NCBI RefSeq assembly: GCF_945957265.1
Contig: NZ_CAMFKO010000018.1
Coordinates: 1-64,000, forward strand
Source of the DNA: an uncultured Dechloromonas sp.
Lineage (GTDB): Bacteria > Pseudomonadota > Gammaproteobacteria > Burkholderiales > Rhodocyclaceae
Direction: 5' to 3'
Length of the DNA: 64,000 bases
Part shown: positions 1 through 64,000 of the stretch, in pieces
Numbering within the stretch: the stretch's first letter is position 1
How the letters are laid out: the number at the start of each line of letters is the position of its first letter
Translations under genes and position numbers: made by a program
The notes under the pieces: generated by a model
What the model saw: the letters and a program-made list of their open reading frames with translations, nothing else
What the model was told of the DNA's origin: nothing
The model's database searches: none

Positions 1-2119
1 GCCCGAGAAATACGACCTTGATGCCCAAGGCCAGTGCGATGTTCTGCCAGAGCACAGCGTGTGTCTGGCGGGACAAACGGATGGTTTCTGGGATACGCCG
101 CAAATCGTCGTTCATGATGACCACGTCGGCGGCCTCCATGGCGGTATCGGTGCCGGCACCGCCCATGGCGACACCAATATCGGCGCGAGCCAAGGCGGGC
201 GCATCGTTGATCCCATCACCGGTCATGGCTGTCGGGCCATGACGCTCCTGCAGTTCCTCGATTGCAGCCAGCTTGTCTTCCGGCAGCAAATTGCCTCGTG
301 CATCGTCGATCCCTGCCTGGCGGGCAATACTGGTTGCGGTTGCGACGTTGTCGCCGGTGAGCATGACTGACGTGACCCCAAGGCGACGCAGATCGGTAAT
401 CGCCTCCCGCGAGCTTTCCTTGATGGTGTCGGCCACCGCGAAGATGGCCAGTACCCGGTCCTCGGCGGCCAGCAAGGTCACGGTTCGCCCCTGATTCTCA
501 TGAATGGCGAGACGCGCCTCGATCTCGGGGCTGCACAGCCCACGATCCTCAATCAACCGATGATTACCCAGAATCAATGTATGCCCATCCAGGCGAGCCT
601 CGATGCCGCGACCGGGAAGCGCAGTGAAGTCGGAGAGGCCGTTTTCCGGCAGGTTCAGGCCGGTGGCGATAGCCTTTGATACGGGATGATCCGAATGACC
701 GGCCAGACTGGCGGCCCAGGAAAGAACCTTCGCCTCCTGATCAGTGGAGGACAACACTTCTGTGGCGACCAACCGAGGCTTGCCTTCGGTGATGGTGCCG
801 GTCTTGTCGAGAGCAATGGCACGCAGTTTCCGGGCCTCTTCCAGATAGACGCCGCCCTTGATCAGGATGCCGCGCTGAGCAGCTGCGGCCAGTCCGCTGA
901 CAACGGTAACCGGTGTGGCGATGACCAACGCGCAGGGACAGGCGATCACCAGGAGAACCAACGCCTTGTAGAGCGCCTGTGTCCACGTCCAGTCGAACAG
1001 CCCGGGGCCACCGATGGCCACGGCCACGGCGATCACAAAAATGGCCGGCGTGTAGATAGTGGCAAAGCGATCCACGAAACGTTGCGTGGGTGCTCGTGTA
1101 CCTTGGGCTGCCTCGACGGCATGGATGATGCGGGCCAGGGTCGTGTTGTTGGCGGCAGCCGTCACCTCAAATTCCAGCATACCGGTCTCGTTGATGGTGC
1201 CGGCGAAAACAGGATCACCGGTCGTCTTGTCTACCGGAATACTTTCGCCGGTAACTGGCGCCTGATTGACCGCACTGCTGCCGGCGGTTACTCGCCCATC
1301 CAGCGGAATTCGGGCGCCAGGTTTCACCCGGGCGAGTGCGCCAATGGCAACCTTGTCAGCCGGCGTCTCCAGCCAGCCACCATCGCCTAGTCGAATCTCT
1401 GCGGTTTCCGGGGCCAAGGCAAGGAGCCCCTTGATAGCGTTGCGTGCCCGATCGACGGACCGTGCCTCGATTAGTTCGGCGATGGCGTAAAGCGCCATGA
1501 CCATGGCGGCCTCCGGCCATTGGCCGATCAGGAAGGCACCGGTCACGGCGACGCCCATCAGGGCATTCATGTTCAACTGGCCGCGCCGCAATGCGGCCAG
1601 TCCCTTGCGATAGGTGGAGAATCCAGAGAAAGCGATGGCAGCTGCTGCCAACGCCATACCCAGCCCCTTGAACGGCAAGGTGTCGGGTGCGAAGAAATCC
1701 AAAACCTCGGCCCCGATGGCCAATGCCAGGGCGATCAATGCCTTACTGATCTCGCCGAGACCTGATGGGGTTTCAGCCATCTGTTCATGCTCGATGGGCA
1801 GCACTTCAAAACCAAGGTGGCGGATGGCCTGTAACGCACTTTCCTGGGCAGACTGCTCGCCATCGATGGTCAGGGTCCGGGACGCCAGTTCGAAGCGTAG
1901 TGACCGAATCCCCTCAATGCCTGTCAGCACCTTGCGGATATCGTTTTCTTCGTTCGGGCAGTCCATGGCGGGAATCCGAAAAACGCTCGAATTCCCTGAG
2001 GAGTTAGGTACAGCGACACGCGGCACATCCTGTATGGAGGTCGTATCCGTCACACCGCGACCTGAACACGCGCAACGCTCAGGCTCATTGGATCGGTGCT
2101 TCTCGGCATGGGTGGGCAT
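1..2119 (-). CDS. cadA: Heavy-metal translocating P-type ATPase (Cd/Zn/Pb type), 3' end outside window
   Basis: Inner-membrane pump that exports divalent soft metals (Cd2+, Zn2+, Pb2+) using ATP. Reading leftward from 2119, 706 codons are open and no stop is reached, so the C-terminus (last membrane helices) is cut by the window edge. Visible motifs are an N-terminal HMA-like metal site MDCPNEE (residues 52-58), the membrane metal-binding CPC at about 394-396, the phosphorylation site DKTGT with Asp at about 438, SDHPVSKA of the nucleotide domain, and GDGINDAP near the left edge. The ATG at 2119 is preceded by AGGAGA at good spacing. CPC together with the DCPxEE head points to the CadA/ZntA group rather than copper pumps. 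It is divergent from ynfA-cadR and shares a MerR-type operator with them, so metal-induced expression is expected. Confidence 0.93.
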
Positions 2120-2143
2120 GGCAATCTCCTATTCGTTGATGCC

Positions 2144-2185
2144 ATTAAAAACCCTTGAGTCGCTACAAGGTCAAGCGGCTACAAT
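2144..2185. promoter_or_regulatory. CadR/PbrR-type operator with overlapping divergent promoters
   Basis: An imperfect dyad, ACCCTTGAG-TCG-CTACAAGGT, lies at 2150-2170. On the minus strand, TTGACC (2174-2169) and TTTAAT (2149-2144) are separated by 19 bp and the dyad is centred in that spacer. This is the over-long spacer layout of MerR-family activated promoters, and it faces the ATPase gene. On the plus strand, TTGAGT (2155-2160) and TACAAT (2180-2185) are also 19 bp apart and face ynfA-cadR. The motif resembles known CadR/PbrR operators; binding itself is inferred. Confidence 0.75.
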
Positions 2186-2207
2186 GAAAATATTCAAGGA
2201 GAAAAGC

Positions 2208-2543
2208 ATGTTGGAGTTCCTGAAGATATTGGGTCTCTTCATCGTCACCGCGCTGGCCGAAATCATCGGTTGCTATTTGCCCTGGCTGGTGCTGACGCAG
2301 GGTCGCCAGCGTTGGCTTCTGATCCCGGCTGCCATGTCACTGGCTCTGTTTGCCTGGCTGCTTACATTGCATCCGGGCGCCGCCGGTCGCATCTACGCAG
2401 CGTATGGCGGTGTCTATGTTGCGGTCGCCTTGTTATGGCTATGGCAGGTCGATGGAATTCCCCTGACCCGTTGGGATTTTCTGGGCAGTGCCGTATGCCT
2501 CGGTGGCATGGCCATCATCGCTTTGCAGCCTGGCCGGACGTGA
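2208..2543 (+). CDS. ynfA: YnfA/UPF0060 family small membrane protein
   Basis: A 111-residue protein with four predicted membrane helices, matching the length and pattern of the YnfA (UPF0060) family, which is related to small multidrug transporters. It begins [11 protein letters not shown] and contains the family-like [10 protein letters not shown] and AAYGGVYV segments. A longer open frame runs upstream, but the ATG at 2208 has AAGGAG seven bases ahead and starts at the usual family N-terminus. It lies between the efflux ATPase promoter and cadR, 22 bp before cadR, so it is probably co-transcribed and metal-regulated. A role as a metal or toxic-cation exporter partner is inferred from this position; substrates of the family are poorly established. 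Confidence 0.85.
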
Positions 2544-2565
2544 TGAGCGAAAGAAGGAGACAGAA

Positions 2566-3039
2566 ATGAAAATCGGCGAACTGGCGCGTTTAGCGGGAAG
2601 TAATGTCGAAACGATCCGCTACTACGAGCGGGAAGGACTGTTGCCGAAACCAGGGCGGAGCGAGGGAAATTACCGCATCTACGGGGTAATGCACCAGGAG
2701 CGATTGACCTTCATTCGGCACTGTCGTAGCTTGGACATGACACTCGACGAGATTCGGACGCTATTGCGCTTCAAGGAATCGCCGGAGGAAAACTGCGGGG
2801 AGGTCAACCGCTTGCTGGATGAACACATCGGGCATGTCGTCCGTCGCATCGGTGAACTCCAAGCGCTGGAAAAACAGCTTCTTGAGCTGCGCAGTCGTTG
2901 TCCTGATAACCGTCAAGCCTCGACTTGCGGGATTCTTGAAGGCTTGTCGCAATCGGGCATAAGCGCGGAGCCAATGGGAAATCACATTCCAGGGGTACAC
3001 GGAATGGCGTTACCCCCCTCTACGGACCTGCATGAATAA
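2566..3039 (+). CDS. cadR: MerR-family Cd(II)/Pb(II)-responsive regulator
   Basis: A 157-residue MerR-family activator. The N-terminal winged HTH (MKIGELARLAG...IRYYEREGLL) is followed by the long dimerisation helix. Candidate metal ligands are Cys77 at the start of the helix and Cys112 and Cys121 in the C-terminal loop, the arrangement of the CadR/PbrR group. The tail has several His residues (H140, H146, H156) but no long His-rich stretch. The ATG at 2566 follows AAGGAGA; a longer upstream reading would overlap ynfA. It presumably binds the operator at 2150-2170 and activates the divergent ATPase gene on metal binding. A zinc-responsive ZntR-like role is the main alternative. Confidence 0.9.
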   Translation: MKIGELARLAGSNVETIRYYEREGLLPKPGRSEGNYRIYGVMHQERLTFIRHCRSLDMTLDEIRTLLRFKESPEENCGEVNRLLDEHIGHVVRRIGELQALEKQLLELRSRCPDNRQASTCGILEGLSQSGISAEPMGNHIPGVHGMALPPSTDLHE

Positions 3040-3465
3040 GCAAGACCGGTGTCTCCTCCTCAATTTCTCTAATTGAACCAATAGGTGTGATCTGGATATA
3101 CACGAAAGGAAGAGAGCAAACACCATGTTTCCTGGTACCGATGTGCGCTAGAACTACGAGTGAGGCCTTACTCCACTAGGTAACCCTTGTCGACCCCATC
3201 CATCTCGAACAAGTGCTCGGTGAGATAGTCTTGGGAGAGTGCCTGTAGAGAGCGGCTATCTAGCGCGTGTAGCTATAGACGACCGCTTGCCGAACGAATG
3301 AATCACCTCATCGCTGTTAGATACTCGGTTACCAGTGACAGCGTATTAACGGCAACATAGAGTGGGATTTCGGACTACATTTTGCTCTTCCTCGAGTGAT
3401 GGCTTCGGCCGAGTCTCTGCCCAGCAAGCCTCAAAAAACCCCAAAAAAAATAACTGCAAAAGGAC
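3040..3465. other. Non-coding, unassigned island sequence
   Basis: About 430 bp between cadR and the terminator of the outer membrane protein gene. It is AT-richer than the core genome and contains stops in all frames at short intervals. No start with a ribosome site, tRNA-like fold or terminal repeat was seen. On the minus strand 3275-3168 there is a short stop-to-stop stretch without a start codon that reads like ordinary protein, so decayed coding DNA is possible but unproven. Confidence 0.5.
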
Positions 3466-3485
3466 GAAGGGGCCGCAGCCCCTTC
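3466..3485 (-). terminator. Hairpin terminator of the outer membrane protein operon
   Basis: A perfect 8-bp stem (GAAGGGGC / GCCCCTTC) with a CGCA loop lies just past the stop of the minus-strand gene at 3510. On that strand it is followed by GTCCTTTT and, further on, by a run of eight T. Confidence 0.7.
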
Positions 3486-3509
3486 TCTCTATGCAGTACG
3501 TTGATCCTC

Positions 3510-4808
3510 CTACAAGCCGACCCGTACCCCTGCCATGACCATCCCGATATTGCCTTTTCCTAGCGCCGCATCGCTGCCGGACAGGAAGTAATGCTCATAG
3601 CCAAGCCGAGCCTCGATAGCCTTGGTCAGCTGATAGCCAATAACCAGCCCCGCCGTTGGGGAGAGCACCATCTTCTTCACCACTGAACTCTGTGCTGAAC
3701 CACCGACACCTGCGAAATCCAGGCTGTTGTAGATTTCATCCCGCGTGTGCACCGCCGCCAGACCCAGCTTCGGCTGGATGGTCAGGGATTTGATCGGTTC
3801 GAAGCGATAGCCGACGTTAGCCCCCAGAGCATTCGCCGTCCTTGTCGTTGCGCCAGTCAGGGCATTCCCACCACCGGTGATGCCATCGTTGGCACTGCGT
3901 GACTGGAACTCACCCAGCGTGGCCAGATACACCTCGTACTCGATGCTTCCCTCGTTCCGGAAGAGCGACAGGCGATAGGCCGTATCGGTCTTGTCGTCCG
4001 ACATGCCGCCGGCCACCTGGGCATTGACAGTATGGGTCTGTAGATTCCAGACATTGCCGTTGTAACCTCCGCCGCTCATGCGAGCCGAAGTTTTCGACCA
4101 ACCACCGGCCAAGCCCATCGACCATTTGCTACTCCCCCAATCCGTCTGGTTCGGTTTAGCGCCGAAGCTGTAGAGCAATCCCAAGGTAGTAATCGAGGCA
4201 TCCCGACGAATGGTGCCATTGTCGATGTTGTTGATGGTGTCGACGCTGGCGTGGTGGATCACGGTATGGTCGAGACGGACAGCCACAGCTTCGGTGACTT
4301 GGTACTCAAGACCGAGGCCGTAGATCGGCCGGACCACATCCGTGGTACTGGATTCGTTGTTCGGATTCTGGAACAACAAGCCCGGATCGTTCTTGTTTGC
4401 CTTCCGGTCCTGATGCCCATACATCAGACCGAGGCGAACATAGGGTGCAAAGCTGCCGATGCGATAGCTACCGAGAACGGAGAGACCCAGGCCTTCGAGA
4501 CGGGTCTTGCCGTCGACACTGGCGGTGCTGCCACCGCCAGTGACATAGCCGCTGATCTTGCGGGTACCCAAGTTCATGTAGCCCAGCTCGACGGCCAGGT
4601 AGTCATTGAGGCGTTCACCGACATAGAGGCCGACAGCCGTAGGTTTGTCTTTCTGTTGCGTGACATTGAGGGAATCCCATTCCATGTCGCGCAGGGTGAA
4701 ATCGCTGTAGTCGGCCTTCCCTGCACCGATGCCAACATAGGTTTGGGCCAGACCGGACAGCGGCAGGCAGGCGAGCGCCAGGAGGGCGCAGGTAGTCGGT
4801 GTTCTCAT
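3510..4808 (-). CDS. Outer membrane protein with two tandem OmpA-like beta-barrels
   Basis: A 432-residue envelope protein. A signal peptide (about residues 1-21, cleavage after SGLA) is followed by two barrel-like regions. The first (about 22-215) begins TYVGIGAGKADYSDF and ends LGLLYSF, a typical outer-membrane C-terminal strand ending in Phe. The second (about 224-432) begins WSMGLAGGWSK, repeats the alternating glycine/aromatic strand pattern and ends AGVRVGL. Usual proteins of this fold have one 8-strand barrel of about 200 residues, so this looks like a head-to-tail duplication or fusion. It is the last gene of an operon with two small membrane-associated proteins and an XRE-controlled promoter. 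The function is unknown; a surface-modifying role of the island is a guess. Confidence 0.75.
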   Translation of the reverse strand: MRTPTTCALLALACLPLSGLAQTYVGIGAGKADYSDFTLRDMEWDSLNVTQQKDKPTAVGLYVGERLNDYLAVELGYMNLGTRKISGYVTGGGSTASVDGKTRLEGLGLSVLGSYRIGSFAPYVRLGLMYGHQDRKANKNDPGLLFQNPNNESSTTDVVRPIYGLGLEYQVTEAVAVRLDHTVIHHASVDTINNIDNGTIRRDASITTLGLLYSFGAKPNQTDWGSSKWSMGLAGGWSKTSARMSGGGYNGNVWNLQTHTVNAQVAGGMSDDKTDTAYRLSLFRNEGSIEYEVYLATLGEFQSRSANDGITGGGNALTGATTRTANALGANVGYRFEPIKSLTIQPKLGLAAVHTRDEIYNSLDFAGVGGSAQSSVVKKMVLSPTAGLVIGYQLTKAIEARLGYEHYFLSGSDAALGKGNIGMVMAGVRVGL

Positions 4809-4875
4809 TTCTCTCCCTTAAGCATTTTGGTTATGTGATCCACTATCGGCCATACACGGCCGATACCGAATCGTT

Positions 4876-5214
4876 TCACTTCACGTATTTGACGGTGACC
4901 GTGCCGGCCAACTTGTTTTTGGCAATCTCGTAGTCAGGATTGAAGGTAGCGAGGTTGTGCAACCCGATACCGACCGCCGCCCCCAGCCCGACCACGGCAG
5001 CCGGACTGAAAGTCGCCGCCATCGCCGCAGAGCGGTATTCGGAATAGACACGGCATTTGAGATCCTGTTTTTCCAGTCGCCCTTCGATTTTTTCAACGAC
5101 AGCGCTGATGTTGGAAACGGCGACGACCTGGAACGACTCGTGGCGCATGGCCAGCGTGTCGAGCTTTTCCAGGGTGAGTTCGTCGGCGGTAAATTTCTGA
5201 ATATCAATCGACAT
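4876..5214 (-). CDS. Conserved-looking hypothetical protein with a central hydrophobic segment
   Basis: A 112-residue protein, not recognised. It has a polar N-terminal half (MSIDIQKFTADELTLEK..., about residues 1-58, mixed helix/strand), a glycine/alanine-rich hydrophobic stretch (about 61-87, containing AAVVGLGAAVGIGL) and a basic end. The ATG at 5214 was chosen over the longer frame from 5328 because AAAGGA sits directly upstream and the longer version would run through the preceding small gene. It lies 44 bp after the 47-aa gene and 67 bp before the barrel gene, all on one strand, which suggests one transcript. A peripheral or membrane-inserted envelope protein is the most that can be said. 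Confidence 0.65.
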   Translation of the reverse strand: MSIDIQKFTADELTLEKLDTLAMRHESFQVVAVSNISAVVEKIEGRLEKQDLKCRVYSEYRSAAMAATFSPAAVVGLGAAVGIGLHNLATFNPDYEIAKNKLAGTVTVKYVK

Positions 5215-5258
5215 GCATGGTCCTTTTGGTATGTGACGAGTAACTCGCCGATTACTGA

Positions 5259-5402
5259 TTACGGGGAAACGACCGGACCAGTGACACGGCCCTGCTGCTT
5301 CATCCATTTGCCGTAAGCCGCCACACAAACCGTGGTCAGAGCGCCGGCAACGAACGTGATGGCATAACTCGCGAGGGTTTCGAGAGGTGATGGGTTGTTC
5401 AT
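5259..5402 (-). CDS. Small single-span membrane peptide (47 aa)
   Basis: A 47-residue open frame that a length filter would miss. It starts MNNPSPLETLASYAITF, has one transmembrane helix (about residues 11-30), then a basic KWMKQQGR segment, and ends TGPVVSP before TAA at 5261-5259. AAAGGAA is placed correctly before the ATG at 5402. It is the first gene after the minus-strand promoter at 5503-5475, so it would be the leader gene of the operon with the 112-aa and barrel proteins. The topology looks like N-out/C-in. The function is unknown; a holin-like or regulatory peptide is possible but there is no direct support. Confidence 0.6.
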   Translation of the reverse strand: MNNPSPLETLASYAITFVAGALTTVCVAAYGKWMKQQGRVTGPVVSP

Positions 5403-5474
5403 CAGAGTTCCTTTAAGTTTTTGCGCGATGAGCAAACGTGATGCAGCACTTACTCTGCTGACATAGGCAAAGCG

Positions 5475-5526
5475 ATGCTAAGTATTCCTTAGTATCGTGT
5501 CAATTAAGAAACTAAGAATCTCTTAG
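5475..5526. promoter_or_regulatory. Divergent promoter with two CTAAG-N5-CTTAG operators
   Basis: Two perfect dyads, CTAAG-N5-CTTAG, lie at 5478-5492 and 5512-5526 with centres 34 bp apart. On the minus strand, TTGACA (5503-5498), a 17-bp spacer and TAGCAT (5480-5475) make a good sigma-70 promoter, and the first dyad covers its spacer and -10. The second dyad covers a weaker plus-strand TTAGTA-18-TAAGAA promoter for the XRE gene. This is the layout of a repressor controlling itself and the divergent operon. Confidence 0.75.
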
Positions 5527-5549
5527 GTCAAATCTGGGCCTTGGGATTC

Positions 5550-5882
5550 ATGAATCAATCGACGTATTTCGCACGACGTTTGCGAGAAGCCCGTCAGAAA
5601 AGCGGCCTCTCGCAAAAGGCGCTGGGGATCAAAGCAGGCATTGATCAATTCAGTGCTAGTCCGCGCATGAATCAGTATGAAAAGGGCAAGCACCTACCTG
5701 ATTTGCTAACGGTCGAGCATCTGGCAAACGCAACAGGTGTTCCCATTCCGTTCTTTTTCACACCAGAGGACGAGCTTGCAGAATTGATTGCAGCTTGGGG
5801 GCAATTGGAAGCAAATCAGCGGACGTCACTGCTTGAGGCTGCAAAACAACTCCTGCCTATCCCAACACCGCCAGAGCCTTAG
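5550..5882 (+). CDS. XRE-family helix-turn-helix regulator
   Basis: A 110-residue DNA-binding protein. The N-terminal HTH_3/XRE fold spans about residues 8-65 (RLREARQKSGLSQKALG ... NQYEKGKHLPD), and the short C-terminal helical part (about 72-105) is probably for dimerisation. The ATG at 5550 gives the usual XRE length; a TTG at 5541 would add three residues, and neither has a strong ribosome site. It is divergent from the 47-aa/112-aa/barrel operon, and the two palindromes in between are its likely binding sites. Its 3' end overlaps the convergent metal-binding gene by 26 bp. A phage-type peptidase domain (as in S24 repressors) is absent, so control is probably not by self-cleavage. Confidence 0.85.
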   Translation: MNQSTYFARRLREARQKSGLSQKALGIKAGIDQFSASPRMNQYEKGKHLPDLLTVEHLANATGVPIPFFFTPEDELAELIAAWGQLEANQRTSLLEAAKQLLPIPTPPEP

Positions 5883-6756
5883 CCTCTAGTTTCTGCCCCA
5901 GCGTCTTGTTCATTGGCGTATCTGGAATTGTAGAAGCTGCCGAAGGATCGGCATCCGGAGTAGAAGAGAAGAACTCCTCCACTACTGCGCCTCCGTCTTC
6001 CTCTCCCTCTTCAAACGCCCCATTTCCCAGACCCAGCTTGGCTACTTGATCCAAGGCTTCCTGATCAAACCCAGCCAGCCGGCGTGCTTCATCTAGTTGC
6101 TTGGCCTGCCCCAGCATTTCTTCCGTCGACAACCCTGTCTGCGGCGTGATATCCACGTAGTAGATCGGTGTCCCCAAGCTCTGCCGCGTCGATTTCCCAC
6201 GCAAGCGCAGTTCCAGCGCCAAGCAGGAAAGCTTGTTTCCCGAGATTGCCTGGAAATATTGCAGCCGTGCACTCAGCGTCCGAATACTGTTGAACCCTGT
6301 GGTTCGGAATACGAAGCTCCCAAGCGGATCATCATCACCCAACGCGACATTCAAGCGTCCGTAGGGTTTACAACCGCCCTTTGCCAGCGGACAAGCATCC
6401 GGTGACGAGCATGGAAACGACCTGATGCCCTCTTCCGTCTGGCGCTTGCAGTTCTGTCCATCGCCGACACAGAGTGGCCGCCCCGTCGTCCGATCAAACA
6501 AGCTGTACTCGGCCCGGAAGTTGAGATAGGGATCGTTGAACAACAAGCGGATCGGAATATTGCGAATCTTGCCGCCCTGTTCCTTGCGCAGGTTTTCATC
6601 CAGCGGGTGCGGCAACCAGCCATCCTTGTTCTGAACCTGGCTGGTGATGGTGAATTGATCGTCCTTCTCTGGCAGACGTTTGCCGTTCTTCTCCACCACC
6701 TTGCCGATGGAGATTCGTCCCAGTACGGGCGGTGTAATGGCGAGACCTTTCAACAT
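5857..6756 (-). CDS. Cys-rich phage/ICE-type protein ('hydrolase or metal-binding' family)
   Basis: A 299-residue protein of a type found in integrative elements next to YqaJ and DUF932 genes and usually named only 'hydrolase or metal-binding protein'. The N-terminal part (LGRISIGKVVEKNGKRLPEK, about residues 12-31) is followed by a Cys cluster (C96, C103, C116, C122, C129) fit for a zinc site, then an Asp/Glu-rich tail. The layout is reminiscent of the Gp3-like recombination directionality factors of serine-integrase phages, but I give this low weight. The ATG at 6756 follows CAGGAG, itself directly after a terminator-like hairpin (6772-6818). It is the last gene of the recombination module and its end overlaps the XRE gene. 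Confidence 0.6.
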   Translation of the reverse strand: MLKGLAITPPVLGRISIGKVVEKNGKRLPEKDDQFTITSQVQNKDGWLPHPLDENLRKEQGGKIRNIPIRLLFNDPYLNFRAEYSLFDRTTGRPLCVGDGQNCKRQTEEGIRSFPCSSPDACPLAKGGCKPYGRLNVALGDDDPLGSFVFRTTGFNSIRTLSARLQYFQAISGNKLSCLALELRLRGKSTRQSLGTPIYYVDITPQTGLSTEEMLGQAKQLDEARRLAGFDQEALDQVAKLGLGNGAFEEGEEDGGAVVEEFFSSTPDADPSAASTIPDTPMNKTLGQKLEAKALAVLG

Positions 6757-6771
6757 ATCGGTGACTCCTGT

Positions 6772-6818
6772 AAAAAATGCCTTCCGCCTGCACCGCTGGG
6801 GTGGCAGGTCGGGAAGGC
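6772..6818 (-). terminator. Intercistronic terminator-like hairpin upstream of the metal-binding gene
   Basis: The outer stem GCCTTCC/GGAAGGC (6779-6785 with 6812-6818) encloses a second stem, CCTGCACC with GGTGGCAGG carrying one bulge. On the minus strand it is followed by ATTTTTT and then at once by the CAGGAG ribosome site of the gene starting at 6756. It could end transcription after yqaJ or attenuate the last gene. Confidence 0.65.
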
Positions 6819-6848
6819 TGATTGCGTTGATTAAGTGGCTTGTGTGGT

Positions 6849-7856
6849 TCAGGCGACTAGGAAGCGCCGACTACCCGGTTTGCTCATGGCGTACTGCTGC
6901 TGGAATTCGGGGTGATCCTTGAGGAGGCCCGTGACATCGAGCACCACGCTATCCTTGGCTTTCTTCCAGGTGACGCTGCCGGTTTCGAAGTTCGCTCTCG
7001 TGGCACTGCCCATGGCTTGCTGCAGGCTTTGCTTGAGTTGCGCCTCCAGCTTCTCGGCCTCGGCGATGCTTTGCCGAACCGACAGCCAATCGGCGAAGGT
7101 GGCCGACAGGTTGCGCTCCTCTGTGAAATCGAGGGTCTGGCCATCGTCTGCCGGATAGAGGCAACGTAGCGCCAAGTCAGCCGATTCACTGCCATCGGCC
7201 GGTGGCGGCGTATCGCTCTCGACGTAGTGCCAGAAGTGCCGTTCGAGTTCGATCAATCGGGTAATCAAACGCTCATCGCGTTCGACCCGATGGATTTCGA
7301 GGTGTTGTCCACCAAGCAATACGGCCACATCGGCGGCTTGCTTGCCGGTGACGGCCAGCTGGTGCATGACCTGGAGTTGAACGTATTCAGGTACGCCGTC
7401 CTTCCAGAGCTTTACACCGTTGATACCGGCGGTCTTGCATTCGAGGATTTGTACCTCGCTGGAACCGGTGACTTCGCGGTCAATGTTGGCCAGCATCCAG
7501 GGCAGGCTGGGATCGGGATGCTGCAGGACGGCATTGATGCGCCGCACCCGATTGCCGGTGCGTTTGGTGTAGTGCGCTGCGACGATTGGTTCGAGTATGT
7601 TCCCCCAGTACATTGGGGACTCTTCATCGTGCGGATCGGCCTTGGGAAGATTGCCATCACGACCGGTCTTCTCCATCCACAGTTCGAGTTGGCTCTTGTA
7701 GGGGTTCAAGCCGACGGCTGTTGCTGCATCCGAACTACCGATGCCTTGCTTGCGAACGGCCAGCCAATCCTCGCGTGGCAGTTCCTTGGTCTTGACCAGT
7801 TTGAGTGCCGGACGATGCTTGAGCGGACTGGCACTAGGTAAAGCGAGTGATTGCAT
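6849..7856 (-). CDS. YqaJ-family viral recombinase / exonuclease
   Basis: A 335-residue lambda-exonuclease-like nuclease. It carries the family signature GIGSSDAATAVGLNPYKS (about residues 38-55), GNILEPIV (85-92) and an acidic core with Asp126 (ANIDR) and ECK at 139-141, the D...ExK metal site of PD-(D/E)XK nucleases. The C-terminal third is helical and includes a Glu/Lys/Gln-rich segment. The ATG at 7856 follows AAGGAG and starts MQSLALPS; a longer frame to 7880 lacks a ribosome site. In phages and ICEs such enzymes resect DNA ends for annealing-type recombination, usually with a RecT/Bet partner, and none is seen in the window. The neighbours are DUF932 upstream and the Cys-rich protein downstream. 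Confidence 0.88.
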   Translation of the reverse strand: MQSLALPSASPLKHRPALKLVKTKELPREDWLAVRKQGIGSSDAATAVGLNPYKSQLELWMEKTGRDGNLPKADPHDEESPMYWGNILEPIVAAHYTKRTGNRVRRINAVLQHPDPSLPWMLANIDREVTGSSEVQILECKTAGINGVKLWKDGVPEYVQLQVMHQLAVTGKQAADVAVLLGGQHLEIHRVERDERLITRLIELERHFWHYVESDTPPPADGSESADLALRCLYPADDGQTLDFTEERNLSATFADWLSVRQSIAEAEKLEAQLKQSLQQAMGSATRANFETGSVTWKKAKDSVVLDVTGLLKDHPEFQQQYAMSKPGSRRFLVA

Positions 7857-7878
7857 GCTGTTACTCCTTCCAGAAAGC

Positions 7879-7914
7879 AAAATGCCCAGTCCGCCAATAA
7901 GCGGAACTGGGCAT
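7879..7914 (-). terminator. Intercistronic terminator-like hairpin upstream of yqaJ-type gene
   Basis: ATGCCCAGT (7882-7890) pairs with ACTGGGCAT (7906-7914), extended by CCGC/GCGG with one bulged A and a 6-base loop. On the minus strand it is followed by a short T run, then by the AAGGAG site of the gene starting at 7856. The same arrangement recurs at 6772-6818. Confidence 0.6.
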
Positions 7915-7954
7915 GTACGAGGTATGAATGATGAAACGCGGATTCAGGCAATGA

Positions 7955-8923
7955 TCAGGCGACAAGTTGCAGGGCCGTATCGAGAGCGCGTTGTTTGAGG
8001 ACAGCCCCCTGGCCGAACCAGGCGGAGTCCATGCGGTACTCGGTGCTGCGAGCACGGCGTTCATGATCGACGTACTCGGTGACGGCATTGAGCAGCCCCC
8101 AAGCAGTGCCCTTGGCTGCTTCCAACTCAGCTCCCTTACCTTGGCCGTCGTAGAGGGCTTGTACCCGCTTCAGGGCACGTTCGTTGGCGAGCCCAGCCGG
8201 ATCGATAGCTCCTGGCTGGACATCGCACATCACGCGCAGGAAGTAGTTCATAGCCTCGTGCGACTTCACTTTGCGTTCGGCCAAGGTACGCATGCGATAC
8301 ATAAAGCTGTCATATTGGGAGACAGCGATACCGAGTTGCTGTTTGACCGCTTGCGGATCGAAACGGGTGCTGTGCGGTACCTTGATGGCCTGGCTGGCAC
8401 CATTTACGGCGATGGTCAGTGTGTTATTGCAGACGACACGGACGGTCGTGGGGGTTGCCGTGGTGGCGAGGGTGCCGTCACACGACGTGGCTAACAATAG
8501 GTAGCCCTCTACTTGGTCGTTACCCTTCAAGGCAGTGGATTGACCGGTCTTGGCCAGCGCCCAGAATTTCTTGCCACCTTTCAATACACCGGCCGTCTCC
8601 AGCCGGTAGCCGGAAACGTCGGTGAGATCACGATAGAACTCCAACACCTCCTTGGGTTGAACGACCTGATAGCGCTGCGAAACGACCGACAGGGCTTCCT
8701 TGGTATCCGAGCGATAGAGCACCTTCTGATCTTCGAAGGAATGGATGATGCCGAGACTGCCAATGCTGTCAGCCATGAAACGGACCGGGGATTCCTGGAT
8801 GGTCCAGTCCATGCCGGCAGATTTAGCCCAGACTTCGATGGGTTGTTTGGCCGGAAGACGATTGCCGAGGCCATGCCACGGTTCGGCGCCGACATAGGCC
8901 ATTTGTTGGACGAGGTGTGCCAT
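7955..8923 (-). CDS. DUF932 domain protein (phage/plasmid-related)
   Basis: A 322-residue protein of the DUF932 family (phage/plasmid-like proteins, also modelled as TIGR03299). It has the typical start MAHLVQQMAYVGAEPWHGLG, a central region VVQPKEVLEFYRDLTD and the RVVCNNTLTIA segment around residues 155-165. The ATG at 8923 follows GAAAGGAAA; the longer frame to 9055 has no ribosome site. The family's molecular role is unknown. Its steady association with YqaJ-type nucleases in mobile elements, repeated here, suggests a part in single-strand annealing or DNA processing, but this is inference. Confidence 0.87.
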   Translation of the reverse strand: MAHLVQQMAYVGAEPWHGLGNRLPAKQPIEVWAKSAGMDWTIQESPVRFMADSIGSLGIIHSFEDQKVLYRSDTKEALSVVSQRYQVVQPKEVLEFYRDLTDVSGYRLETAGVLKGGKKFWALAKTGQSTALKGNDQVEGYLLLATSCDGTLATTATPTTVRVVCNNTLTIAVNGASQAIKVPHSTRFDPQAVKQQLGIAVSQYDSFMYRMRTLAERKVKSHEAMNYFLRVMCDVQPGAIDPAGLANERALKRVQALYDGQGKGAELEAAKGTAWGLLNAVTEYVDHERRARSTEYRMDSAWFGQGAVLKQRALDTALQLVA

Positions 8924-9060
8924 GAGATTTCCTTTCGGGAATGAATGCGCGCAGCCGCTCAACCGGATGCACGGCAGAGACGGGAGGCGTTGAATGAATG
9001 GGAGGAAAGACGAGAACTGCGATGCCGTCCATTGCAGACGGCAGAGGTCAACCAAGCCGA

Positions 9061-9408
9061 TCAGTACGTGGTCGACTCGGGTGCGGTGAGGCTAAAACAG
9101 TGGCCGCAAGCAAGGCAGCGGTAGTTATCGAGGATGCGACGGTCGACGAGTTCGCCCAATCGGGCACCGGACAGGCCACCGGCCGTGCCGCCGACCACGG
9201 CGCCGAAGAGCGCACCGAGGACACCGCCGAAGAGCATGCCTGGCGGACCGGCGACGAGGCCGACGGTCATGCCAATTTCGATACCAGACAGGCTACCGGT
9301 AGCGCCACCGACACAGCCGCCAACCGTGCCGATCAGGCCGGCAGTCTTACGGGCGCGATTGCGGGTGGTGATACGTGCAGAGTGACAGTTTGGGCATTGA
9401 TTGTTCAT
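9061..9408 (-). CDS. Glycine-zipper membrane protein with a split zinc ribbon
   Basis: A 115-residue protein. It begins MNNQCPNCHS (C5, C8) and ends near YRCLACGHCF (C98, C101, extra C104). Between the two CxxC halves lie about 65 residues of glycine-zipper sequence (GLIGTVGGCVGG ... GALFGAVVGGTAGG), likely two membrane-crossing hairpin helices. If the halves pair, a single zinc ribbon would be closed by the membrane segment. The ATG at 9408 follows CAGGAGT. It is the first gene of the minus-strand DUF932/YqaJ group, 137 bp upstream of DUF932, with a 7-bp hairpin (9023-9043) in the gap. Not a family I can name; the function is unknown. Confidence 0.7.
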   Translation of the reverse strand: MNNQCPNCHSARITTRNRARKTAGLIGTVGGCVGGATGSLSGIEIGMTVGLVAGPPGMLFGGVLGALFGAVVGGTAGGLSGARLGELVDRRILDNYRCLACGHCFSLTAPESTTY

Positions 9409-9793
9409 TGTCTGACTCCTGTAGATGGAAAGGACGAACGAAATCAACGAATACCATTTCTGGCACTCGCTGATTTAAACGTAATGAGGAGTTAGGTACA
9501 GAGCCAGATGCTTGATTCTGGCTAATCTGCCATGTTTTGCGGCAGACGATCACCTTCTCAAGGAGGTGATATGTGACTGAAAAATTCTGAAATCTCTACC
9601 TACTCTCATAACGAGTGAGCGTAAAAATCTCAATTGGCCGAAGTTGACGTTCGCTCTTGCCAAATCATCAACACAAGTGCCCAATATCAAATAATCAAGA
9701 CCTGCAATTTAACCAGCACTACTACGAGCACAGTCAAAGTAGTTTTCCTTCTCATTCAAGAAGCTTTGAATAACAACATAGGAGCAAGCAGAA
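9409..9793. other. AT-rich intergenic region with a hairpin enclosing a Shine-Dalgarno sequence
   Basis: This 385-bp gap separates the recombination module (minus) from the small glycine-zipper gene (plus). At 9551-9572 a 9-bp hairpin (ATCACCTTC / GGAGGTGAT, loop TCAA, one G-T pair) encloses AAGGAGGTGAT, a full match to the 16S rRNA anti-Shine-Dalgarno. The next codons are ATG TGA (9573-9578), so no protein can follow. A second dyad, TTCAA-N6-TTGAA, lies at 9755-9770 just ahead of the downstream gene. No longer open frame with a ribosome site was seen. Confidence 0.6.
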
Positions 9794-10042
9794 ATGAGCA
9801 ACGAAGCAAACGCCACAAAAGCAGGAGTTATAGGTGCAACCGCCGGTTCTGCTGGCGCAGTGGGTACAGTGGCCGCAGCAGGAACCGTTACTGGCCTGAG
9901 TGCTACAGGGATAACGTCTGGATTGGCCGCAGTTGGATCAGTCGTTGGAGGCGGCATGGCAGCTGGACTTGCAATAACTGCAGCAATTCCTGTTGTAGCA
10001 GGGGTGGCAGCATATGGCATATTCAAGTGGATCAAGAAATAG
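9794..10042 (+). CDS. Small glycine/alanine-rich hydrophobic protein (82 aa)
   Basis: An 82-residue protein starting MSNEANATKAGVIGATAG, made almost wholly of Gly/Ala/Val/Thr in glycine-zipper spacing (about residues 10-75), likely two membrane helices, with the basic end FKWIKK. AGGAGC precedes the ATG at good distance. It sits alone between the integrase (convergent) and a long AT-rich leader. The composition resembles bacteriocin-like and holin-like peptides and general glycine-zipper membrane proteins, and no immunity partner is visible. Function unknown; I regard it as a real gene because of the ribosome site and the clean composition. Confidence 0.65.
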   Translation: MSNEANATKAGVIGATAGSAGAVGTVAAAGTVTGLSATGITSGLAAVGSVVGGGMAAGLAITAAIPVVAGVAAYGIFKWIKK

Positions 10043-10067
10043 AGCCCCCAAGCGTCTCCACGCAACG

Positions 10068-11345
10068 TTAAACCTGTGCGGCCTTTTTCTTCATGGGAAC
10101 TACGTTGTAATCAGTTTTTCCCGCCTCCAGAGCCGATAGCACCTTTGCCCACTTGCAAAGAGCATCCTTTCTCTCATCAAAATAATCGTGGCGGTTGTAG
10201 ATTCCCTCCACGCCTTTGATTTTGTGATTGAGGCAGCGCTCAGCAACGAATGGATCGACACCCAACGCAGCCAAATGTGTTCGTGCCGTACGCCGGAAAT
10301 CGTGAATTGTGAAATTTTCGACATCCTTCAGCTTCGGCCGTATATGTTTAGCTAGCGCTGCGTTTAGCGTGTTCAAATCAATATGCGGGATCATCCGATG
10401 CTGCATCTTGCGAGCAGGAAATACATATTTGCTGCCGTTGGCCAAGCGATGCAACTCTTTGAGCGTTTCTAAAGCCATCGGTGGTAACGGTATATCGATC
10501 GCAGCGCTTGTCTTGGTTCTTTCCTCTGGTAAGTGCCAGATTGCCTTATCCAAGTCGAACTCTGCCCAAGGGGCTGCGACAAGTTCCTCCTTCCGGACCG
10601 CAAGTAACAATAGCAACCGAATCGCATACAGATTCTCAATTGAGAAGCTTCCCAGCATGTCACGCATAGCAGCAAAAAGCTTGATGATTTCTTCGCTGGT
10701 CAGCCAACGTTCACGGCTTTCTTCTTTCCCGCCAGCGTCTGAAGGGTCAAATGCACTTGCCGGATTGTTTTCTACGATGTGCCGCTTAATGGCGAAGTTG
10801 AAAATTCGCTTCGTCCAACGTAACACATCGTTTGCGACCGTTGGTGCGCCACGTTTAACGATAGCCTGCAACATGTCGTCAATATCACGGGGCTTAACAT
10901 CTTCGGCTTTCATCTTGCCAAGCTTGGGCTTGATATCATTTTCAATGCGGCGACGAACAATGTCCGCATGCTTCCACTTGGGCAAAATAACCCGCTCATA
11001 AAACTGATCGCAGAGTTGATTGACCGTCCAGGCAGCTTTCTCTGCTTCAATCTTCTCAATGGCCTCGCGTTTTCTCTCCTGCTTTTCGCCAGCGACATCA
11101 TGCCCAAGGGCAACTTTTGCAGAAAGTTCACGTGCTGTTTCGCGAGCTTTAGCCAACGACAAAGAGGCGAAGCTCCCCATGCTCATGATGCGTTGCTTGC
11201 CGGCAAAGCGATATCGAAACTTCCATACAGGGGAGCTGGCGCTGGCTGGAAAGCATAGATAGAGGCCATCACCATCGGATCGACCTTCAAAGCGCTCCCC
11301 GTTTCTGATCCAGGCACGTATTTGTATATCCGTTAGCTTACCCAT
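10068..11345 (-). CDS. Tyrosine-type site-specific integrase (P4-like)
   Basis: A 425-residue integrase. The N-terminal arm-binding domain (about residues 1-95, GDGLYLCFPA ... KARETARELSAKVALG, DUF4102 type) is followed by a core-binding SAM-like domain (about 105-200) and the catalytic domain. Catalytic residues visible are Arg in LLAVRKEEL, His and Arg in HDFRRTARTHL, the second His in CLNHKIKG and, nine residues after it, the nucleophile Tyr in GIYNRHD. All are present, so it is probably active. It faces away from yicC, its start lying toward the presumed attachment site at 11.74-11.9 kb. The start overlaps by 13 bp the end of a separate arm-domain gene, suggesting coupled translation. Confidence 0.93.
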   Translation of the reverse strand: MGKLTDIQIRAWIRNGERFEGRSDGDGLYLCFPASASSPVWKFRYRFAGKQRIMSMGSFASLSLAKARETARELSAKVALGHDVAGEKQERKREAIEKIEAEKAAWTVNQLCDQFYERVILPKWKHADIVRRRIENDIKPKLGKMKAEDVKPRDIDDMLQAIVKRGAPTVANDVLRWTKRIFNFAIKRHIVENNPASAFDPSDAGGKEESRERWLTSEEIIKLFAAMRDMLGSFSIENLYAIRLLLLLAVRKEELVAAPWAEFDLDKAIWHLPEERTKTSAAIDIPLPPMALETLKELHRLANGSKYVFPARKMQHRMIPHIDLNTLNAALAKHIRPKLKDVENFTIHDFRRTARTHLAALGVDPFVAERCLNHKIKGVEGIYNRHDYFDERKDALCKWAKVLSALEAGKTDYNVVPMKKKAAQV

Positions 11346-11734
11346 GATTTCTCTCCGTCGAATTCGATCGTTACTGTCATGCGCTTTGCACCATGCAAGC
11401 TAACTTCTCTGAGCAGAGCAGAAAACGTTCTTGCTAACTCTTGATCGCTATCTTTACGTCGCTTGTTTCCGACGACTGCGATCACGCTCTCATTGTTGTC
11501 GATGAGCTTCCGATAGCTACGAGCCAAGTCTCGTGCAGTTTCAAGCGAAATGGTTGGGTAGTTGCCCAAGGTGAGTTTGTGCTGCTCACCAAATTGACGA
11601 AACCTGAATAGCCAAACGGGATTCTTTTGATCGGCTCTGAAACCTAGGTACAAGCCGCCACCATCGCCGCGCATTTCAAAACGCTGGTTGCTTTCAATCC
11701 ATTCGGTAATGAGTTCGTTTGTAAGCTTTTCCAT
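11333..11734 (-). CDS. Stand-alone integrase arm-type DNA-binding domain
   Basis: A 133-residue protein that aligns by eye with the first 95 residues of the integrase encoded directly after it: MEKLTNELITEWI / MGKLTDIQIRAWI, then GDGGGLYLGF / GDGDGLYLCF, NPVWLFRFR / SPVWKFRYR and SLETARDLARS / SLAKARETARE. No core-binding or catalytic domain follows. The ATG at 11734 starts at the homologous position; the longer frame to 11797 adds residues unlike the family. The ribosome site is weak. It overlaps the integrase by 13 bp, so both are probably made from one mRNA. It may act as an accessory or competing arm-site binder (excisionase-like role); that is inference. A decayed duplicate integrase is the alternative, though the frame is intact. 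Confidence 0.75.
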   Translation of the reverse strand: MEKLTNELITEWIESNQRFEMRGDGGGLYLGFRADQKNPVWLFRFRQFGEQHKLTLGNYPTISLETARDLARSYRKLIDNNESVIAVVGNKRRKDSDQELARTFSALLREVSLHGAKRMTVTIEFDGEKSWVS

Positions 11735-11743
11735 GAGGCACGC

Positions 11744-11795
11744 GTGTACTAATTTCGGATTGGTGTACTTTAGAAAAATACACGCTTCGGTACAC
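11744..11795. promoter_or_regulatory. Clustered GTGTAC/GTACAC repeats, candidate integrase arm sites near the attachment site
   Basis: GTGTAC occurs at 11744-11749 and 11763-11768 and its complement GTACAC at 11790-11795, with a partial TACAC at 11779-11783. They lie between the arm-domain gene and yicC, where the promoter and attachment site of a P4-like integrase are expected. No core crossover sequence can be fixed, because the other island end is outside the window. Confidence 0.45.
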
Positions 11796-11842
11796 ACAAA
11801 TGGTGCGCTCTAATGAGATGGTACGCAACCACAAAAAACAAA

Positions 11843-11865
11843 AAACCCCCGTTGATAGGGGGTTT
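11843..11865 (-). terminator. Rho-independent terminator downstream of yicC
   Basis: A CCCCC/GGGGG stem (11846-11850 with 11858-11862) is extended by A-T pairs. On the minus strand it is followed by TTTTTTGTTTTTTG. It is well placed for yicC, which ends at 11904, and may mark the last core-genome base pairs before the island. Confidence 0.85.
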
Positions 11866-11903
11866 ATAGTCAATATTGATTCTTTGTGAGACGACTTGCT
11901 TTT

Positions 11904-12770
11904 TTACTCCAAGTTCTGGATCTGTTCGCGCATCTGCTCGATCAGCAGCTTGAGATCCATCGAGGCCTGGGACACCTCGGTAATCGCCGACTTGGAGCCC
12001 AGCGTATTGGCTTCGCGATTCAATTCCTGCATCAGGAAATCGAGGCGCTTGCCGCAGGCTCCGCCCTGCTTCAGGACGCGCTCGACCTCGTCGAGATGGG
12101 TGGTTAGGCGGCTGAGTTCCTCGGCCACGTCGATGCGCGTGGCAAACACCGCCACTTCCTGCAGGATGCGGTCGTCGCTGGCGTTGCCCAAGGCCTCGGT
12201 CAGCCGCTGGCGCAGCTTTTCGGTAAACAGGGCCTGCGCTTCGGGAATGCGGGGCGCGACGCGGCGCACGATGTCGCGCATGGCATTGACCCGCTCGACG
12301 ATCGTCGCCGCCAGCTTGGCGCCTTCGCGGCCGCGGCTGGCCGTGAAGTCGTCGAGCGCCTCGCGGGCCAGGGCCATGACCTCCGGCCCGAGCGCTGCGA
12401 AATCGACGCTCTGGTCGCCGAACATGCCGGGCCAGCGCAGGGTTTCGTTCACGCTCAGGGGCGCCGCATCGGGCAGCTGGGCGCGCACCTGGGCGCTCAG
12501 CGCCTGCAGGGTGGCGAGCAGGTCGCCGTTGAGCTGCAGTTGCTCGGCGCGGGCCGCCGCCGCGTTGAAGGACAGGCGGCACTCGACCTTGCCGCGCGAC
12601 AGGCGTGCGGAAAGCAGCTCGCGCAGCGGCATTTCCAGCGCCCGCAAATCTTCCGTAACCCGGAAGTGAAAATCGAGATAGCGGGAATTGACGCTTTTCA
12701 GCTCTATTTGCAGCGAACCGCGATCTACATCACGGGTTTTCACTGCATAACCAGTCATACTACAAATCAT
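11904..12770 (-). CDS. yicC: YicC-family endoribonuclease
   Basis: A 288-residue protein of full family length. The N-terminal YicC_N domain begins MICSMTGYAVKTRD (E. coli-like start, so the first ATG was kept) and contains ELKSVNSRYLD. The C-terminal DUF1732 domain ends with the typical ANTLGSKS ... MDLKLLIEQMREQIQN. YicC proteins are single-strand RNA endonucleases involved in sRNA and mRNA decay. The gene is divergent from the kinase-phosphatase-rph-rdgB operon, and in many proteobacteria yicC lies next to rph. The mobile element is inserted just after its terminator and leaves the gene intact. Confidence 0.93.
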   Translation of the reverse strand: MICSMTGYAVKTRDVDRGSLQIELKSVNSRYLDFHFRVTEDLRALEMPLRELLSARLSRGKVECRLSFNAAAARAEQLQLNGDLLATLQALSAQVRAQLPDAAPLSVNETLRWPGMFGDQSVDFAALGPEVMALAREALDDFTASRGREGAKLAATIVERVNAMRDIVRRVAPRIPEAQALFTEKLRQRLTEALGNASDDRILQEVAVFATRIDVAEELSRLTTHLDEVERVLKQGGACGKRLDFLMQELNREANTLGSKSAITEVSQASMDLKLLIEQMREQIQNLE

Positions 12771-12847
12771 TATCGGGGGCTCTCCAGCTTTACAGGCCGG
12801 ACGACACGCCCGAAAATGCCTGAAATTGCATCATAACCGCGAGCTCC

Positions 12848-13795
12848 ATGGCGCAACAAGCCAATCAACCGTTACCCAACGGTCACCAACTTGAGGAATA
12901 CACGATAGACCGCCAGCTTTCGCTCGGCGGTTTTTCCATCGTATACCTCGCGACCGACCCCGAGGGCCGGCAGGTTGCCATCAAGGAGTATTTGCCCAAC
13001 AGCCTGGCGCTGCGCAGCCGCGGCGAGATCAACCCGGTGATCACGACCGAACACCTGGGCGCCTTCCGCTACGGCATGAAGTGCTTTTTCGAGGAAGGCC
13101 GCGCGCTGGCCCGGCTGTCGCACCCGAACGTGATCCGCGTGCTGAACTTCTTCCGCGCCAACGACACGGTGTACATGGTCATGGAATACGAGCATGGCCG
13201 CACGCTGCAGGAGTTCATCCAGAAGCACCAGGGACACATTTCGGAGCGCTTCATGCGCGGCGTGTTCACCCGCATGCTGAACGGCCTGCGCGAGGTGCAC
13301 TCCAACAAGCTGCTGCATCTCGACCTCAAGCCGTCGAACATCTATCTGCGCGCCGACAATACGCCCGTGCTGATCGACTTCGGCGCCGCCCGCCAGACGC
13401 TGATCACCGACCAGCCCGTCCTCAAGCCGATGTACACCCCCGGCTTCGCCTCGCCCGAACACTACGGCACGCGCAAGGATCTCGGCCCGTGGAGCGACAT
13501 CTACAGCGTAGGCGCCTCGATGTACGCCTGCCTGGCCGGCGTCGCCCCGCAGGCCGCCGACAGCCGGATGAAAAAGGACACGCTGGCCCCGGCCATGGTG
13601 CGCTGGGACGGCCAGTATTCCGACCGCCTGCTCGAGATCATCGACTGGTGCCTGAACCTCAACCATCTGTACCGGCCGCAGAGCGTTTTCGCCTTGCAGA
13701 AGGCGCTGGTCGAAGCCATCACCCCGCCCCGCCCGAAGACCAATCCCAACTGGCTTGGCCGCTTCGTGGATAAATTCAGGAATCCGCTGCGATGA
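12848..13795 (+). CDS. Serine/threonine protein kinase
   Basis: A 315-residue Hanks-type kinase. It shows a glycine-rich loop [12 protein letters not shown] (about 25-36), the lysine in VAIKEYLP, the catalytic loop HLDLKPSN (about 157-164), the DFGAAR metal motif, an activation segment ending GFASPEHYG and [11 protein letters not shown] of the F helix. The N-terminal half of the kinase fold is complete. No membrane helix or extracellular sensor follows, so it is cytosolic. The ribosome site ahead of 12848 is weak. The stop overlaps the PP2C gene by 4 bp, so kinase and phosphatase are made together. Substrates are unknown; the conserved pairing suggests reversible phosphorylation of a local target. 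Confidence 0.92.
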
Positions 13796-14709
13796 GATTC
13801 ACCATCTACCAGGAAAGCCGCGTCGGCGGCCGTGCCAACAACGAAGACCGGACAACCTACTGCTATTCCCGCGACGCCCTGCTGATGGTCGTCGCCGACG
13901 GCATGGGCGGCCACCATTATGGCGAGATCGCCGCGCAGATCGCCGTCCAGACGCTGGCCGACGCCTTCCAGCGCGAAGCCCGCCCGCTGCTGGCCGACCC
14001 CTTCCGCTTCCTGCTCAAGGGCATGACCAACGCCCATCACGCCATTCTCGACTACACCGCGCGCCACAACCTGAGCGACACGCCGCGCACCACCTGCGTC
14101 GCCTGCGTGGTGCAGGACAACGTCGCCTACTGGGCGCACGCCGGCGATTCCCGCCTGTTCCTGATGCGCGACGGCCGGGTCATCGCGCAGACCAAGGATC
14201 ATTCGCGCATTCGCCTGCTCGTCGAGGAAGGCATGATCACCGAGGCCCAGGCCGCCTTTCACCCGGACCGCAACAAGATCTACAGCTGCCTGGGCAGCCC
14301 GACCCCGCCGGAAATCGAGTTCTCGCGCAAGACGCCGCTCGACCACGGCGACATCCTGCTGCTGTGCACGGACGGCCTGTGGGGCGAAATCTCCGGCGAC
14401 ATGATGGCCGTCGCCCTGAAGGGCACCAACCTCCTGCAGGCGATCCCGATGGTGCTCAACCAGGCCGACGCCAAGGGCGGCCCGCATCGCGACAACCTCT
14501 CGGTGGTCGCCGTGCGCTGGGAGGACGCCTACGTCGAAGAGGCGAGCAGCGCCATCTCGACGCAGACCATGACCCAGGACGAAGTCACCACCCGACTCGA
14601 GGAATTCGGCCGCAACCCGGCCTACAAGAGCGAGCTGAGCGACAACGAGATCGAGGATGCGATCGAGGAAATCCGCGCCGCCATCGAAAAATACAACCCG
14701 AAGAAATAA
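13792..14709 (+). CDS. PP2C-type Ser/Thr protein phosphatase
   Basis: A 305-residue PPM/PP2C phosphatase, metal-dependent and cytosolic. Motifs are GRANNEDR near residue 10, [13 protein letters not shown] (about 36-48), [26 protein letters not shown] and [11 protein letters not shown], which supply the Asp ligands for Mn/Mg. The last 50 or so residues are an acidic helical extension. The ATG overlaps the kinase stop (ATGA), indicating translational coupling and a balanced kinase/phosphatase pair. It is followed 8 bp later by rph. Confidence 0.93.
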
Positions 14710-14717
14710 GGAAACCC

Positions 14718-15434
14718 ATGCGCCCCAGCCAACGCCAGCCGGACCAGCTCCGTAGCGTCAAGATCACCCGCAACTTCACCCGCCACGCCGAAGGCTCGGT
14801 GCTCATCGAGATGGGCGACACCCGCGTGCTGTGCACCGCCTCGGTCGAGGAAAGCCTGCCGCCCTTCCTGCGCGGCAAGGGCCAGGGCTGGGTCACCGCC
14901 GAATACGGCATGCTGCCGCGCGCCACGCACACGCGCAGCGCCCGCGAGGCGGCCAAGGGCAAGCAGACCGGCCGCACCCAGGAAATCCAGCGCCTGATCG
15001 GCCGCAGCCTGCGCGCCGTAACCGACCTCAAGGCCCTCGGCGAACGCCAGATCACCCTCGACTGCGACGTGCTGCAGGCCGACGGCGGCACCCGCTGCGC
15101 CTCGATCACCGGCGCCTGGATCGCCCTCTACGAAGCCTGCGACAAGCTGGTGCAGGCCGGCAAGCTGCCGGCCAACCCGGTGCGCGACCACGTTGCCGCC
15201 ATCTCGGTCGGCATCTTCGAAGGCAGCCCGGTGCTCGACCTCGACTACCCGGAAGACTCCAACTGCGACACCGACATGAACGTCATCATGACCGGCCAGG
15301 GCGGCATCGTCGAAGTCCAGGGCACGGCCGAAGGCGAGCCCTTCACCCGCGAGCAGATGAACGTGCTGATGGACCTGGCAACGATGGGCATCCGCCAACT
15401 GGTCGCCGCCCAGGAAAGCGCGCTTGCCTCATGA
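14718..15434 (+). CDS. rph: Ribonuclease PH
   Basis: A 238-residue phosphorolytic 3'-exoribonuclease that trims tRNA 3' ends. It starts [16 protein letters not shown], the family beginning, and contains [39 protein letters not shown] read as separate conserved blocks, and the active-site [16 protein letters not shown] region split around residues 174-190. The length is normal and no truncation is seen (unlike the E. coli K-12 frameshift). AAGGAA precedes the ATG at 14718. It overlaps rdgB by 4 bp. Confidence 0.96.
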
Positions 15435-16018
15435 AAAAGCTCGTCCTCGCGTCGAACAACGCCAAGAAGATGAAGGAGTTGAACGCGCTGCTGGCGCCGC
15501 TCGGTTTCGAGGTCATTCCGCAGGGCGAACTGGGCATTCCGGAAGCCGAAGAGCCGCATTGCACCTTCGTCGAGAACGCCCTGGCCAAGGCCCGCCATGC
15601 CGCCGGACACAGCGGCCTGCCGGCGCTGGCCGACGACTCCGGGCTGTGCGTGCGCGCCCTCGGCGGCGCCCCCGGCGTCATCTCCGCCCGCTATGCCGGC
15701 GAACCGAAGTCGGACGCCCGCAACAACGAGAAGCTGCTCGCCGAACTGGCCGGCCAGGCCGACCGCCGCGCCCACTTCGTCAGCCTGCTCGTGCTCTGCC
15801 GCTCGGCCGACGATCCGCAGCCGATCATCGCCGAGGGCGAATGGCACGGCGAAATCCTGCCCGCACTGCAAGGCGAGGGCGGCTTCGGCTACGACCCGCT
15901 GTTCTTCGTGCCGGAATTCGGCCGGACTGCCGCCGAACTCGATGCCGAAACCAAAAACCGGGTTTCGCACCGCGGCCAGGCCATGCAGAAATTGATCGAA
16001 CGTCTGCCGGAACTCTGA
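15431..16018 (+). CDS. rdgB: RdgB/HAM1 non-canonical purine NTP pyrophosphatase
   Basis: A 195-residue enzyme that hydrolyses dITP, ITP and XTP to monophosphates and keeps deaminated purines out of DNA and RNA. Family motifs are [13 protein letters not shown] at the start, [22 protein letters not shown] (about residues 67-75), GVISARYAG and [13 protein letters not shown] near the C-terminus, then NRVSHRGQA. The start ATG overlaps the rph stop (ATGA). It is the last gene of the operon before a 10-bp hairpin. Confidence 0.96.
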
Positions 16019-16025
16019 GTCGTCC

Positions 16026-16050
16026 CCCCGATACGGAGAACGTATCGGGG
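16026..16050 (+). terminator. Strong hairpin after rdgB
   Basis: A perfect 10-bp stem (CCCCGATACG / CGTATCGGGG) with a GAGAA loop starts 8 bp after the rdgB stop. No T run follows directly (an AT-rich stretch begins about 10 bp on), so it may be a weak terminator or an mRNA 3'-end stabiliser. Confidence 0.6.
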
Positions 16051-16121
16051 AAGTCCATGGATTTTTAGGGTCCGTGCGATAGCGGTGAAAATCCACCTCC
16101 GGTTTTCCTGGCAGAATTTTT

Positions 16122-16184
16122 AACATGACGGGCGTTTCATGTTAAAAATAACGAACTTTTTTAACATGACATGCACCTCATGTT
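16122..16184. promoter_or_regulatory. Two AACATGA-N8-TCATGTT operators upstream of the Fic gene
   Basis: Perfect 7-bp dyads lie at 16122-16143 and 16163-16184, 41 bp apart (about four helical turns, so on the same DNA face). The second one covers a candidate promoter (TTAACA at 16161, -10 near 16183-16189). The only gene that fits is the Fic gene starting at 16215, whose C-terminus looks like a winged HTH, so autoregulation is likely. Confidence 0.75.
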
Positions 16185-16214
16185 ATCCCGCCATATGAAC
16201 CCCGGAGCCACGCC

Positions 16215-17324
16215 ATGAGCCTGCAGCCGAATTACCGGATACCGGAACTGCCCCCGGCGGGCATCGACTTCCAGACGCCCGAACTGTTGCGGGCGCTGGT
16301 GACGGCACATCGACACCTAGCTGAACTCAAGGGCTGCGCGGCGAGCATCCCGAACCAGGCCATCCTGATCAACACGCTGGCACTGCAGGAGGCCAAGGCA
16401 AGCTCTGAGGTCGAGAGCTATGTGACGACGCAGGATGAACTGTTTCAGGCCGACCTCCACATTGCCGAATGGATTTCGCCGTCGGCCAAGGAAGTCTCGC
16501 GTTACCGCAAGGCACTGATGCACGGTTACGAGCGCATGCGCCAGCAGCAGGGCATTCTGGGCAATGGCACGCTGATTTCGATGTTCCAGTTGCTCAAGAA
16601 CAGCAGCGAGGCTTTTCGCACCGGCGGCGGCACCGTTCTGAAAAACGAGCGCACCGGGGCGACGGTATTCGTCCCGCCCCAGGACGGAGGCAGCGTGCTG
16701 AGCCACATGGAAGCGCTGGAGCGCTTCATCAACGACGGCGCCGGCTGCGACATGGACCCCATCGTGAAGATGGCGCTGATCCACCACCAGTTCGAGAGCA
16801 TCCATCCCTTCAGCGACGGCAACGGGCGAATCGGCCGTATCCTGTGCGTCCTGTACCTGGTGCAGGCCGGCCTGCTCGATTCGCCCGTACTGTATCTGTC
16901 GCGTTACATCAATCGCAACAAGGGCGACTATTACCGCCTGTTGCAAGCGGTGCGCGACGAGGCGCCCAATCCCCAGGCATGGCAGGACTGGGTGAAATTC
17001 ATGCTGCTCGGCGTGGCAGAAACGGCCCAACGGGCGGTTCGCTTGGTCAGCGACATGCGGACCTTGATGGCGGAAACCAAGCGCCGCATGCGCAGCGAAT
17101 TGCCGAAACTGTATTCGCAGGATTTGCTGAACAACCTTTTTCGCCACCCCTACACGCGCATCGAGTTCGTACAGCATGATCTGAACATCACCCGGCAAAC
17201 GGCGGCCCGCTATCTGCGGCAACTGGCCGCTGCCGGCCTGGTCCGCGAACACAGTCAGGGCAAGCATCTGTATTTCATCAACGTTCCCCTTGTAGACTTG
17301 CTGTCCCGGGGTGAAACGGCATGA
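16215..17324 (+). CDS. Fic-family protein with winged-HTH C-terminus
   Basis: A 369-residue Fic protein, expected to transfer AMP (or another nucleotide moiety) to a protein hydroxyl. The N-terminal Fic_N region contains a candidate inhibitory helix SSEVES (residues 63-68; Glu67 in the autoinhibitory position, but Ser instead of the usual Gly/Asn after it). The catalytic motif HPFSDGNGRIGR is complete at 197-208, with flap region TVLKNERTG before it. The last 70 residues (FVQHDLNITRQTAARYLRQL read in part) look like a winged HTH. With inhibitor and catalytic parts in one chain this is a class II Fic, needing no separate antitoxin, and none is encoded upstream. It is separated from rdgB by two strong operators. 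Confidence 0.92.
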   Translation: MSLQPNYRIPELPPAGIDFQTPELLRALVTAHRHLAELKGCAASIPNQAILINTLALQEAKASSEVESYVTTQDELFQADLHIAEWISPSAKEVSRYRKALMHGYERMRQQQGILGNGTLISMFQLLKNSSEAFRTGGGTVLKNERTGATVFVPPQDGGSVLSHMEALERFINDGAGCDMDPIVKMALIHHQFESIHPFSDGNGRIGRILCVLYLVQAGLLDSPVLYLSRYINRNKGDYYRLLQAVRDEAPNPQAWQDWVKFMLLGVAETAQRAVRLVSDMRTLMAETKRRMRSELPKLYSQDLLNNLFRHPYTRIEFVQHDLNITRQTAARYLRQLAAAGLVREHSQGKHLYFINVPLVDLLSRGETA

Positions 17325-17365
17325 AGTCCGCCGTCGCCAGCCCGATCGCCGCCAACTGAGTCCCT

Positions 17366-18568
17366 ATGTCCGTCTCCCGCATCATTCCCATCTTTCCGCA
17401 ACAGGCCGCGTCGCCCTCCGCGCCCCTCGAATTCCGCGTCTCGCCGCCGCTGGCGCTCTACGTCCATGTGCCGTGGTGCGTGCAGAAATGTCCCTACTGC
17501 GACTTCAACTCGCACGAGGCCGGCGAGACGATTCCCGAGCGCGAATACGTCGACGCCCTGATCGCCGACCTGCAATCCGCCCTGCCGCTGATCTGGGGCC
17601 GGCCGGTGGTCAGCGTCTTCTTCGGCGGCGGCACGCCCAGCCTGCTGTCGCCGGCGGCCATCGACGAACTGCTCGCCGCCTTCCGCGCGCTGGCCATGCT
17701 GGCGCCCGACGCCGAGATCACCCTGGAGGCCAACCCCGGGACGGTGGAGGCCGAAAAGTTCGCCGGCTTCAGGAAAGCCGGGGTCAATCGCCTGTCGCTC
17801 GGCATCCAGAGCTTCAACGACGATCACCTGAAGGTGCTCGGCCGCATCCACGGCGCCGACGAGGCCAGGCGCGCCGCCCGCCTGGCCGGCGAGCATTTCG
17901 ATACCTTCAACCTCGACCTGATGTACGGCCTGCCCGGCCAGACCCACCAACAGGCCCTCAGCGATGCCGAAACGGCGCTCAGCTTTGCGCCGACGCACCT
18001 CTCCTGCTACCAGCTGACGCTCGAACCGAATACGCGCTTCGCCGCCTTTCCGCCGGAGCTGCCGGAAGGCGACCTGTGCGCCGACATGCAGGAAGCCATC
18101 GAGGCAAGGCTGGGCGCTGCCGGCTTCGCCAACTACGAGACCTCGGCCTTCGCCCTGCCCAACCGGCAATGCAAGCACAACCTGAATTACTGGTATTTCG
18201 GCGACTACCTGGGCATCGGCGCCGGCGCCCACGCCAAGCTCACCCTGCATGACCGGGTGCTGCGCCAGATGCGCTGGAAGCACCCCAAGGCCTACCTGGA
18301 CAACATCCGCAGCGGCAACGCGGTTCAGGAACAGCACGAGGTCGAGGCGGCCAGCCTGCCTTTCGAGTTCATGATGAACGCCCTGCGCCTGGCCGACGGC
18401 TTTCACCCCTCGCTGTTCGAGGCGCGCACGGCCCGCTCGCTGAACAGCATCCTGCCGCAGCTGAAGGCCGCCGAGGCCGAGGGGCTGCTTGAAGTCGGTC
18501 CGGAAAGAATCGCGCCGACCCTGAAGGGCCGGCGCTTCCTGAACGTCCTGCTCGAACGCTTTCTGTAA
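17366..18568 (+). CDS. hemW: HemW-type radical SAM haem chaperone
   Basis: A 400-residue HemN-like protein. The radical SAM 4Fe-4S ligands are CVQKCPYC near residue 46, preceded by YVHVPW. FFGGGTPSLL and the C-terminal HemN_C domain follow. The single-domain length of about 380-400 with the PYCDF ending matches HemW, a haem-binding chaperone for respiratory enzymes, rather than the longer oxygen-independent coproporphyrinogen oxidase HemN. The N-terminal 20 residues before SPPLALYVH are variable and the start could be later. In many betaproteobacteria hemW follows rph-rdgB, as here apart from the inserted Fic gene. Confidence 0.93.
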   Translation: MSVSRIIPIFPQQAASPSAPLEFRVSPPLALYVHVPWCVQKCPYCDFNSHEAGETIPEREYVDALIADLQSALPLIWGRPVVSVFFGGGTPSLLSPAAIDELLAAFRALAMLAPDAEITLEANPGTVEAEKFAGFRKAGVNRLSLGIQSFNDDHLKVLGRIHGADEARRAARLAGEHFDTFNLDLMYGLPGQTHQQALSDAETALSFAPTHLSCYQLTLEPNTRFAAFPPELPEGDLCADMQEAIEARLGAAGFANYETSAFALPNRQCKHNLNYWYFGDYLGIGAGAHAKLTLHDRVLRQMRWKHPKAYLDNIRSGNAVQEQHEVEAASLPFEFMMNALRLADGFHPSLFEARTARSLNSILPQLKAAEAEGLLEVGPERIAPTLKGRRFLNVLLERFL

Positions 18569-18571
18569 GGA

Positions 18572-19237
18572 TCAGTGCGTCGCTTCGGCGACGAAGATTT
18601 CGACGCGCCGGTTCTTTGCCCGGCCGGCCGCCGTCGTATTGTCGGCGATCGGCTCCTGCTCGCCGCGGCCGTCGATGCCGATCCGCTTGCTCGCCACGCC
18701 GCGCGACACCAGGTAATCCCGCGTCGCCGCCGCCCGGTTGACCGACAGCGGATTGTTGGTCGCATCGCTGCCGACGTTGTCGGTATGCCCGATGATGCGT
18801 ACGGCGGTCACCGGGTTCTGGTTCAGCGTCGTCGCGAAGCGGTCGAGCACGGCATGCAGGCCCGGCTTGATGTGGTACTGCCCCGAATCGAAGGAGAGGT
18901 CGCTCGGGATGTCGAGCTTGAGCTGGTTGTCGGCCGTCTGGCTGACCCCGATGCCGGTGCCCTGCGTCGCCTGCTCCATCGCCGCCTTCTGCTCCTGCAT
19001 GTGGCGCGACCACAGGTAGCCGCCGCCGGCGCCCAGCGCGGCACCGATGGCGGCGCCGGTCGCCGCGCCCTTGGTCTTGTTGCCGCCGGCCGTCACGCCG
19101 CCGAGCAGGGCTCCCGCGACGGCCCCGATGGTCGCTCCGGTGGCGGTCGTGCGCTGGGTTTCATCCAGGTTGGCGCAAGCGCCCAGGCTGCCGGACAAGA
19201 CGGCCAGGGCCACAAGCCCGTTCACACTGTTCTTCAT
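18572..19237 (-). CDS. OmpA-family lipoprotein with glycine zipper
   Basis: A 221-residue envelope protein. It has a lipoprotein signal with lipobox LGAC (Cys about 21), a glycine-zipper segment (about 33-75, GAVAGALLGG ... GAAIGAALGAGGG) and an OmpA/MotB-like peptidoglycan-binding domain (about 105-220) with the usual IIGHTDNVGSD and NRRVEIFV motifs. Such YiaD/YfiB-like proteins tie the outer membrane to the cell wall. It is convergent with hemW, 3 bp away. The ribosome site before 19237 is moderate (GGAGTGCAACC). Confidence 0.9.
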   Translation of the reverse strand: MKNSVNGLVALAVLSGSLGACANLDETQRTTATGATIGAVAGALLGGVTAGGNKTKGAATGAAIGAALGAGGGYLWSRHMQEQKAAMEQATQGTGIGVSQTADNQLKLDIPSDLSFDSGQYHIKPGLHAVLDRFATTLNQNPVTAVRIIGHTDNVGSDATNNPLSVNRAAATRDYLVSRGVASKRIGIDGRGEQEPIADNTTAAGRAKNRRVEIFVAEATH

Positions 19238-19278
19238 GGTTGCACTCCTCGATCAAACGGGAAAAGCCGGGGCCGGCA

Positions 19279-19686
19279 TCAGCCGAACAACCCGCCTTTC
19301 CTGAGCATGTCCAGCCCTTGCGAGAGCATGTCGCCGCCCTGCGGCAGCTGGCCGTTCGGGGTCAGCTGATCGACCACCCTGGGCAACAGGTCGGCCAGGC
19401 TGCCGGAAGCCTGCTCGGGCGACACGCCGAGCTGGGCGGCAATCTGCTGCAGCTGGCCGGAGCCGAGGACGGAACGCAGTTGCTCGGCGGAAATCGGCAG
19501 GTTCTGGCCGGTCGATACCCAGGAATTGACGATGTCGGCGAGTCCGCCTTGCTGGAAGGACTGGACGAGCCCGCCCAGCCCGCCCGGCTGGTTGTTGAGC
19601 AGCTGCATGACGATGCCGAACAGCGGATTGTCGCCGCCGGACTGTCCGCCGGCCAGGGCGCCGACGACGGAATCGAGAAGACCCAT
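19279..19686 (-). CDS. YidB-like DUF937 protein
   Basis: A 135-residue protein starting MGLLDSVVGALAG and containing QLLNNQPGGLGGLVQSFQQ, SWVSTGQNLPIS and LLPRVVDQLTPNG, the characteristic blocks of the YidB/DUF937 family. It has no signal peptide or membrane helix. Function of the family is not established. It precedes the lipoprotein gene on the same strand with a 41-bp gap and may share its transcript. Confidence 0.88.
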   Translation of the reverse strand: MGLLDSVVGALAGGQSGGDNPLFGIVMQLLNNQPGGLGGLVQSFQQGGLADIVNSWVSTGQNLPISAEQLRSVLGSGQLQQIAAQLGVSPEQASGSLADLLPRVVDQLTPNGQLPQGGDMLSQGLDMLRKGGLFG

Positions 19687-19776
19687 GATGACTGCTCCGA
19701 TAAAGTTGGGATGTTCATCCTACTCCATCGACAGCGCGCCTATGTGAAGATTTGCGAGCTCCGCGGCGCCCGGGGA

Positions 19777-20163
19777 TCAGCCCTTCATGTCGCCGTCGAC
19801 GTAGAGCCAGCGGCCATCTTCGCGGACAAAGCGGCTCAGCTCATGGAGCCGGTGCCCACAGCCGGCAATGCGATAGCGGGCGACGAATTCGACCGTGGCA
19901 TGGCTGTCGTCGAGCACCTGGTGGCGCCGCACGTCGAGGCCGAGCCACTTGCTCGAATCGGCCTCGAGATCGAGCTCGCTCGGCCGGGTCGTGGCATGCC
20001 AGGTGGCCAGCAGGTAGTCGCCCAGCTTCAGCACATAGGCGCTGTAGCGCGAGCGCATCAGCGCCTCGGCGCTGGCGGCGGGCTTTTCACCGGCATGCAG
20101 GGGACGGCAGCAGGCGGCGTAGCGCCGGCCGCTGCCGCACGGACAGGCGTCCGGCTGCTTCAT
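19777..20163 (-). CDS. ychJ: YchJ/UPF0225 SEC-C motif protein
   Basis: A 128-residue protein beginning MKQPDACPCGSGRRYAACC, an SEC-C zinc-binding motif, followed by a NTF2-like fold region (RSRYSAYVLKLGDYLLATWH) typical of YchJ/UPF0225. The long open frame upstream is a shadow of rdgC; the ATG at 20163 overlaps the rdgC stop (ATGA), which fixes the start. Unlike longer members, it lacks a second SEC-C motif at the C-terminus. Molecular role unknown; coupling to rdgC is clear. Confidence 0.88.
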   Translation of the reverse strand: MKQPDACPCGSGRRYAACCRPLHAGEKPAASAEALMRSRYSAYVLKLGDYLLATWHATTRPSELDLEADSSKWLGLDVRRHQVLDDSHATVEFVARYRIAGCGHRLHELSRFVREDGRWLYVDGDMKG

Positions 20164-21131
20164 GCCTCCCAGGGCGGCACCGCCGCGCCGCCCGTTGGCG
20201 CCGGGCTGGCGGGCGCCTCGGCCGCCTCGACCTTCTCGCCGCCGAGAGCCATGATCAGTTGCGGCAGGAAGCGGGTCAGCTCGCCGGTCATCAGCGCGAA
20301 ATCGGCATCGAACTGCTCGTCGGCATGCTCGGCACTCTTGTCGGCTTCTTCCTTGAGCAGATCGAGGAAGGCGAGACGCTTGACCTCCATTTTTTCGCCC
20401 AGCACGAAGGAAATGCGCTCGTCCCAGGTCAGCGCCAGCTTGGTCGGCAGCTTGCCGGCCGCCAGGTGGGCCTTGATTTCCCCGCTCACCTCGTCGCCCA
20501 GCGGATGGCGCACATAGCGGACCGCCGACTTTTCCTCGCCGACCGCCTTCAGTTCGCAATCGCGGTCGATGGTGAAAGCGTGCGGCGCATCGCCGCCGGC
20601 CAACCAGTCGGCCATCGCCGACTGCGGCGAGACCTGGGTATGCACCGGGGTCAGCGGGAATTCGTCGAGGCAATGGCGCAGGTGCTCGATCACCTCCTCG
20701 GCCTTGCCGGGGCTGCCGGCGTCAACGACGAACCAGCCGTTGAGCGGATCGATCCAGACAAAGGTCGAGCGCCGCCTGGTGAAGGCGCGCGGCATCAACT
20801 CCTCGGTCACGCGCTCCTTCAGCTCACGCAGCGCCTTGCGCCCCGGGGCGTAGCCCTGTTCCTCGGTGAACTTCTCGGCGCGCTCGCGCACCTCGTCGTT
20901 GACCACCGACGACGGCAGCAGGCGTTGCTCGATGGCCAGGGCGATCAGCCACTGGCGATTGTTCGAATAAATCAGGCCGCCATCCTTGCGCGGCGGCACC
21001 CAGCCGCGCGACATCGGCTCGTGACTGGCGCAGCGGGCGAAGGTGCCGCGGCCGAGTTGCTCGTCGAGCTTGGCGAGGTCGATGTTCCAGGGCGCGGGCA
21101 GGCGATAGATCTGCAGGTTCTTGAACCACAT
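20160..21131 (-). CDS. rdgC: Recombination-associated protein RdgC
   Basis: A 323-residue protein, a little longer than E. coli RdgC. It begins MWFKNLQIYRL and contains the family blocks GWVPPRKDG, ALAIEQRLLPSSVVNDEV and KLALTWDERISFVL. RdgC forms a ring dimer on double-stranded DNA and restrains RecA. The last 30 or so residues, rich in Ala/Pro, form a non-conserved tail. It is followed by ychJ with a 4-bp overlap and preceded by trmB 28 bp away on the same strand. Confidence 0.95.
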   Translation of the reverse strand: MWFKNLQIYRLPAPWNIDLAKLDEQLGRGTFARCASHEPMSRGWVPPRKDGGLIYSNNRQWLIALAIEQRLLPSSVVNDEVRERAEKFTEEQGYAPGRKALRELKERVTEELMPRAFTRRRSTFVWIDPLNGWFVVDAGSPGKAEEVIEHLRHCLDEFPLTPVHTQVSPQSAMADWLAGGDAPHAFTIDRDCELKAVGEEKSAVRYVRHPLGDEVSGEIKAHLAAGKLPTKLALTWDERISFVLGEKMEVKRLAFLDLLKEEADKSAEHADEQFDADFALMTGELTRFLPQLIMALGGEKVEAAEAPASPAPTGGAAVPPWEA

Positions 21132-21159
21132 GTTGCTTGAGTTTCCTTGGTGGCGCCGT

Positions 21160-21963
21160 TCAGCGCTTCGTAAAAATGACGTCCCAGACGCCGTGGCCGA
21201 GGCGCAGACCCCGGTTTTCGAACTTGGTCAGCGGCCGGTATTCGGGGCGCGGCGCAAAGCCGGCCAGGCCGGCTGCGCTGTCGGCTTCCAGCGCGGCGGC
21301 GAGGGCCGTCGCGGCAGGATTGGCGACGCTGTTCTGCAGGCTGGCTTCGCGGCCCAGCACGTCGAGCATCTGCAGGGCGTAGTTTTCCCAGTCGGTGGCG
21401 CAGTGAAAGTAGCCGCCCGGCTTGAGGCGCGAGGCCAGCAGCTCGACGAAAGGCGGCTGGATCAGGCGGCGCTTCTTGTGCCGCGTCTTGTGCCACGGAT
21501 CGGGGAAGAAGACGTGAATGCCGGACAGCGAACCTTCCGGCAGCATGTCGCGCACCACTTCCACGGCATCGTGGTTGCCGATGCGCAGGTTGGCGAGGTT
21601 CTTCTCGGCAATCAGCTTGCACAGGGCGCCGACGCCGGGGACATGCACCTCCAGGCCGAAGTAGTCGTTCTCCGGGTTGGCCGCGGCGATCCTCGCCGTG
21701 GTTTCGCCCATGCCGCAGCCGATTTCCAGGATCTTCGGGTTGTCGCGGCCGAACACGGCATTCAGGTCGATGTTCGCCGATTGGTAGGCGATACCGATCT
21801 TCGGCATCATCTCGTCGAAATAGCGGTGCTGCGCGTCCGACATGCGGCCGGCGCGACGCACGAAGCTCTTGATGTGGCCGTGGCCGTCGTAACCTTCGCG
21901 GCCTTCGGTGTAGACGCCGTCGTCGTGGGCGGCGCCGGATTCGATCAGGATGTCCTTGCTCAT
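21160..21963 (-). CDS. trmB: tRNA (guanine-N7-)-methyltransferase
   Basis: A 267-residue SAM-dependent enzyme that methylates G46 of tRNA. Motifs are the SAM loop [11 protein letters not shown] and the family signature [16 protein letters not shown], followed by [14 protein letters not shown]. The N-terminal 35 residues before [11 protein letters not shown] are extra compared with E. coli but common in this group. The ATG at 21963 overlaps the thiG stop (ATGA). The longer frame upstream is a shadow of thiG. Confidence 0.95.
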
Positions 21964-22742
21964 GAGCCGATCAGTCCGGTAGTCGGCGACGACGGATCGG
22001 CCGAGTAGTATTTGCGGGCCATGCGCCCGGCCAGGAAGGCTTCGCGCCCGGCCTCGATGCCTTTCTTCATGGCGCTGGCCATGAGCACCGGGTCCTTGGC
22101 GTGGGCGATGGCGGTGTTCATCAGCACGCCGTCGCAGCCCAGTTCCATGGCGATGGTGGCGTCCGACGCGGTGCCGACGCCGGCGTCGACGATGATCGGC
22201 ACCTTGGCGTTGTCGATGATCAGGCGCAGGTTCCACGGATTCACGATGCCCATGCCGGAGCCGATCAGCGAGGCCAGCGGCATGACCGCGACACAGCCGA
22301 TCTCTTCGAGCATCTTGCACTGGATGGGGTCGTCGGCGCAGTAGACCATGACCTGGAAGCCTTCCTTGACCAGCGTCGCTGCCGCCTTCAGGGTTTCCGG
22401 CATGTTCGGGAAGAGGTTGCTCGGGTCGCCGAGCACTTCCAGCTTGCACAGCGGATGGCCGTCGAGCAGCTCGCGCGCCAGGCGCAGGGTGCGCACCGCG
22501 TCGTCGGCGGTGTAGCAGCCGGCGGTGTTGGGCAGGATGGTGAAGCGCGACGGCGGCACGGCGTCGAGCAGGTTGGGCTGGCTGGCGTCCTGGCCGATAT
22601 TCACGCGGCGCACGGCGACGGTGACGATCTCGGCGCCCGAGGCGTCGAGGGCGGCGCGCGTTTCGGCGAAGTCCTTGTACTTGCCGGTGCCGACCAGCAA
22701 ACGGGAACGGTAGGCCTTGCCGGCGAGGGTCAGTTGGTGCAT
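21960..22742 (-). CDS. thiG: Thiazole synthase
   Basis: A 260-residue TIM-barrel enzyme that builds the thiazole ring of thiamine from deoxyxylulose phosphate, dehydroglycine and the sulfur carried on ThiS. Signatures are [12 protein letters not shown] at the start, [20 protein letters not shown], the lysine in [12 protein letters not shown] / KLEVLGD, and [11 protein letters not shown]. Full length. It is preceded by thiS on the same strand; between them lies a long imperfect dyad. It is followed by trmB with a 4-bp overlap. Confidence 0.96.
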
Positions 22743-22746
22743 GGCT

Positions 22747-22827
22747 TTAGTCGCTAGTGATTAGTCGTTAGTCGTTAGCGATCAGGCGCGGGTTGTCTTG
22801 TGCTAACGACTAACAACCAGCGACTAA
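22747..22827. repeat. Long imperfect inverted repeat between thiS and thiG
   Basis: TTAGTCGCT (22747-22755) pairs with AGCGACTAA (22819-22827), and GTCGTTAGC (22771-22779) pairs with GCTAACGAC (22802-22810). The left arm also holds two overlapping copies of TTAGTCG. It forms a nested stem-loop in the thiS-thiG mRNA. The TTAGTCG repetition looks like a dispersed intergenic repeat unit rather than a TPP riboswitch. Confidence 0.65.
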
Positions 22828-22836
22828 CCGCTGCCT

Positions 22837-23040
22837 TCAGCCGCCGCCCACGGCGACGACGATTTCAAGCTGGTCGCCCGCGGCCAGCGGCGTGCTGGCA
22901 TGCTGGCTTTTGGGGACGATCTCGCCGTTTTTCTCGACGGCGATGCGCTTGCCCGTGTAGCCGAGCTGTTCGATCAGGCCGGCGACGGTCAAGGCGTCAG
23001 GGAACTGGCGATTTTCGCCATTGATCTTGAGGGTAAGCAT
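22837..23040 (-). CDS. thiS: Sulfur carrier protein ThiS
   Basis: A 67-residue ubiquitin-like protein whose C-terminal glycine is adenylated and thiocarboxylated to deliver sulfur to ThiG. It starts MLTLKINGENRQFPDAL and ends VVAVGGG; the di-glycine end required for function is present with one extra Gly. It is 94 bp upstream of thiG. No thiF, thiO or thiH is in the window, so the activating and glycine-oxidising enzymes are encoded elsewhere. Confidence 0.92.
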   Translation of the reverse strand: MLTLKINGENRQFPDALTVAGLIEQLGYTGKRIAVEKNGEIVPKSQHASTPLAAGDQLEIVVAVGGG

Positions 23041-23076
23041 CGCGCTATTTTAGCCGAAGCCGACGCCTGCCGACCC

Positions 23077-25959
23077 TCATCGATGGCGCAGGGCGTACTC
23101 GGCAAAGTCGGCCGGCAACAAGGGCTTGCTGAAATAGTAGCCCTGGATCTCGTTGCAGCCCGCTCCCAGCAGGAAAGACAGCTGATCCGCCGTTTCGACG
23201 CCTTCGGCGATGGCCCGCATGTTGAGCGAACTGGCAATGCTGATCACCGCCCGCGACAGGGCCGCGCCTTCCTCGTTGCTGGCCGCATCGGCGATGAAGC
23301 TGCGGTCGATCTTCAGCTTGTCGACCCGGAAACGCTTCAGGTAGGCCAGGCTCGAATAGCCCGTCCCGAAGTCGTCGATGGCCACGCTGGCGCCGATCGC
23401 CTTCAGGCCGCCGATCACGTCCTGGATCAGGATGCTGTCGTCGATCAGCGTGGACTCGGTCAGCTCGACCTGGATCAGGCCCGGCGCGATGCCGGCCTGG
23501 CGGGCGGCATGCTGCAAGGCAGCGACCACGTCCGAACGGTAAATCTGCACGCCGGAGACGTTGACCGCCACCCGGCAGTCGAGGCCGGCATCCTGCCAGC
23601 GGCGCGCCTGCTCGCAGGCTTGCTGCATGACCCAGTCGCCGAGCGGCAGGATGAGGCCGATTTCCTCGGCCACCGGGATGAACTCGGCCGGCGAAATCGA
23701 CGGCGCGCCCGACGGCTGCCAGCGCAGGAGCGCCTCGGCACCGAATACCCGGCCGCTGTCGGCATAGACCTGGGGCTGGTACACGAGATGGAATTCGTTG
23801 CGCGGCAAGGCCTGGCGCAGGCTGTTGGCGAGATCGAGACGGCGCCGCGCCTGCTCGTCCATGCTCGGATGGAAAAAACTCCAGGTGCCGCGCGCCCTTT
23901 CCTTCGAGGCATACATGGCGGTATCGGCCTTCTGCATCAGCCCGTCGAAATCGGTGCCATCCTCCGGCGTGACGACGATCCCGATCGAGACGGAGGTCGT
24001 CAGCTGGTGTGCGCCGACCTGGAACGGCTCGACCAGCGCGGCGATGATCTTGTCGGCGATATGCGCCGCCACGTCGCGTCCGCCGATATCGTCCAGCAAC
24101 AGGATGAATTCGTCGCCGCCCTGGCGGCTGAGCGTATCCGATTCGCGCAGGCAGGCCCGCAGGCGGCGCACCACGGCAATCAGCAGGCGGTCGCCGACGC
24201 GATGGCCCAGCGAATCGTTGATGCGCTTGAAATGATCGAGATCGAGGAACATCAGCGCGGCGCTGCGCCGGTTGCGCCGGCTCTGTTCCATGACGTGGCT
24301 GAAACGGTCGCGCAGCAGCAGCCGGTTGGGCAGGCTGGTCAGCGGATCGTGGTGGGCCAGATACTGGATTTTCTCCTGCGCCGCCTTGCGCTCGGTGATG
24401 TCGTCGAAGGAACCGATGTAATTGACGATCCCGCCGTCGGCATCGCGCACGGTGGTGATCGACAGCCATTTCGGATAGACCGAGCCGTCCTTGCGACGAT
24501 CCCAGACCTCGCCTTCCCAGCGCCCCTGTTCGATGACCTTGCGCCACATCTCCGCATAGAAGGCGGCATCGTGGCGACCGGACTTCAGGATGCGCGGCGT
24601 CTGCCCCACCACCTCGTCCCGCAGGTAGCCGGTGATGTCGGTAAAGGCCTGGTTGACATTGACGATGACGCCATCGCTGCCGGTCACCATCAGGGCTTCC
24701 GAGGTATGGGCGAAGACGCGCTCGGCCAGGCGCAGCTCCGCCTCCTGGCGATAGCGCGTGGTGACATCGGTATAGACCCAGATGGAGCCTTGATCGACGC
24801 TGTGCTGAGCGAGCGGCCGGCCGGTCAGCATGACGCGGATACTCGAACCGTCGAGACGCTGCATGCTGTATTCCGACTGGGACGATCCCTGCTGCTCCAG
24901 TTCGGCATACATGCGGGTTCCGATGTCGTCCCACTGGGCATCGGACTGGTAGAAAATCCGGGTCGGCTGGCCGACCAGATCGGCCGGGTCCTTGAACAGG
25001 AAGATCTCGGCCAGCCGCTGGTTGCAGCGAATGATCGTGCGCTGCCGGACCCAGGCGATGCCGACGTGCGCATTGTCGAAGATCAGCTGCTGCTCGGCGA
25101 GCAGGCGCAGGATTTCGGCTTCGGCCCGTTTGCGCTCGGTGATATCGGTATAGGAGGTCACGAAGCCGCCGTCGGGCAGCGGCGAGCCCTTGACCTCCAG
25201 CACGCTGCCGTCGGGCCGGGTGCGTTCGAAGCAATGCGCCTCGCCCCGGCGCGCCCTGGCCATGGCGTCGCGGACGGTCGCCTCGACATCCACCGAACCG
25301 TATTCGCCGCGCTCGGCGTTGAAACGGATGAATTTCTGCAATGGATTCGGCGGCACCACCAGCGAATCCGGGAAGCCCAGCATGGTCTTGAAGCGCCGGT
25401 TGAACTTGATCACCTCCAGGCTCGCATCCATCACCGTGATGCCGCTCGGAAAATGCTCGATCATGGTGTTCATGATCTGGTGCTCGCGGCGCAGCGCCTC
25501 GTCGGCGCGCCGCTGCCCGGAAATGTCCTGCAGGGTTTCGATGGCGCCGATCAGTTCCCCTTCCCGGTTGAACAAGGGTGCCGCCGTGAAATGGAGCCAG
25601 GTGCCCTGCGCCCCCATCTGCGGAAAGAAATCCTCGGCCTCGAAGGAACCGGGCAACAACTCCGAGCGCCGGAACTTGTTGGCGTAGTAGGTTTCGATGC
25701 CGGCTTCGAGGTCGCCCGAGACGACCAGATCGGCCATCACCGGCCGGGCGCTCGGATAGAAGGGCTTCCACTGGTTCCGGGTGCCGACCATCTGCGCCGC
25801 CGGATAACCCATGACCACCTCGCAGGCGCGGTTCCAATGGCTTACCCGGTGATCGCGATCGATCACGAAAACAGGAACCGGGGTACTCGCCAGAATCCGG
25901 TCCAGGCGCTCCGGGTCCTCGGGCAGGACCGCAGCGGCGGTACTGTTAGTCACATTCAT
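23077..25959 (-). CDS. Multi-PAS GGDEF-EAL protein (c-di-GMP turnover)
   Basis: A 960-residue cytosolic signalling protein. Four PAS-type sensor modules (about residues 15-150, 160-275, 280-400, 405-525) precede a GGDEF domain (about 535-695) and an EAL domain (about 705-955). GGDEF is intact (SRQGGDEFI) with an RESD inhibitory site exactly five residues before it. The EAL domain keeps EALLRW, the Asn in VNVSG, ELTES, DDFGTGYSS, LKIDRS and AEGVET, so both synthesis and breakdown of c-di-GMP are possible. No membrane helix is seen. PAS3 and PAS4 are typical small-ligand or haem/flavin candidates, but no cofactor residue can be assigned. Confidence 0.93.
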   Translation of the reverse strand: MNVTNSTAAAVLPEDPERLDRILASTPVPVFVIDRDHRVSHWNRACEVVMGYPAAQMVGTRNQWKPFYPSARPVMADLVVSGDLEAGIETYYANKFRRSELLPGSFEAEDFFPQMGAQGTWLHFTAAPLFNREGELIGAIETLQDISGQRRADEALRREHQIMNTMIEHFPSGITVMDASLEVIKFNRRFKTMLGFPDSLVVPPNPLQKFIRFNAERGEYGSVDVEATVRDAMARARRGEAHCFERTRPDGSVLEVKGSPLPDGGFVTSYTDITERKRAEAEILRLLAEQQLIFDNAHVGIAWVRQRTIIRCNQRLAEIFLFKDPADLVGQPTRIFYQSDAQWDDIGTRMYAELEQQGSSQSEYSMQRLDGSSIRVMLTGRPLAQHSVDQGSIWVYTDVTTRYRQEAELRLAERVFAHTSEALMVTGSDGVIVNVNQAFTDITGYLRDEVVGQTPRILKSGRHDAAFYAEMWRKVIEQGRWEGEVWDRRKDGSVYPKWLSITTVRDADGGIVNYIGSFDDITERKAAQEKIQYLAHHDPLTSLPNRLLLRDRFSHVMEQSRRNRRSAALMFLDLDHFKRINDSLGHRVGDRLLIAVVRRLRACLRESDTLSRQGGDEFILLLDDIGGRDVAAHIADKIIAALVEPFQVGAHQLTTSVSIGIVVTPEDGTDFDGLMQKADTAMYASKERARGTWSFFHPSMDEQARRRLDLANSLRQALPRNEFHLVYQPQVYADSGRVFGAEALLRWQPSGAPSISPAEFIPVAEEIGLILPLGDWVMQQACEQARRWQDAGLDCRVAVNVSGVQIYRSDVVAALQHAARQAGIAPGLIQVELTESTLIDDSILIQDVIGGLKAIGASVAIDDFGTGYSSLAYLKRFRVDKLKIDRSFIADAASNEEGAALSRAVISIASSLNMRAIAEGVETADQLSFLLGAGCNEIQGYYFSKPLLPADFAEYALRHR

Positions 25960-26041
25960 GCTGTCTCCGCCGAAGCCGGATCGGCGATGCCACGCCCCTC
26001 ACCGTACCGCTCTTCTGGCTTTAGTTATAGGCGGATTCTAC

Positions 26042-26058
26042 CCCCGGAGCAACCGGGG
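26042..26058 (-). terminator. Small hairpin after the SDR gene
   Basis: A CCCCGG/CCGGGG stem with an AGCAA loop overlaps the gap immediately after the stop of the SDR gene, followed on the minus strand by an AT-rich stretch without a clear T run. Weak candidate for the end of the argS operon. Confidence 0.4.
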
Positions 26059-26061
26059 AGG

Positions 26062-26832
26062 CTATTCCAGCAGCCCGCGCGGCTTGCGCGGGGCATTGGC
26101 GAAGAGCCGGTCGTACAGCCAGTTGGGCAGCAGGCGCAGTCCCTTGGCGACGATCCCCATCGGCCAGGGGATCACGGTATAGCTGACGCCCCGCCCGATT
26201 GCCGCGGCAAAGCGGGACGCAGCCCGGTCGACCGGAAGCAGGAAGGGCATCCGGTACGGATTGACCGCCGTCATCGGTGTCTCGATGTAGCCCGGGGCGA
26301 TGGTCACCACCTTGATCCCGTATGGCCGCATCTCGAGGCGCAGGCTTTCCAGGTAGGCGATGGCCGCGGCCTTGGAGGCCGAATAGGCTTCCGCCCCCGG
26401 CAGACCGCGAATGCCGGCCACCGAGGCGATGCCGACCAGGCGCCGCTGGCCGCCCGCCGCCTTCATGGCGGGGACGAAGGGCGCAAACGTCGCCGCCATG
26501 CCGAAAACGTTGGTATCCATCACCCGCCGGAAAATGGCGAGGTCTGCCTCGTATTCGGTCAGCGTCCCGGCCGACACGCCTGCATTGGCGATGACGATGT
26601 CCGGGGCGCCGAAACGGCGCATGAAATCGCCGGCCGCATCGTGCAGGGCCGGCGCATCGGTCACGTCGAGCGGATAGCAGGCATGGCCGCCGCCGAGGCG
26701 CTCGTTCAGCCCCTGCAGGAACTCCGCCCGCCGGGCGACGAGGCCCAGCGTCACCCCCTGCGCGGCGTAGTAAACGGCAAGCGCCTCGCCGATACCCGAC
26801 GAGGCGCCCGTAATGAAGACCTTCAAGGACAA
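26062..26832 (-). CDS. Short-chain dehydrogenase/reductase
   Basis: A 256-residue classical SDR. The NAD(P) motif TGASSGIG is at residues 9-16, NAG in IANAGVSAG, catalytic Ser in IASVAGIRG, and YSASK supplies Tyr and Lys. The basic pair ARR after the second strand suggests NADP(H). The C-terminal part has a hydrophobic PWPMGIVAKGL segment, as in membrane-associated family members. The substrate is unknown. Its ATG abuts the dsbA stop, so it is the last gene of an argS-SPOR-dsbA-SDR operon. Confidence 0.92.
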   Translation of the reverse strand: MSLKVFITGASSGIGEALAVYYAAQGVTLGLVARRAEFLQGLNERLGGGHACYPLDVTDAPALHDAAGDFMRRFGAPDIVIANAGVSAGTLTEYEADLAIFRRVMDTNVFGMAATFAPFVPAMKAAGGQRRLVGIASVAGIRGLPGAEAYSASKAAAIAYLESLRLEMRPYGIKVVTIAPGYIETPMTAVNPYRMPFLLPVDRAASRFAAAIGRGVSYTVIPWPMGIVAKGLRLLPNWLYDRLFANAPRKPRGLLE

Positions 26833-27477
26833 TTACTTCTTGGCCGTTCCCTTGCCCGACTTCTCGCCGCGCACCTTGGCGATCAGGCTGTCGGTGATGG
26901 CCAGCGTATCGTTGAAGTCCTTGCCGCCGACCAGGTATTTGCCGTCGACCGCCAGGGCCGGCACGCCCTGGATCTTGTAGGCCTGGGCCATCTGGTCGCC
27001 GCGCTTGACCTTGCTCATGACGCCGAAGGAATTGAAGGTTTCGGCAAACTTCTTGGCATCGACGCCCTTCTTGACCGCCCACTCGGTCAATGCCTTTTCC
27101 TCGAACAGGTTCTGGCGTTCGACGTGAATGGCCTTGAAGACGTCGCTTTCCAGGCGATGCAGGTCGCCGGTGATTTCCAGCGTGTAGTACAGCTTGGCGA
27201 TGTTGGCCCAGGCGGCGCGACCGAAGGTGATCGGCACCTTCTTGATCACGACGTCGCCCTGCTGCTTGGCGACCCACGAGGTGAGCAGCGGATTGAAATC
27301 GGCGCAATGCGGGCACCCGTAGCTGAAGAACTCGAGCACCTCGATCTTGGCGGCATCCTCGGTCGCCTGGACCGGAACGACCGGGGTGTACGGCGCGTTC
27401 TGGGCGAAGGACGGCAGGGAAACCGCTGCCCCGAAGGCAAAGACGGCAGCGACAAAACCACGGCGGGAAAACTTCAT
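26833..27477 (-). CDS. dsbA: Thiol:disulfide interchange protein DsbA
   Basis: A 214-residue periplasmic oxidase that introduces disulfides into exported proteins. The signal peptide is MKFSRRGFVAAVFAFGAAV... ending SFAQ (about 26). The thioredoxin-fold active site CPHC is in FFSYGCPHCADF (about 55-58), and the cis-Pro loop is in IQGVPALAV. The RR pair in the signal is Tat-like, but Sec/SRP export is usual for DsbA. It lies 9 bp after the SPOR gene. Confidence 0.95.
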   Translation of the reverse strand: MKFSRRGFVAAVFAFGAAVSLPSFAQNAPYTPVVPVQATEDAAKIEVLEFFSYGCPHCADFNPLLTSWVAKQQGDVVIKKVPITFGRAAWANIAKLYYTLEITGDLHRLESDVFKAIHVERQNLFEEKALTEWAVKKGVDAKKFAETFNSFGVMSKVKRGDQMAQAYKIQGVPALAVDGKYLVGGKDFNDTLAITDSLIAKVRGEKSGKGTAKK

Positions 27478-27486
27478 TCGCGACTC

Positions 27487-28119
27487 CTATTTGGCAAGCT
27501 GGGCTTCGATGCCGGATTTGGCAAGCTCGGCACGAACTTTGTTCAATTCATCGATCTTCGTGTAGGGGCCCACACGAACGCGGTAGAAGGTCTTGTCCTG
27601 AATCATGACCTGCTGGACGACGGCCTCCATCCCCATAAACGCAAGCTTGGCCTTTTGGTTGTCAGCGTCCTGCGCGGTGCTGAACGAACCGGCCTGCAGG
27701 AAGAGCGGCGTCTTCGATTCCTTGACCTCTTCCTTCCTGTCCTCTTTCTTTTCTTCCTTCTTCTCGTCCTTCTTCGCCTCGGCCGGCTTGGCATCCGGCT
27801 TCGGCGCCTTGTCCGGGACGGCATCGGCCTTGCCCGGCAGTATGTCGTAGAACTGGAAGCGCTTCTCGGGCACCGGATCGCCCGGCTTGCCCGGCAAGGC
27901 GAGCGGCTGCGACGGCTGGCCGTTTTTGGCGGCGGGCTCGGTGCGCGCCGGCGGCTGGACGCGATCGACGAAGGGCAGCGGCGACTTGTTCAGGTACCAG
28001 ACGACCCCGGCGGCAATGCCGACACCGAGGACCAGGCCGATGAACATGCCGACCAGCGTGCCGCCACCGGACTTCTTTTTCGCCGGCTGGCTCTTGCGGG
28101 GCTTCATATCGCGACTCAT
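27487..28119 (-). CDS. SPOR-domain cell division protein (FtsN-like)
   Basis: A 210-residue inner-membrane protein. It has a basic cytosolic N-terminus (RKSQPAKKKSGGG), one membrane helix (about 20-43), a proline- and Lys/Glu-rich periplasmic linker (about 50-135) and a C-terminal SPOR domain (about 137-208, LFLQAGSFSTAQDADN ... YRVRVGPY) that binds denuded septal peptidoglycan. The order argS-SPOR-dsbA is common in betaproteobacteria. It may be the FtsN of this organism, though FtsN-specific essential helices cannot be confirmed by eye. Confidence 0.88.
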   Translation of the reverse strand: MSRDMKPRKSQPAKKKSGGGTLVGMFIGLVLGVGIAAGVVWYLNKSPLPFVDRVQPPARTEPAAKNGQPSQPLALPGKPGDPVPEKRFQFYDILPGKADAVPDKAPKPDAKPAEAKKDEKKEEKKEDRKEEVKESKTPLFLQAGSFSTAQDADNQKAKLAFMGMEAVVQQVMIQDKTFYRVRVGPYTKIDELNKVRAELAKSGIEAQLAK

Positions 28120-28128
28120 GAGGATTCC

Positions 28129-29892
28129 TTACATCGATTCCGGACAGCTGACGCCGAGAATGGCCATGCCGTTGCGGATGGTCTGGCGCACGGCGGCGGC
28201 CAGCGCAACGCGGGCATCGCGCAGCTTCTCGTCATCGACCAGCATGCGCTCGGCGTTGTACCAGCCGTGGAACTCGCCGGCCAGGTCCTTGAGGTAGAAG
28301 GCGATCATGTGCGGCGCCAGGTCGCGCGCCGCGGTCTCGATCACTTCGCGGAACTGGGCGAGCTGGTTGGCGATGGCCAGTTCGCGCGGATTGCTGAGCA
28401 GCGCCAGGTCGGCTTCGGCCAGGTCGGCCGCATCGCCCGACCACTGGTTGATCACCGAGCAGACGCGGGCATGGGCGTACTGGATGTAATAGACCGGGTT
28501 CTCGTTGGTCTGGCTCTTCGCCAGGTCGAGGTCGAAATCGAGGTGCTGGTCCGACTTGCGCAGGGCGTAGAAAAAGCGGCAGGCGTCGTTGCCGACTTCC
28601 CGGCGCAGCTCGCGCAGCGTGACGAACTCGCCGGAGCGGGTCGACATCGAGGCCTTCTGGCCGTTGCGGTAGAGCACCGCGAACTGGACCAGCGCGACGT
28701 GCAGCTTGTCGCTGTCGAGGTCGAGCGCCTTGATCGCGCCGGTGACGCGCGGGATGTAGCCGTGGTGGTCGGCGCCCCAGATATTGATGACCTTGTCGAA
28801 GCCGCGCTCGAACTTGTTCAGGTGGTAGGCGATATCGGAGGCGAAATACGTGTACAGGCCGTTCTCGCGCTGCACGACGCGATCCTTCTCATCGCCGAAG
28901 GCCGTGGACTTGAACCACTTGGCGCCGTTCTGCAGGTAGATGTGGCCCTTCTCCTCGAGCAGGGCGACGCAGCGGGCGACCAGGCCGGTGTCGTAGAGCG
29001 ACTTCTCGGAGTACCAGACCTCGAATTCGACGCCGAATTCCTTGAGGTCGTCGCGGCAGTCCTCGAGCTGCTCGTTCAGCGCATGGCGATGCACGTAGTC
29101 CCAGTCGCCGCCGAGCAATTCCTTGGCCCGGGCGATCAGGGCGTCGAGATGCAGTTCGCGCTGCTGCTTGGCTTCGTCGTCGGCCCGGGCGGCTTCCGGC
29201 AGGCCCGGCGTGCCGGCCACGACATCGGCGGCGGCGCGCACGAACTTGTCGCCGTGGGCAACGGTCATCTGCTTCGCCATCTCGCGCACGTAGTCGCCCT
29301 GGTAGGCGTTGGGCGGGAACTGAACCGCCTGGCCGTGCTGGTCGAGGTAGCGCAACCAGGTCGACAGGCCGAGGATGTCCATCTGGCGGCCGGCGTCATT
29401 GACGTAGTACTCGCGGGTCACGTCCCAGCCGGCGAAGGACAGCAGGCTGGACAGCGAGGCGCCGTAAGCCGCGCCGCGGCCGTGGCCGACGTGCAGCGGA
29501 CCGGTCGGGTTGGCCGAGACGAATTCGACCTGCACCTTTTGCCGCCCGCCCGCCATGGAGCGGCCGAAATCGGCGCCGTCGGTGAGCACCGCGCGGACCA
29601 CGTTGATCTTGGCGCGGGCGTCGAGCGTGAAGTTGATGAAGCCGGCACCGGCCACCTCGGCCTTGGCGACCAGGATAGACGGCGGCAGCTCGTTGAGCAG
29701 CTGGTTGGCGATTTCGCGCGGGTTCTTCTTCAGCGCCTTGGCCAGTTGCATGGCCAGGTTGGTCGACCAGTCGCCATGCGTCGGATCGCGCGGACGTTCG
29801 AGCTGGATCGTGCTATCGGTTGCGGTAGGGGCAACGCTGGCCAGCGCCTGTTGCAACAGGGTGGTCAGCTGGGATTTGACATCGTGGGCCAT
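28129..29892 (-). CDS. argS: Arginyl-tRNA synthetase
   Basis: A 587-residue class I synthetase. The HIGH-type motif GPLHVGHGRG is near residue 130, the KMSKS-like loop is KASMSTRSG, and the anticodon-binding DALR domain ends with YNAERML...LGV. The ATG at 29892 gives the standard start MAHDVKSQLTTLL; a TTG at 29913 would add seven residues. It is the first gene of the operon argS-SPOR-dsbA-SDR. Confidence 0.97.
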   Translation of the reverse strand: MAHDVKSQLTTLLQQALASVAPTATDSTIQLERPRDPTHGDWSTNLAMQLAKALKKNPREIANQLLNELPPSILVAKAEVAGAGFINFTLDARAKINVVRAVLTDGADFGRSMAGGRQKVQVEFVSANPTGPLHVGHGRGAAYGASLSSLLSFAGWDVTREYYVNDAGRQMDILGLSTWLRYLDQHGQAVQFPPNAYQGDYVREMAKQMTVAHGDKFVRAAADVVAGTPGLPEAARADDEAKQQRELHLDALIARAKELLGGDWDYVHRHALNEQLEDCRDDLKEFGVEFEVWYSEKSLYDTGLVARCVALLEEKGHIYLQNGAKWFKSTAFGDEKDRVVQRENGLYTYFASDIAYHLNKFERGFDKVINIWGADHHGYIPRVTGAIKALDLDSDKLHVALVQFAVLYRNGQKASMSTRSGEFVTLRELRREVGNDACRFFYALRKSDQHLDFDLDLAKSQTNENPVYYIQYAHARVCSVINQWSGDAADLAEADLALLSNPRELAIANQLAQFREVIETAARDLAPHMIAFYLKDLAGEFHGWYNAERMLVDDEKLRDARVALAAAVRQTIRNGMAILGVSCPESM

Positions 29893-30008
29893 TGATTCGC
29901 GGCTAAAAAGCAAAAGGTCGATTATACGCTGTCGCTAGTGCTCTGCTTGGCAATTGGCGCAACGATGCGGTGCGCGACAGGCAGGCCCCGGCGGACGCCG
30001 GACTGTGC

Positions 30009-30509
30009 TCAGTCGGCGACGATCGCCGACCACGCGGCGAGCTTCTCGGCATAGCCCTGCGCCGCATGGGCCGGGCTGGTTGACGGCAGGCGGGCGAGCC
30101 GGATATCCCGCCCGGCCAGCCGGGGCAGAACGTGTCGGCGGAAGTTGGCTTCCGCCGCCGCCCCGTTGAAATACACCCGTCGAATGGCCGGGTGCGCCGC
30201 GAAAAACCCGGCGAAATCGTTGACGCGCACCGAAGCGCCGACGATATCGGCATCCAGGCTGCCGTCGCGCTCGCAATCGGCGATCACGTCCCACAAGGCG
30301 ATGCCGGCAGCGGAGATGCGCTCGAGGCGCTCCCGGTAGGGCAGGGAGGGCCCGGCCCCCAGCAGATCGCCCATGATGCGCCAGAAGGCATTGCGTTCAT
30401 GGGCATAGTATTGCCCGGCGCGCAGCGAAGCCTCGCCCGGCATGCTGCCGAGGACGAGCACGGTGGCGTCCGCCGAGGCCACCGGGGCGAAGCCGCTGAC
30501 CGCCGCCAT
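30009..30509 (-). CDS. DNA-deoxyinosine glycosylase (UDG family 6, HDG)
   Basis: A 166-residue uracil-DNA-glycosylase-fold enzyme. It shows GSMPGEASLRAGQYYAHERNAFW split around residues 21-43 and LPSTSPAH near 142, the pattern of hypoxanthine-DNA glycosylases, which remove deaminated adenine. It lacks the GQDPYH motif of Ung. It lies 6 bp downstream of the GGDEF gene on the same strand. RdgB, which destroys dITP, is also in this window, so pool and DNA repair of inosine are both represented. Confidence 0.87.
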   Translation of the reverse strand: MAAVSGFAPVASADATVLVLGSMPGEASLRAGQYYAHERNAFWRIMGDLLGAGPSLPYRERLERISAAGIALWDVIADCERDGSLDADIVGASVRVNDFAGFFAAHPAIRRVYFNGAAAEANFRRHVLPRLAGRDIRLARLPSTSPAHAAQGYAEKLAAWSAIVAD

Positions 30510-30515
30510 CGCCCG

Positions 30516-32036
30516 TCAGCCGCCAAACACCCGGTTTTTGCCCGCCCGCTTGGCCAGGTACATGGCCTGGTCCGCCCGCCGGATCGCATCGCTGCCGGCC
30601 TCCTCCTGACCGACCTCCGCCACGCCGGCGCTGAAGGTGATCAACACCCGCTCGCTGCCCGACATGTAGATGGCCTTGGTCAACTCGCGCTGGAGGCGGG
30701 TAATCACCTCTATGCCCTCGTCCAGCGCGGTATCCGGCATCAGGATGACGAACTCCTCGCCGCCGTAGCGGGCCAGGGTATCGCTGGGCCGGATGTTGCC
30801 GCGCGTCACGTTGGCCAGGTGGATCAGGGCGCCGTCGCCGGCATCGTGCCCCAGGCTGTCGTTGAGCCGCTTGAAATTGTCGATGTCGAGCAAGCTGACC
30901 GACAGCGGCGCTTCCTTGCGCCGCATGCTGGCCATCTCGCGCAGCAGCGCCTCGTCCAGCCCCTTGCGGTTCAAGGCGTCGGTCAGCGGGTCGTGGCGGG
31001 CCAGCGCGCTGGCGCTGTCGAGTTCGTGATGCAGCTGGATGAGCTCGGCCTCGGTCACCTCGACCTTCTGCTGCAGGTTCTTGAGCTGCTCGCGGGAATG
31101 CGCCGATTCCTCGGCCATCGCGTGCGTCGCCGAGATCACCCCTGCCAGCAAGGGCTTCAGCTCGTCCGGCGTGGTCACCTTTTCCACCTGGCGCGCCGTT
31201 TCCTCGATGCGCACCTCGAACTCGCTGCTCGAGCGGTTCATCTGGGCGAGGCTCTTGATGAACTCGGAGAGCATTTCGCGCATTTCCTGCTGCGCCGCCA
31301 CGGAGCGAATGCGGGCCCGTCCCTGCTTTTCCAGGACGTCGCGCATGCGCCGCTCCATCTCGTCGAGATGGCGCAGGGTCAGCGGCGGCGCGATGCTGGC
31401 CAGCAGTCCGTCGATCTGCCCCTTCAGCCAGCGGTCGTCGATCCCCAGTTCGCCGATGTTGTGAATGATGAGATGGAGCAGCTTGAGCAGCGAATCCCTG
31501 ATCTCCTGCTGCTCCTCGACGCCGGAACGCACATGGCAGGCCATCACATCCAGCGCGTTCCGCACCGTGTGTATCTCGATTTTCGGCTGCCTGAGCAGAC
31601 GCACCAGTTCGTCGGCGGCAGCCACCGAACGCGGACTGTCGCTTCCGAAAAACGGCGAAAAGCCCTCGACGACGCGAGCCAGGCTGAGCGCCAGATCGGT
31701 CGCCAGCAGCTCCGGCACCATGCCCGCCGGGATGACCGAGGGACGCGCCCCCCCAGCCTGGGCGAAGGCAGCCACAGCGTCGATCACCCCCTGCCAGCTC
31801 CGCTTCGCAATCGCCTGCCCGAGGGCGTCGAGATGCGCCGCCTGCGGCGGGTCGTGCGGGACCAGGGTCGAGGCCAGCTGACGCAGGGGCCTTTCGGGAA
31901 AAGGCGGAATGTCCGGCAAGCCGGCGATCTCGTTGTAGCAGACCTGGAAATTGGCCGGGGTCGGCTGCAGATGTTTTGCCGCCAGACGCTTGAGGGCTTC
32001 CCGAGCGATATCGGTCGGATTTTTCAACTCGTTCAT
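30516..32036 (-). CDS. Diguanylate cyclase with helical sensor region
   Basis: A 506-residue cytosolic GGDEF protein. The N-terminal 330 residues are helical and of no recognised sensor family, and end in a coiled-coil (QLKNLQQKVEVTEAELIQLH). The GGDEF domain (about 340-500) has the active form GGEEF with an RPSD inhibitory site exactly five residues upstream, so feedback-inhibited c-di-GMP synthesis is likely. The start MNELKNPTDIARE at 32036 matches similar proteins; the longer frame has no ribosome site. It is divergent from ubiB across a 199-bp gap. Confidence 0.9.
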   Translation of the reverse strand: MNELKNPTDIAREALKRLAAKHLQPTPANFQVCYNEIAGLPDIPPFPERPLRQLASTLVPHDPPQAAHLDALGQAIAKRSWQGVIDAVAAFAQAGGARPSVIPAGMVPELLATDLALSLARVVEGFSPFFGSDSPRSVAAADELVRLLRQPKIEIHTVRNALDVMACHVRSGVEEQQEIRDSLLKLLHLIIHNIGELGIDDRWLKGQIDGLLASIAPPLTLRHLDEMERRMRDVLEKQGRARIRSVAAQQEMREMLSEFIKSLAQMNRSSSEFEVRIEETARQVEKVTTPDELKPLLAGVISATHAMAEESAHSREQLKNLQQKVEVTEAELIQLHHELDSASALARHDPLTDALNRKGLDEALLREMASMRRKEAPLSVSLLDIDNFKRLNDSLGHDAGDGALIHLANVTRGNIRPSDTLARYGGEEFVILMPDTALDEGIEVITRLQRELTKAIYMSGSERVLITFSAGVAEVGQEEAGSDAIRRADQAMYLAKRAGKNRVFGG

Positions 32037-32235
32037 GGACGCGATGCTGGTCGTGGGATGAGGGCTGCGGGCGATGACACTATTGAAACAATGCAACGGC
32101 AGTTTATCGCATCCACCCTCCGGATAAGCAACGATGTGCCGCAAATAGCGGGCCGCCAAGTCCGAATTTGCCGGACAGCAACCCGCGTAGGCGTGTTAGC
32201 ATGCTCGTTTGACTTTGCCGGCCGTTCACCGCCCC

Positions 32236-33756
32236 ATGCGCCTTTTCCGCCTGTTCAAGATCGCCTCCGTCGCCAGCCGTTTCGGCCTCGACGAGATGGT
32301 GCTCGAACACGAGCCGAGCGGCCGCCTGGTGCGCCTGGCAAACGCGCTGCAGTTCTGGCGCGACCTGTCGACGCCGCGCGCCGTGCGCCTGCGCCTGGCC
32401 CTCGAGGCCCTCGGCCCCATTTTCGTCAAGTTCGGCCAGGTGCTGTCCACCCGGCGCGACCTGATGCCGCCGGACATCGCCGACGAACTGGCCCGCCTGC
32501 AGGATCGCGTTCCGCCCTTCGACTCCGCCCTCGCCCTGGCCGAAATTGAAAAGGCCTACGGTCGGCCCGCCCACGAAGTCTTCGCCGAATTCGACCCGAC
32601 CCCGATCGCCTCGGCCTCGATCGCCCAGGTGCACTTCGCCCGCCTGCGCGACGAGGACGGCGGCCACGACGTCGCCGTGAAGATCCTGCGCCCGAACATG
32701 CTGTCGGTCATCGAGCACGACCTGGCGCTGATGGACAACCTGGCGATGCTGCTCGAAAAGCTGTGGTCGGACGGCAAGCGCCTGAAGCCACGCGAGGTGG
32801 TCGCCGAATTCGCAAAATACCTGCGCGACGAACTCGACCTGATGCGCGAAGCGGCCAACGCCTCGCAGCTGCGCCGCAACTTCACCGACTCCGCCTTGCT
32901 CATCGTCCCGGAAGTGCACTGGGACTTCTGCACCTCGACGGTGATGGTCATGGAGCGCATGAAGGGCGTGCCGATCTCGCAGATCGACCGCCTGCGCGCC
33001 GAGGGCATCGATCTCAAGAAGCTGTCCGCGGCCGGGGTCGAAATCTTCTTCACCCAGGTCTTCCGCGACGGTTTCTTCCATGCCGACATGCACCCCGGCA
33101 ACATCTTCGTCGCCCCGGACGGCCGCTACATCGCGCTCGACTTCGGCATCGTCGGCACGCTGACCGATTCCGACAAGAACTACCTGGCGCAGAATTTCCT
33201 CGCCTTCTTCCGCCGCGACTACAAGCGCGTCGCCGAGGCCCACATCGAATCCGGCTGGGCGCCCAAGGACACCCGCGTCGACGAGTTCGAGGCCGCCATC
33301 CGCGCCGTCTGCGAACCGATCTTCGACCGCCCGCTCAAGGACATTTCCTTCGGCAAGATACTGCTCCGCCTGTTCCAGACCTCGCGCCGCTTCAATGTCG
33401 AAATCCAGCCGCAGCTGGTCATGCTGCAGAAGACCCTGCTCAACATCGAGGGCCTCGGCCGCCAGCTCGACCCCGAACTCGACCTGTGGAAGACCGCCAA
33501 GCCCTTCCTCGAGCGCTGGATGAGCGAGCAGATCGGCTGGCGCGGCCTGCTCAAGACCTTCAAGCAGGAAGCCCCCTACCTGGCGCGCAGCATCCCGCAA
33601 CTGCCGCGCCTGGTCCACCAGGCCCTGGCCCAGCCGGCGAAGGCGGACCTGCAACCCCAGATCGAGCGACTGATTGCCGCGCAGCGGCAGCAGAACCGCT
33701 GGCTGGCCATCATCGCCCTGCTGCTCGCCCTGCTCGTCGGCGCCCTGTTCGTCTGA
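32236..33756 (+). CDS. ubiB: UbiB atypical kinase/ATPase for ubiquinone synthesis
   Basis: A 506-residue ABC1/ADCK-type protein that assists coenzyme Q synthesis at the membrane. Motifs are the KxGQ sequence [16 protein letters not shown], the Ala-rich loop [20 protein letters not shown] and ALDFGIVG. The C-terminal hydrophobic helix (about 485-505) anchors it. The ATG at 32236 ([10 protein letters not shown]) is preferred; a TTG at 32209 would add nine residues. The following helicase gene starts 6 bp later. Confidence 0.94.
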
Positions 33757-33762
33757 TCGTCG

Positions 33763-36700
33763 ATGGCTGTCATCACCTTATCCACGTTCACTGACGAACA
33801 TGTCGCCGAATGGTTCGCCACGCGCGACATCAACAAGGCCAAGCCCTACGTCGACCTGGTCCGCGACCTGAGCATCGACGGCAACATGCTCAGCGCACTG
33901 GTCCCCGGCTCGGCGCCTGAACCCTACAAGGTTCAGGCTTACCTGAGCCAGGACCAGAGCGGCGAGATGGGCGTCGTCAGCCGCTGCACCTGCCCGGTCG
34001 GCCGCCACTGCAAGCACGTTGCCGCCGTGCTGCTCAAGGCCGTCGAGGCGCGCACCCCGGCCGCCCAGCCGAGCGGCAGCGCCCTGTCGTGGATCGAAGA
34101 CCTGCGCCGCACCTCGATCGCCGTCGCCAAGAAGAAGGCCCGGCCGAGCAGCGCGCGCCAGCAACTCTTCTACATCCTGAAATGGACGGCCGACAAACGC
34201 CAGTTCGGCATCGAGATCCGCAAGGGGAAGTATCCCGAGAGCGCCGAGGAATGGTGGAAGGTCGACCGCGCCCTGCTCACGCCGCCGCAATTCGTCAGCG
34301 AGGAAGACCTCGGCATCCTGCGCCTGATCTGGGCCGACCGCGGCCATGAAACCGGCCTGCGCGCCTTTGGGCTCGGCCCGGAGCGGGGCGGCGAAATCCT
34401 GCAGCGCATGGCCGCCAGCCATCGCCTCTACCCCGAGGACGACCTCGGCCTGCCGCTCAACGCCGGCGCGCCCCGTCCCGCCACCATCGGCTGGAACATC
34501 GACGGCATGGGTTTTCAGCGCCCCTACCTGAAACCGCAGCCGTCGGCCGAGATGATCATCGCCGTCGACCCGCCCTGGTACGTCGACCTGGCGGAAGGCG
34601 AAGTCGGTCCGCTCGAGGTTTCCGGCAATCCGGACGTGGTCAGCCGCCTGTTCTCCCTGCCGCCCCTGTCCGCCGAAGAAGCCGCCCTGGTCGCCGAGGC
34701 GCTGTCCGAGCTGGCGCCCGACCTGCCGCTCCCGGGCGGCGACGCCGGCGCCCGCCTGCGCCTCGTCGACGCGCCGCTGATTCCCATCCTCCAGCTGGAA
34801 ACCCTGCACACGCACGGCCACCGCGCCTGGCGAGGATACCCGCAGAATTTCGCCGGCGGCGAATTCGATGTCGCCAAGGTGGTATTCCGCTACGGCGACG
34901 CCGAAATCCGCCCCGAAGAGAAAAGCGAGTTCATCACCCTGCCGGAAGGCGAGACGGTCCGCCTGCAGCGCCGTCCCGAGGCTGAGGCCAGGGCGCTGGA
35001 AGCACTCACCGGCAGCGGCCTGCAGAAGATTCCGAGCCACACCCTGCACACCTTCGGCAGCCCGCCGGAAGGCGTCTACGGCCTGGCCGACGAGGCGCTG
35101 TGGGTGCCCTTCATGCAGGAAGGCTCGCTGCGCCTGAAGGAGGCCGGCTGGCAGATCGAGTTCCCCGAGGACTTCCGCCACCACGTCATCGAGGTGGACG
35201 GCTGGGATGCCGAACTCTACGAATCCGACAACGGCTGGTTCAACCTCGACATGGGCATCATCGTCGAAGGCGAACGCCTGCCGCTCGCCCCGCTGCTCGC
35301 CAACCTCTTCCGCAGCGATCCGCGCTGGCTGGAAGTGGCCGAGCTGGAGCGCGTTCCCGACGACGAAGGCATCGATCTCTACACCGCCCGCGGCAAGCGC
35401 CTGCGCGTCCCGGCCGGCCGCATCAAGCCGCTGGCCGCGACGCTGATCGACCTGTTCGACGGTTTTTCCGGCGGCGACGTGCTGCGCCTGTCGCGCTTCG
35501 ACGCGCCGCGCCTGGCCGAACTGTCCGACCTCAGCCGCTGGCAGTTCCGCGGCCAGAGCGACATCATGGCCCTGGCCGAGCGCCTGCTCGCCGCCCAGGG
35601 CATTTCCGATGTCGCGCCGCCCGCCGGCTTCCGCCTCGACCTGCGCCCCTACCAGCGCGAAGGCCTGGCCTGGCTGCAATTCCTGCGTGCCAACGCGCTG
35701 TCGGGCATCCTCGCCGACGACATGGGCCTCGGCAAGACCGCCCAGACGCTGGCCCACCTGCTGCTGGAAAAGGAAGGCGGCCGCCTCGACAAGCCGGCGC
35801 TGGTCATCCTGCCCACCTCGCTGATCTTCAACTGGAAAAACGAAGCCGCCCGCTTCGCCCCGGACCTCAAGGTGCTGTCGCTGCACGGCCCGGAGCGCAA
35901 GAGCCGCTTCGCCGACATTTCGACGCATGACGTGGTGCTGACCACCTACCCGCTGCTCTGGCGCGACGCCGACGAACTGATGCAGCACAGCTACCACCTG
36001 CTCATCCTCGACGAGGCGCAGACGGTCAAGAATGCCCAGAGCCAGAGCGCCGAAGCGGTGCGCAAGGTGGATGCGCGACACCGCCTGTGCCTGACCGGCA
36101 CGCCGCTGGAAAACCACCTCGGCGAACTGTGGAGCCAGTTCGACTTCCTGCTCCCGGGCTTCCTCGGCACCAGCAAGCAGTTCACCCGCCATTGGCGCAC
36201 GCCGATCGAGAAGCAGGGCGACATCGCCCGCCGCGGCCTGCTCGCCCGCCGCATCCGTCCCTTCATCCTGCGCCGCAAGAAGGAAGACGTGGCCCGGGAA
36301 CTGCCGCCCAAGACCATCATCGTGCGCAGCGTCGAACTCGAAGGCTCCCAGCGCGACCTCTACGAAACGGTACGCGCCGCGATGGACGCCAAGGTCCGCG
36401 ACGAAATCGCCCGCATGGGCTTCGCGCGCAGCCAGATCGTCATCCTCGACGCCCTGCTCAAGCTCCGCCAGGTCTGCTGCGACCCGCGCCTGGTCAAGGC
36501 CAGCGCCGCGCGCAAGGTGACCGAGCGGGCCAAGCTCGACCTGCTCATGGCCATGTTGCCGGAACTGGTCGACGAAGGCCGCCGCGTGCTGGTTTTCTCG
36601 CAATTCACCAGCATGCTCTCGCTGATCGAGCACGAGCTCGACAAGGCCAACATCGCCTACGTCACGCTGACCGGCGACACCAACGACCGCGAAACGCCGA

Positions 36701-37041
36701 TCCGCCGCTTCCAGGAAGGCCAGGTCCCGGTCTTCCTGATCAGCCTGAAAGCGGGTGGCGTCGGCCTCAACCTGACGACCGCCGACACCGTGATCCACTA
36801 CGACCCGTGGTGGAATCCGGCCGTCGAGAACCAGGCCACCGACCGCGCCCACCGCCTCGGCCAGGACAAGCCGGTGTTCGTCTACAAGCTGATCGTCAGC
36901 GGCAGTATCGAGGAAAAGATCCTCGCCCTGCAGGAGCGCAAGGCCGAACTCGCCGCCGGCATTCTCTCCGAGGATCACCAGGTCGACATCAAGTTCGGCA
37001 CCGACGATCTCGCCGCCCTGTTCGAGCCGCTGCCCGACTGA
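33763..37041 (+). CDS. SWIM zinc-finger SNF2 helicase
   Basis: A 1092-residue Swi2/Snf2 ATPase. The N-terminal SWIM zinc finger is C75-T-C77...C83-K-H85. A long middle region (about 100-600) is unassigned apart from SNF2_N-associated folds. The helicase core has DDMGLGKTAQ (Walker A, about residue 655), LDEAQTVKN (Walker B, about 750), SQFTSML and RAHRLGQDK (motif VI). Such bacterial HepA-like proteins are thought to remodel DNA or nucleic acid-protein complexes; the substrate is unknown. The gene is 6 bp after ubiB, an arrangement that suggests co-transcription though not shared function. Confidence 0.92.
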   Translation: MAVITLSTFTDEHVAEWFATRDINKAKPYVDLVRDLSIDGNMLSALVPGSAPEPYKVQAYLSQDQSGEMGVVSRCTCPVGRHCKHVAAVLLKAVEARTPAAQPSGSALSWIEDLRRTSIAVAKKKARPSSARQQLFYILKWTADKRQFGIEIRKGKYPESAEEWWKVDRALLTPPQFVSEEDLGILRLIWADRGHETGLRAFGLGPERGGEILQRMAASHRLYPEDDLGLPLNAGAPRPATIGWNIDGMGFQRPYLKPQPSAEMIIAVDPPWYVDLAEGEVGPLEVSGNPDVVSRLFSLPPLSAEEAALVAEALSELAPDLPLPGGDAGARLRLVDAPLIPILQLETLHTHGHRAWRGYPQNFAGGEFDVAKVVFRYGDAEIRPEEKSEFITLPEGETVRLQRRPEAEARALEALTGSGLQKIPSHTLHTFGSPPEGVYGLADEALWVPFMQEGSLRLKEAGWQIEFPEDFRHHVIEVDGWDAELYESDNGWFNLDMGIIVEGERLPLAPLLANLFRSDPRWLEVAELERVPDDEGIDLYTARGKRLRVPAGRIKPLAATLIDLFDGFSGGDVLRLSRFDAPRLAELSDLSRWQFRGQSDIMALAERLLAAQGISDVAPPAGFRLDLRPYQREGLAWLQFLRANALSGILADDMGLGKTAQTLAHLLLEKEGGRLDKPALVILPTSLIFNWKNEAARFAPDLKVLSLHGPERKSRFADISTHDVVLTTYPLLWRDADELMQHSYHLLILDEAQTVKNAQSQSAEAVRKVDARHRLCLTGTPLENHLGELWSQFDFLLPGFLGTSKQFTRHWRTPIEKQGDIARRGLLARRIRPFILRRKKEDVARELPPKTIIVRSVELEGSQRDLYETVRAAMDAKVRDEIARMGFARSQIVILDALLKLRQVCCDPRLVKASAARKVTERAKLDLLMAMLPELVDEGRRVLVFSQFTSMLSLIEHELDKANIAYVTLTGDTNDRETPIRRFQEGQVPVFLISLKAGGVGLNLTTADTVIHYDPWWNPAVENQATDRAHRLGQDKPVFVYKLIVSGSIEEKILALQERKAELAAGILSEDHQVDIKFGTDDLAALFEPLPD

Positions 37042-37093
37042 TCGCGCCGGGCGCGCCGCCATCCGTTACAATCAAAAATCAGACTTTCCTGAG

Positions 37094-37543
37094 ATGAGGT
37101 TGTTGATGCGCCGCTTTCTGCTCCTGGCCAGCCTGATCCTTTTCGCCGCCACCGTTCATGCGGAGGCATGGATGGTGAAGCAAAAGACCGCCGCCGGCTT
37201 CGAGGACACCCGCGAGGCGGTCGTCATGGCCATCGAAAGCCGCGGGCTGGTCATCAACTACGTCTCCCACATCGGCAGCATGCTGGAGCGGACCGGCGTC
37301 GACATCGGCGCCTCGCACCGGCTATTCGACCAGGCGCAGATCGTCGAATTCTGCTCGGCCCGCCTGTCGCGCCAGATGATGGAGCTCGACCCGCACAACG
37401 TCGTGCTCTGCCCCTTTGCCATTTCGATCTATACCCTGCCCGGCGAACCGGGCACCTGGGTTTCCTATCGCCGCCCCGTCGGCGCCGCCGCCGAACTGGT
37501 CGAGCCGCTGCTCAAGGCGATCGCCGGCGAAGCCCTGCAATAA
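37094..37543 (+). CDS. Secreted DUF302 protein
   Basis: A 149-residue exported protein. The signal peptide MRLLMRRFLLLASLILFAATVHA (cleavage about 23) is followed by a DUF302 domain (about 35-145, FEDTREAVVMAIESRG ... RPVGAAAEL), a small alpha/beta fold of unknown function seen in periplasmic and cytosolic versions. The second Met at codon 5 could also start. It is 52 bp after the helicase gene, possibly in its operon. Confidence 0.88.
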   Translation: MRLLMRRFLLLASLILFAATVHAEAWMVKQKTAAGFEDTREAVVMAIESRGLVINYVSHIGSMLERTGVDIGASHRLFDQAQIVEFCSARLSRQMMELDPHNVVLCPFAISIYTLPGEPGTWVSYRRPVGAAAELVEPLLKAIAGEALQ

Positions 37544-37568
37544 CCGGCATGCCGCGCCGACCGGGGTG

Positions 37569-38078
37569 TCAGGCCGTTTCCGTCGCGGCCTCGATGCGCG
37601 CCAGCAGGCCGTCTAGGGCGTGGCGTACCGACTGTTCGCGAACCGCCGCGCGATCTCCGGAAAACAGCCGCGTCTGCGCCTCGCAACCGCCGTCACGCGA
37701 CGCCCATGCAAAGCAGACCGTGCCCACCGGCTTGTCAGGAGAGCCGCCGCTTGGCCCGGCAATGCCGGTAATGGCCAGCGTCCAGTCGGCCACGCTATGC
37801 CCGAGCGCGCCTTGCGCCATCGCCCGCGCCGTCGCTTCCGACACCGCGCCGTGCCGCGCCAGGGTCGTCTCCGGCACCCCGAGCATGTCGCATTTGGCGG
37901 CATTCGAATAAGTCACGAAACCGCGGTCGAACCACGCCGAGCTGCCGGCAATCGCCGTCAGCGTCTGGGCAACCCAGCCGCCGGTGCAGGACTCCGCGAC
38001 AGCCACCGACGCTCCCCGCTCGAGGAGCCTGTTGCCAAGGCATTCCGCCAGTTTTTCAAGTTCATGCATGACGTCCAT
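37569..38078 (-). CDS. pncC: Nicotinamide-nucleotide amidase (CinA C-terminal type)
   Basis: A 169-residue enzyme that deamidates NMN in NAD recycling. It contains the signature AESCTGGWVAQ (about 28-38), a GFVTYSNAAKCDMLGV block and ITGIAGPSGGSP. It is the single-domain form, without the N-terminal molybdopterin-like domain of full CinA. Convergent with the DUF302 gene, 25 bp apart. Confidence 0.94.
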   Translation of the reverse strand: MDVMHELEKLAECLGNRLLERGASVAVAESCTGGWVAQTLTAIAGSSAWFDRGFVTYSNAAKCDMLGVPETTLARHGAVSEATARAMAQGALGHSVADWTLAITGIAGPSGGSPDKPVGTVCFAWASRDGGCEAQTRLFSGDRAAVREQSVRHALDGLLARIEAATETA

Positions 38079-38204
38079 CGTAGCACGGCGATGTTTGGGC
38101 CACCCGCTGCCGGCATGCCGGGCAGGCGCGAACTAAAAATCCGCCGCCGCATCGCGAACCCCGGCCAGAAATATCAATGACATAACCCAAGGGAATACAA
38201 TAAA

Positions 38205-38373
38205 AGGCCGAAAGCAAAATAATTCCTTCCGCAACATTCTGTTACAGAAGGCTACGAAAGCACGACAGACGAAACGTAGCTGCCACCCTAGAATGCAATT
38301 GTGCATTGAACCCCTCCTCTCGAAATTCCCCCTTTCGAGAAATTTATACCCCGCCGCTGGCGGGGTTTTTTTT
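38205..38373 (+). ncRNA. Candidate small RNA with intrinsic terminator
   Basis: Between pncC (minus) and the cytochrome gene (plus) no coding frame exists, yet a textbook terminator lies at 38349-38373 with no plus-strand gene ahead of it. Upstream is a possible promoter, TATCAA (38172) - 18 bp - TACAAT (38196-38201). The predicted RNA of about 165 nt would hold a small hairpin TTCTG/CAGAA, a C-rich single-stranded stretch with CCCCTCCTCTC (an anti-Shine-Dalgarno-like sequence), an 8-bp hairpin (38318-38340) and the terminator. Existence and targets are inferred. Confidence 0.5.
38349..38373 (+). terminator. Strong rho-independent terminator
   Basis: CCCCGCC/GGCGGGG stem (38349-38355 with 38359-38365), 3-base loop and eight T (38366-38373). 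It lies upstream of the cytochrome c gene and downstream of no plus-strand gene, hence the small-RNA suggestion. Confidence 0.92.
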
Positions 38374-38399
38374 GCTCAGCTACGCCGGGCCGTTATAAT
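38371..38399 (+). promoter_or_regulatory. Promoter of the cytochrome c5 gene
   Basis: A perfect TATAAT at 38394-38399 with TTTGCT 17 bp upstream (38371-38376), the -35 overlapping the end of the terminator T run. It would start transcription about 28 bp before the ATG at 38435. Confidence 0.65.
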
Positions 38400-38434
38400 C
38401 GAGGTTTTATATCTAACGCACTGGGGTCTTCGGC

Positions 38435-38878
38435 ATGGCTGAACAATATTCTTCCAAGAGCATGATGTGGAAAACGATCGGCATCGCGGTTGTTCTGATC
38501 GCCATCATCTACCCGCTCACCAACAGAACCTTCAACTCGGCCGCCGATGCAGCCAAGGGCACCGACGAATCCGACGTTCGCATCCAGCCGGTCGCCAAGT
38601 TCGAGTTGGCCAAGGCCGAAGCTGCCGCTGCCAGCGGCCCGCGCGATGGCGCCACCATCTACAACTCGGTTTGCGGCGCCTGCCACAACTCCGGTGCCGC
38701 CGGCGCGCCGAAGATCGACGACAAGGGCGCCTGGGCGCCGCGCCTTGCCCAGGGCAAGGATGCGCTGATCAAGAGCGTGACCAACGGCAAGAACGCCATG
38801 CCGCCGAAGGGTGGCGCCACGCTGTCCGACGTCGAAATCAAGAACGTCGTCGAATACGTGATGGGCAAGGCCAAGTAA
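38435..38878 (+). CDS. Membrane-anchored cytochrome c5 family protein
   Basis: A 147-residue c-type cytochrome. An uncleaved N-terminal membrane helix (about 12-29) anchors it, the haem site is CGACH (about 80-84) and the axial Met is in NAMPPKGG. The rest follows cytochrome c5 length and pattern. It is periplasmic, and likely passes electrons to a terminal oxidase or reductase. The gene has its own promoter and a strong terminator, so it is monocistronic. Confidence 0.93.
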   Translation: MAEQYSSKSMMWKTIGIAVVLIAIIYPLTNRTFNSAADAAKGTDESDVRIQPVAKFELAKAEAAAASGPRDGATIYNSVCGACHNSGAAGAPKIDDKGAWAPRLAQGKDALIKSVTNGKNAMPPKGGATLSDVEIKNVVEYVMGKAK

Positions 38879-38899
38879 GCGCTGTCCGCATCGCGACCA

Positions 38900-38922
38900 G
38901 GGAGGCTGCGGCCTCCCTTTTT
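38900..38922 (+). terminator. Terminator of the cytochrome c5 gene
   Basis: GGGAGGC/GCCTCCC stem (38900-38906 with 38911-38917), TGCG loop, five T follow. Confidence 0.9.
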
Positions 38923-38932
38923 CGTGGACGTT

Positions 38933-38958
38933 AAAAAGGGCGCCCGCTTGGGCGCCCT
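38933..38958 (-). terminator. Terminator of the Ala/Lys-rich protein gene
   Basis: AGGGCGCCC/GGGCGCCCT 9-bp stem (38937-38945 with 38950-38958), GCTT loop, followed on the minus strand by TTTTTAACG. It faces the cytochrome terminator. Confidence 0.85.
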
Positions 38959-39006
38959 GTCCGGCGCGGCTTTTGGAGGACCGCGCCCGGCTTGGTGCAG
39001 CAATCC

Positions 39007-39318
39007 TTACTTCTTGGCCGGTTCGGCAGCGGCGGCAGCCGGGGCCGGCTGGGCGGCGGCCTTCTTGGCATGCTTCTTCGCCTTCTTGACCGGTGCGGCC
39101 GCCGGCTTCGCTTCTTCCTTCTTCATTTCCGGGGCAGCGGCGGCCGGCTTGGCTTCCGCGGACTTCACGGCTTCGGCCACTTTCGGCGCTTCCGTCTTGA
39201 CGACGGCGGCGGTCGGGGCGGCGGCGGCCTTCACCTCGGCGACGGCCGGCTTGACGTCAGCGGCGTGGGCGATACCGAAGGAAGCGGCGATGGCGAGGGC
39301 GATGAGTTGCTTGATCAT
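39007..39318 (-). CDS. Secreted Ala/Lys/Pro-rich low-complexity protein
   Basis: A 103-residue protein. The signal peptide MIKQLIALAIAASFGIAHA (cleavage about 19) leads a low-complexity chain of Ala, Lys, Pro, Glu and Val, ending AAAAEPAKK, with a lysine cluster KKAKKHAKKAA. The ATG at 39318 follows CAGGAGAAT. The body resembles both histone H1-like tails and acid-shock (Asr-like) proteins, but with export to the periplasm the latter type is the better comparison. Function unknown. It is a single gene with its own terminator. Confidence 0.75.
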   Translation of the reverse strand: MIKQLIALAIAASFGIAHAADVKPAVAEVKAAAAPTAAVVKTEAPKVAEAVKSAEAKPAAAAPEMKKEEAKPAAAPVKKAKKHAKKAAAQPAPAAAAAEPAKK

Positions 39319-39457
39319 TTTGATTCTCCTGATGTTGTTTGTTCGGTCGTTGATCCGGCTTTGCAAGATTGCGCTGCCTTGTGCCGAATAACGCGGGCCG
39401 TTGCAGCCCGGATGTCAGGAGGAAAGTAACCCGTTGTAACGCAGCGTTACCGGGCGG

Positions 39458-41449
39458 TTAGCGCTTGTTTCCGGCGAGCATGGCCTTCATGGCGTCGAGC
39501 CGGGCGCTGCCGGTCACCTTGTCCACCGGCTTGGCATCCTTGCCGCCGGCAAAGCGCACGTCGTCGCGGCCCATTTCGTCGATGAAGCGCGACGGTTCGC
39601 AGGGAATGAATTCGCGCGCCTGCTTGCGCCGCTCGCAGTAGGAAATATTCAGGGTGCGCTGGGCGCGGGTGATGCCGACGTACATCAGGCGGCGCTCCTC
39701 CTCGATCTTGCTCGGCTCGGTCGATTCGCGGTGCGGCAGGATGCCTTCCTCGACGCCGACCAGGAAGACGTGCGGATACTCGAGGCCCTTGGAGGCATGC
39801 AGGGTCGACAGCTGGACGGCATCGACCTCCTCGTCGTTCTGCTTGTCGAGCATGTTGATCAGGGCGATGCTCTGGGTCAGCTCAATCAGCGTCTTGCCGT
39901 CGAGCTCGCCCTTCTTGTTGATCCAGTTGGCGAATTCGCAGACGTTGGCCCAGCGCGTCTGCGCCGCGCGCTCTTCCTCATGGTCGTAGAGGAAGGTTTC
40001 GTAGTCGATGGCCTTGAGCAGATCGGGCAGCACGAGGTGGGCCGCTTCGCGCCCGGCGCGTTCCTGCATGCGGTTGATGAACTGGCAGAACTCGAGCAGC
40101 GGCTCGAGCTGGCGCGGTGCGACGCGGTGCGCGAAGCCTTCCTCGAAGGCGGCGGCGAACAAGGACACATGCCGTTCCCCGGCATAGGTGCCGAGCACCT
40201 GCAGCGTCGCCGCGCCGATGCCGCGCTTGGGCGTGGTGGCGGCGCGGATGAAGGCCGGGTCATCGTCCTCGTTGGCGAGCAGGCGCAGGTAGGCGATGAT
40301 GTCCTTGATCTCGGCCTTGTCGAAGAAGGACTTGCCGCCGGACAGCAGGTAGGGGATGCGATGGTCGCGCAGGTATTCCTCGAAAATCCGCGCCTGGTGG
40401 TTGGAGCGGTAGAGGATGGCGTAATCCTTGAACTGGCTGCGGTGCTCGAAACGGTGCGCCTGCAGCTTCATGACCACGCTCTCTGCCTCGGCGTCGTTGT
40501 CGCGGCAGACGGTGACGCTGATCTGCTCGCCGTGGCCGTGCTCGGACCACAGCTTCTTGTCGAACAGCTTCTCGTTGTTGGCGATGACGTTGTTGGCCGC
40601 CTTCAGAATGCGTACCGTCGACCGGTAGTTCTGTTCGAGCTTGATGACCTTGAGGCTGGGGAATTCGGCCGGCAGCTTGCGCAGGTTGTCGATGTCCGCG
40701 CCGCGCCAGCCGTAGATCGCCTGGTCGTCGTCGCCGACCGCCGTGAACTGGGCGCGGATGCCGGTCAGCAGCTTGAGCAACTGGTACTGGCAGGCGTTGG
40801 TGTCCTGGTATTCGTCGACCAGCAGGTAGCGCAGGCGGTTCTGCCACTTGTCGGCAATCTCGGGATGTTCGCTGAACAGCTTGACCGGCAGGCCGATCAG
40901 GTCGTCGAAATCGACCGCCTGGTAGGCCTTCAGCGTCGCCTCGTAGCTCAGGTAGGCATGGGCGGCCAGTTTCTGGTGCTCGTCGGTGGCCAGATGACGG
41001 GCCGCCTCCGGGGCGACCAGCGCGTTCTTCCAGTTGGAGATCAGCGACTGCAGGATGCGCACCGTGGCCTTGTCCACCGTCCCGGCCGCCTCGGCCAGGA
41101 TGCCCGCGCAGTCGGCCGAATCGAAGATGGAAAAGCGCGGCTTGTAGCCGAGCGCCTTGGCTTCCTCGCGCAGGATGCGCACGCCGAGCGAATGGAAGGT
41201 GGAAATCTGCAACTGGTTGGCCAGCGGTGGCGACAGGATCTTGCCGATGCGCTCCTGCATTTCCTTCGCCGCCTTGTTGGTGAAGGTGATGGCGGCGATG
41301 TTGCGCGGCTGGAAGCCGCAATCCTGGACCAGGTAGGCGATCTTCTGCGTGATCACCCGCGTCTTGCCCGAGCCTGCCCCGGCCAGCACCAGCAGGGGGC
41401 CGTCGAGGTAGTGGATCGCTTCGCGCTGCTGGGGATTGAGGCCGGACAT
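39458..41449 (-). CDS. rep: ATP-dependent DNA helicase Rep
   Basis: A 663-residue UvrD/Rep (SF1A) 3'-5' helicase. Motifs are GAGSGKT (Walker A, about 24-30), AITFTNKAAKEM (Ia), DEYQDTN (II), GDDDQAIYGWRGAD (III), LEQNYRS (IV), STLHASKGLEY (V) and VGITRAQ (VI). The length and the start MSGLNPQQREAIHYLDGP fit Rep rather than UvrD or PcrA. It helps replication forks past protein blocks. Preceded by a GC-rich hairpin at 41469-41486. Confidence 0.95.
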   Translation of the reverse strand: MSGLNPQQREAIHYLDGPLLVLAGAGSGKTRVITQKIAYLVQDCGFQPRNIAAITFTNKAAKEMQERIGKILSPPLANQLQISTFHSLGVRILREEAKALGYKPRFSIFDSADCAGILAEAAGTVDKATVRILQSLISNWKNALVAPEAARHLATDEHQKLAAHAYLSYEATLKAYQAVDFDDLIGLPVKLFSEHPEIADKWQNRLRYLLVDEYQDTNACQYQLLKLLTGIRAQFTAVGDDDQAIYGWRGADIDNLRKLPAEFPSLKVIKLEQNYRSTVRILKAANNVIANNEKLFDKKLWSEHGHGEQISVTVCRDNDAEAESVVMKLQAHRFEHRSQFKDYAILYRSNHQARIFEEYLRDHRIPYLLSGGKSFFDKAEIKDIIAYLRLLANEDDDPAFIRAATTPKRGIGAATLQVLGTYAGERHVSLFAAAFEEGFAHRVAPRQLEPLLEFCQFINRMQERAGREAAHLVLPDLLKAIDYETFLYDHEEERAAQTRWANVCEFANWINKKGELDGKTLIELTQSIALINMLDKQNDEEVDAVQLSTLHASKGLEYPHVFLVGVEEGILPHRESTEPSKIEEERRLMYVGITRAQRTLNISYCERRKQAREFIPCEPSRFIDEMGRDDVRFAGGKDAKPVDKVTGSARLDAMKAMLAGNKR

Positions 41450-41468
41450 GGTTCCTGGAAAAACAGAG

Positions 41469-41486
41469 CCCCGCCGGAGCGGGGCA
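41469..41486 (-). terminator. Hairpin between the upstream small-gene group and rep
   Basis: GCCCCGC/GCGGGGC 7-bp stem with CGGA loop, followed on the minus strand by TCTGTTTTT. It would end transcription coming from 41570, twenty bases before the rep start. Confidence 0.8.
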
Positions 41487-41569
41487 GACAGAAGACAATA
41501 GCCGGATTCTAACCCAGCCGGGAAGGCGCGGTGATTTCGCCGCGCCGGCCTGCGGCGCGGCGCCTCCGC

Positions 41570-41887
41570 TCAGGCCTTGTCATCCACGCCGCACAGCTTC
41601 CGGGGCACGGCGCCGGATTTGACCAGATACTCGAACGACTCCCCGAGCTCCGCCAGCTGCGAGGCGACCTCGCGCGCTTCCTGCAGGAGTTGTTCGCCGC
41701 CATTGAATTCGCCGATGGCATTCGGGTCGATTTCAGCCAGTTCCTGGCGCAGGCTGCGCTGCCGATCCCCCTCGATGCCCTCCATCATCTCGACGCGGCG
41801 CACACCCTCGCCCGCGGCCTGGCGAACGCGGTCGACCGAGTCTTGCGAGATGCGCTGCGTGGTAGAGGACAGACGGTGCAGTTTCAT
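41570..41887 (-). CDS. Hypothetical helical protein
   Basis: A 105-residue protein, not recognised. It starts MKLHRLSSTTQRISQDS, is charged and helical throughout (VDRVRQAAGEGVRRVEMMEGI ... LLQEAREVASQLAELG), and ends with one Cys near VPRKLCGV. No signal peptide or membrane helix. TAGGAGG is placed well before the ATG at 41887; the longer frame to 41905 is less likely. It lies 67 bp after the DUF4197 gene and ends before a terminator. Confidence 0.6.
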   Translation of the reverse strand: MKLHRLSSTTQRISQDSVDRVRQAAGEGVRRVEMMEGIEGDRQRSLRQELAEIDPNAIGEFNGGEQLLQEAREVASQLAELGESFEYLVKSGAVPRKLCGVDDKA

Positions 41888-41954
41888 GGGGCCTCCTACC
41901 CCCATTTACGACACCGTCAAGCAAAGCTTTAGCCCGGGCGCTTCACCGGGAGGC

Positions 41955-42641
41955 TCAAAGCGCGCCGAAAACCTTCTTCAGCAGATCGCTCCCGGCCCCG
42001 ACCGGGTTGGCCCGCAGCTTCCTCTCCTCCTCGGCGATCATCAGGAACAGGCCATCCATCGCCTTCTGCGTGACATAGCTGTCGATGTCGGCGTCCTTCT
42101 TGTCGACCAGGCCGGCACCGGCCGCCTTGCCGGCAAACTGGTTGTACTGCTCGGCCAGCTGCAGCTTGCCGGTTTCCTTCTTGACGATAGGCATGAACTT
42201 CGCCGTCAGCTGCTCGCTCGAGGTCCGCTTGAAGTATTGCGTCACGCTGTCGTCGCCACCGGTCAGGATGCCCTTGGCGTCCTGCACGCTCATCTTCCTG
42301 ATCGAATCGGCCAACACCGGCTTGGCCACCGCCACCGCGTTCTCGGCGGCGTGGTTCATGGTTTCGACCAGCTGGTCGGCCTGCTTGCCCAGCCCGAACA
42401 TGCGCAGCGCCGAATCGGCCTTTTGCAGGTAGCCCGGCAAGGGAATCTTCACCTTGTCGTTGCCGAGAAAGCCGCCGCTCTTGCCGAGCGAGGCAACCGC
42501 GTAGTCGGCCCCCTTGCCCAGCGCCTCCTTGACGCCCGCCGAGGCATCGCCGGTGGAAATGGCGTCGAGCGCGCCGGCTTGCGCCAGGGCGGCGGAAAGG
42601 CTCACGGACAGGGCGAATACAACTTTGATCAGACGACGCAC
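41955..42641 (-). CDS. Exported DUF4197 protein
   Basis: A 228-residue periplasmic protein. Signal peptide MRRLIKVVFALSVSLSAALAQAG (about 22), then the DUF4197 domain with GVKEALGKGADYAVASLG, KIPLPGYLQKADS, and FLMIAEEERKLRANP toward the end. All family blocks are present and length is normal. Function is unknown. It is the gene after pilU on the same strand, 19 bp apart. Confidence 0.9.
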   Translation of the reverse strand: MRRLIKVVFALSVSLSAALAQAGALDAISTGDASAGVKEALGKGADYAVASLGKSGGFLGNDKVKIPLPGYLQKADSALRMFGLGKQADQLVETMNHAAENAVAVAKPVLADSIRKMSVQDAKGILTGGDDSVTQYFKRTSSEQLTAKFMPIVKKETGKLQLAEQYNQFAGKAAGAGLVDKKDADIDSYVTQKAMDGLFLMIAEEERKLRANPVGAGSDLLKKVFGAL

Positions 42642-42660
42642 GGCACTCTCCCCAATGGCA

Positions 42661-43797
42661 TCAGACGATATCGAGATGACCGATCCCGGTGGTCAGGTCG
42701 CGGTCCTTCGACTCCTTGCCGTGCAGCTTGATCTGCAGGCGCAGGTCGTTCAGCGAATCGGCATTGCGCAGCGCATCCTCGTAGGTGATCTTGCCGGCCT
42801 CGTAAAGGTCGAACAGCGCCTGGTCGAAGGTCTGCATGCCCAGTTCGCGGGACTTCTTCATGATCTCCTTGATCTCGTGCACTTCGCCCTTGAAGATCAG
42901 GTCGGAGATCAGCGGGGAATTGAGCATCACCTCGATGGCGGCGACGCGGCCCTTGCCGTCCTTCTTCGGAATCAGGCGCTGCGAGACCATGGCGCGCAGG
43001 TTCAGCGACAGGTCCATCAGCAGTTGCTGGCGCCGCTCTTCCGGGAAGAAGTTGATGATGCGGTCGATGGCCTGGTTGGAACTGTTGGCGTGCAGCGTGG
43101 CCAGCGCCAGGTGGCCGGTTTCGGCGAAGGCGATGGCGTAGTCCATGGTGTTGCGATCGCGGATTTCACCCATCAGGATGACATCCGGCGCCTGGCGCAG
43201 CGTGTTCTTCAGCGCCGGGCCCCAGTCGTCGGTATCGACGCCGACCTCGCGCTGCGTGACGATGCAGTTCTTGTGGTCGTGCACGTATTCGATCGGGTCC
43301 TCGATGGTGATGATGTGGCCGTACGAATTCTCGTTGCGGTAATCGACCAGCGCCGCCAGCGAGGTCGTCTTGCCGGTGCCGGTGCCGCCGACGAAGATGA
43401 TCAGGCCGCGCTTGGTCATCGCCAGGTCCTTGAGCACCGGCGGCAGCTGCAGCTCGTCGAGCGTCGGGATGCTCATGTTGATCGTCCGGCAGACGACGCC
43501 GACGCGCCCCTGCTGGACCAGCGCATTGACCCGGAAACGGCCGATCCCCTGCGGCGAGATGGCGAAGTTGCACTCCTTGCTCGCCTCGAACTCCGCCGCC
43601 TGGCGGTCGTTCATGATCGAGCGGGCGAGTTCGGCCGTGTGCTGCGAAGTGAGCACCTGGTTGGAAACCGGCGTGATCTTGCCGTCGATCTTGATCGCCG
43701 GCGGAAAACCGGCGGTGATGAAGAGATCGGAGCCTTTCTTCTGTGCCATCAGGCGCAGAAGATCGTGCATGAATTTCATTGCCTGGTCGCGTTCCAT
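42661..43797 (-). CDS. pilU: Type IV pilus retraction ATPase PilU
   Basis: A 378-residue hexameric ATPase of the PilT family. It has Walker A GGTGTGKTTS, the Asp box IEDPIEYVH, Walker B VILMGEIRD and the His box ALATLHANSS. In place of the PilT-specific AIRNLIRE it has SPLISDLIFKGE, and it has a longer C-terminus, both of which mark PilU. It acts with PilT in pilus retraction and twitching. It lies 34 bp downstream of pilT. Confidence 0.94.
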   Translation of the reverse strand: MERDQAMKFMHDLLRLMAQKKGSDLFITAGFPPAIKIDGKITPVSNQVLTSQHTAELARSIMNDRQAAEFEASKECNFAISPQGIGRFRVNALVQQGRVGVVCRTINMSIPTLDELQLPPVLKDLAMTKRGLIIFVGGTGTGKTTSLAALVDYRNENSYGHIITIEDPIEYVHDHKNCIVTQREVGVDTDDWGPALKNTLRQAPDVILMGEIRDRNTMDYAIAFAETGHLALATLHANSSNQAIDRIINFFPEERRQQLLMDLSLNLRAMVSQRLIPKKDGKGRVAAIEVMLNSPLISDLIFKGEVHEIKEIMKKSRELGMQTFDQALFDLYEAGKITYEDALRNADSLNDLRLQIKLHGKESKDRDLTTGIGHLDIV

Positions 43798-43831
43798 ACC
43801 TTCCCCTCGTTTGTTCTTTGAAGCCCCCGGA

Positions 43832-44875
43832 TCAAGCCGGGAAGGAATCCTTGTTGGCGGCGCGGAAGCGCGCCTCGGCGCTCGACACGATATTGCGCCG
43901 CACCAGGTCGATCAGGTTCTGGTCCAGCGTCTGCATGCCGAAGTTCTGGCCGGTCTGGATGGCCGAGTACATCTGCGCGATCTTGTTTTCGCGGATCAGG
44001 TTGCGGATGGCCGGGGTGCCGATCATGATCTCGTGCGCCGCGACGCGGCCGGTGCCGTCCTTGGTCTTGAGCAGGGTTTGAGAAATGACCGCGCGCAGCG
44101 ATTCGGACAGCATGGCGCGGACCATTTCCTTTTCGGCCGCCGGAAAGACGTCGACCACGCGGTCCACCGTCTTGGCGGCGGACGAGGTGTGCAGCGTGCC
44201 GAACACCAGGTGACCGGTCTCGGCGGCGGTCAGCGCCAGGCGGATGGTTTCCAGGTCGCGCATTTCGCCGACCAGGATGACGTCCGGATCTTCGCGCAGC
44301 GCCGAGCGCAGGGCGTTGGCGAAGGACAGCGTGTGCGGGCCGACTTCGCGCTGGTTGATCAGGCACTTCTTGGCCTCGTGCACGAACTCGATCGGGTCCT
44401 CGACGGTCAGGATATGGCCGTAGTCGTTTTCGTTGATGTGGTTGACCATGCCGGCCAGCGTCGTCGACTTGCCCGAACCGGTCGGCCCGGTGACCAGCAC
44501 GATACCGCGCGGATACTCGCAGATCTCCTTGAAGATCTTCGGCGCATTGAGCTCTTCCAGCGTCAGCACCTTGGACGGAATGGTCCGGAACACCGCGCCG
44601 GCCCCCCGGTGCTGGTTGAAGGCATTGACCCGGAAACGCGCCAGGTTGGGGATTTCGAAGGAGAAGTCGCACTCCAGCGTCTCTTCATACACCTTGCGCT
44701 GGCCGTCGTTCATGATGTCGTACACCATGCCGTGCACATCCTTGTGCTCCATGGCCGGCAGGTTGATGCGACGGACGTCGCCATGGACGCGGATCATCGG
44801 CGGTAGGCCGGAAGACAGGTGAAGGTCGGAGGCCTTGTTCTTGACACTGAAGGCCAGCAGTTCGGTGATGTCCAT
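43832..44875 (-). CDS. pilT: Type IV pilus twitching ATPase PilT
   Basis: A 347-residue retraction motor, start MDITELLAFSVKNKASDLH. Walker A is GPTGSGKST (about residue 132), followed by VEDPIEFVH, VILVGEMRD, FGTLHTSS and the PilT-specific AIRNLIREN near the C-terminus. The ATG at 44875 was chosen because it is the family start; the longer upstream frame is a shadow of yggS. The promoter is at 44897-44926. With pilU downstream and the pilG-L cluster at 52.6-61.8 kb, the organism is expected to twitch. Confidence 0.96.
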   Translation of the reverse strand: MDITELLAFSVKNKASDLHLSSGLPPMIRVHGDVRRINLPAMEHKDVHGMVYDIMNDGQRKVYEETLECDFSFEIPNLARFRVNAFNQHRGAGAVFRTIPSKVLTLEELNAPKIFKEICEYPRGIVLVTGPTGSGKSTTLAGMVNHINENDYGHILTVEDPIEFVHEAKKCLINQREVGPHTLSFANALRSALREDPDVILVGEMRDLETIRLALTAAETGHLVFGTLHTSSAAKTVDRVVDVFPAAEKEMVRAMLSESLRAVISQTLLKTKDGTGRVAAHEIMIGTPAIRNLIRENKIAQMYSAIQTGQNFGMQTLDQNLIDLVRRNIVSSAEARFRAANKDSFPA

Positions 44876-44896
44876 GCGGATCGTCCTCGGCGCGCG

Positions 44897-44926
44897 TGTA
44901 TACTTTGAATTGTTGTTAATTCCTAA
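44897..44926 (-). promoter_or_regulatory. Promoter of pilT-pilU
   Basis: TTAGGA (44926-44921), 18-bp spacer and TATACA (44902-44897) on the minus strand, in the 57-bp gap shared with the divergent yggS gene. Confidence 0.6.
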
Positions 44927-44932
44927 TGGATT

Positions 44933-45622
44933 ATGAGCGCAATCGCCGACAACCTGCAAGCCGTCCAGGCCCGTATTTCCAAAGCAGCAGCGGCTGTCGG
45001 CCGTTCGCCGGAAGCCGTTCGCCTGCTCGCGGTGAGCAAGACCTGGCCGCTTTCCTGCGTCGTCGATGCCGCCGAGGCGGGCCAGCGTGCCTTCGGTGAA
45101 AACTACGTTCAGGAAGGCATCGACAAGATCGCCTCGATCTCCGGGCGCCACCTGGAATGGCACTTCATCGGCCCGCTGCAGAGCAACAAGACCAAACCGG
45201 TCGCCGAGCACTTCGACTGGGTGCATTCCATCGAACGCCTGAAGACCGCCGAACGCCTGTCGGCGCAACGTCCCACCTATCTGCCTCCGTTGCAGGTCTG
45301 CGTGCAGGTCAATGTCTCCGGCGAAGCCAGCAAGAGCGGCTGCTCGCCCGACGACGCCTTGGCGCTCTGCCGCGCCGTCGCCGCGCTGCCCGGCTTGCAG
45401 CTGCGCGGCCTGATGGCCATCCCCGAGCCGGTCGCCGACCCGCTGGCCCAGCGCGCCCCATTCCGCCAACTGCGCCAGCTCAGCGAGCGGATCCGGGCCG
45501 CCGGGCTGCCGCTCGACACACTCTCCATGGGCATGTCCCACGATCTTGAAGCAGCCATTGCCGAAGGAGCGACCATCGTTCGCATCGGCACGGCCATTTT
45601 TGGTGAAAGAAACTACGTATGA
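44933..45622 (+). CDS. yggS: YggS-family PLP homeostasis protein
   Basis: A 229-residue alanine-racemase-fold, PLP-binding protein of the YggS/PROSC family, involved in vitamin B6 balance. The PLP lysine is in LLAVSKTWP (about residue 36), with GENYVQEG, WHFIGPLQSNK and the phosphate-binding MGMSHDLEAAI near the end. The start at 44933 gives the usual N-terminus MSAIADNLQAVQARI. Overlaps proC by 4 bp. Confidence 0.95.
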   Translation: MSAIADNLQAVQARISKAAAAVGRSPEAVRLLAVSKTWPLSCVVDAAEAGQRAFGENYVQEGIDKIASISGRHLEWHFIGPLQSNKTKPVAEHFDWVHSIERLKTAERLSAQRPTYLPPLQVCVQVNVSGEASKSGCSPDDALALCRAVAALPGLQLRGLMAIPEPVADPLAQRAPFRQLRQLSERIRAAGLPLDTLSMGMSHDLEAAIAEGATIVRIGTAIFGERNYV

Positions 45623-46431
45623 AAATCGTTTTCCTCGGCGGCGGCAACATGGCCAACGCCCTGATCGGCGGCATGGTGAAACAGGGCTTCGCCGCCACCG
45701 ACATCGACGTCATCGACCTCGGCGCCGAAGCCCGTGCCAGGCTGACCGACAGCTACGGCGTGACCTGCCACGCCAGCGCCGACAGCGTGCCGGCCGCCCC
45801 CGACATCCTGGTGCTGGCCGTCAAGCCGCAGCAGATGAAGGAAGCCGTCGCGCCGCTCGTCGCCAAGCTCGGCAACACGCTGGTCATCAGCATCGCCGCC
45901 GGCCTCGACATGGCCGCGCTGTCGCGCTGGCTCGGCGGCCATCGCCAGATCGTCCGCTGCATGCCCAATACGCCGGCCCTGATCGGCGCCGGCATCACCG
46001 GGCTGTGCGCCCTGCCGGAAGTGAGCGCTGACCAGCGCGCCGCCGCCGACCGCGTCCTCAAGGCCGTCGGCACCACGGTGTGGATCGCCGACGAAGCGCA
46101 GATCGATGGCGTCACCGCCATTTCCGGCAGCGGCCCGGCCTACGTCTTCCTGTTCATCGAAGCCCTGCAGCAGGCCGCCGCCGACCTCGGCTTCACGCCG
46201 GAACAGGGTCGCCAGCTGGCCATCGAAACAGTGCAGGGCGCCGCCGCGCTGGCCGCCCAATCCACCGAACCGGCATCCACCCTGCGCGAGCGCGTTACCT
46301 CCAAGGGCGGCACCACCGAGGCGGCGCTCAAGGTCATGGCCGAGAAGGGCGTCAAGGAAGGCATCGTCGCCGGCTGCAAGGCCGCCGAGGCCCGCGGCCA
46401 GGAACTCGGCAAGATCCTGGGAGCCGGCTGA
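45619..46431 (+). CDS. proC: Pyrroline-5-carboxylate reductase
   Basis: A 270-residue NAD(P)H-dependent enzyme, last step of proline synthesis. N-terminal Rossmann motif FLGGGNMANALIGG, VKPQQM, MPNTPALIGAG and the catalytic-domain signature ISGSGPAYVFLFIEAL are all present. The start overlaps the yggS stop (ATGA) and the stop shares one base with the yggT start. Confidence 0.97.
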   Translation: MKIVFLGGGNMANALIGGMVKQGFAATDIDVIDLGAEARARLTDSYGVTCHASADSVPAAPDILVLAVKPQQMKEAVAPLVAKLGNTLVISIAAGLDMAALSRWLGGHRQIVRCMPNTPALIGAGITGLCALPEVSADQRAAADRVLKAVGTTVWIADEAQIDGVTAISGSGPAYVFLFIEALQQAAADLGFTPEQGRQLAIETVQGAAALAAQSTEPASTLRERVTSKGGTTEAALKVMAEKGVKEGIVAGCKAAEARGQELGKILGAG

Positions 46432-46964
46432 TGCAGGCCATCGCCTTTCTGCTCGATGCGGTCGCCAGCTTCTTCTGCACCCTCTTCCTGCTGCGCTTCA
46501 TGATGCAGGCGATGCGCGTCTCCTTCGCCGGGCAGATCGGCGATTTCGTCGTCAAGCTGACCAACTGGGCGGTCAAGCCGCTACGCGGCATCATCCCGGG
46601 CTTCGCCGGCTTCGACTGGGCCAGCCTGGTCGCCGCGCTCGCCGTGCAGCTGCTGCTCTCCGGCCTCCTCGTCGGCCTCGCCGGGCCGGCCATCGGCAAC
46701 GACATCGGCAGCCTCGGCCTGACGATCCTCTGGTTCGCCGCCAAGGCCCTGCTCCGCCTTGCCGTCTACATCCTGATCGGTGCGCTGATCCTGCAAGCCG
46801 TGCTGTCGTGGATCAATCCCTACTCGCCCCTGGCGGCGCCGGCCCATCAGCTCACCCGCCCCATGCTCGATCCGATCCGCCGCATCGTACCCACCATTTC
46901 GGGGATCGACCTGTCGCCGCTGATCGCCATCCTGCTGCTCCAGGTGGCACTGATGTTCCTGTGA
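46431..46964 (+). CDS. yggT: YggT-family membrane protein
   Basis: A 177-residue integral membrane protein with two YggT repeats. Each has a pair of helices and the signature NWAVKPLRGIIP / LTRPMLDPIRRIVP, so the topology is probably four to five helices. It is of unclear function, linked in other bacteria to cell division or osmotic tolerance. The start shares a base with the proC stop and the last codon overlaps the yggU start. Confidence 0.92.
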   Translation: MQAIAFLLDAVASFFCTLFLLRFMMQAMRVSFAGQIGDFVVKLTNWAVKPLRGIIPGFAGFDWASLVAALAVQLLLSGLLVGLAGPAIGNDIGSLGLTILWFAAKALLRLAVYILIGALILQAVLSWINPYSPLAAPAHQLTRPMLDPIRRIVPTISGIDLSPLIAILLLQVALMFL

Positions 46965-47257
46965 GCGCCTGGTTCCGGGTCGCCGCCGACGGCTGCATCA
47001 CCCTGACCCTGCACATCCAGCCCGGCGCGAAGAAGACGGAATTCGCCGGGCTGCACGGCGATGCGCTCAAAATCCGCCTCGCCGCCCCCCCGGTCGACGG
47101 CAAGGCCAACGAGGCCCTGCAAAAATTCGTTGCCGAGACGCTGGGCCTGGCCAAAGCGGCCGTCAGCCTGAAAAGCGGCCACAGCTCGCGGCGCAAGGTG
47201 CTGGAAGTGAAGGGCGCCGAGCGCACCGCCATCGAGGCACTGGCGGCTCGAGCCTAA
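46961..47257 (+). CDS. yggU: YggU/DUF167 family protein
   Basis: A 98-residue protein with GTG start overlapping the yggT stop (GTGA). It contains LHIQPGAKKTEFAG, KIRLAAPPVDGKANEAL and VSLKSGHSSRRKVLEV, the DUF167 blocks. Function unknown. Last of the tightly overlapping yggS-proC-yggT-yggU operon. Confidence 0.92.
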   Translation: MSAWFRVAADGCITLTLHIQPGAKKTEFAGLHGDALKIRLAAPPVDGKANEALQKFVAETLGLAKAAVSLKSGHSSRRKVLEVKGAERTAIEALAARA

Positions 47258-47375
47258 GCCCGGAACGATTCCCCCGCATCCGGCCCGCCCTGCTCGTCAG
47301 CTTCATGGCAGGTTCATATGGATAATCGGGCGATGCAAGCTTGAAATTGAGTTTGTCTCTTCCAGAACTTTTTTG

Positions 47376-47406
47376 CCCCACAAAGTTAATTCCTTGTGGG
47401 GTTTTT
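47376..47406 (+). terminator. Rho-independent terminator
   Basis: CCCCACAA/TTGTGGGG 8-bp stem (47376-47383 with 47394-47401), 10-base loop, TTTTTC follows. It is 119 bp after yggU, a long gap that could also hold a separate short transcript. Confidence 0.88.
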
Positions 47407-47450
47407 CTTTTTTGGCCGCCCGATTGCCGCAAACGAACGGCCCTTCAGAT

Positions 47451-47480
47451 GCAAAACGGCGGGGAATCCCGCCGTTTTGC
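47451..47480 (-). terminator. Hairpin after the pyr operon
   Basis: A perfect 13-bp stem (GCAAAACGGCGGG / CCCGCCGTTTTGC) with GAAT loop begins 21 bp after the pyrX stop at 47501. The T/A run is inside the stem foot. Likely terminator for both strands' convergent transcription. Confidence 0.75.
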
Positions 47481-47500
47481 ATCCGGAACGCCCGCTGCGA

Positions 47501-48751
47501 TCAGGCGCGATAAACCACCCGTCCGCCAACCAGCGTGGCCTTGACCTTGCCGGTCATCATGTAACCCAGCCAGGGCGAGTTCTTGCCGCGGCTCTTCAGG
47601 GATTCGGGGGTCAGCTGCCACGTCGCCTCCGGATCGAAAACGCACACGTCGGCGCTGGCTCCGATGGCCAGGTGGCCGGCGCTCAAACCCAGAACCTCGG
47701 CCGGCGCCGAGGTGATGCGCGCCAATGCGGCGGAGAGATCGACCTTGGCGGCTTCCGCCCAGCGCAGGGTCAGCGGTAGCAGGACCTCGAGACCGGTGGC
47801 GCCGGGCTTGGCTTCGCCGAAAGGCAGCAGCTTGTCGTCGGCGCCGACCGGCGTGTGGTCGGAACAGACGGCCGCCCAGCCGGCCACGACGGCATCGGAG
47901 AGCGCCTGCCGGTCGTTCTGGGTGCGCAGCGGCGGGGAAAAGCGGGCATGCGTGTTGAAGTAGCCGATGTCGTTCTCGGTGAGCAGCAGGTGATGCACGC
48001 CGACATCGCAGGTGATCGGCAGATTGTCGTGCTGGGCGCGATGCACCAGCTGCATGCCGGCCGCCGACGAGATACGGGTGAGGTGCACGCGGCAACCGGT
48101 GATCCGCACCAGCTGGATGATGGTGCCGATGGCGATGGTCTCGGCGGCGACCGGGATGCCGGCCAGGCCAAGACGGCTGGCGACCTCGCCTTCGTGCGCG
48201 ATGCCGTTGCGCGACAGCCAGTAGTCCTGCGGCTGCAGCCAGACGGCAAAACCGAAGGTCGCCGCGTACTCCATGGCGCGGAGCAGGGCCTCGGTGTCGA
48301 CCACCGTCCGGTTGGCCTGCGAGAAGGCGATGCAGCCGGCTTTCTTGAGGCCGGCCAGTTCGGCCAGGCGCTCGCCGTTGAGACCCAGGGTCAACGCGCC
48401 GAGCGGCAGCACGCGGGCCTTGCCGATTTCCTCGCCGCGATGGACGAGGCGATCCGCCAGCTCCGGCTCGTCGAGCGGCGGATCGGCGTCGGGCGGCACG
48501 ACGACGCTGGTCACCCCGCCGGCCACGGCGGCGGCCAGTTCGGCCTCGATCGAGTTCAGCCGGGCGCCGAGGTCGATCAGGCCGGGACAGACCACGCAGC
48601 CGGCGGCGTCGATGCTCTGGTCGGCGACGAAGCCGGCCGGCGCTTCACCCAGCCCGACGACGCTTCCCCCGGCGACGAACAGGGAGGTGGCGCCGCGGTC
48701 GACGCCGTTTTTCGGGTCGATGACGCGGCCGTTCTTGATTTCGATGTTCAT
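47501..48751 (-). CDS. pyrX: Dihydroorotase-like protein, metal site lost (pyrB-associated pseudo-DHOase)
   Basis: A 416-residue amidohydrolase-fold protein. The metal-binding HxH motif that should follow the first strand is replaced: PGLIDLGARLN has no His. Later ligand positions remain in part (VGVHHLLL, CSDHTPVG). Members of this group, next to pyrB, are non-catalytic partners that stabilise aspartate transcarbamoylase in a dodecamer, as known in Pseudomonas. A working dihydroorotase should therefore be encoded elsewhere. Start MNIEIKNGRVIDPKNG at 48751. It follows pyrB with 1 bp between. Confidence 0.9.
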   Translation of the reverse strand: MNIEIKNGRVIDPKNGVDRGATSLFVAGGSVVGLGEAPAGFVADQSIDAAGCVVCPGLIDLGARLNSIEAELAAAVAGGVTSVVVPPDADPPLDEPELADRLVHRGEEIGKARVLPLGALTLGLNGERLAELAGLKKAGCIAFSQANRTVVDTEALLRAMEYAATFGFAVWLQPQDYWLSRNGIAHEGEVASRLGLAGIPVAAETIAIGTIIQLVRITGCRVHLTRISSAAGMQLVHRAQHDNLPITCDVGVHHLLLTENDIGYFNTHARFSPPLRTQNDRQALSDAVVAGWAAVCSDHTPVGADDKLLPFGEAKPGATGLEVLLPLTLRWAEAAKVDLSAALARITSAPAEVLGLSAGHLAIGASADVCVFDPEATWQLTPESLKSRGKNSPWLGYMMTGKVKATLVGGRVVYRA

Positions 48752-48752
48752 T

Positions 48753-49712
48753 TCAGTTCCCTGCGACGATGCTCATGACGGCCATGCGGACCGCGATGCC
48801 GAAGGTGACCTGGGGCAGGATCACGGCCTGCGCGCCGTCGGCCACGGCGGAATGGATCTCGACGCCCCGGTTCATCGGCCCCGGGTGCATCACGATGGCG
48901 TCCGGCTTGGCCAGCGCCAGCTTCTGCGGCGTCAGGCCGTAGTGGCGGAAGTATTCGCCGGCCGAGGGCAGCAGCGCGCCGTTCATCCGTTCGTTCTGCA
49001 GGCGCAGCATGATGATCACGTCGCAGTCCTTGAGACCTTCGTTCATGTCGTGGAAGACATGCACGCCGAGCTTGTCGAGATGCTTGGGCAGCAGGGTTTC
49101 CGGGCCGATGGCGCGGACTTCCGGAACGCCCAGCGTGGTCAGCGCATGGATGTCGGAACGGGCGACGCGCGAATGCAGGATGTCGCCGACGATGGCCACG
49201 CGCAGCTGCGTGAAGTCCTTCTTGTAGTGGCGGATGGTGTACATGTCGAGCAGGCCCTGCGTCGGGTGGGCATGGCGCCCGTCGCCGGCATTGACCACAT
49301 GCACGTCGTCGCGGCCGATGCGCCGCAGGTGCTCGGTGATCAGGAAGGGCGCGCCGCTCGAGGCGTGGCGCACGACGAACAGGTTGGCGTGCATGGCCAC
49401 CAGGTTGTCGATGGTGTCGAGCAGGGTTTCGCCCTTGGCCGTCGACGACTTGTTGATGTCGAGATTGATGACGTCGGCCGACAGGCGCTTGGCGGCGATC
49501 TCGAAGGTGGTGCGGGTACGCGTCGAGTTCTCGAAGAACAGGTTGAAGACGCTCTTGCCGCGCAGCAGCGGCACCTTCTTCACGTCGCGTGCCGAAACTT
49601 CCATGAAGGAAGCGGCGGTGTCGAGAATCTGCGTCAGGATGCGTTGCGGCAGGCCCTCGATCGAGAGCAGGTGGGCCAGTTCGCCATCCTTGTTCAACTG
49701 CGGGTTATACAT
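48753..49712 (-). CDS. pyrB: Aspartate carbamoyltransferase catalytic subunit
   Basis: A 319-residue enzyme for the first committed step of pyrimidine synthesis. Carbamoyl-phosphate motif [13 protein letters not shown], then [12 protein letters not shown] and [12 protein letters not shown]. The start [16 protein letters not shown] at 49712 was chosen, since the longer frame is a shadow of pyrR, whose end it overlaps by 8 bp. Partner of the pseudo-DHOase. No pyrI is present, as expected for this architecture. Confidence 0.96.
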
Positions 49713-50214
49713 GTTCCAGCCTCCAGGCGAGTTGTGCGCCATCCTTGCGCTCGAGGACCAGGTTCTGGCCGGCGCCGAGCGGGACATCCCAGATTCCGTA
49801 GGTCGCCGCCACCGGCAGCTCGCGGCCGCCGCGGTCGGCCAGCACGGCCAGTTCGACGGCGGCCGGACGGCCGTAGTCGAACAGTTCGTTGATCGCGGCG
49901 CGCGTCGTGCGGCCGGTGTACAGCACGTCATCGACCAGGATGATGTGGCGGCCTTCGACGTCGAACGGGATCACGGTCGGGCGGCACTGCGGATGCAGGC
50001 CCTTCTCCGAGAAATCGTCGCGGTAGAAGGAAACATCGATCAGGCCGATATCGTCCGCCAGGCCGAGCAATTCCTTCAGGCGTTCGGCAATCCACGCGCC
50101 GCCGCTGTAGATGCCGACCAGCGCCGGGTTCTTGGACAGTTGCGGACGGATCAGGTCGGCCAGCTGGCGACACTGGGCCTCGGCATCAGGCAGAGGGTTG
50201 GGTAGGGATGACAT
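49705..50214 (-). CDS. pyrR: PyrR bifunctional regulator / uracil phosphoribosyltransferase
   Basis: A 169-residue PRTase-fold protein with the PRPP loop [14 protein letters not shown] (about 98-111) and [13 protein letters not shown]. In Gram-positives PyrR controls pyr attenuation; in proteobacteria the regulatory role is less certain and no PyrR-binding hairpin was seen in the mRNA leader here. The start [14 protein letters not shown] at 50214 lies 28 bp inside the ruvX 3' end. Overlap with pyrB is 8 bp. Confidence 0.93.
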
Positions 50215-50638
50215 GCTGCGGGCTTTCGAACCAGGTTTGGAGGATGAGTTGCGCCGCCACGGCATCGAGCAGCGGCTTGGCGGTCTTGCTGTTGCGGCCG
50301 GTTTCGCGCAAGCGCGCTTCGGCATCGAGCGAGGTCAGGCGTTCGTCGGCATAGGAAACCGGCAAATTGAAGCGGCGGACCAGACGTTCGCCGAACTTGC
50401 CGGCGAGACGCGTCATTTCGTGCGGCGTGCCGTCGGCGTGGGTGGGCAGGCCGACCACCAGTTGCTCCGGCTGCCATTCGGCGATCAGCTTGCCGATGGC
50501 GGCAAAACGCTCGTCGTTCGATTCGGCATGGATCACGGTCAACGGATGGGCGCTGCCCAGCAAGGTCTCGCCGGTGGCGACGCCGATGCGCTTTTCGCCA
50601 AAGTCGAACGCGAGCACGGTGCCCATCAGCGAGCGCAC
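50186..50638 (-). CDS. ruvX: Putative Holliday junction resolvase RuvX (YqgF)
   Basis: A 150-residue RNase H-like protein of the RuvX/YqgF family, linked to 16S rRNA 5' end processing and possibly recombination. Motifs: [34 protein letters not shown] and [11 protein letters not shown]. The GTG at 50638 is 4 bp after the yqgE stop; an ATG at 50626 (MGTVLAFD) is an equally fair start. The 3' end overlaps pyrR by 29 bp, an unusually long overlap. Confidence 0.92.
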
Positions 50639-50642
50639 CCCG

Positions 50643-51203
50643 TCATGCGTGCCCTGCCACGTCCGAGAGTTGGGTAAAGCTGATGCCCAGCTTCTGCATC
50701 GCGGCCGGCAGGCGCTCCTCCGGCGGCAGGTCGAACAGGATGCTGGCCTTCGCCGGCACGGTCAGCCAGGAGTTCTGCGCCAGTTCGTCTTCGAGCTGGC
50801 CGGCATCCCAGCCGGCGTAGCCGAGCGAAATGAGGATTTCGGACGGCAGCCCGTCCTTGCCGACGGAACTGAGCACGTCGCGCGAGCTGGTCAGGCCGAC
50901 GTCGCCGTTGACCGCCAGCGTCGACTGCCAGTGCCCGACCGGGCGGTGCAGCACGAAGCCGCGGTCCAGCTGCACCGGCCCGCCAAAGTAGACCGGCAGG
51001 TTGGCCAGGCTTTCGGCCTCGAGCTTGATGTCGATTTTTTCGAACAACCCGGCCACATTCATGTCGATCGGCCGATTGACGATGATGCCCAAGGCCCCGT
51101 TCTCGTTATGTTCGCAAACATAGACGAGGGCATTGGAAAAATAGGGGTCTTCCAGCGCCGGCATGGCGATCAGGAAGTGGTCGGTCAGGTTGACGTTGTC
51201 CAT
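50643..51203 (-). CDS. yqgE: YqgE/AlgH family protein
   Basis: A 186-residue protein, start [19 protein letters not shown] (the ATG at 51203 was taken, not the longer frame). Contains [18 protein letters not shown] and [17 protein letters not shown], the family signatures. Role unknown; in pseudomonads called AlgH and linked to alginate regulation. Genes yqgE-ruvX-pyrR-pyrB-pyrX form one operon. Confidence 0.93.
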
Positions 51204-51241
51204 AAGTGGAATTTTAATCGCCGGGAAGGTACAAACCAACC

Positions 51242-52654
51242 ATGAACCACGAAAAAGCCCTGGTCTGGTTCCGCCGCGATCTGCGCGACCATGACCATGC
51301 CGCCCTCAGCGCGGCCTTGAGCAATGCCCGCCACGTCTACTGCGCCTTCGTCTTCGACACCGACATCCTCGATGCGTTGCCGTCCCGCCAGGACCGGCGG
51401 GTCGATTTCATCCACGCCTCGCTGCTCGAGCTCGATGCCGCGCTGCGTGCCCGCGGCGGCGGACTGATCGTTCGCCATGGCCGGGCGGCCGAGGAAATTC
51501 CCGCCCTCGCCGAGGCGCTGGAGGCCACGGCTGTTTTTGCCAACCGCGATTACGAACCGGCGGCCAAGGCCCGCGACGCGGCGGTCGCTGCCGCGCTGCG
51601 CCGGCATGGCATCGCCTTCCACGCCGGCAAGGACCAGGCGATGTTCGACGGGGACGAGGTGCTGACCCAGGCCGGCAGGCCCTTTTCGGTGTTCACGCCC
51701 TACAAGAACGCCTGGCTGAAGCGGCTGACCCCGGCCGACCACGCCGAGTGGCGCTGCGTCGGGCAACTGGCGGCGAGCGGAAAAACCGGGGTGCCGACGC
51801 TGGAACAGATCGGTTTCGGCATATCCGATCTCGAGCGCATCGGCATCCGGCCCGGCATGTCCGGCGCCCGCGCCCTGTGGGACGATTTCCGCGCCGGGCG
51901 CCTCGCACGCTATGGCGAACTGCGCGACTTTCCGGCGATCAGGGGCGTTTCCTACCTCTCCGTCCATCTGCGCTTCGGCACCCTGTCGATCCGCCAGCTG
52001 GTCCGCACGGCCGTCGCGGAAGAAGCCGGCGCCTGGCTCAACGAACTGATCTGGCGCGACTTCTATTTCATGATCCTCGACCGTTTCCCGCAGGTCGTCG
52101 ACCACGCCTTCAAGCCCGAATACGACGCCATCCGCTGGCGCGACTGGCCCGCCGGGCTCGGCGCATGGCAGGAAGGGCGCACCGGCTACCCGCTGGTCGA
52201 TGCCGCCATGCGCCAGCTCAAGCACAGCGGCTGGATGCACAACCGGCTGCGCATGGTCGCCGCCTCCTTCCTGAGCAAGGACCTCGGCCTCGACTGGCGC
52301 CTCGGCGAGCGCCATTTCGCCGGGCAGCTCAACGACTTCGACCTCTCGGCGAACAATGGAGGATGGCAGTGGGCGGCCTCGACAGGCTGCGACGCCCAGC
52401 CGTATTTCCGCATCTTCAACCCGGTCACCCAGTCGGAGAAGTTCGATCCGGAAGGAAAATTCATCCGCCGCTATGTGCCGGAACTGGCCGCCGTTCCCGA
52501 CAAGTACATCCACGCGCCGTGGCGGATGGGGCGCATCGAGCAGGAAGCGATCGGCGTGGTGATCGGCCGGGACTACCCGGCACCGATCGTCGATCACGCC
52601 CAGGCCAGGGAAGAAACCCTGGCCCGTTACGCGGTAGTCAAAAAACCCGTTTAG
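51242..52654 (+). CDS. phrB: Deoxyribodipyrimidine photolyase
   Basis: A 470-residue class I CPD photolyase that repairs UV cyclobutane dimers with blue light. N-terminal antenna-binding Rossmann domain begins [14 protein letters not shown]. The FAD-binding domain has [41 protein letters not shown] and the [20 protein letters not shown] region split around residues 370-390. Divergent from yqgE by 38 bp and convergent with the pilL gene, whose end it overlaps by 4 bp. Confidence 0.95.
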
Positions 52655-55600
52655 CGCGGGCGGCGCGCCTGGGTGTAGCCGGCGACCAGCTTGAGCAGCT
52701 CGTCTTCGTCGTAGGGCTTGCCCAGGTAATGGTTGGCGCCGATTTCCAGCGCATAGTTGCGGTGCTTGTCGGCCGTCCGCGACGTGATCATGATGATCGG
52801 CAGCTTGCGCAGGCGTTCGTCGGCGCGCACGTTCCGCACCAGGTCGAAGCCGTCCATGCGCGGCATTTCGATGTCGGAGAGGATGACGTCGGGCATGACG
52901 TCGATCAGCTGCTCCAGCGCATCGACGCCGTCCTTGGCCAGGATGACCTGATAGCCTTCGCGCATCAGCAGGCGGCTGGTGATCTTGCGCACGGTGAGCG
53001 AATCGTCGACCACCATCACCGTCGGCAGGTTTTCCATCTCCGCCGCGGCCGGCTCCGGCGCGACGGGAATCGCCGCCTGCACGCTGACCACCGGCGTCCG
53101 GCTCGACAGCGCCACCGGATTGAGGATCAGCACGACCCGCCCGTCGCCGAGCACGGTGGCGCCGGCAATGCCGACCACGCGGGCGAGCTGGGCGCCGATG
53201 TTCTTGACCACCACTTCCTGGTTGCCCTTGAGCTCATCGACCAGGACCGAGACGCGCTGCGTGCCGGAGCGCAGCAGCAAGACCCAGTATTGGCGATGCG
53301 CTTCGGGCATCGCCTCGGCATCGCCCAAGAGGTGCGGCAGGTAATGGAAGGGATAACGGGAACCCTGCCAATTGACCTCACCCTGTTCGCGAATGGCGGT
53401 CAGCCCCTTTTCCTTCATTTCCATGACCTGTTCGATCATGGTCGACGGCACAGCGTAGAGGTGGCTGCCGGCGCGGATCAACAGCGTCTGCGTGACCGCC
53501 AGGGTGAGCGGCAGATAGAGGCGGAAAGTCGTTCCCTTGCCGGCCTCGGAGACGATTTCGATGCGGCCGCCGAGCTCGGACACCTCGGTCTTGACGACGT
53601 CCATGCCGACGCCGCGACCGGCGAGCTGGGTCAGTTCGGCCGCCGTCGAGAAACCGGGCTGGAAAATGAAGTCGTACAAGGCGGCCTCGTCGGCCGCCTG
53701 CCCCGGCTGGAGCAGGCCCATGGCCTCGGCCCGGGCGCGGATGCGCTCCGCATCCAGCCCCTTGCCGTCGTCGGACATGGCGAGAATGATTTCATTGCCT
53801 TCCTGCGCCAGCTTGACGGTGATTTCACCCACCTCCGGCTTGCCGGCGGCGATCCGCTGCTCCCTGTCCTCGATGCCGTGCGCCACCGCGTTGCGCAGCA
53901 TGTGTTCGATCGGCGCCAGCATCTTGTCGAGCACCGAACGGTCGATATCGACCTGCCCGCCCACGATGTCGAGGTTGGCGCGCTTACCCACTTCCTTCGC
54001 GGTCTGGCGCACGATGCGATAGAGGCGTTCGGTCTGGCTGGCGAACGGCAACATGCGCACGCCCATCAGTTCCTGCTGCAGGCTGCGGTTCAGGCGCGAC
54101 TGGGCGAGAATGGCGGCGTTGGCGTCGTCGAGGTTCTTGAGCAAGCTCTGCTGGACGGTCGCCACGTCGTTGACCGACTCGGCCATGAAGCGGGTCAGTT
54201 CCTGGAAGCGGGTGAAGCGGTCCAGTTCCAGCGGATCGAACTCGACCTCGCCGCCCGGCGTATGCGCCACCTTGGCCTGGATCTGCGTTTCGGCCTGGAT
54301 TTCGATCTCGCGCAGCTGGCGACGCAGGCGAATCACGTTTTCCGTCAGTTCGAGCAGCGAGCCTTTCAGGCCGCGCATCTCGCCTTCGATCCGCGCACGG
54401 GCAATGGACAACTCGCCGGCTTCGTTAACCAGGCGGTCGATCAGTTCGGCGCGTACGCGCAGGCTGGCCCGCTGGCCGGCAGCGTCGGTCTCGGCCTCGT
54501 GGTCGAGCGGAACGGCCTGCTGCGCCACCGGCGCCAGCGCCTCGTCCTGCCCGGGCTCGACGATCGCCGGCGTTTCGATCACGGGCGCCGGTTCCGGCGG
54601 CCCTTCGCGCAAGCGCTCGACGGCCTGCGCCAGCATGTCGCAGCCGGATTCGATATCCTCGATGAAGGCCGGCGACGCCGGGCCGGCACGCATGGCCTCC
54701 TCGACGCGCGTCTCCAGCATGTGCGTCGCCTCGCCCAGGTTCATCGCGCCGGCCATGCGGGCGCTGCCCTTGAAGGTATGCAGCAGGCGGGAAATGGCAT
54801 GCGCCGCGGCGCCGCTGGATGGCTCGTTGCGCCAGGCGCGCAGCTGCGTGGTCAGGTCGCGCGTCAGATCGACCGCTTCCTCGAGGAAGATCGGCAGCAA
54901 CTGCTCGTCGAGTTCGTCCGTGAGTTGCGGCAGCGCAGGCGCGGGGGCCGCGGCGGCCTCCGGTTCGGACACGGATTCCGCTTCGGCGGCGGGCAGCACG
55001 CTGACCGTCCCGGGCAGTTGAATGATTTCCGCGCTGACCGGCTCGGCGACTTCCTCGACGGCCGGGGCCGGCTGGAAAATATCGCCCAGCGCGGCGATCA
55101 GTTGCGGCTGATCGACCGGCGACTCCTGGCGAGCCAGCCCGACAAACATCTCCTCGAGGGTGATGATGCTCTGGCGTACAGTCTCCAGGCCTTCGATGCT
55201 GGCCGGCTGCGCCGACCCATCCCGCCGCAGCAAGGCGTGCTCGAGGGCGATGGCCAGATGGTGAATCGGCATCAGCCCGACCGTCGCCGCGATGCCGCCC
55301 AGCGTGTGGGCAGCCCGGGTCATCTCGAAGGTGGTGGGCGCACCGGGGTTGGCCTCCAGCATGGCATAGCTGTCGACCAGCATCTGCAGGTGCCCGCGCG
55401 CCTCTTCGCGGAAGATGTCGTAGAGCGTCGGCGATGCCGTGACCGCGGGAGGCAGTTCCTCGCCTCCTGCCTCGACGTTTTCCCCGGCGACTTCCTCGAC
55501 AACCGCGACAGGTTCTACCGCATCCGCCACCGCCTCGACCAGGGCCAACGGCACCTCGGCCGGTGCCGGCGGTTCCGGCTCGACCGTGTCGGGCAATACC

Positions 55601-58245
55601 GGCTCGTCGAAGAATGCCGGCAGCGAGAAATCGATGTCCTCGATTTCCTGTACCGGCGGCACGATTTCAATGGCCTCGGCCGGCGCCTCCGGCTCGATCT
55701 CGATGACCGGAAGCGGTTCGAAAACGGGCGCTTCCTGCAATGCCGGCACGGGCTCCGCGGCAGCCGGCTCGATGAGCGCCGGCTCGACGACCGCCTCGGC
55801 AGCGAGCTGGGGCGCAAGCGGCTCGACGCCACGCAGGCGGCCGGCGAGGGCAACGAGCGCCGACGGATTCGGCGCCTGCCCCTGCCCGCTCGCCAAGTGC
55901 TCGACCCAGGCCGAGAACAGGGCATGCTCGCCGTCGATCATCGCCATCAATTCGGGCGTGGCCCACTGATCCTGGCGCAGCCACAGGTTGAGCGTCTGCT
56001 CGAGCTCCCAGGCGGTTTCGCCCAGATCGTTGAGACCGACCATGCGGCCGCTGCCCTTGAGCGTATGGGTATTGCGGCGTATGGTCGTCAGCGCCTCGAC
56101 GTCGTGCGGATCGGCCAGCAGCAGAGCCCGCTGTTCGCCCATCGTCTGCAGGACTTCCTGCGCCTCTTCGAGGAAGATGGAGAGCAGTTCGGCGTCGATT
56201 TCCTCGTGCGAGGAGTCGGCCAATTGCTGCGTTTCCACCGACGGTTCCAGCAGTTCCGGCTCCTGGGGCTTGAGTGCGGCCAGCGCCGCATCGACGTGAG
56301 TGCTGTCGAGATCGCCCGTCTTCAAGGCCTCCAGCGCCGCCTTGGCGCTCTCGCCGAGCTCGTGATTGGCGACCAGGTCGGCATCCTGCTGGATGGCCTT
56401 GAGGTTCTGCTTGAGTTCGGCCTGCAGGCGCTCGTCCTGCGGCGCTTCCTTGAGCGCCTCGACCAGCGCATGGGTCTCGCGGGCCTGCTTCGCCAGCTCC
56501 GACTCGACGCTCACCGCCGGTTCGGGAGCGGCACATTCCTCTTCGTCGGCCGCTTCGTTCCTTTCGCCCCGCATGCGGGCGACAAAGGCGTCGAAATCGG
56601 TCTCGCCGCTGGGCAGCGCATCGACGAAGAAGCCGAGGGTCGACAACTGGTGCGCGATATTCTCGAAGTCTTCCGCGGCATGCGCGGCGCCAGGCTGGGC
56701 CAGGGCGTGAATCTGCTGGACGCAGGCGTTCACATTCGACGCCGCGCTCAAATGGCCCAACATGGCCAGTGCGCCGGCGGTTTGCTTGAGCGGCCCGTCG
56801 AGGAGCGCCAGGTCGTGCTCTCCGGCCGGATCGCGGAAGAAGGCGTCGAGGGATTGCTCGACCTGCGCCAGGTTGTTCTGGATTTCCCGGGCGACCTGGC
56901 TGATCAGCAGCTTTTCCTGTGCCCGGCGGGTCATTTCATCGAGCAGCGGCAACGCGGAATCGGCCGCCGGCCGGCCGGCGATGCAGGCGTACAAACGGGC
57001 GACCATGAGGTCGACCTGCTGGGCGAAATCGGTTCCCAGGCGCTTGAAGCTCTCCTGCGCGTTCTGCAGCAGCAGGATGGCGGTCGCCACTTCCATGGCG
57101 ACCGTTTCGCCGAAGCGCGAGGCATCCTCGACCAGCCAGTTGGCGATGGCGCCCAGGCCCTGCCCGAGACGCTTGAGATCGGTCTGGGCGATCTCTTCGG
57201 TCATCGCCACGACCGATCGGGCCTGCTCGACGAAAGCCGCCAGTCCGGCCGTGCTGCCGGAGGAACAGACGCGGTTCCAGTGCTCTTCGGTGCCGGACAG
57301 GACTTCGCGCAAGCGGCGGAGGACCGCATCCTGCGGCTGGGTGCCGGCCGCCGCCCCGGGCTCGGGCAACTGTGCCGGCAAGGCAAAGGCCGACTGGACC
57401 TGGGAGACGACGCCGCCGGCATCGCTGCCGGCCTGCGCGACGTGGTAGAGGGCTTCGCGCATCAGGCGCTCGGCCAGGCTGTTCGAACCTTCGAGCAGGC
57501 GGCGAATCTGCTGGTCGATGCGGGCGCTGACCTGGCGCACCGAACCATCGGCGTTGACCGCCGGATCCTTCAGGGATTCGATGAAGGCCAGGGCGGTCCA
57601 CCAGAAGGAGCGCGCCGACTGGGTCTCCTGGGTGGCTTCGATATTGGTCAGCGCGGAGAGCATCAGCTGGCGCCCGGCCTCGGCCTGGTCCGGCTTGGTC
57701 AGCCAGCCGAGCAGGCCCTTCTGGTAGCGGGCCCGTTCGACCTTGAGAACCTGCCGCAAGGCATCCGGCGTCAACTTCTCCACGGCGCCTGTCCGCTTGG
57801 GAGGGCGCAGCGAGAGATCGGGGAAGAAAAGATCGCTGGCGCGCGCCGTCGCAATCCCCCGCACGGCAGCCAGGTCAAGATAAACCGGCAGCAGGCGCAG
57901 CGGCTGGTTCGGCTCGCCGGCCATCAGCTCGTCAAGGTAGCCGCGAATGCCGGCCATCGCCGCACGCACCGCGGCCAGGACCGGCTCGCCGACGGCAATG
58001 CGACCATCTTCGACGGCTTCGAGCAGGCTTTCCAGCGACTCGGTGACCTGCGTGACGCCATCCAGACCGACCATGGACAGCGCCCCGTGCACCTGGTGCA
58101 CATGGGTGCGGCAGAACTTGAGCTGGGTGACGTCGGCATTGGCAACGTAATGACCCAATGCCTCTTCCGCGCGCTCGAGCGCCAGGTCAATTTCGCCCTT
58201 GACCCAAGTCAGGGGGCCCAAATCGAATTCAGTTGCCGCGTTCAT
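52651..58245 (-). CDS. pilL: Hybrid CheA-type histidine kinase of the pilus chemosensory system (PilL/ChpA)
   Basis: A 1864-residue signalling kinase. Hpt modules in order: a first one at about residue 50 (HVHQVHGAL, lysine replaced), a His-less Hpt-like segment near 490 (LKQTAGALAML), then HTLKGSGRM near 728, HTLGG near 980 (variant) and HTFKGSARM near 1157. Between 750 and 950 and near 1000-1120 lie Ala/Pro/Glu-rich linkers. The core has the CheA dimerisation helices (about 1255-1320), the ATPase N-box HMLRNAVAHG near 1450, DDGKGLD and GVGMDVV, a CheW-like domain (about 1580-1715) and a receiver with SDIEMPRMDG near 1790. It signals from PilJ to PilG and PilH. Confidence 0.94.
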   Translation of the reverse strand: MNAATEFDLGPLTWVKGEIDLALERAEEALGHYVANADVTQLKFCRTHVHQVHGALSMVGLDGVTQVTESLESLLEAVEDGRIAVGEPVLAAVRAAMAGIRGYLDELMAGEPNQPLRLLPVYLDLAAVRGIATARASDLFFPDLSLRPPKRTGAVEKLTPDALRQVLKVERARYQKGLLGWLTKPDQAEAGRQLMLSALTNIEATQETQSARSFWWTALAFIESLKDPAVNADGSVRQVSARIDQQIRRLLEGSNSLAERLMREALYHVAQAGSDAGGVVSQVQSAFALPAQLPEPGAAAGTQPQDAVLRRLREVLSGTEEHWNRVCSSGSTAGLAAFVEQARSVVAMTEEIAQTDLKRLGQGLGAIANWLVEDASRFGETVAMEVATAILLLQNAQESFKRLGTDFAQQVDLMVARLYACIAGRPAADSALPLLDEMTRRAQEKLLISQVAREIQNNLAQVEQSLDAFFRDPAGEHDLALLDGPLKQTAGALAMLGHLSAASNVNACVQQIHALAQPGAAHAAEDFENIAHQLSTLGFFVDALPSGETDFDAFVARMRGERNEAADEEECAAPEPAVSVESELAKQARETHALVEALKEAPQDERLQAELKQNLKAIQQDADLVANHELGESAKAALEALKTGDLDSTHVDAALAALKPQEPELLEPSVETQQLADSSHEEIDAELLSIFLEEAQEVLQTMGEQRALLLADPHDVEALTTIRRNTHTLKGSGRMVGLNDLGETAWELEQTLNLWLRQDQWATPELMAMIDGEHALFSAWVEHLASGQGQAPNPSALVALAGRLRGVEPLAPQLAAEAVVEPALIEPAAAEPVPALQEAPVFEPLPVIEIEPEAPAEAIEIVPPVQEIEDIDFSLPAFFDEPVLPDTVEPEPPAPAEVPLALVEAVADAVEPVAVVEEVAGENVEAGGEELPPAVTASPTLYDIFREEARGHLQMLVDSYAMLEANPGAPTTFEMTRAAHTLGGIAATVGLMPIHHLAIALEHALLRRDGSAQPASIEGLETVRQSIITLEEMFVGLARQESPVDQPQLIAALGDIFQPAPAVEEVAEPVSAEIIQLPGTVSVLPAAEAESVSEPEAAAAPAPALPQLTDELDEQLLPIFLEEAVDLTRDLTTQLRAWRNEPSSGAAAHAISRLLHTFKGSARMAGAMNLGEATHMLETRVEEAMRAGPASPAFIEDIESGCDMLAQAVERLREGPPEPAPVIETPAIVEPGQDEALAPVAQQAVPLDHEAETDAAGQRASLRVRAELIDRLVNEAGELSIARARIEGEMRGLKGSLLELTENVIRLRRQLREIEIQAETQIQAKVAHTPGGEVEFDPLELDRFTRFQELTRFMAESVNDVATVQQSLLKNLDDANAAILAQSRLNRSLQQELMGVRMLPFASQTERLYRIVRQTAKEVGKRANLDIVGGQVDIDRSVLDKMLAPIEHMLRNAVAHGIEDREQRIAAGKPEVGEITVKLAQEGNEIILAMSDDGKGLDAERIRARAEAMGLLQPGQAADEAALYDFIFQPGFSTAAELTQLAGRGVGMDVVKTEVSELGGRIEIVSEAGKGTTFRLYLPLTLAVTQTLLIRAGSHLYAVPSTMIEQVMEMKEKGLTAIREQGEVNWQGSRYPFHYLPHLLGDAEAMPEAHRQYWVLLLRSGTQRVSVLVDELKGNQEVVVKNIGAQLARVVGIAGATVLGDGRVVLILNPVALSSRTPVVSVQAAIPVAPEPAAAEMENLPTVMVVDDSLTVRKITSRLLMREGYQVILAKDGVDALEQLIDVMPDVILSDIEMPRMDGFDLVRNVRADERLRKLPIIMITSRTADKHRNYALEIGANHYLGKPYDEDELLKLVAGYTQARRPR

Positions 58246-58267
58246 AGTCTCTCGCGATCGATCTTCG

Positions 58268-60385
58268 TCAATCCACCTTGAAGCCGGCGACCGAACCCTT
58301 GAGTTCGGAAGCCAGCGCGGTCAGCTCATCGACGGCCTCGGCGGTGCGCTGCGTACCGGCCGTGGTTTGTTCGGTAACGTTCAGGATGTCCTGCATCAGG
58401 CGCGCCACCTGGCTGGCGGAATCGGCCTGGCTCTGCGTCGAGCTGGAAATGTCCTGAATCAGGTCGGCCAGATCGCGCGACACCTGGCCGATTTCGGACA
58501 GCGCCTGGCCGGCCGCATCGGACAGCTTCGCCCCCTCGACCACCCCGCGCGTCGATTGCTCCATGGCGGACACCGCATCCTGGGTGTCGGTCTGAATGGT
58601 CTTCACGATCGCCGCAATCTGTTTCGTCGCTTCGGCCGAGCGTTCGGCCAGTCGCTGCACTTCCTCGGCAACCACCGTGAAGCCGCGCCCGGCGTCGCCG
58701 GCGGAGGCGGCCTGGATGGCGGCGTTCAAGGCCAGAACGTTGGTCTGTTCGGTAATGTCGGAAATCAGTTCGACGATTTCACCGATCTCCTGCGAGCTTT
58801 CGCCGAGGCGCTTGATTCGCTTCGAGGTTTCCTGGATCTGGTTGCGGATTTCGTTCATGCCCTTGATCGAGTCTTCCACGGCCTGCGTACCCTTTTCGGC
58901 GGCCATCAGCGACTGGCGGGCAACCTGGGCGGACTGGGTGGCATTGCTCGACACTTCCGTCATCGAACGCGCCATGTCCAGCGCCGACTGGCCGGCTTCC
59001 TTGATCTCGACCGACTGGCGTTCGGCGGCATCGAGCAGTTGCGCGGAGTTCAGGCGGGCGATCTCGGTGGCGGCCGTCACGCGGTTCGCCGCGTCGTTGA
59101 TCCGGCCGACCAGCACGCGCAGTTCTTCAATCGTGTAGTTGATCGAGTCGGCGATGGCGCCGGTGATGTTCTCGCTCACGGTCGCGGTCACGGTCAGGTC
59201 GCCGTCGGCCAGGTCGCCCAGTTCGTTCATCAGGCGCAGAATGGCGTCCTGGTTGTCGCGGTTGGTCTGGTCCGACGCCTGGCGTTGCTGTTCGGCGGCC
59301 GCCGCGCGGCGCTCGGTATCGTCGAGATAGACCTTGGCGAGCAGGGCCAGGGTGGCCACGGCGGCGACGGTGAGCACGATCAGGAAGAAAACGTACATGC
59401 CGCGGCCGGCGGAGCCTTCCTGGTAGCCGAGGGCCAGGTTGTCGGTGGCCTTGAGCAACTCTTCGCTGCCCCGGAAAATCTTCGAACCGGCCTGCTTGGA
59501 CAGCACCAGCGGCTGCATGTTGCCGAGAATGCTGGAAATGGCGCCCTGGTATTCCTTGAACGCCGCATTCAGTTCGTCCAGCTTGGCGCGGGTGTCGGCA
59601 TCGCTCCCCGTCTTGCCGAGGCCGGCCAGGATGTCGCGGAAGGCGTTGGTATCCTTGCCGAGCAGGAAGGCCACCTCGGGGTTGATTTCGTCGCCGACGA
59701 GCAGGGCCGAGGCGTTCTTGGCGATCCGCTGGGTCAGCATCACCAGCTGGTTGGCGTTGGCGATCTCGCGGGCACTGGCGCCGGACTGCAGCTTGAGCGT
59801 CGCGACCTGCTCGGTCAGCTCCAGCATCGCCGCATTGTTGTTGTCGATGGTCGCCACGTTCTTGCCCAGCTCCACCAGGTTTTTCTCCTGGCCGATGACG
59901 GTCTCGGCATTCTTGTCGTTCGGCATCCACAGGCTGGTCAGCGCCTCCAGCTGGGGATGCACCGCCTCCGGCGAGGCCGGAACGCTCACCGAGCCGATCT
60001 CGCCGCCGTTGGTCAATTGATTCAGCAGCTTGCCGAAGGTCTCGCGGGAATCCTTGAGCTGGGCGAAGGCCACGGCGTTACCCTGGAGGGCGAGCGAGGA
60101 CGCTTTCGCCAGACGCTGGGACAGCATGCGCATCTCGCCGGCCGCCGCCACATAGGCGGTGTTGTTCGCCGATTCGCGGTTGTCGCGCAGGACGAGGACG
60201 GCAATCAGCAACAGCAGCAGCACGAAAATGCCGCCCAGCGTCTTCATCTGCTGGACGACCGACTGGCCGGCCAGGAAGGACGGCAGGGGCATCTTGCTCG
60301 CCGACGTCATGTCGGCGGAAACGGTCATCGGGGCACCGGCGTTGCCGGATGCGCCAATCTTCGGAAATTTGAAGCCAAAAGCCAT
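58268..60385 (-). CDS. pilJ: Type IV pilus methyl-accepting chemotaxis protein PilJ
   Basis: A 705-residue transmembrane chemoreceptor. Helix 1 at about 46-66 and helix 2 at about 327-350 enclose a periplasmic region with two PilJ-type four-helix segments, each starting with an [11 protein letters not shown]- or [12 protein letters not shown]-like sequence. After a HAMP-like linker, the cytoplasmic rod has the signalling tip [15 protein letters not shown] (about 545-560). The N-terminal 35 residues before helix 1 are glycine/Ala-rich. The receptor detects pilus tension or surface contact in relatives. It sits between pilI and pilL. Confidence 0.95.
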
Positions 60386-60422
60386 GGAACGCCTCCAAAG
60401 GGGATGGGGCTACTACCCTCTA

Positions 60423-60935
60423 TCAGACCCCGATATTCATGAAATCCTGATCGGCCAGCAGTTCGCGTACCGACAATTTGTGCCAGATTTTTCCGTGCGT
60501 ATCGGCGAAACGCTGCCGCCCCCAGGCAGGCATCGACGCATCGGGCGCCTCGGGCGTGAAGTCTTCCGGTTTTTTCAAACCCAGCATGCGCGACACCAGC
60601 AAGGCCGCATTGGTGCCGTAGCGCGAGCCGATCAGCAGCAGGCGCGCATTGGCGTTCTGGACGATGGGGGAGCCGCCGCGGAATACCGAAAAGTCGCTGA
60701 CCGCATGGAGATTGCCCCGAATGTTGGAAATCCCGACGAACCACGGACGGGTCAGCGGGACCGGCGTGACCTGCGAGGCCTGGACGATTTCCCCGCCGTC
60801 GGACAGATCGACGAGCCAGGCTTCGCCGCCTGCCTCCACCCCCAGCCACGACGAGGCACCCTTGCCCTTGGCCGCCTGACTCAGGCGGGTCGCCAGGTAC
60901 GCCTGGAAATCCCGAAGACTCGTCTTCCGTGCCAT
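60423..60935 (-). CDS. pilI: CheW-like adaptor PilI
   Basis: A 170-residue CheW-domain protein that links PilJ to the kinase PilL. Start MARKTSLRDFQAYLATRL, then SWLGVEAGGEAWLVDLSD, GISNIRGNLHAVSD and a C-terminal extension DTHGKIWHKLSVREL seen in PilI. It is 4 bp after pilH. Confidence 0.93.
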   Translation of the reverse strand: MARKTSLRDFQAYLATRLSQAAKGKGASSWLGVEAGGEAWLVDLSDGGEIVQASQVTPVPLTRPWFVGISNIRGNLHAVSDFSVFRGGSPIVQNANARLLLIGSRYGTNAALLVSRMLGLKKPEDFTPEAPDASMPAWGRQRFADTHGKIWHKLSVRELLADQDFMNIGV

Positions 60936-60939
60936 CGGT

Positions 60940-61305
60940 TTATGGCAAGGCCGCGATGCGTTGCAACAGCTCTTCCGGATTCAGCGGTTTGACCAGATAG
61001 TCGATCGCCCCCTGCCGCAAGCCCCAGATCTTGTCGGTTTCCTGCCCCTTCGAGGTGCAGACGATGATGGGAATCGACTTGGTATCTTCGTCGCGGGTCA
61101 GGGTGCGCGTGGCCTGGTAGCCGTTCAGGCCGGGCATCACGACATCCATGAGGATGAGATCCGGCTTGCTGGCCTTGGCCTTGGCGATGCCTTCCTCGCC
61201 ATTTTCCGCGGTGCTGACCTGATAACCTGCCTTGGTCAGCACATCGACCGTGAAAAAGCGCTCGGTAGGCGAGTCATCGACAACGAGAATATTCTTGACG
61301 GGCAT
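60940..61305 (-). CDS. pilH: Response regulator PilH
   Basis: A 121-residue single-domain CheY-like regulator. Acidic pocket VVDDSPTERF, phosphoacceptor Asp in LILMDVVMPGLNG (about 52), the conserved Thr in IVCTSKGQETD, and Lys in YLVKPLN. Start MPVKNILVVDD at 61305 follows CAGGAAG. It is the second output of the cluster and in relatives a phosphate sink or retraction regulator. Confidence 0.94.
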   Translation of the reverse strand: MPVKNILVVDDSPTERFFTVDVLTKAGYQVSTAENGEEGIAKAKASKPDLILMDVVMPGLNGYQATRTLTRDEDTKSIPIIVCTSKGQETDKIWGLRQGAIDYLVKPLNPEELLQRIAALP

Positions 61306-61319
61306 TTCTTCTTCCTGAG

Positions 61320-61769
61320 CTACGAATTGGATGCAGTTTCGGCCGGCAGCGCAAACGAAGCCACTGTCTGCAACAGACTGTCTTTGGTAAACGGTTTGGT
61401 GAGATATTGGTCGGAACCGACCATGCGCCCGCGCGCCCGGTCGAACAGGCCATCCTTGGAGGACAGCATGATCACCGGCGTCGCCTTGAAGCGCGCGTTC
61501 TTCTTGATCAGGGAACAGGTCTGGTAGCCATCGAGGCGCGGCATCATGATGTCGCAGAAGATCACGCTGGGCTGGTGGTCGGCGATCTTGGCCAGCGCGT
61601 CGAAACCGTCTTCGGCAAGGACAACCTGGCACCCGGCCTGGACGAGAAATATCTCGGCGCTGCGCCGTATCGTGTTGCTGTCGTCTATCACCATGACCTT
61701 GACGCCACGCAGTCTCGACAAATCAGTCAATTTACCTGTCCCCTCGGCCTCTTGACGAGGCACTTTCAC
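61320..61769 (-). CDS. pilG: Response regulator PilG
   Basis: A 149-residue CheY-like regulator. VMVIDDSNTIRRSA, phosphoacceptor in VIFCDIMMPRLDGYQ, IMLSSKDGLFDRARGRMVGSDQYLTKPF read in blocks, all as in PilG. The GTG at 61769 gives a slightly long N-terminus; an internal start is possible, as no ribosome site is clear. It is the first gene of the operon pilG-pilH-pilI-pilJ-pilL, separated from thiD by 154 bp. Confidence 0.94.
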   Translation of the reverse strand: MKVPRQEAEGTGKLTDLSRLRGVKVMVIDDSNTIRRSAEIFLVQAGCQVVLAEDGFDALAKIADHQPSVIFCDIMMPRLDGYQTCSLIKKNARFKATPVIMLSSKDGLFDRARGRMVGSDQYLTKPFTKDSLLQTVASFALPAETASNS

Positions 61770-61923
61770 TATCGCTGCATCATACTACGGAAGTAATGCC
61801 CGGGACCAAGCGCGGCAACACTGTCACATCGGTCAGCTGGCGACTTCGGCAACACCAAGATTCGGATAAAATCCGGATCATCTTACCCAATTCCCGTCGC
61901 ACCCGCCAAGGGCGCGCGCTTCA

Positions 61924-62781
61924 ATGACTCATACCCAAGCCCCCTGCCCGCCCCTGGTCCTCGTCTTCGCGGCCAGCGACCCGTCGTCCGGCGCCGGCAT
62001 CCAGGCCGACCTCCTGACCCTGGCCAGCCTGGGCTGCCACCCGCTCACCGCGCTGACCGCCGTCACCGTCCAGGATACCGTCGGCGTCCAGAGCGTCCAG
62101 GCGCTTGCCGCCGAGACGGTCGAGCAGCAGGCCAGGACCATCCTCGAGGACATGCCGGTCGCCGCCTTCAAGATCGGCGTGCTGGGCAGCGTCGAAAACG
62201 TGCTGGCCGTCGCCGAAATCGTCTCCGACTACCCGGACATTCCGCTGATCCTCGACCCGGTGCTCGCCTCCGGGCGCGGCGACGACCTGTCCGGCGAGGA
62301 GATCATCTCCGCCATGCGCGAGATGCTGCTGCCGCAGACCACGCTGATCACGCCGAACGCCCCCGAAGCGCGCCGCCTCGCGGAAAACGACGAAGACGAC
62401 AGCGAGCCGGCGATCGACGTCTGCGCCCAGCGCCTGATCGAGATGGGCGCCCAGTACGTGCTGATCACCGGCACGCACGAAAACACGCCACAGGTCATCA
62501 ACACGCTGTACGGCCCCGACGGCGTGATCCGCCGCGACCAGTGGGAGCGCCTGCCGGGCAGCTACCACGGCTCGGGGTGCACGCTCGCCTCGGCGATCAC
62601 CGGCTGCATCGCCGGCGGCGCCAGCATCGAGGACGCCGTGCGCGACGCCCAGGACTATACGTGGCAGACCCTGAAGAACGGCTTTCGCGCCGGCATGGGT
62701 CAATTCATTCCCGACCGTTTCTTCTGGGCCCGGAACGACGACGATGACACCCCGGACGACAAGGCCGATGAGCCAAAATAA
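61924..62781 (+). CDS. thiD: Hydroxymethylpyrimidine / phosphomethylpyrimidine kinase
   Basis: A 285-residue ribokinase-fold enzyme that phosphorylates HMP twice for thiamine synthesis. N-terminal substrate site [30 protein letters not shown], and the ATP-site [14 protein letters not shown] near residue 220. An acidic tail ([15 protein letters not shown]) extends the usual length and overlaps thiE by 14 bp. No TPP riboswitch was seen in the 154 bp upstream. Confidence 0.95.
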
Positions 62782-63403
62782 GCTGCGCGGCCTGTATGCC
62801 GTCACCCCGGACCAGGCCGACGGTGCCCTGCTGCTCGGCCAGGTCGAGGCGCTCCTGGGCGGGGGATGCCGCATCCTTCAATATCGCGACAAAATCAGCG
62901 ACAAAGCGGAGCAGCTTGCCCGGGCCAAGGCGTTGCGCGCGCTGACCCGGCGCTTCGGCGCCACATTGTTGCTCAACGATGACATCGCGCTGGCCTCCCT
63001 GGTCGGCGCCGATGGCGTCCATCTCGGCAAGGACGACGGCAACCTGCACGCCGCGCGCGCCATCCTCGGCCCCGACAGAATACTGGGCGCCTCGTGCTAT
63101 GCCGACTTTCAGGCCGCCACGGCAGCCGCCGCAGCCGGCGTCGACTACGTCGCATTCGGCGCCGCCTACCCGTCCCCGACCAAGCCGGAGGCGCCGCGCG
63201 CCGGGCTGGCGCTGTTTTCCCGGGCGGCCAGCGAACTGCCCGTGCCGGTCTGCGCCATCGGCGGCATCACGCTCGACAACGCGCCGCCGCTGATCGCCGC
63301 AGGCACCGCGCTGCTTGCCATCATCACCGACCTTTTCTCGGCGCCGGACATCGCCGCCCGCGCCGCCCAATTCCAGACACTTTTCGAGAGAGCCCGACCA
63401 TGA
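62768..63403 (+). CDS. thiE: Thiamine-phosphate synthase
   Basis: A 211-residue TIM-barrel enzyme that joins the pyrimidine and thiazole parts. Start [15 protein letters not shown] at 62768 lies inside the thiD end. Motifs: [36 protein letters not shown] and VCAIGGIT. The stop overlaps the hemL ATG by 4 bp. Confidence 0.95.
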
Positions 63404-64000
63404 GCCTGCACGCAAAATCGCGCAACGAAGAACTCTTTGCCCGCGCCCAAAAACACATCCCCGGCGGCGTCAATTCGCCGGTGCGCGCCTTCCGCTCGGT
63501 GGGCGGCACGCCGCTGTTCTTCCAGAAGGGCGTCGGCGCCAAGGTTCAGGATGCGGACGGCAAGTGGTACACCGACTACGTCGGCTCCTGGGGCCCGATG
63601 ATCCTCGGCCATGCCCACCCCGAAGTCATCGCCGCCGTGCAGGCCGCCGTGGTCGACGGCCTCTCCTTCGGCGCGCCGACCGAGAAGGAAGTCGAGATCG
63701 CCGACCTGCTGTGCGAACTGGTGCCGTCGATGGACATGGTGCGCCTCGTTTCCTCGGGCACCGAGGCGACGATGAGCGCCATCCGCCTGGCCCGCGGCTA
63801 CACGGGGCGCGACATCCTGGTCAAGTTCGAGGGCTGCTACCACGGCCACGCCGACAGCCTGCTGGTCAAGGCCGGCTCCGGCCTGCTCACCTTCGGCAAC
63901 CCGTCGTCCGGCGGCGTCCCGGCCGGCACCGTCGAGACGACCATGGTCCTCGCCTACAACGACCCGCAGGGCCTGGCCGAGGCCTTCAAGGCACATGGCG
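63400..64000 (+). CDS. hemL: Glutamate-1-semialdehyde 2,1-aminomutase, 5' part
   Basis: Cut by the window edge; 200 residues visible of an expected 425 or so. It makes 5-aminolevulinate for tetrapyrroles by PLP chemistry. Visible blocks: [63 protein letters not shown] and the PLP-ring motif [16 protein letters not shown]. The active-site lysine lies beyond the edge. Third gene of the thiD-thiE-hemL operon, with ATGA overlap. Confidence 0.95.

Follow-up and report, generated by a model that had tools for sequence, protein, structure and literature searches.

A predicted orphan C.Csp231I-type regulator and its paired operators beside a membrane and exported protein operon on a Dechloromonas island

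Genes and regulatory sites at the locus

The window analyzed here is the whole 64,000-nucleotide stretch of DNA, in which a gene for an XRE regulator stands divergently from three genes encoding a 47-aa membrane peptide (p47), a 112-aa protein (p112) and a double-barrel outer-membrane protein (OMP). These gene calls, first made in a sequence-only reading, hold (Table 1); the interval singled out in that reading, 5259-5526, covers p47 and the regulatory dyads only, the XRE gene and the remainder of the operon lying outside it. The OMP matched OmpA_membrane (PF01389) over residues 22-217 (E = 1.9e-24), and its second half matched, instead of a C-terminal peptidoglycan-binding domain, Autotransporter (PF03797), with a best stretch at residues 202-418 (E = 3.3e-8). 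Thus, it shares the transmembrane barrel of OmpA but not the peptidoglycan-binding domain, and it scored 58.6 bits against the NCBIfam porin OmpA model, which has a cut-off of 277. In the p112 model a small alpha/beta fold was seen, its hydrophobic stretch at residues ~62-86 being predicted with low confidence; structural matches were only middling, and sequence searches with p112 returned no solved relative and no consistent family match. Relatives of p112 were found at 56 loci in the genome collection. A distant one (L003, 2714-3067, ~40-47% identity), annotated as hypothetical, is carried on a 4.5-kb mobilizable plasmid, and p112-related proteins appeared in 251 plasmid records, 231 of them from Escherichia.

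Table 1. Positions of the genes and predicted regulatory features in the window.
Feature	Position	Strand	Remarks
Terminator-like hairpin after the OMP gene	3466-3485	-	weak: 4 in region vs shuffle mean of 2.8
OMP, 432 aa	3510-4808	-	OmpA-like and autotransporter-like barrels; exchangeable cargo; in at least 5/57 p112 loci (some cut by contig ends)
p112, 112 aa	4876-5214	-	alpha/beta protein; model mean pLDDT 73.3
p47, 47 aa	5259-5402	-	one hydrophobic TM-like segment; in at least 8/57 p112 loci (some cut by contig ends)
Regulator block (operators, promoters, XRE)	5403-5875	.	replaced en bloc in the second copy of the island
Predicted divergent promoter of the p47 operon, TTGACA-17-TAGCAT	5475-5503	-	-35 at 5503-5498, -10 at 5480-5475; 10/12 matches
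Putative distal operator (OL-like), CTAAGTATTCCTTAG	5478-5492	.	overlaps divergent promoter; same in L016-L019 and L027, spacer changed in L076
Inter-operator spacer, 19 bp	5493-5511	.	contains divergent -35
Putative proximal operator (OR-like), CTAAGAATCTCTTAG	5512-5526	.	arms kept and spacer changed in L027 and L076
XRE regulator, 110 aa, C.Csp231I-type controller protein	5550-5882	+	recognition helix SASPRMNQYEKGK; assigned by phmmer, profile and PADLOC
Island neighbours: Gp3/RDF-like, YqaJ exonuclease, DUF932, zinc-ribbon glycine-rich protein	5857-9408	-	

The two perfect CTAAG-N5-CTTAG dyads that had been reported in the divergent gap between XRE and the operon were confirmed. They had been described as identical palindromes, which is accurate for the arms, perfect in both, but not for the 5-bp spacers, which differ. 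The exact pattern occurs twice in the window, while 100 shuffles averaged 0.00, and these two dyads are its only exact occurrences in the whole genome (4,015,849 bases), in which a reversed-pattern control gave 3 sites. The best of three promoter-like sites in 3300-5900 (shuffle mean 1.6) was the divergent TTGACA-17-TAGCAT, and the claim that one dyad covers its spacer and -10 was borne out, as 12 of the 17 spacer bases and half of the -10 hexamer (3 of 6) fall within the distal dyad. No good promoter for XRE was found in 3300-5900: CTAAGA is present at 5512-5517, with no convincing -10. The proximal operator begins with this CTAAGA, which is described as the -35 of the C.Csp231I promoter (PMC4824078). 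Controllers of the C.Csp231I type have a promoter of their own with its -35 in the proximal operator, from which a leaderless transcript is made.

The XRE protein alone matched C.Csp231I (PDB 3lfp) by phmmer with an E value of 2.1e-25 over residues 8-92, a segment that includes the HTH and the C-terminal helices; a profile of XRE and 13 relatives matched C.Csp231I at 1.6e-40, and PADLOC assigned XRE to Control_protein (E = 2.9e-26). For C.Csp231I, the published binding sites are a pair of CTAAG-N5-CTTAG sequences upstream of the C gene, separated by 18 bp (PMC4321490, PMC3115060); at its own promoter the distal site reportedly serves activation and the proximal site repression (PMC4321490, PMC3115060, PMC4824078). 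Residues R34 and Q37 of C.Csp231I correspond to R39 and Q42 of the window XRE, while A33 corresponds to P38, a position at which Pro is common in many dyad-bearing relatives; replacing A33, R34 and Q37 together in C.Csp231I reportedly abolished DNA binding (PMC4824078). The sigma-contact motif is SQE in C.Csp231I versus SQK in XRE, and the Glu is also missing from most of the dyad-bearing relatives compared. Self-activation may therefore be lost in XRE, and this single change would favor repression over self-activation; in the SQE variant reported for C.Csp231I, all three residues were replaced and DNA binding was lost too (PMC4824078). Scanning of 10 neighbouring proteins (3510-11345) revealed no methyltransferase or restriction nuclease domain, so that the linked methyltransferase and endonuclease genes of a restriction-modification (R-M) controller in the strict sense were absent among these neighbours. 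Judging by homology and site, we take XRE for an orphan controller of the C.Csp231I type: regulator and site are of a known kind, unlike the target genes. The sequence-only reading had not recognized the unit as a described system, and this has to be revised for the regulator and the site, as both match the characterized C.Csp231I class.

Recognition helix, dyads and divergent genes among homologues

We compared recognition helices and upstream sites in 46 homologues that were gathered by protein alone, with the dyads left unused. Searches in 369 genomes of the class contributed 18 new loci and those in 396 genomes of the phylum 28, the latter giving 53 matches of which 21 without a locus were left out; the search profile was built from 14 sequences, most of them dyad-bearing. 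A perfect dyad was located ≤130 bp upstream of 25 of the 30 homologues with NQYE, which carries the recognition-helix Gln, versus 0 of the 16 others (Fisher P = 2e-8, relatedness uncorrected). The NQYE homologues with no perfect dyad within 130 bp were L107, L108, L110, L147 and L149 (5/30), among which L108 has two dyads farther upstream and L147 a one-mismatch site. One-mismatch sites were also seen in 2 of the 16 non-NQYE homologues, L129 and L133, which have a common site, ATAAGTAAAACTTAG, at -53. Both belong to an NHYE sister group (L095, L150, L151, L155, L106, L129, L133, L139 and L142-L144) that is devoid of perfect dyads, and a further member, L155, adjoins ThiF and multiubiquitin genes. 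Among 9 plasmid homologues, a perfect dyad was present in 3 of 4 with NQYE (L094 being the exception) and in 0 of 5 others, counts likewise uncorrected for relatedness.

Across 399 genomes of the order, searches for the dyads themselves, with a free gap and a total span of 39-69 bp, found pairs in 6 (this genome among them) and none with the reversed control. All six spans were 48 or 49 bp, and a family XRE adjoined the pair in every case. In viral contigs, a 49-bp span was found in 3 of 12 dyad-pair stretches, all three of which adjoin a family XRE (stretch L084 is cut, and its XRE is visible in L121, the same contig re-fetched); the other 9, with different spans, showed no family XRE in the fetched stretches. 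The spacing within the operator pairs compared was 18-20 bp. Both the gene order and the dyads recur in relatives of the window: XRE and both dyads are intact in L016-L019 and L027 (XRE identity 94-100%) and in L076 (68%), and the dyad arms are perfect while spacers and flanks vary. Altogether, homology to C.Csp231I, co-variation of helix and dyad, and conservation in relatives support the earlier proposal that XRE acts through the two dyads. If the helix rule is true, the recognition-helix Gln predicts CTAAG-N5-CTTAG and the targets of many uncharacterized XRE genes could be read from sequence, which would tie a characterized restriction-system regulator and its operator to a large set of such genes.

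The divergent promoter is kept in L027 and L076. More widely, TTG stands exactly 11 nt before the distal dyad, on the strand facing away from XRE, in 8 of 22 non-redundant spacers, with controls of 0-3 at each of the other 13 offsets (3 to 16) and 0-3 on the opposite strand; a -35 placed there is spaced 17 bp from a TAG-N3 hexamer at the dyad end. The phased divergent TTG, a candidate -35, was missing from the other 14 of the 22 spacers.

The divergent genes at 37 loci with family XREs fell into 22 groups, of which 9 look exported or membrane-inserted, 9 do not and 4 are unclear, as sorted by hand from lipobox patterns and reading, with no signal-peptide predictor. Exported-looking groups include a TM-like peptide, lipoproteins, an ankyrin lipoprotein and secreted nuclease homologues; for the nuclease group, the frame was clear in four loci and Pfam confirmed both of the two proteins sent, the others being grouped by their like regulators. 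We regard this sorting as no more than a lead.

Exchange of the regulator block and cargo

A second copy of the island is present in the same genome, on contig C17 (L009, L011), in which p112 is 97% identical, p47 and the island genes are kept, and both the regulator block and the cargo are replaced. DNA similarity to L011 and to L020 stops at 5402, the p47 start, and resumes at 5876; downstream, similarity to the second copy (L011) and L020 ends at the p112 stop, 4878. The replacement regulator had C.AhdI as its best PDB match (E = 7.1e-15) and was likewise assigned to Control_protein by PADLOC. Furthermore, another exported protein takes the OMP position in L009/L011, L020, L022 and L076/L166, and in L076/L166 the regulator class and dyads of the window are joined to the other type of cargo. 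The fixed envelope operon that had been supposed is thus not supported: just 5 of the 57 p112 loci showed the OMP (a lower bound), and other exported proteins replace it. Ordinary XREs occur at the p112 loci L022 and L060, so a controller-type regulator is not obligatory there. From these sequence comparisons, the p47-p112 pair is constant in this clade, and the regulator block and cargo are exchangeable.

The repeats GGGTCGTAAAT..GGTCGT..ACGATT are conserved before the C.AhdI-like regulator at four loci (L009 upstream of 2093, L020, L044 and L062) and are likely its operator; GACT-N3-AGTC, allowing ≤1 mismatch, was absent from the 160 bases before the C.AhdI-like gene at all four.

The island setting proposed for the unit is supported by sequence (Table 1), and the RDF-like gene has four copies in the genome. 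Two more RDF-like/YqaJ/DUF932 sets lie in the same genome (G000, C1 108748-109623 and C11 96551-97432; L162 and L163). The XRE-p47-p112 block was not present in the 14-kb stretches around these sets, so it looks accessory to them. L011, L016-L019 and L027 remain similar in DNA to the window up to 9592-9594, L020 only up to 9396. A short inverted repeat of the type ATCACCTTCTC..AAGGTGAT lies beside the 9592-9594 end (L011 12954), and together the boundary and the repeat may mark a recombination or insertion end.

Proposed control of the operon and comparison with known systems

We consider it fairly likely that the orphan C.Csp231I-type XRE acts as a self-winding entry timer that shuts p47-p112-OMP via the distal dyad. 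An XRE dimer would occupy each CTAAG-N5-CTTAG site. As the divergent promoter encloses the distal site, occupancy of that site should exclude RNA polymerase and turn the operon off, and the proximal site, at the XRE gene's own promoter, would limit XRE synthesis, both by analogy with C proteins. In a newly entered cell devoid of XRE, the operon would be expressed at first and shut off once XRE had accumulated, as in zygotic induction. The basis of this reading is homology, the operators and their geometry, helix/operator co-variation and exchange of the regulator block, from which we infer binding, the direction of control and the timer.

The dyads could instead serve the XRE promoter only, as in C.Csp231I, making XRE a plain autorepressor and leaving the divergent operon constitutive or read from elsewhere. 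Paired operators upstream of the C gene are indeed the reported layout of C.Csp231I autoregulation (PMC4824078), and lack of the phased TTG in most spacers agrees with it. We nevertheless hold this to be unlikely, as the region's best promoter-like site is divergent, overlaps the distal dyad and is kept in L027 and L076, and upstream of p47 the regulator block is exchanged in its entirety. A different alternative, closer to the sequence-only reading, is a surface-remodelling switch in which an inducer or anti-repressor lifts XRE off the dyads and the cell surface changes. It would suit an operon encoding a TM-like peptide and an outer-membrane protein, as well as the exported or membrane-targeted look of ~9 of the 22 divergent-gene groups beside such XREs, as sorted by hand. 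No sensor domain was recognized in the 110-aa XRE, however, the C.Csp231I match spanning residues 8-92, and at other loci unrelated exported proteins stand in for the OMP; a signal-responsive switch therefore seems quite improbable, and the description of the unit as switchable is not supported, no sensor domain having been recognized.

It might also be argued that XRE survives in decayed form from a lost R-M system and came to lie beside p47 by accident, since the family includes true R-M controllers and no R-M domain was found in the 10 neighbouring proteins scanned. The intact XRE and dyads in L016-L019, L027 and L076, with arms that stay perfect as spacers and flanks vary, speak against this explanation, and we give it hardly any weight. 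Thus, we favor the entry timer over a signal-responsive switch, and read the locus as a restriction-type timer co-opted for membrane and exported proteins: a circuit that shields a new host from a restriction enzyme would be reused to time such proteins at entry. Whether this extends further is much more speculative. Orphan restriction-type controllers might form a wide class of mobile-element entry timers, giving the newly entered cell a pulse of envelope or exported proteins such as lipoproteins, secreted nucleases and OMPs; C.Csp231I-like and C.AhdI-like regulators are exchanged as a promoter-operator-regulator block before the same p47-p112 core, so selection would keep the timer rather than a particular regulator. 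We advance this tentatively, and consider it somewhat doubtful.

The closest characterized relatives of XRE are C.Csp231I and C.EcoO109I, which are of the same family (PDB 3lfp, 3lis, 4jcx, 4jcy and 4jqd for C.Csp231I). C.Csp231I and XRE both have the helix R and Q and two CTAAG-N5-CTTAG sites upstream of the gene, with spacers of 18 and 19 bp, respectively. However, C.Csp231I belongs to an R-M system and has SQE, whereas XRE has SQK and stands beside a divergent membrane and exported protein operon, with no R-M genes found. For the replacement regulator of the second island copy, C.AhdI is the nearest structure, and no R-M linkage was seen beside that allele. In predicted promoter layout, the locus resembles that of the Kpn2I controller protein, which reportedly represses an overlapping divergent methyltransferase promoter (PMC12707154); there, unlike here, the target belongs to a real R-M system. 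BswR of Pseudomonas aeruginosa is, like XRE, an XRE protein apart from R-M genes, and its fold is reportedly closest to C.Csp231I (PMC3985676), so that the likeness is one of published fold; its reported site, ACCCGGCGTTCGCCGGGT, and its chromosomal small-RNA target (PMC3985676) are different. In the literature searched, which took in few subscription papers, we found no account of such a regulator being used for membrane and exported proteins, nor of two controller classes changing places at a single island.

C.Csp231I-like regulators outside restriction systems are, as reported, already known from BswR (by structural likeness) and from I-F3b CRISPR-associated transposons, the Xre proteins of which cluster with C.Csp231I (PMC12452197). 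A plasmid XRE of Aeromonas salmonicida (L154, 2480-2809) lies beside TniB and TniQ and has dyads at -78 and -44, in line with this reported link. The I-F3b Xre (RtbC) resembles the window XRE in being C.Csp231I-like on a mobile element apart from R-M, but regulates transposition, whereas neither a transposon gene nor a CRISPR gene turned up in the window neighbours scanned. Zygotic induction has been reported for I-F3 elements (PMC11406308), and the entry timing proposed here for p47-p112-OMP would be akin to it.
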